NCBI GenBank assembly: GCA_030613705.1
Contig: JAUWLJ010000035.1
Coordinates: 1 to 11,221 of the forward strand
Origin: Chloroflexota bacterium
Lineage (GTDB): Bacteria > Chloroflexota > Anaerolineae > Anaerolineales > UBA4823
Direction: 5' to 3'
DNA length: 11,221 bases
Part shown: in pieces, positions 1-11,221 of the stretch
Layout: every line of letters starts with the position of its first letter
Numbering within the stretch: the first letter of the stretch is position 1
Made by a program: the position numbers and the translations under genes
The notes under the pieces: generated by a model
What the model saw: only the letters and a program-made list of their open reading frames with translations
Database searches by the model: none
What the model was told of the DNA's origin: nothing

Positions 1-48
1 CTCACACATCACGATAATTTCGATCTTGGTGCTATGCATCTAAGATAA
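1..48 (+). CDS. Possible 3' end of an upstream gene (partial)
   Basis: Frame 1 is open from the window edge to a TAA at 46-48, giving a 15-residue tail that ends GAMHLR. A hairpin that could terminate transcription follows 8 bases later, which fits a gene end here. Frame 2 is also open up to a TAA at 40-42, so the frame is not certain. Nothing about function can be said from so few residues. Confidence 0.3.
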   Translation, partial: LTHHDNFDLGAMHLR

Positions 49-56
49 CGCGCCTC

Positions 57-98
57 AGAGGGCGGAGGGAATAAGATCAAATAAATCCTCCGCCCTTT
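57..98 (+). terminator. GC-rich hairpin, probable intrinsic terminator
   Basis: Positions 59-68 (AGGGCGGAGG) pair perfectly with 87-96 (CCTCCGCCCT). A G-T and an A-T pair extend the stem to 57-68/87-98. The loop is about 18 bases and A/T-rich. Only a short T run (96-98) follows, so as a terminator it is imperfect. Its position between a possible gene end at 48 and the next gene at 149 supports the role. Confidence 0.5.
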
Positions 99-126
99 AA
101 CATTCACTCATCTAGTGTAATAATAT
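97..126 (+). promoter_or_regulatory. Possible sigma70-type promoter for the DUF3467-translin-nuclease group
   Basis: TTAACA at 97-102 matches five of six bases of the TTGACA -35 box. TAATAT at 121-126, 18 bases downstream, is a moderate -10 match, and the region around 118-130 is very A/T-rich. The -35 overlaps the tail of the preceding hairpin. This is by-eye matching only; other registers of the A/T-rich stretch are equally possible. Confidence 0.35.
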
Positions 127-148
127 AAATCTTAATCAGGAGCTGCAA

Positions 149-487
149 ATGCCCGATAAACCTAAAAAACCAGCCCCACAAAAATTACCACCCATGACAA
201 TTCCAGAAGATATTGAGGCGATTTACATCAACCTGGTGCGAATTGCCCACTCGCCATCAGAGATGGTCTTCGACTTTGCCCATTTACTACCCGGCTCCAG
301 ACCTGCGAAGGTCCGTACACGTATTGTCATGTCTCCTTTAGGTGCCAAGCTATTGCAACATGCACTCAGTGAGAATATCAAACGATACGAAACCTCTTTT
401 GGAGAGATTCGTCTCCCTGGGTCAAAATCACTGGCAGATTTCCTTTTTCGCCCCACTCCCCCATCTGATGAATCGCCAGAGGAATAA
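149..487 (+). CDS. DUF3467 family protein
   Basis: This 112-residue protein matches the DUF3467 pattern as I know it. A conserved core of about residues 24-92 begins with AIYINLVRIAHSPSEMVFDF, continues through a LLPGSRPAKVRTRIVMSP stretch, and ends with a KRYETSFGEI block. The N-terminus (PDKPKKPAPQKLPP) and C-terminus (PTPPSDESPEE) are proline/charge-rich and probably disordered. There is no signal peptide or membrane segment, so it is probably cytoplasmic. The start is well supported: AGGAG at 138-142 lies 6 bases before the ATG. It is the first gene of a tight group, with the translin-like gene beginning 3 bases after its stop. The biochemical function of DUF3467 is not established; co-transcription with nucleic-acid-processing genes is suggestive only. 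Confidence 0.88.
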   Translation: MPDKPKKPAPQKLPPMTIPEDIEAIYINLVRIAHSPSEMVFDFAHLLPGSRPAKVRTRIVMSPLGAKLLQHALSENIKRYETSFGEIRLPGSKSLADFLFRPTPPSDESPEE

Positions 488-490
488 GAT

Positions 491-1120
491 ATGGACCGAT
501 TAGAGAATATTGCTGAACAAATCCACCAGGCATTTCAAGCCCGAACAAGTGCTCGCGATCACGCCCTTTCACGGGCTCGCACACTTACGCGTCACTGTGC
601 AAATGCGATTCGTGCAGTCCACCGCGATGAATTCGATGTCGCTCAAGAACATCTCGATAATGCCTCCAGTATCGCCAAATCGCTGCATACTGATCTGGAG
701 GAATATCCCGATCTATATTATGCTGGATACACACAGGATGCTCTTAAGGAATATGCTGAAGCCTGTATTTTTTATGCATTGGTGGTCAACAAAGATTTAC
801 CTTCCCCACAAGAATTGGGTCTAGAAAATGCGGCCTTCTTGAATGGACTGGCTGAATCCGTGGGTGAATTTCGTCGCAGATGTTTAGATATCTTACGCCA
901 AGGATATTCTCAAGATGCTGAACAGCTTCTGCAACATATGGATGATATATATGCTGTTTTGATAACCATGGATTACCCTAATGCGATCACTGGGGGTATT
1001 CGTCGCCAAACTGATATTGCCCGCAGCATCACTGAGCGTACCCGGGGTGATTTAACCCTCAGTCTGAGACAAGAGCATCTTGAACAATCAATGCAGCGCC
1101 TGGAGGAGCGTCTGAAATAA
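491..1120 (+). CDS. Translin/TRAX-family protein (prokaryotic translin-like)
   Basis: This 209-residue, almost wholly alpha-helical protein shows the hallmarks of the translin superfamily: QDALKEYAEACIFY (residues 82-95), LPSPQELGLENAAFLNGLAE (103-122), GEFRRRCLDILRQG (125-138), MDDIYAVLITMDYPNAITGG (150-169) and the signature ERTRGDLT (182-189). In eukaryotes translin and TRAX form the C3PO endoribonuclease, whose TRAX subunit carries acidic catalytic residues; archaeal relatives are also known. Acidic candidates here are E87, E90, E122, E126, D151 and D152, but I cannot assign the active site without a structure alignment. The length is typical for the family. The ATG follows AGAGGA (478-483), which lies inside the end of the DUF3467 gene, so translation is probably coupled. 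The next gene starts 2 bases after its stop. Its substrate in bacteria is unknown to me; a cytoplasmic RNA- or DNA-binding role is inferred. Confidence 0.85.
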   Translation: MDRLENIAEQIHQAFQARTSARDHALSRARTLTRHCANAIRAVHRDEFDVAQEHLDNASSIAKSLHTDLEEYPDLYYAGYTQDALKEYAEACIFYALVVNKDLPSPQELGLENAAFLNGLAESVGEFRRRCLDILRQGYSQDAEQLLQHMDDIYAVLITMDYPNAITGGIRRQTDIARSITERTRGDLTLSLRQEHLEQSMQRLEERLK

Positions 1121-1122
1121 GC

Positions 1123-1359
1123 ATGAGTACTATTCGTGCCTCAGAATTAGGAACGTACCTCTATTGCAAACGCGCTTGGTGGTACCAAAAACAAGGCTGC
1201 TCACCAGACAATCAAAATGAGCTCGCAGCAGGCACAAAGATACATTTCCAACATACGCGCCTAGTAATGGTCAGTGGTTGCTTACGTGTTTTGGCATATG
1301 TAACTATCATTATCGCCATCGTACTCCTAGCCATCTATCTGACTGGAAAGCTGATCTAA
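1123..1359 (+). CDS. Membrane-anchored Cas4/RecB-like nuclease, N-terminal part (cut by in-frame TAA)
   Basis: This 78-residue ORF is the first part of a Cas4/Dna2-like (DUF83-type) nuclease. It opens with RASELGTYLYCKRAWWYQKQ (residues 5-24), the usual start of this family, where C15 would be the first ligand of a 4Fe-4S cluster. AAGTKIHFQHTR (35-46) holds the candidate catalytic histidine (H41 or H44). One transmembrane helix follows at about 55-74. The frame then meets TAA (1357-1359) and continues open in the same frame into the ORF at 1366, which carries the rest of the nuclease motifs. This is therefore a nonsense interruption, not a frameshift. GGAGGAG at 1102-1108 is a possible but distant ribosome binding site. 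It could be a pseudogene, a sequencing error, a recoded stop or a true two-chain protein. Confidence 0.75.
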   Translation: MSTIRASELGTYLYCKRAWWYQKQGCSPDNQNELAAGTKIHFQHTRLVMVSGCLRVLAYVTIIIAIVLLAIYLTGKLI

Positions 1360-1365
1360 ATCCCC

Positions 1366-1878
1366 TTGTTATACATAATTGGAATCTTAATCCTATTGGG
1401 AGTGGCACTCTTTTGGATATCTGGTTTGCAACGAAAGTCTGCCGGTCTCCCAGCGGGTAGAGTGATCTACACCGATCATGATCAATGGGGAAAAGTCGAA
1501 ACTCCGTTATATGATCCAACGTTCAATTTGACAGGAAAACCGGATTATTTGGTTGAAAATCATAAGGGGATTATTCCAGTGGAGGTCAAATCAAGGCGTT
1601 TGAAGACAGCCCCATATGACTCCCACATTTATCAATTAGCCGCTTACTGCTTGCTGATCGAACAAACACTTGGAATCCGACCCCCCTTTGGCATCCTTCA
1701 CTACCCCAACCAGGATATTGCCATCGATTACACAAGAGAACTTGAACAGAGTTTGATCGATCTGATCCGAGAGATTCGCTCGCAAAACCGACGTAGAGGT
1801 CTCGACCGCTCTCATCAATCGTCGAACCGCTGTCGTGGCTGTGGCTACAACTCTATTTGTGATCAGGCATTAATCTAA
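1366..1878 (+). CDS. Cas4/RecB-like PD-(D/E)XK nuclease, C-terminal part
   Basis: This is the second part of the nuclease, in the same frame as the ORF at 1123-1359. Read from a TTG at 1366 it has 170 residues. A transmembrane helix lies at about 3-20. It is followed by GKPDYLV (metal-binding D60), PVEVKS (E73 and K75 of the D-ExK core), and YDSHIYQLAAYCLLIEQ (conserved Q90). The end, NRCRGCGYNSICDQ, supplies three cysteines (C156, C159, C165) to complete a four-Cys iron-sulfur cluster with C15 of the first part. All motifs expected of an active Cas4-type nuclease are kept, so the gene does not look long decayed. I see no ribosome binding site before the TTG, and independent initiation is doubtful. 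No CRISPR array or other cas gene is present, so a role in CRISPR adaptation is not supported. Confidence 0.78.
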   Translation: MLYIIGILILLGVALFWISGLQRKSAGLPAGRVIYTDHDQWGKVETPLYDPTFNLTGKPDYLVENHKGIIPVEVKSRRLKTAPYDSHIYQLAAYCLLIEQTLGIRPPFGILHYPNQDIAIDYTRELEQSLIDLIREIRSQNRRRGLDRSHQSSNRCRGCGYNSICDQALI

Positions 1879-1957
1879 AAAGTAAGATTCTCAAACGAAG
1901 CAACTTCAATATAACTAAACCACTGTCTCTTAAAATCAGGTTATGGATAAACTCGTT

Positions 1958-1969
1958 TATAATAGCGGC
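1958..1969 (+). promoter_or_regulatory. Perfect -10 box six bases before an ATG (possible leaderless promoter of the NAD kinase)
   Basis: TATAAT at 1958-1963 is a perfect -10 consensus. The ATG at 1970 begins 6 bases later, about where transcription would start. No convincing -35 box is seen at 1934-1940, and there is no Shine-Dalgarno sequence before this ATG. The PBP-like gene at 8840 has the same arrangement. Inference only; the hexamer could occur by chance in A/T-rich DNA. Confidence 0.4.
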
Positions 1970-2842
1970 ATGCCTGAAGGGGTTTTTGGATTTCAACATA
2001 TCGCTGTCGCTCCTCATCCTGAAATTTCAGTTGCCGTTGAGGAAACAGAACACATCGTATCCTACTTGCGAGATCAAGGCCTACGAGTTACCTCTGGTCT
2101 GTTATACGATGAAAATTTGCGCCATCAGATAATTCGTGGCGATTTTGATTTATTAATTGCTTTGGGGGGCGACGGAACCATGTTGCGTGCTGGTCACCTT
2201 TGCGGACCATATGGAGTCCCCGTTCTAGGAATTAACATGGGTCGCTTCGGATTTCTGATGGAAATTCGGCAAGATGGCTGGAGAGAGGCATTCCAACGAC
2301 TACTGCAAGGAGATTTTTGGTCTGAAAAGCGGATGATGCTCAGCGCCAAACAAGTCAGGGGTGACCAGATTCTCGGGGAGTGGGATGTTGTCAACGAAGC
2401 GGTTGTCTGTAGGGGTGGTATTGTCCGTCCGATTCAATTGGAAGTCAACGTCGATGGTCGCTTCCTGGCGACCTATGTTGCGGATGGAATGATCTCTGCG
2501 ACGCCGACAGGATCAACCGCTTATGCCCTGGCGGCAGGAGGCCCGATCTTACCGCCTGAACTTCGTACAATTTTACTAGTACCAATCGCTCCTCATCTTT
2601 CGATTGATAGAGGAATCGTCCTTGCAGAAGGCTCTTCAGTGGCGATCAAAGTGCACACCACTCACCAGGCTGTGCTCAGTGTGGACGGCCAGCCACCAAT
2701 AGAATTAGCGGATGGAGATTACGTCAATATATGTGCTAGCAGCCATACACTTCAGTTTATTCGATTTCAGGATCCTGGCTATTTTTACCGAAACCTGACA
2801 CCGCATATGAATCAAAATCCATCCACTGGAATTACTCGATGA
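1970..2842 (+). CDS. nadK: NAD kinase (ATP/polyphosphate-dependent NAD+ phosphorylation to NADP+)
   Basis: This enzyme phosphorylates NAD+ to NADP+ in the cytoplasm and sets the NADP(H) pool. The family fingerprint is clear: GGDGT at about residues 66-70 (numbered from the ATG at 1970) in the phosphate-binding loop, GINMGRFGFL (87-96), VVNEAV (140-145, NE motif), ADGMISATPTGSTAYALAAG (171-190) with the TGSTAY loop, and LSVDGQ (236-241). The length, about 290 residues, is normal. The start is uncertain. An upstream in-frame ATG at 1943 would add 9 residues but has only AGG two bases away. The ATG at 1970 sits just after a TATAAT and places the first beta strand (QHIAVAPHP) about where I expect it. 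The stop overlaps the next gene's ATG (ATGA at 2839-2842), so the two are translationally coupled. Confidence 0.95.
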   Translation: MPEGVFGFQHIAVAPHPEISVAVEETEHIVSYLRDQGLRVTSGLLYDENLRHQIIRGDFDLLIALGGDGTMLRAGHLCGPYGVPVLGINMGRFGFLMEIRQDGWREAFQRLLQGDFWSEKRMMLSAKQVRGDQILGEWDVVNEAVVCRGGIVRPIQLEVNVDGRFLATYVADGMISATPTGSTAYALAAGGPILPPELRTILLVPIAPHLSIDRGIVLAEGSSVAIKVHTTHQAVLSVDGQPPIELADGDYVNICASSHTLQFIRFQDPGYFYRNLTPHMNQNPSTGITR

Positions 2843-3357
2843 CTACAGAACACCCTACCATTTATTGTGAAAATCACCCAGATGTTGAGACAACTTTACG
2901 CTGTAATCGCTGCGAGAAGCCAATATGCGTTAAATGCGCTGTATTGACCGAAACGGGATATCGATGTACAGAATGTGTGCGCGCCCAGCAAAAAACCTTC
3001 GATACAGCGACCTGGCTCGATTACATCCTTGCCATAGGTATCGCTGTCATCCTGACTTACATAGGTAGTTTATTAACCACAAGGATTGGATTCTTCACAA
3101 TCTTCGTCGCTCCCATCGCTGGGATTGTAATTGCTGAAGCAATTCGCTTTGCCATCCGTCGCCGTCGATCTAAACGGCTGTTTCAAGCTACCGCAGCTGC
3201 AACCGCCTTTGGTGGTATATTGCCTATCTTGTCGGTGTTGGCTTTGACCGGATTAGCAATCGGTTTTGTCGGTTTATTCTATTTTATTTGGCCAGTTGTT
3301 TATACTGTCTTAGTGACATCCACAGTATATTATCGATTGGCAGGTATCCGGCTTTGA
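2839..3357 (+). CDS. B-box-type zinc finger membrane protein
   Basis: This 172-residue protein has two parts. The N-terminal 46 residues contain eight regularly spaced metal ligands (C10, H13, C22, C25, C30, C33, C43, C46), as in B-box-type zinc fingers that bind two zinc ions. The rest is hydrophobic: probable membrane helices at about 60-80, 84-106 and 120-165 (the last probably two helices), with a very basic loop RRRRSKR (107-113). The finger is expected on the cytoplasmic side. Its ATG overlaps the NAD kinase stop (ATGA). Twenty-two bases separate it from recN. B-box proteins with membrane segments are, in my experience, common in Chloroflexota, but their function is unknown; protein-protein contact is likelier than DNA binding. 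Confidence 0.82.
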   Translation: MTTEHPTIYCENHPDVETTLRCNRCEKPICVKCAVLTETGYRCTECVRAQQKTFDTATWLDYILAIGIAVILTYIGSLLTTRIGFFTIFVAPIAGIVIAEAIRFAIRRRRSKRLFQATAAATAFGGILPILSVLALTGLAIGFVGLFYFIWPVVYTVLVTSTVYYRLAGIRL

Positions 3358-3379
3358 TTTATTAACTGGCCTTACGCTT

Positions 3380-5116
3380 ATGCTTGATGAATTAAGAATC
3401 GATAATTTCGCCATCATCGATCAACTTGAAATAACCTTCGATCCAGGTTTCATCACCTTTACCGGAGAAACCGGTGCAGGAAAATCGATAATTATCGACG
3501 CGGTTGAGCTTTTACTTGGGGGCCGGGCTGAGGTCTCAATGATTCGCTCGGGCGCCACAAGGGCAATGATCGAAGCCACTTTCCAGATCCCGACCTCAAA
3601 TCGAGATGCTATCCAAACTATCCTTGAGCGTGAGGATTTATTTGATGATCCTGGAATTTTCACGATTGGACGAGAAATCCGAATCGGAGGGCGCAGTGTC
3701 GCCCGAATTAACGGTCGCAATGTCAGTGCCAGCCTCTTGAAAGAAATCGGCGAATTGTTGGTAGACCTGCATGGCCAATCGGAGCATTTATCCCTTTTGC
3801 GCGTAAGGGAGCATCTAAACTTGCTCGATCGCTATGCCGGCGACGAGAAATTGCGGGAAAATTACACGCGGGTTTACCAAAACCTGGTGTCAGTAAACCG
3901 AGAATTAACCGGTCTTCGTCAAGCAGAAAGTGAATCTGCCCGGCAAATTGATGTGCTCAATTATCAAATCAATGAAATCGAATCCGCTCGTTTGGAAGCG
4001 GGAGAAGAAGAGAACCTGGTCTCAGAGCGCAACCGGTTGGCAAACGCTGAAAACCTTGCCTCTTCTACCCAACAGGCATTAATCAAGCTCGATGAGGGCA
4101 CACCAGAGTCCCCCTCTGTGACAGATCTTCTCGGACAAATACTTGATGAGATAAAAGAAGTTTCTCGAATTGATGCATCTCAAATCAGTCTCATCGAGAG
4201 TTTTCAGAGCACATTTTCTACTTTGACAGACCTTTCCCGTGAACTGCGAAATTACTTCGATGGAATTGAGTTTAATCCTGCACGCCTCAATCAAGTCGAA
4301 GAACGTTTGGAATTGATCTCCAATTTGAAACGTAAATATGGTGACACGATTCCTGCAATTCTCGATTATTTCGAGGGTGCGTTAGAGAAGAAGGAAACCA
4401 TAACTCATGCTGGAGAACGCATCGCTGAGCTAGATCAGTTAAAAAGTAAGTTGTTGATCAATCTCGGAAAAAGTGGCCAGGCGCTCTCTGAGATCAGGCA
4501 TCGAGCTGCTGAAGATATGGATAGAGAAATCGAAGCTGAGCTCGATGAGTTAAATATGTCAGGAGCTCGCTTTAAAGTAGATTTCCAGGAAAAGATCGAC
4601 CCTGAAGGGGTGCCCATCTCTGACGGACGAGTTGTGGCATATGATGCTACTGGAATAGAACAAATAGAATTCCTGATCGCTCCCAATCCAGGCGAGGGAT
4701 TAAAGCCTCTGGTTAAGATCGCTTCTGGGGGTGAAACATCACGGCTCATGTTAGCACTCAAAAATGTACTGGCACGTGCAGATAATATCCCAATACTCAT
4801 CTTTGATGAAATTGATCAAGGTATCGGAGGACGTGTTGGGACTGTGGTTGGTTACAAACTCTGGCTTCTTTCGCGCCATCACCAAGTATTGTGTATTACC
4901 CACCTTCCCCAGCTGGCTGCGTTTGGCGAGCAGCACCTCCAGGTAAGCAAGCAAATCCAGGACGGCCGCACGATTACACGTGTTATCGATCTTGATGAAG
5001 AAGATCGCTTACCTGAATTAGCTCAAATGCTTGGCGATACCAGTGAGGGTACTATGCACTCAGCTCGAGATATGTTGCAGGCAGCGTCGACACTGACAAA
5101 TCGCACACATGACTGA
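3380..5116 (+). CDS. recN: DNA repair protein RecN (SMC-like ATPase)
   Basis: RecN is a cytoplasmic SMC-like ATPase that acts early in recombinational repair of DNA double-strand breaks. At 578 residues it is close to the usual length of about 550-580. The N-terminal half has LRIDNFAIID and Walker A GETGAGKS (29-36). The central part, about 150-375, is rich in charged helices that form the coiled coil. The C-terminal half has the ABC signature SGGETSR (449-455), Walker B LIFDEID with D476 and E477, the D-loop QGIGGR, and the switch histidine in CITHLPQLAAFG. Everything needed for activity is present. No clear Shine-Dalgarno sequence precedes the ATG; the upstream gene ends 22 bases before it. 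The end overlaps the next ATG by 8 bases. I see no LexA box, though a group-specific SOS box would escape me. Confidence 0.97.
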   Translation: MLDELRIDNFAIIDQLEITFDPGFITFTGETGAGKSIIIDAVELLLGGRAEVSMIRSGATRAMIEATFQIPTSNRDAIQTILEREDLFDDPGIFTIGREIRIGGRSVARINGRNVSASLLKEIGELLVDLHGQSEHLSLLRVREHLNLLDRYAGDEKLRENYTRVYQNLVSVNRELTGLRQAESESARQIDVLNYQINEIESARLEAGEEENLVSERNRLANAENLASSTQQALIKLDEGTPESPSVTDLLGQILDEIKEVSRIDASQISLIESFQSTFSTLTDLSRELRNYFDGIEFNPARLNQVEERLELISNLKRKYGDTIPAILDYFEGALEKKETITHAGERIAELDQLKSKLLINLGKSGQALSEIRHRAAEDMDREIEAELDELNMSGARFKVDFQEKIDPEGVPISDGRVVAYDATGIEQIEFLIAPNPGEGLKPLVKIASGGETSRLMLALKNVLARADNIPILIFDEIDQGIGGRVGTVVGYKLWLLSRHHQVLCITHLPQLAAFGEQHLQVSKQIQDGRTITRVIDLDEEDRLPELAQMLGDTSEGTMHSARDMLQAASTLTNRTHD

Positions 5117-8100
5117 TCTGCAGATCAACCTTCTTGGTCCTCCAGAAATACGCTGGGAACAACAACTTATCAATGTAAACAGACGCACTCCGCGCACACT
5201 TCTCTTTTATCTCGCATCCCAAGGGAAGTTCGTCGGACGGGGAAAACTACTTAATCTTTTCTGGGAAGATTCTTCACCGAAAGTTGCCCGTAGCCGTCTG
5301 CGGGAAGCGCTAAGTAGAATCCGAGCTGAAATCCCAGATCCGGTTGTTCTCACAACCCATAATGATTTAGTCGGTTTAGACATATCGAAATCATATGTCG
5401 ACCAAAGACTTTTTTTGAATCTACTAGACTCGATCGGCAACCAGCCTTGGACTATCCCGCCAGATAAATCACTTCCTGAGACGACTTTACAATCCATGCT
5501 TCGTGCCGCGAATTTATGGCGCGGCTCTCAATTTATGGAAGGTGCAGAATTACCCAGTTCTCGTCTGCTTGAGGATTGGTGGCAACAATCAAACTTGCAG
5601 CTGACTCACCTTCGCACCCGTTTGTTCATAAGAATTTGTGATCATAATCGAGTTTCTGGACAGTTAGAAGACGCTCTCAAATTTGCACTTAAAGCGTTGG
5701 AAAACGATAATTTCAACGAGGATTTGCATTTCAAAGTATTAAGCCTGCTCGTCGATATGGGGCAATACCAAGAAGCCCGACAATATTATTCCTCTGTAGC
5801 AAAACTGTTAAACGATGAGTTTGATGCTCAACCATCCCAGCAGCTTGTCTCAATTTATCGCCAAATCAAGAGAAGAAGACTGTCAACCAATCAATCCTCA
5901 CAACCTGATTGGCGCATCCTGGCGAGTGTTCACACTCCGTTTGTGGGTAGACAATCGGAATTCACCCAATTACAAGATGCTTTGGGAACTGGAGGAGGCT
6001 GTATCGTATCTGGTGAATCGGGTTTGGGTAAAACCCGCCTTGTTCAAGAATTCTGTGAATTATTTGCCAGCGACCGAAGAATTTTTGTCACTCATTGTCG
6101 ACCCGCTGAGATCAACCTCCCTTTTCAACCTGTCATTGAACTGCTCCGCAACCAAATTTCCACTGCAGAATGGCAAAACCTACCAAGTATTTGGGCTGAA
6201 CCCCTCGCCCTTCTTATCTCAGAGCTGTCATCCATCTATCCATCACAGACTCCTCAAACAACCTCATATGATCCAAGTCAAAATCGCTCAACTTTATTGG
6301 AAGGAATACGGCAAGTGTTCTTACTGGTTGCTCAAAAGAACAATATAGTGTTATTCCTTGATGACGTTCAATGGGCTGATGAAGCATCCCTGGCAACAAT
6401 TTCATATTTGATTGAACGCCCTCCTTTTGATCGCAGAGCACTTAGCATTCTTGCTGCTCGCATAGACGAGAACAACGAGAATCTTAATTATTTTCTCTCA
6501 TCGAATCAAACTTCTTCCAGATTGAATAATATTGAATTAGAACGTCTTCGTCCAAAGGAAATTTCAGGTCTTGGAAGATATGTGATGGGATATCCATTAG
6601 ACCAAGAATTGGTCGATCAGCTGGAACTGGAAACTGGCGGTAATCCATTTATTATTCTTGAGACGTTACGGTCAGTCCAAGAATCAGAAACCCACTCTGG
6701 ACCATCAAGTCACTCGAAGTTGCCCTTAGCTAAAAGCGTCTATTCCTTGATCCAATACAGAATCGAACGGTTAAGCCCATTAGCGCGTGAGACCAGTGAG
6801 TTTGCTGCTGTTCTTGGTACGGAATTTGATCCTGAGTTGATCAGCATTGCCAGCCAGCATAATTTTTCCATTATCGCGCGTGCAATTGAGGAGTTGAAGC
6901 AGCGCAACCTTATTGAAGCGATTAATCGACCATCTCAAGATACCTATTGGCGGTTCATCCACGACAAAATCCGGGAAACTATACTGCTGGATACCAATCC
7001 CATCCGCTTACGTTTCTTGCATGAGCATATCGCCCGGGCATTAGAAATCAGCCTGGATTCTCGAAAAGGAAGTCAAGCAGCAGTTATGGCGCAACATTAT
7101 GAATTGGCTGGAAAGTTGGCACCCGCGCTAATTTATTGGTTGAAAGCTGCCCAATGGGCGCGCCAGCTTTTTGCACCAGCTGAAGCCGATCAAATTTTTT
7201 CCCGGGCAGAGAAGTTGATCATCAACTCAAACGAAGTAATCAGCGATGAACTCATTCATGATTTCTATGCTGAAAGAACCGAGATGGCGTATGAGCTACA
7301 AGATGTTCAAACGATTCGAGAGCAAAATTCTACATTATTGAAATTGGGCAGGGAAAGACGTAGCCAGTTATTAATTGGTACGGCCCTGGATGGTTTAAGT
7401 GACGCTTGCATGGCTGAGAACCAATTTGAGGAAGGTTTGACATATACCGACCAGGCGATCTCTTATCTCAACCAAACTGACCATGCTTTTGAGAAGATGG
7501 ACACCCACATTCATCGCGGTGTTTTCCTGTACATGTTGGGGAGAATTGACGAAGCCATCCAATCATTCGAACTGGCTCTCACGCTTGGTGATGGTGACCA
7601 TAACCCGCAAATACAACGCGCGATGGCTAATTGTCATTACCAACTGGCTCTCACTCGAACTTTATCTGGTTTCCCCAAACTCGGTTTAGAACAAGCCTCT
7701 ATGTCGTTGAAGATTGCGAATACCATCGGACATCATCACATTGCTGTCACTGCATATATTGCTTCTTCCCTAGCGTATTATTACATGGCTGACTTTAGTA
7801 AAGCCCGGCAGGATAACAAAGAGGGTATTGAGCTTGCTGAACGAATACAAGCCAACCGCATGCTTGGGTATTTATACGCAATCCAGGGGTTTCTGAATAT
7901 CGCTTCCGGGGATCTAGGTGCAGCATACGAGTCTTCCCAATCTGTCTCGAAAATTGGGGAAGCTTATCACTACCAGGATATCCGCTCGATTAGTTACCGC
8001 ATATTGGGTGATATATTTCTAGTACTTGAAGCACCTTCCAAGGCATGTGAGTTTTTTCAACAAGGTTTAACCCTCGGCAATCGTGATTTTTGGGGGTTGG

Positions 8101-8633
8101 ATAACTTAATCCGCTTAGGATATGCCCAGATAAGAAACAATCAAACAGAGATTGGGATGCGTAACCTCAATCGTGGAATAGATATTGCAAAATCCACTGG
8201 ATTGGGAATCATCACAATCATGGGAGATCTATTCTTAAGCTACGCACATATCTATATGGAAGAATGGGACCAAGCTCGTCAAATTTCCTACTCACTCGAG
8301 AAACAAGCTCGCAAAAGGACTATGCTTCTGGTCCAGACTATGAGCCAGATTACTCAAGGTATCTCCGAATCAGAAATTGGGATTAGAAGTGTTTCTATCG
8401 AACAGCTTCAATCGACCCTCGATACTCTTGCTGATATTAAAGATCCTTATATTGAATTGAGGACTTTGATCCGATTGATAAAAGCTAAACAAGTATGTGG
8501 TCTTGATACCATATCAGACATTGAGCGAGTTTATGAAATTCTTGATTTTTTTGAGAAAAATGCGCATCCAGAATATATACTCAAGGCAGTCCTTGAATTT
8601 CGCCAAAAGCTGCTTGAGCTTATTTCACTTTAG
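5109..8633 (+). CDS. SARP/BTAD-type transcriptional regulator with AAA ATPase and TPR domains
   Basis: This is a large (1174-residue) cytoplasmic regulator in the style of SARP-AAA-TPR proteins. Residues 1-95 form an OmpR-like winged helix (INLLGPPEIRW; LARSRLREALSRIR-like helix at about 59-72). Residues 97-255 fit the bacterial transcriptional activation domain (BTAD). A linker leads to FVGRQSEF (278-285) and an AAA_16-type ATPase with Walker A GESGLGKT (302-309) and Walker B VLFLDDVQWADE around D418/D419. From about 680 to the end are repeated helical pairs of the TPR type. Unlike MalT/LuxR-type relatives, I see no C-terminal HTH. Such proteins are thought to use the ATPase/TPR part to sense a ligand and drive DNA binding. 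It starts inside the end of recN without its own Shine-Dalgarno sequence, so it is probably co-translated with recN. Ligand and targets are unknown. Confidence 0.88.
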   Translation: MTDLQINLLGPPEIRWEQQLINVNRRTPRTLLFYLASQGKFVGRGKLLNLFWEDSSPKVARSRLREALSRIRAEIPDPVVLTTHNDLVGLDISKSYVDQRLFLNLLDSIGNQPWTIPPDKSLPETTLQSMLRAANLWRGSQFMEGAELPSSRLLEDWWQQSNLQLTHLRTRLFIRICDHNRVSGQLEDALKFALKALENDNFNEDLHFKVLSLLVDMGQYQEARQYYSSVAKLLNDEFDAQPSQQLVSIYRQIKRRRLSTNQSSQPDWRILASVHTPFVGRQSEFTQLQDALGTGGGCIVSGESGLGKTRLVQEFCELFASDRRIFVTHCRPAEINLPFQPVIELLRNQISTAEWQNLPSIWAEPLALLISELSSIYPSQTPQTTSYDPSQNRSTLLEGIRQVFLLVAQKNNIVLFLDDVQWADEASLATISYLIERPPFDRRALSILAARIDENNENLNYFLSSNQTSSRLNNIELERLRPKEISGLGRYVMGYPLDQELVDQLELETGGNPFIILETLRSVQESETHSGPSSHSKLPLAKSVYSLIQYRIERLSPLARETSEFAAVLGTEFDPELISIASQHNFSIIARAIEELKQRNLIEAINRPSQDTYWRFIHDKIRETILLDTNPIRLRFLHEHIARALEISLDSRKGSQAAVMAQHYELAGKLAPALIYWLKAAQWARQLFAPAEADQIFSRAEKLIINSNEVISDELIHDFYAERTEMAYELQDVQTIREQNSTLLKLGRERRSQLLIGTALDGLSDACMAENQFEEGLTYTDQAISYLNQTDHAFEKMDTHIHRGVFLYMLGRIDEAIQSFELALTLGDGDHNPQIQRAMANCHYQLALTRTLSGFPKLGLEQASMSLKIANTIGHHHIAVTAYIASSLAYYYMADFSKARQDNKEGIELAERIQANRMLGYLYAIQGFLNIASGDLGAAYESSQSVSKIGEAYHYQDIRSISYRILGDIFLVLEAPSKACEFFQQGLTLGNRDFWGLDNLIRLGYAQIRNNQTEIGMRNLNRGIDIAKSTGLGIITIMGDLFLSYAHIYMEEWDQARQISYSLEKQARKRTMLLVQTMSQITQGISESEIGIRSVSIEQLQSTLDTLADIKDPYIELRTLIRLIKAKQVCGLDTISDIERVYEILDFFEKNAHPEYILKAVLEFRQKLLELISL

Positions 8634-8650
8634 ATTTATGTCAACGTTTT

Positions 8651-8708
8651 GGCAACGCCTGCATGGTATAGTCAGTAACAATATATTACCAATTACCTGC
8701 AGGTTGCC
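8651..8708 (+). other. Imperfect long hairpin in the 3' untranslated region
   Basis: GGCAA (8651-8655) pairs with TTGCC (8704-8708), CCTGCA (8658-8663) with TGCAGG (8698-8703), and GGTA (8665-8668) with TACC (8694-8697). This gives 15 pairs with a CG bulge and a single T bulge. A small inner hairpin GTAA/TTAC (8675-8678/8686-8689) is possible. TGCAGG could instead pair with a second CCTGCA at 8728-8733, giving two exclusive folds. No T run follows, so it is not itself a standard terminator. It may be part of a structured mRNA tail or a small RNA ending at the terminator at 8780. Confidence 0.4.
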
Positions 8709-8735
8709 GGGGTCTCAAACTAGGGGTCCTGCACG

Positions 8736-8780
8736 AGCCGACACCAGTTTCGGGGATAAACTGGTGTCGGCTTTGCTTTT
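8736..8780 (+). terminator. Strong intrinsic terminator after the regulator gene
   Basis: A perfect 15-base stem pairs AGCCGACACCAGTTT (8736-8750) with AAACTGGTGTCGGCT (8758-8772) around a 7-base loop (8751-8757). TTGCTTTT follows at 8773-8780. It ends the nadK-recN-regulator group and separates it from the PBP-like gene. On the opposite strand only a weak T-run equivalent would be present, so it reads mainly in the + direction. Confidence 0.9.
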
Positions 8781-8827
8781 CAAATAATTCGCTAATTCAG
8801 ACAAATAAAGTATATATTTAATTCGTG

Positions 8828-8839
8828 TACAATTCACCC
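8828..8839 (+). promoter_or_regulatory. -10-like box six bases before the PBP-like start codon
   Basis: TACAAT at 8828-8833 matches five of six bases of the -10 consensus. It stands exactly 6 bases before the ATG at 8840. The 60 bases upstream are A/T-rich, no clear -35 is seen at 8805-8810, and no Shine-Dalgarno sequence precedes the ATG. Since a strong terminator lies just upstream, the gene needs its own promoter, which makes this site more credible. A leaderless transcript is inferred. Confidence 0.45.
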
Positions 8840-11221
8840 ATGTCTGCAATCCCGCAAATCATCAAATCTCGGCATCGTCGTGAAAAACGAGAGGGCGACA
8901 GGTTTATTAAGCGACTCAGCCGATTTGCATTACTTGTCCTGATAACCCTCAGCCTGATCTTCTCGATCTTTATCATAACAATTTCAATCTTATTTGCCAA
9001 TTTGTCAAAAAGCCTCCCTCCACTGGAGACTCTCCCACTGATACTCGAGTCACCTGATGGTCAGCTGCCCCCACCTACCCGATTACTCGACCAAACTGGG
9101 CAACACCTAATTGCGATCCTAGAGAATTCAAACGCGAGCGGGCGAAAATATTTATCACTTCAAGGTGATACCCAAGCTCAAATTCCTAATTCCCTGATAT
9201 TGGCAACTATTGCCTCAACAGACCCGAGTTTTTGGACAAATCGTGGATTCACTTGGAATGGCATCCAAACCGGAACTCAGTCAACAATTACTCAGAAACT
9301 AATAAGCGACAACCTGTTATGGGATCAGTCTCCATCCTTCAACCGATCAATTGTCGAACGCATATTAGCCGCCCAGGCGAATGCACAATATGGTCGTGAA
9401 CGAATTCTTGAATGGTACCTGAATTCTACATATTATGGAAATTTAGCCTATGGTGCTGATGCAGCTGCGCGAATTTATTTTGGAAAACACGCCACAAGGT
9501 TAAGCCTGGCCGAAGCTGCGATTCTTGCTGCAGCTGCAGAATCTCCCTCTCTCAATCCAATCGATGCACCCACAGCTGCTCTTGCTGCAAAAGACAAAAT
9601 CCTCCATCAAATGTTTGCGCAAGAGATGATTTCCACCGACGAACTTAGAGCAGCTTTAGATGAGCAGCTCGAATTTAAACCTACCCAAGATTTTTCCTTC
9701 GATCTCGCCCCAGATTTCACAAGATTAGCAGTCGAACAAGCATCTCGATTTATCCCACTTGATCGGATCTTGCGTGGTGGTTTGAATATCATTTCCTCAT
9801 TAGATTACGATTTACAAAACCAAGTTGAATGCGCAACTTCTACACAAATCTCCAGAATAACCAATGCAGACACCAGGGATATTGTTGAACATGGGTTAGA
9901 AGAATGCGAGATGGCACGTTTGCTGCCCGCGCTGCAACAAGAGTCACGCCTCCCAGATCTTTCAATAGCCTCGAGCGTGATCGTCATGGATCCCACAAAC
10001 GGCCAAATACTGGCGATGGTCGGTGGAATTGAACCTGAATTAAATCCAAATCAACTACCGGGCCGACCACCCGGATCAATTCTGACCCCATTTATATATT
10101 TGACATCATTCTCCCGAGGTTCCAGCCCCGCCTCCTTGCTTTGGGATGTACCTGCCAGTTTGGTCGAAGGTTTCACTGATATCCAGAATCCAGATGGTCA
10201 ATTCCACGGTCCAGTAAGTGTGCGGACTGCTTTGGCGAATGATTATTTGGTCCCTACCTTTCAGGTACTTACTCAACTGGATCCCGACCAAGTTTGGCAC
10301 ACTTCCCAACAGCTCGGTTTAGGAAGTCTTCAAATCCAATCAGAAGAAGGAGCCTACCGCTTACCATTCGAGGGAGGAGAGGCTACTCTGCTCGAGCTTA
10401 GCCAGGCATACGGAGTACTTGCTGCACAGGGTATTTTAGCTGGAATGTCCCAAGATTCTGATCTCTCACAGAACCAGAATTCAGCCATCAATCCGCAAGT
10501 GATTCTGAAAGTTGTGGATAATTCGGGAAACGAATGGTTGGATTGTACTGGTCAAATCACTGAATGTCGCACTATCAAGCGTCCAGTAATATCTCCCCAA
10601 TTAGCTTATATTGTCACAGATATCCTCAGTGATGAGACCGCTCGCTGGCCGAGCCTTGGACATCCAAACCCCTTAGAGATTGGACGACCTGCCGCTGCAA
10701 AGATCGGCAGTACAACCACCCGGATTGATTCCTGGACTGTCGGCTATACACCCGATTTGGTTTCCGCTGTGTGGTTAGGAACGGAGGACTCAAACCAGAT
10801 GATAGAGATCTCTCCAAATTGGGCAGCGGGGCTTTGGCATGCTGTTATGCAATATGCAACGAGGGGTAAACCTGTTGAGGATTTTATGCCTCCACCAGGT
10901 ATAAGCGAAATGAAAGTCTGTGATCCATCAGGATTGCTACCCACCGATGAATGTCCCCGCATTGTGAATGAGGTTTTTACAATTGGTAATGAACCCACTC
11001 AACCAGACAATCTATTTCAAAATTACCTAATCAACCGCGAAACGGGTCGTTTGGCCACAATCTTCACTTCTCCTGCATTAATTGATGAGAAAGTATTTAT
11101 GGTTGTGCCTCCCGAGGCAGTAGAATGGGCGAAAGAAGCAAATATCCCTATGATTCCTGAATCCTACGATATTCTTAATATCAACCCTTTCCAATCCATG
11201 AATGCACGAATTACATCTCCG
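8840..11221 (+). CDS. Class A penicillin-binding protein-like protein with degenerate active sites (partial, runs off the window)
   Basis: The frame is open for 794 codons to the window end. A basic cytoplasmic tail (1-27) and one transmembrane helix (about 28-53) precede a GT51 glycosyltransferase-like domain (about 110-270), a transpeptidase-like domain (about 375-670) and the start of a C-terminal extracellular region. The fold is unmistakable: STITQKL (148-154), EWYLNSTYYGNLAYGADAAA (191-210), RPPGS (409-413), GPVSVRTALAN (457-467), WTVGYTPDLVSAVWLG (632-647). The catalytic residues are not. The GT51 motif-1 glutamate is T127 (ASTDPSF for AxEDxxF), and about 15 residues before STITQ appear deleted. 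The transpeptidase SxxK reads SILT (413-416), SxN reads DYL (468-470), and KTGT reads KIGS (621-624). Only E173, S413 and K621 remain of the key residues. With no stop codons it is probably a maintained pseudoenzyme anchored in the cell envelope. Conserved extracellular cysteines are C569/C576 and C694/C705. Confidence 0.88.
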   Translation, partial: MSAIPQIIKSRHRREKREGDRFIKRLSRFALLVLITLSLIFSIFIITISILFANLSKSLPPLETLPLILESPDGQLPPPTRLLDQTGQHLIAILENSNASGRKYLSLQGDTQAQIPNSLILATIASTDPSFWTNRGFTWNGIQTGTQSTITQKLISDNLLWDQSPSFNRSIVERILAAQANAQYGRERILEWYLNSTYYGNLAYGADAAARIYFGKHATRLSLAEAAILAAAAESPSLNPIDAPTAALAAKDKILHQMFAQEMISTDELRAALDEQLEFKPTQDFSFDLAPDFTRLAVEQASRFIPLDRILRGGLNIISSLDYDLQNQVECATSTQISRITNADTRDIVEHGLEECEMARLLPALQQESRLPDLSIASSVIVMDPTNGQILAMVGGIEPELNPNQLPGRPPGSILTPFIYLTSFSRGSSPASLLWDVPASLVEGFTDIQNPDGQFHGPVSVRTALANDYLVPTFQVLTQLDPDQVWHTSQQLGLGSLQIQSEEGAYRLPFEGGEATLLELSQAYGVLAAQGILAGMSQDSDLSQNQNSAINPQVILKVVDNSGNEWLDCTGQITECRTIKRPVISPQLAYIVTDILSDETARWPSLGHPNPLEIGRPAAAKIGSTTTRIDSWTVGYTPDLVSAVWLGTEDSNQMIEISPNWAAGLWHAVMQYATRGKPVEDFMPPPGISEMKVCDPSGLLPTDECPRIVNEVFTIGNEPTQPDNLFQNYLINRETGRLATIFTSPALIDEKVFMVVPPEAVEWAKEANIPMIPESYDILNINPFQSMNARITSP

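Follow-up and report, generated by a model that had tools for sequence, protein, structure and literature searches.

Probable loss of both active sites, on more than one occasion, in a class A penicillin-binding protein kept by Anaerolineae

Can a class A penicillin-binding protein (PBP) lose the residues of its active sites and still be kept by the genomes that encode it? The question is raised by a gene at the end of an 11,221-nucleotide stretch of DNA (hereafter the window), which is one whole contig (G000:C246) of a Chloroflexota genome of 2.24 Mb, 58% complete. A preliminary description of the window had reported that SILT, DYL and KIGS stand where class A PBPs have SxxK, SxN and KTG(T), within otherwise well-conserved flanks. 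Reading the frame from position 8840 returns the same letters at the same residues, and the flanking sequences that it quoted are found as given.

Domain layout and altered motifs

By descent and fold, the protein is a class A PBP, as its GT51 and penicillin-binding transpeptidase domains both score over their Pfam cut-offs (Table 1). The end of the transpeptidase-like domain, at residue 655, was placed by hand, the Pfam match itself covering residues 379-538. An in-frame GTG at 8825 lies 5' of the start codon, and the relatives listed for this protein are mostly about 960-980 aa long, with a C-terminal Big_7 Ig-like domain. The best NCBIfam match is TIGR02074 (PBP_1a_fam), followed by TIGR02073 (PBP_1c). 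The TIGR02074 score (282.2) is below the curated cut-off of 508.75, a miss which is not diagnostic, because three live orthologues (461-497) and the canonical PBP of the window's own genome (483) miss this cut-off too.

Table 1. Features of the pseudo-class-A PBP gene and of the region upstream of it.
Feature	Positions	Strand	Basis or remark
Conserved intergenic element upstream of the pseudo-PBP gene	8640..8785	+	Cross-genome comparison
Pseudo-class-A PBP gene, first 794 codons	8840..11221	+	ATG at 8840; runs off contig end
Long N-terminal helix, should hold the membrane anchor	8849..9010	+	Model; hydrophobic stretch; insertion inferred
GT51 (transglycosylase)-like domain, residues 113-258	9176..9613	+	PF00912, 101.7 bits (cut-off 27)
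Codon 127, Thr replacing the GT51 catalytic Glu	9218..9220	+	Homologue alignment
Transpeptidase-like domain, residues 379-655	9974..10804	+	PF00905, 28.7 bits (cut-off 22.1); fold match
SILT replacing SxxK, residues 413-416	10076..10087	+	Frame read from the ATG
NDYL replacing xSxN, residues 467-470	10238..10249	+	DYL (468-470) at 10241-10249
KIGS replacing KTG(T/S), residues 621-624	10700..10711	+	Frame read from the ATG
Post-transpeptidase segment, residues 656-794	10805..11221	+	Conservation equal in dead and live copies

The full-length orthologue of G001 was modelled with AlphaFold2 from an 81-row alignment (mean pLDDT 86.5, pTM 0.71), and the solved structures that best match this model are class A PBPs. 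Helix 9-62 of the model corresponds to window residues 4-57. Modelled alone, the 292 C-terminal residues reach a pLDDT of 94.1, and the last two thirds of that model resemble tandem fibronectin/Ig-like modules. The whole class A PBP fold is predicted to be retained.

Of the 1860 relatives that a homologue search among 5.8 billion proteins brought up, the best 120 were examined together with the window protein (121 rows). As the preliminary description had suggested checking, the same substitutions are conserved in these rows. The SxxK lysine never occurs, its position being occupied by T (104 rows), S (15) or A (2). The SxN serine (residue 468) is replaced by D in 119 rows and by N and E in one each, and the SxN asparagine, found in no row, by L in 101. 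At the KTG threonine position there are I (93), L (13), M (7), T (3) and others (5). Letters have changed in all three motifs, as described, but the lysine (K621) and glycine (G623) of KTG are each kept in all 121 rows, which the preliminary description did not point out. Other residues are wholly or nearly constant too: N467, W435 and W632 are invariant, D468 has the count given above, Y469 is found in 118 rows, and residue 416 is T or S in 119. Since the same replacements recur in many separate sequences, they are neither chance nor sequencing errors. To judge from these residues, the transpeptidase is almost certainly inactive.

Beyond what the preliminary description had noticed, the GT51 domain is altered too. 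In GT51 enzymes the motif-1 Glu, motif 2 and the motif-3 Lys have catalytic roles. The catalytic Glu, replaced by T127 in the window, is found in none of the 119 rows with a letter at this position (it is present in 96 of the 187 rows of a wider alignment, live copies included). Motif 2 reads QSTITQK in the window and GGSTITQQ or GGSSITQQ in live copies, and its second Gln is R or K in 103 of 119 rows. The motif-3 lysine is S170 in the window protein, and is absent from all 80 rows of the main dead clade (see below) that have a letter there. The window protein therefore has neither the GT51 motif-1 Glu nor the SxxK, SxN and KTG(T/S) of an active enzyme, and both enzyme halves are very probably inactive.

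Distribution, number of losses and constraint

Among the 61 genomes closest to the window (its own included), a hand tally gives 43 with altered transpeptidase motifs (dead copies), seven with an orthologue in which they are intact (live copies) and 11 that are unreadable. Within the window's family (37 genomes, also tallied by hand), 30 are altered, none is live and seven have no readable transpeptidase motif; in two of the latter, G025 and G036, just a GT piece is present, and it too is altered. At this locus, intact orthologues, which might have pointed to recent decay, are thus absent from the 30 readable genomes of the family. Intact homologues in other Anaerolineae families represent the ancestral live form.

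Searching 296 sampled genomes of the class with a profile built on the dead family gave a match in every one, with paralogues counted. This search gave at least 150 match rows (hand count), and we read the motifs at 90 loci, window included, which are the top-scoring rows and not a random sample: 55 are live and 35 dead. The live locus on which Pfam was run (L081) has the same architecture as the dead family, C-terminal Big_7 included. Some live genomes have several live relatives (L242, L243, L244, L245 and L252 beside first copies), and two further dead copies were read in family f47 (L233 and L246). Outside the class, all 17 loci read in a search of the phylum are live. In Longilinea arvoryzae KOME-1, a cultured strain, a full-length dead copy of 959 aa (L035, 5893-8772) occurs beside one canonical class A PBP (L234), whose motifs are intact.

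Five copies (L044, L055, L056, L073 and L074, from G037, G044, G057, G040 and G048, respectively) have lost nearly all motif letters; all retain a long open frame of 790-959 aa. In another family of the phylum (f72), seven small near-complete genomes were listed without a match to the class A PBP profile; they are perhaps wall-less relatives such as Dehalococcoides, a name which is a guess. Two unusual gene structures are not biology: the apparent uvrA-PBP fusion of G003 (L078, 7086-10223) consists of unlike pieces joined over runs of N, and the truncated PBP of G004 (L070, 7783-9249) is a scaffold join over runs of N. The counts leave out G003 and use G004 for the single motif visible in it.

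The wider alignment of 187 rows contains 81 sequences intact in both domains (at the residues tested), 105 transpeptidase-dead sequences and one that is live but truncated (L077). Ninety of the 105 dead rows lack the GT Glu. The 15 others keep it but have GT motif 2 or 3 altered, or are truncated; the least clear GT case is L188 (f47), which keeps both the Glu and the tested Gln. Dead copies fall into three groups. The first is a large clade of NDYL type which includes the window (the main dead clade), the second consists of families f33 and f60, whose letters differ, and the third of some members of f47. Dead rows of f47 differ from one another: SALQ stands beside a retained NSYN, TAFT beside NDYH and a retained KTG, and TALN beside GYE. 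An f47 locus of G345, L250, is intermediate: it keeps the SxxK Lys with T for its Ser, has GYY for SxN and TTG for KTG, and its GT motif 2/3 is altered too. Such differences are as would be expected for decay at different stages.

How many times was catalysis lost? A 49-row tree built without the motif columns and rooted on live paralogues has three losses, all forced by starred branches (the method is a quick one, and its stars deserve less trust), and the FastTree of all 187 rows has three losses, two of them forced. On this rooted tree, the ancestral state is the live one. AU tests under LG+F+G4, a model simpler than the mixture model, reject a single origin of all dead copies (p=3.5e-4), a common origin of the main clade and f47 (p=3.5e-4) and a common origin of f33/f60 and f47 (p=7.1e-6). 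A joint origin of the main clade and f33/f60 is not rejected (p=0.086), and two losses are therefore the safe minimum. The inferred history, another point on which our results go beyond the preliminary description, is thus one of at least two losses, and probably of three.

Another check proposed at the outset concerned selection. Between the window and its nearest genome, dN/dS is 0.26 over the gene, well below 1, with 0.18 in the GT51-like domain, 0.25 in the transpeptidase-like domain and 0.66, from few changes, in the first 75 codons. Values for seven genes nearby span 0.09-0.27. Five other dead pairs have values of 0.09-0.19 and six live pairs 0.04-0.11, two sets which are only roughly comparable because dS exceeds 1 in three of the live pairs. 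Motif conservation and dN/dS together lead us to reject recent decay and sequencing error.

Before identities and site counts were computed, two of the 105 dead rows were dropped, L002 (a piece of the window itself) and L078, and the five most degenerate copies named above were set aside, which leaves 81 rows in the main clade, 12 in f33/f60 and five in f47. Mean pairwise identity among live orthologues is 0.63 in GT51, 0.63 in the transpeptidase, 0.51 in the post-transpeptidase segment, 0.47 in the mid-beta region and 0.41 in Big_7. The corresponding values in the main dead clade are 0.50, 0.48, 0.52, 0.53 and 0.37. Similarly, sites with 90% or higher conservation in live copies are kept in the main dead copies (rows with a letter) at 23 of 50 positions in GT51 and 38 of 94 in the transpeptidase, and at 21 of 31, 10 of 10 and 11 of 12 in the post-transpeptidase, mid-beta and Big_7 regions. 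In the main dead clade, the enzyme domains no longer lead the C-terminal region in conservation. Families f33 and f60 lack this shift (GT51 0.51, post-transpeptidase 0.45), and in f47 the transpeptidase remains the most conserved domain (0.59). The function could also lie outside the C-terminus: GT51 and the transpeptidase are still constrained, and Big_7 (0.37 in the main dead clade), less conserved than any other domain except the N-terminus, is absent from 15 full-length rows of that clade, almost all of them f12.

Wall enzymes, neighbouring genes and an upstream element

GT51 scores in 30 genomes of the window's family form two classes, at 187-214 and 39-108 bits. A canonical GT51 of the higher class is present in 28 of the 30 (hand tally; motifs were read in some of these). 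G019, which is 84% complete, has a low-scoring GT51 only, and G020 has no GT51. In contig C214 of G013, two low-scoring GT51 pieces look more like one split gene than like a pseudo-PBP. The window's genome carries a canonical PBP on C321, three PBP_dimer matches and two SEDS matches.

The common gene order in the window's family is NAD kinase, B-box protein, RecN, in some cases a STAND regulator, and then the pseudo-PBP. Of the 45 stretches that were annotated, among them live loci, paralogues, short pieces and some that come from the same genome, 19 contain RecN and 18 contain NAD kinase. After the pseudo-PBP come genes for an HtrA-like protease, a NUDIX protein, a zf-HC2 protein and an ECF sigma factor, on the opposite strand. 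At L084, for example, the genes that follow the pseudo-PBP, at positions 11964-16041 of the minus strand, are those for HtrA-like trypsin-PDZ, NUDIX, zf-HC2 (a weak match), ECF sigma and DUF3054 proteins. These genes possibly form an envelope-stress cassette. No recognised wall-synthesis gene was found in the pseudo-PBP neighbourhood among the annotated stretches.

Upstream of the pseudo-PBP gene, the conserved element is a possible small RNA or leader, to judge from its sequence features. It ends in a strong terminator-like hairpin of 15 perfectly paired bp (arms 8736-8750 and 8758-8772), with paired changes between genomes noted by eye, and contains a conserved TGCAGG..CCTGCA stem. A TATAGT-like box was picked out by eye, and a promoter scan found none on the plus strand. 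The element is present in all five genomes of the genus and in none of 33 others of the family, and matches no Rfam family at gathering score.

Three other genes of the window deserve mention. Positions 491-1117 encode a Translin family protein (PF01997, 31.3 bits for a cut-off of 25.9) next to a DUF3467 gene; translin is better known from eukaryotes and archaea, and the gene recurs in 12 of the 45 stretches. A putative membrane protein with a B-box zinc finger is encoded at 2839-3354 (PF00643, 25.0 bits for a cut-off of 24.1), between NAD kinase and RecN, and recurs in 18 of the 45. Finally, positions 1366-1875 encode a stand-alone Cas4-like PD-(D/E)XK protein (PF01930, 47.1 bits); no other Cas-like match was found among the six window proteins scanned against Pfam.

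Possible roles of the inactive protein

As both active sites lack key residues and yet the protein is kept, a structural or regulatory job is suggested rather than chemistry. The preliminary description had proposed a kept, non-catalytic relative of class A PBPs, and this proposal agrees with family-wide conservation of the altered motifs, with dN/dS below 1 and with the predicted whole fold. We lean, by a little, towards a membrane-anchored, ancient pseudo-class-A PBP, inactive in both halves, with a scaffold or partner role in wall synthesis. Two steps towards this role are read from the sequence: both active sites lack residues that the family mechanism needs, and the protein is kept under constraint. 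As a third step, it may serve wall synthesis from the membrane in a non-catalytic way, either as a scaffold or partner or by tethering the wall. Most likely it would be a structural or allosteric partner whose C-terminal beta domains hold either another protein or a polymer of the wall or surface. The chemistry would then fall to a canonical class A PBP and to SEDS/class B PBP pairs. Arguing against this reading are the neighbourhood, in which no wall-synthesis gene was recognised, the missing shift of conservation in f33/f60 and, for the transpeptidase, in f47, the higher dN/dS of the first 75 codons, the GT51 results for G019 and G020, and the retention of Ser or Thr at 413 and of K621. The likely route starts from a live ancestor which may already have had a non-catalytic job; catalysis could therefore go repeatedly while the protein stayed.

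The neighbouring genes bring to mind another role, in which the protein would be a sensor of envelope damage, binding precursors or antibiotics without chemistry and signalling to the HtrA-like protease, the anti-sigma-like zf-HC2 protein and the ECF sigma factor. ECF sigma and zf-HC2 genes are each present in 16 of the 45 stretches and HtrA-like genes in 12, mostly just downstream of a dead gene in the window's family. However, they are encoded on the other DNA strand, conservation is equally good for NAD kinase and RecN upstream, and this neighbourhood is missing at dead copies of f12 and f14 (L060, L089 and L090) as well as at the dead loci L034, L035 and L037. We regard such a sensor as unlikely.

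Quite unlikely too is a repurposed enzyme, whose cleft, with S or T at 413, the new N467-D468 pair and K621, would run another reaction or bind a new ligand covalently. Changed chemistry is thinkable because residue 413 is Ser or Thr in 120 of the 121 rows and K621 is invariant in them, and the near-fixation of N467, D468, K621, W435, W632 and T/S416 indicates a strong new constraint on the cleft in the main clade. Moreover, Asp replaces the SxN serine in all 81 main-clade rows and again in two of two f60, two of five f47 and one of ten f33 rows. The nucleophile is not fixed, however, being S in 97, T in 23 and L in one of the 121 rows, S in 51 and T in 30 of the 81 main-clade rows, and in f33 P in six rows, V in two, and Q and T in one each. 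K621 survives in two of five f47 rows and in none of the ten f33 or two f60 rows, and the separate losses share no new catalytic set.

A third alternative confines inactivity to the transpeptidase, with GT51 still polymerising lipid II by means of a displaced catalytic acid. Immediately after the lost Glu, 90 of 119 rows have D and 28 have E, Glu173 of motif 3 is kept in 108 of 119, motifs 4-5 look kept, and the motif-1 Glu itself persists in all f33 and f60 rows and in two f47 rows. Such a surviving half is nevertheless very unlikely, given the changes in motifs 1 to 3 reported above and the fall in GT51 score from the canonical to the low-scoring class. Finally, a decaying gene or an assembly error, with motifs lost under relaxed selection and the protein on its way out, would account for enzyme domains less conserved than in live copies, for the still more degenerate members in G037, G040, G044, G048 and G057 and for the one stop within the matched stretch in six dead-type rows of the class profile search, but is extremely improbable given the identical altered letters in many separate sequences, the invariant non-catalytic residues, the dN/dS of 0.09-0.26 and the whole-fold model, and is contradicted at the family level by age and constraint.

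The scaffold or partner role that we favour can be set beside known systems. The bifunctional class A PBPs (PBP1a, 1b and 1c) share domain order, fold and descent with the window protein, which differs in having lost the catalytic residues of both domains. Live Anaerolineae orthologues with Big_7 (e.g. L116) also share its architecture and conserved C-terminal region, but their motifs are intact. The penicillin sensors BlaR1 and MecR1 have a PBP-like sensing domain that needs an acylatable SxxK, whose lysine is missing here from every row. Inactive LytM-domain regulators such as EnvC and NlpD have a fold unrelated to PBPs and, in contrast to the role proposed here, act on wall-degrading enzymes and not on synthases. 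Another of them, DipM, is a natural pseudoenzyme of wall metabolism that regulates active enzymes, according to the available text of PMC10336132. Among class B PBPs, catalysis by Bacillus subtilis PBP2b is dispensable whereas the protein is essential, presumably to activate FtsW, and PBP2b and Clostridioides difficile SpoVD and PBP3 have a job in the synthase complex without chemistry of their own, as far as the available text of PMC12713402 goes. In these cases, again by that text, inactivity is engineered (SpoVD naturally keeps SxxK) and the proteins are class B partners of SEDS proteins. In the open-licence literature, mostly at the level of titles and abstracts, we found no account of a class A PBP family that is naturally dead in both halves.

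The window protein is thus a pseudoenzyme of known fold, and what is unusual about it is the loss of both activities, its breadth and its repeated origin. One consequence concerns annotation: these proteins pass Pfam cut-offs and are named 'penicillin-binding protein' or 'membrane carboxypeptidase' in sources, although covalent binding of penicillin and wall synthesis are both improbable for them. Class A PBPs have been studied as enzymes and as drug targets, and a dead family with a live sister makes a non-catalytic role testable; the named strain L. arvoryzae KOME-1 carries the dead copy beside a canonical one. In our judgement the scales are evenly balanced on the broader proposal that in Anaerolineae an orthologous bifunctional class A PBP has turned, independently, into a doubly inactive, kept protein at least twice and probably three times. 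If this is true, class A PBPs with this architecture would carry a non-catalytic job, such as scaffold, wall tether or allosteric activator, that predates both of their enzyme activities and can be separated from them.
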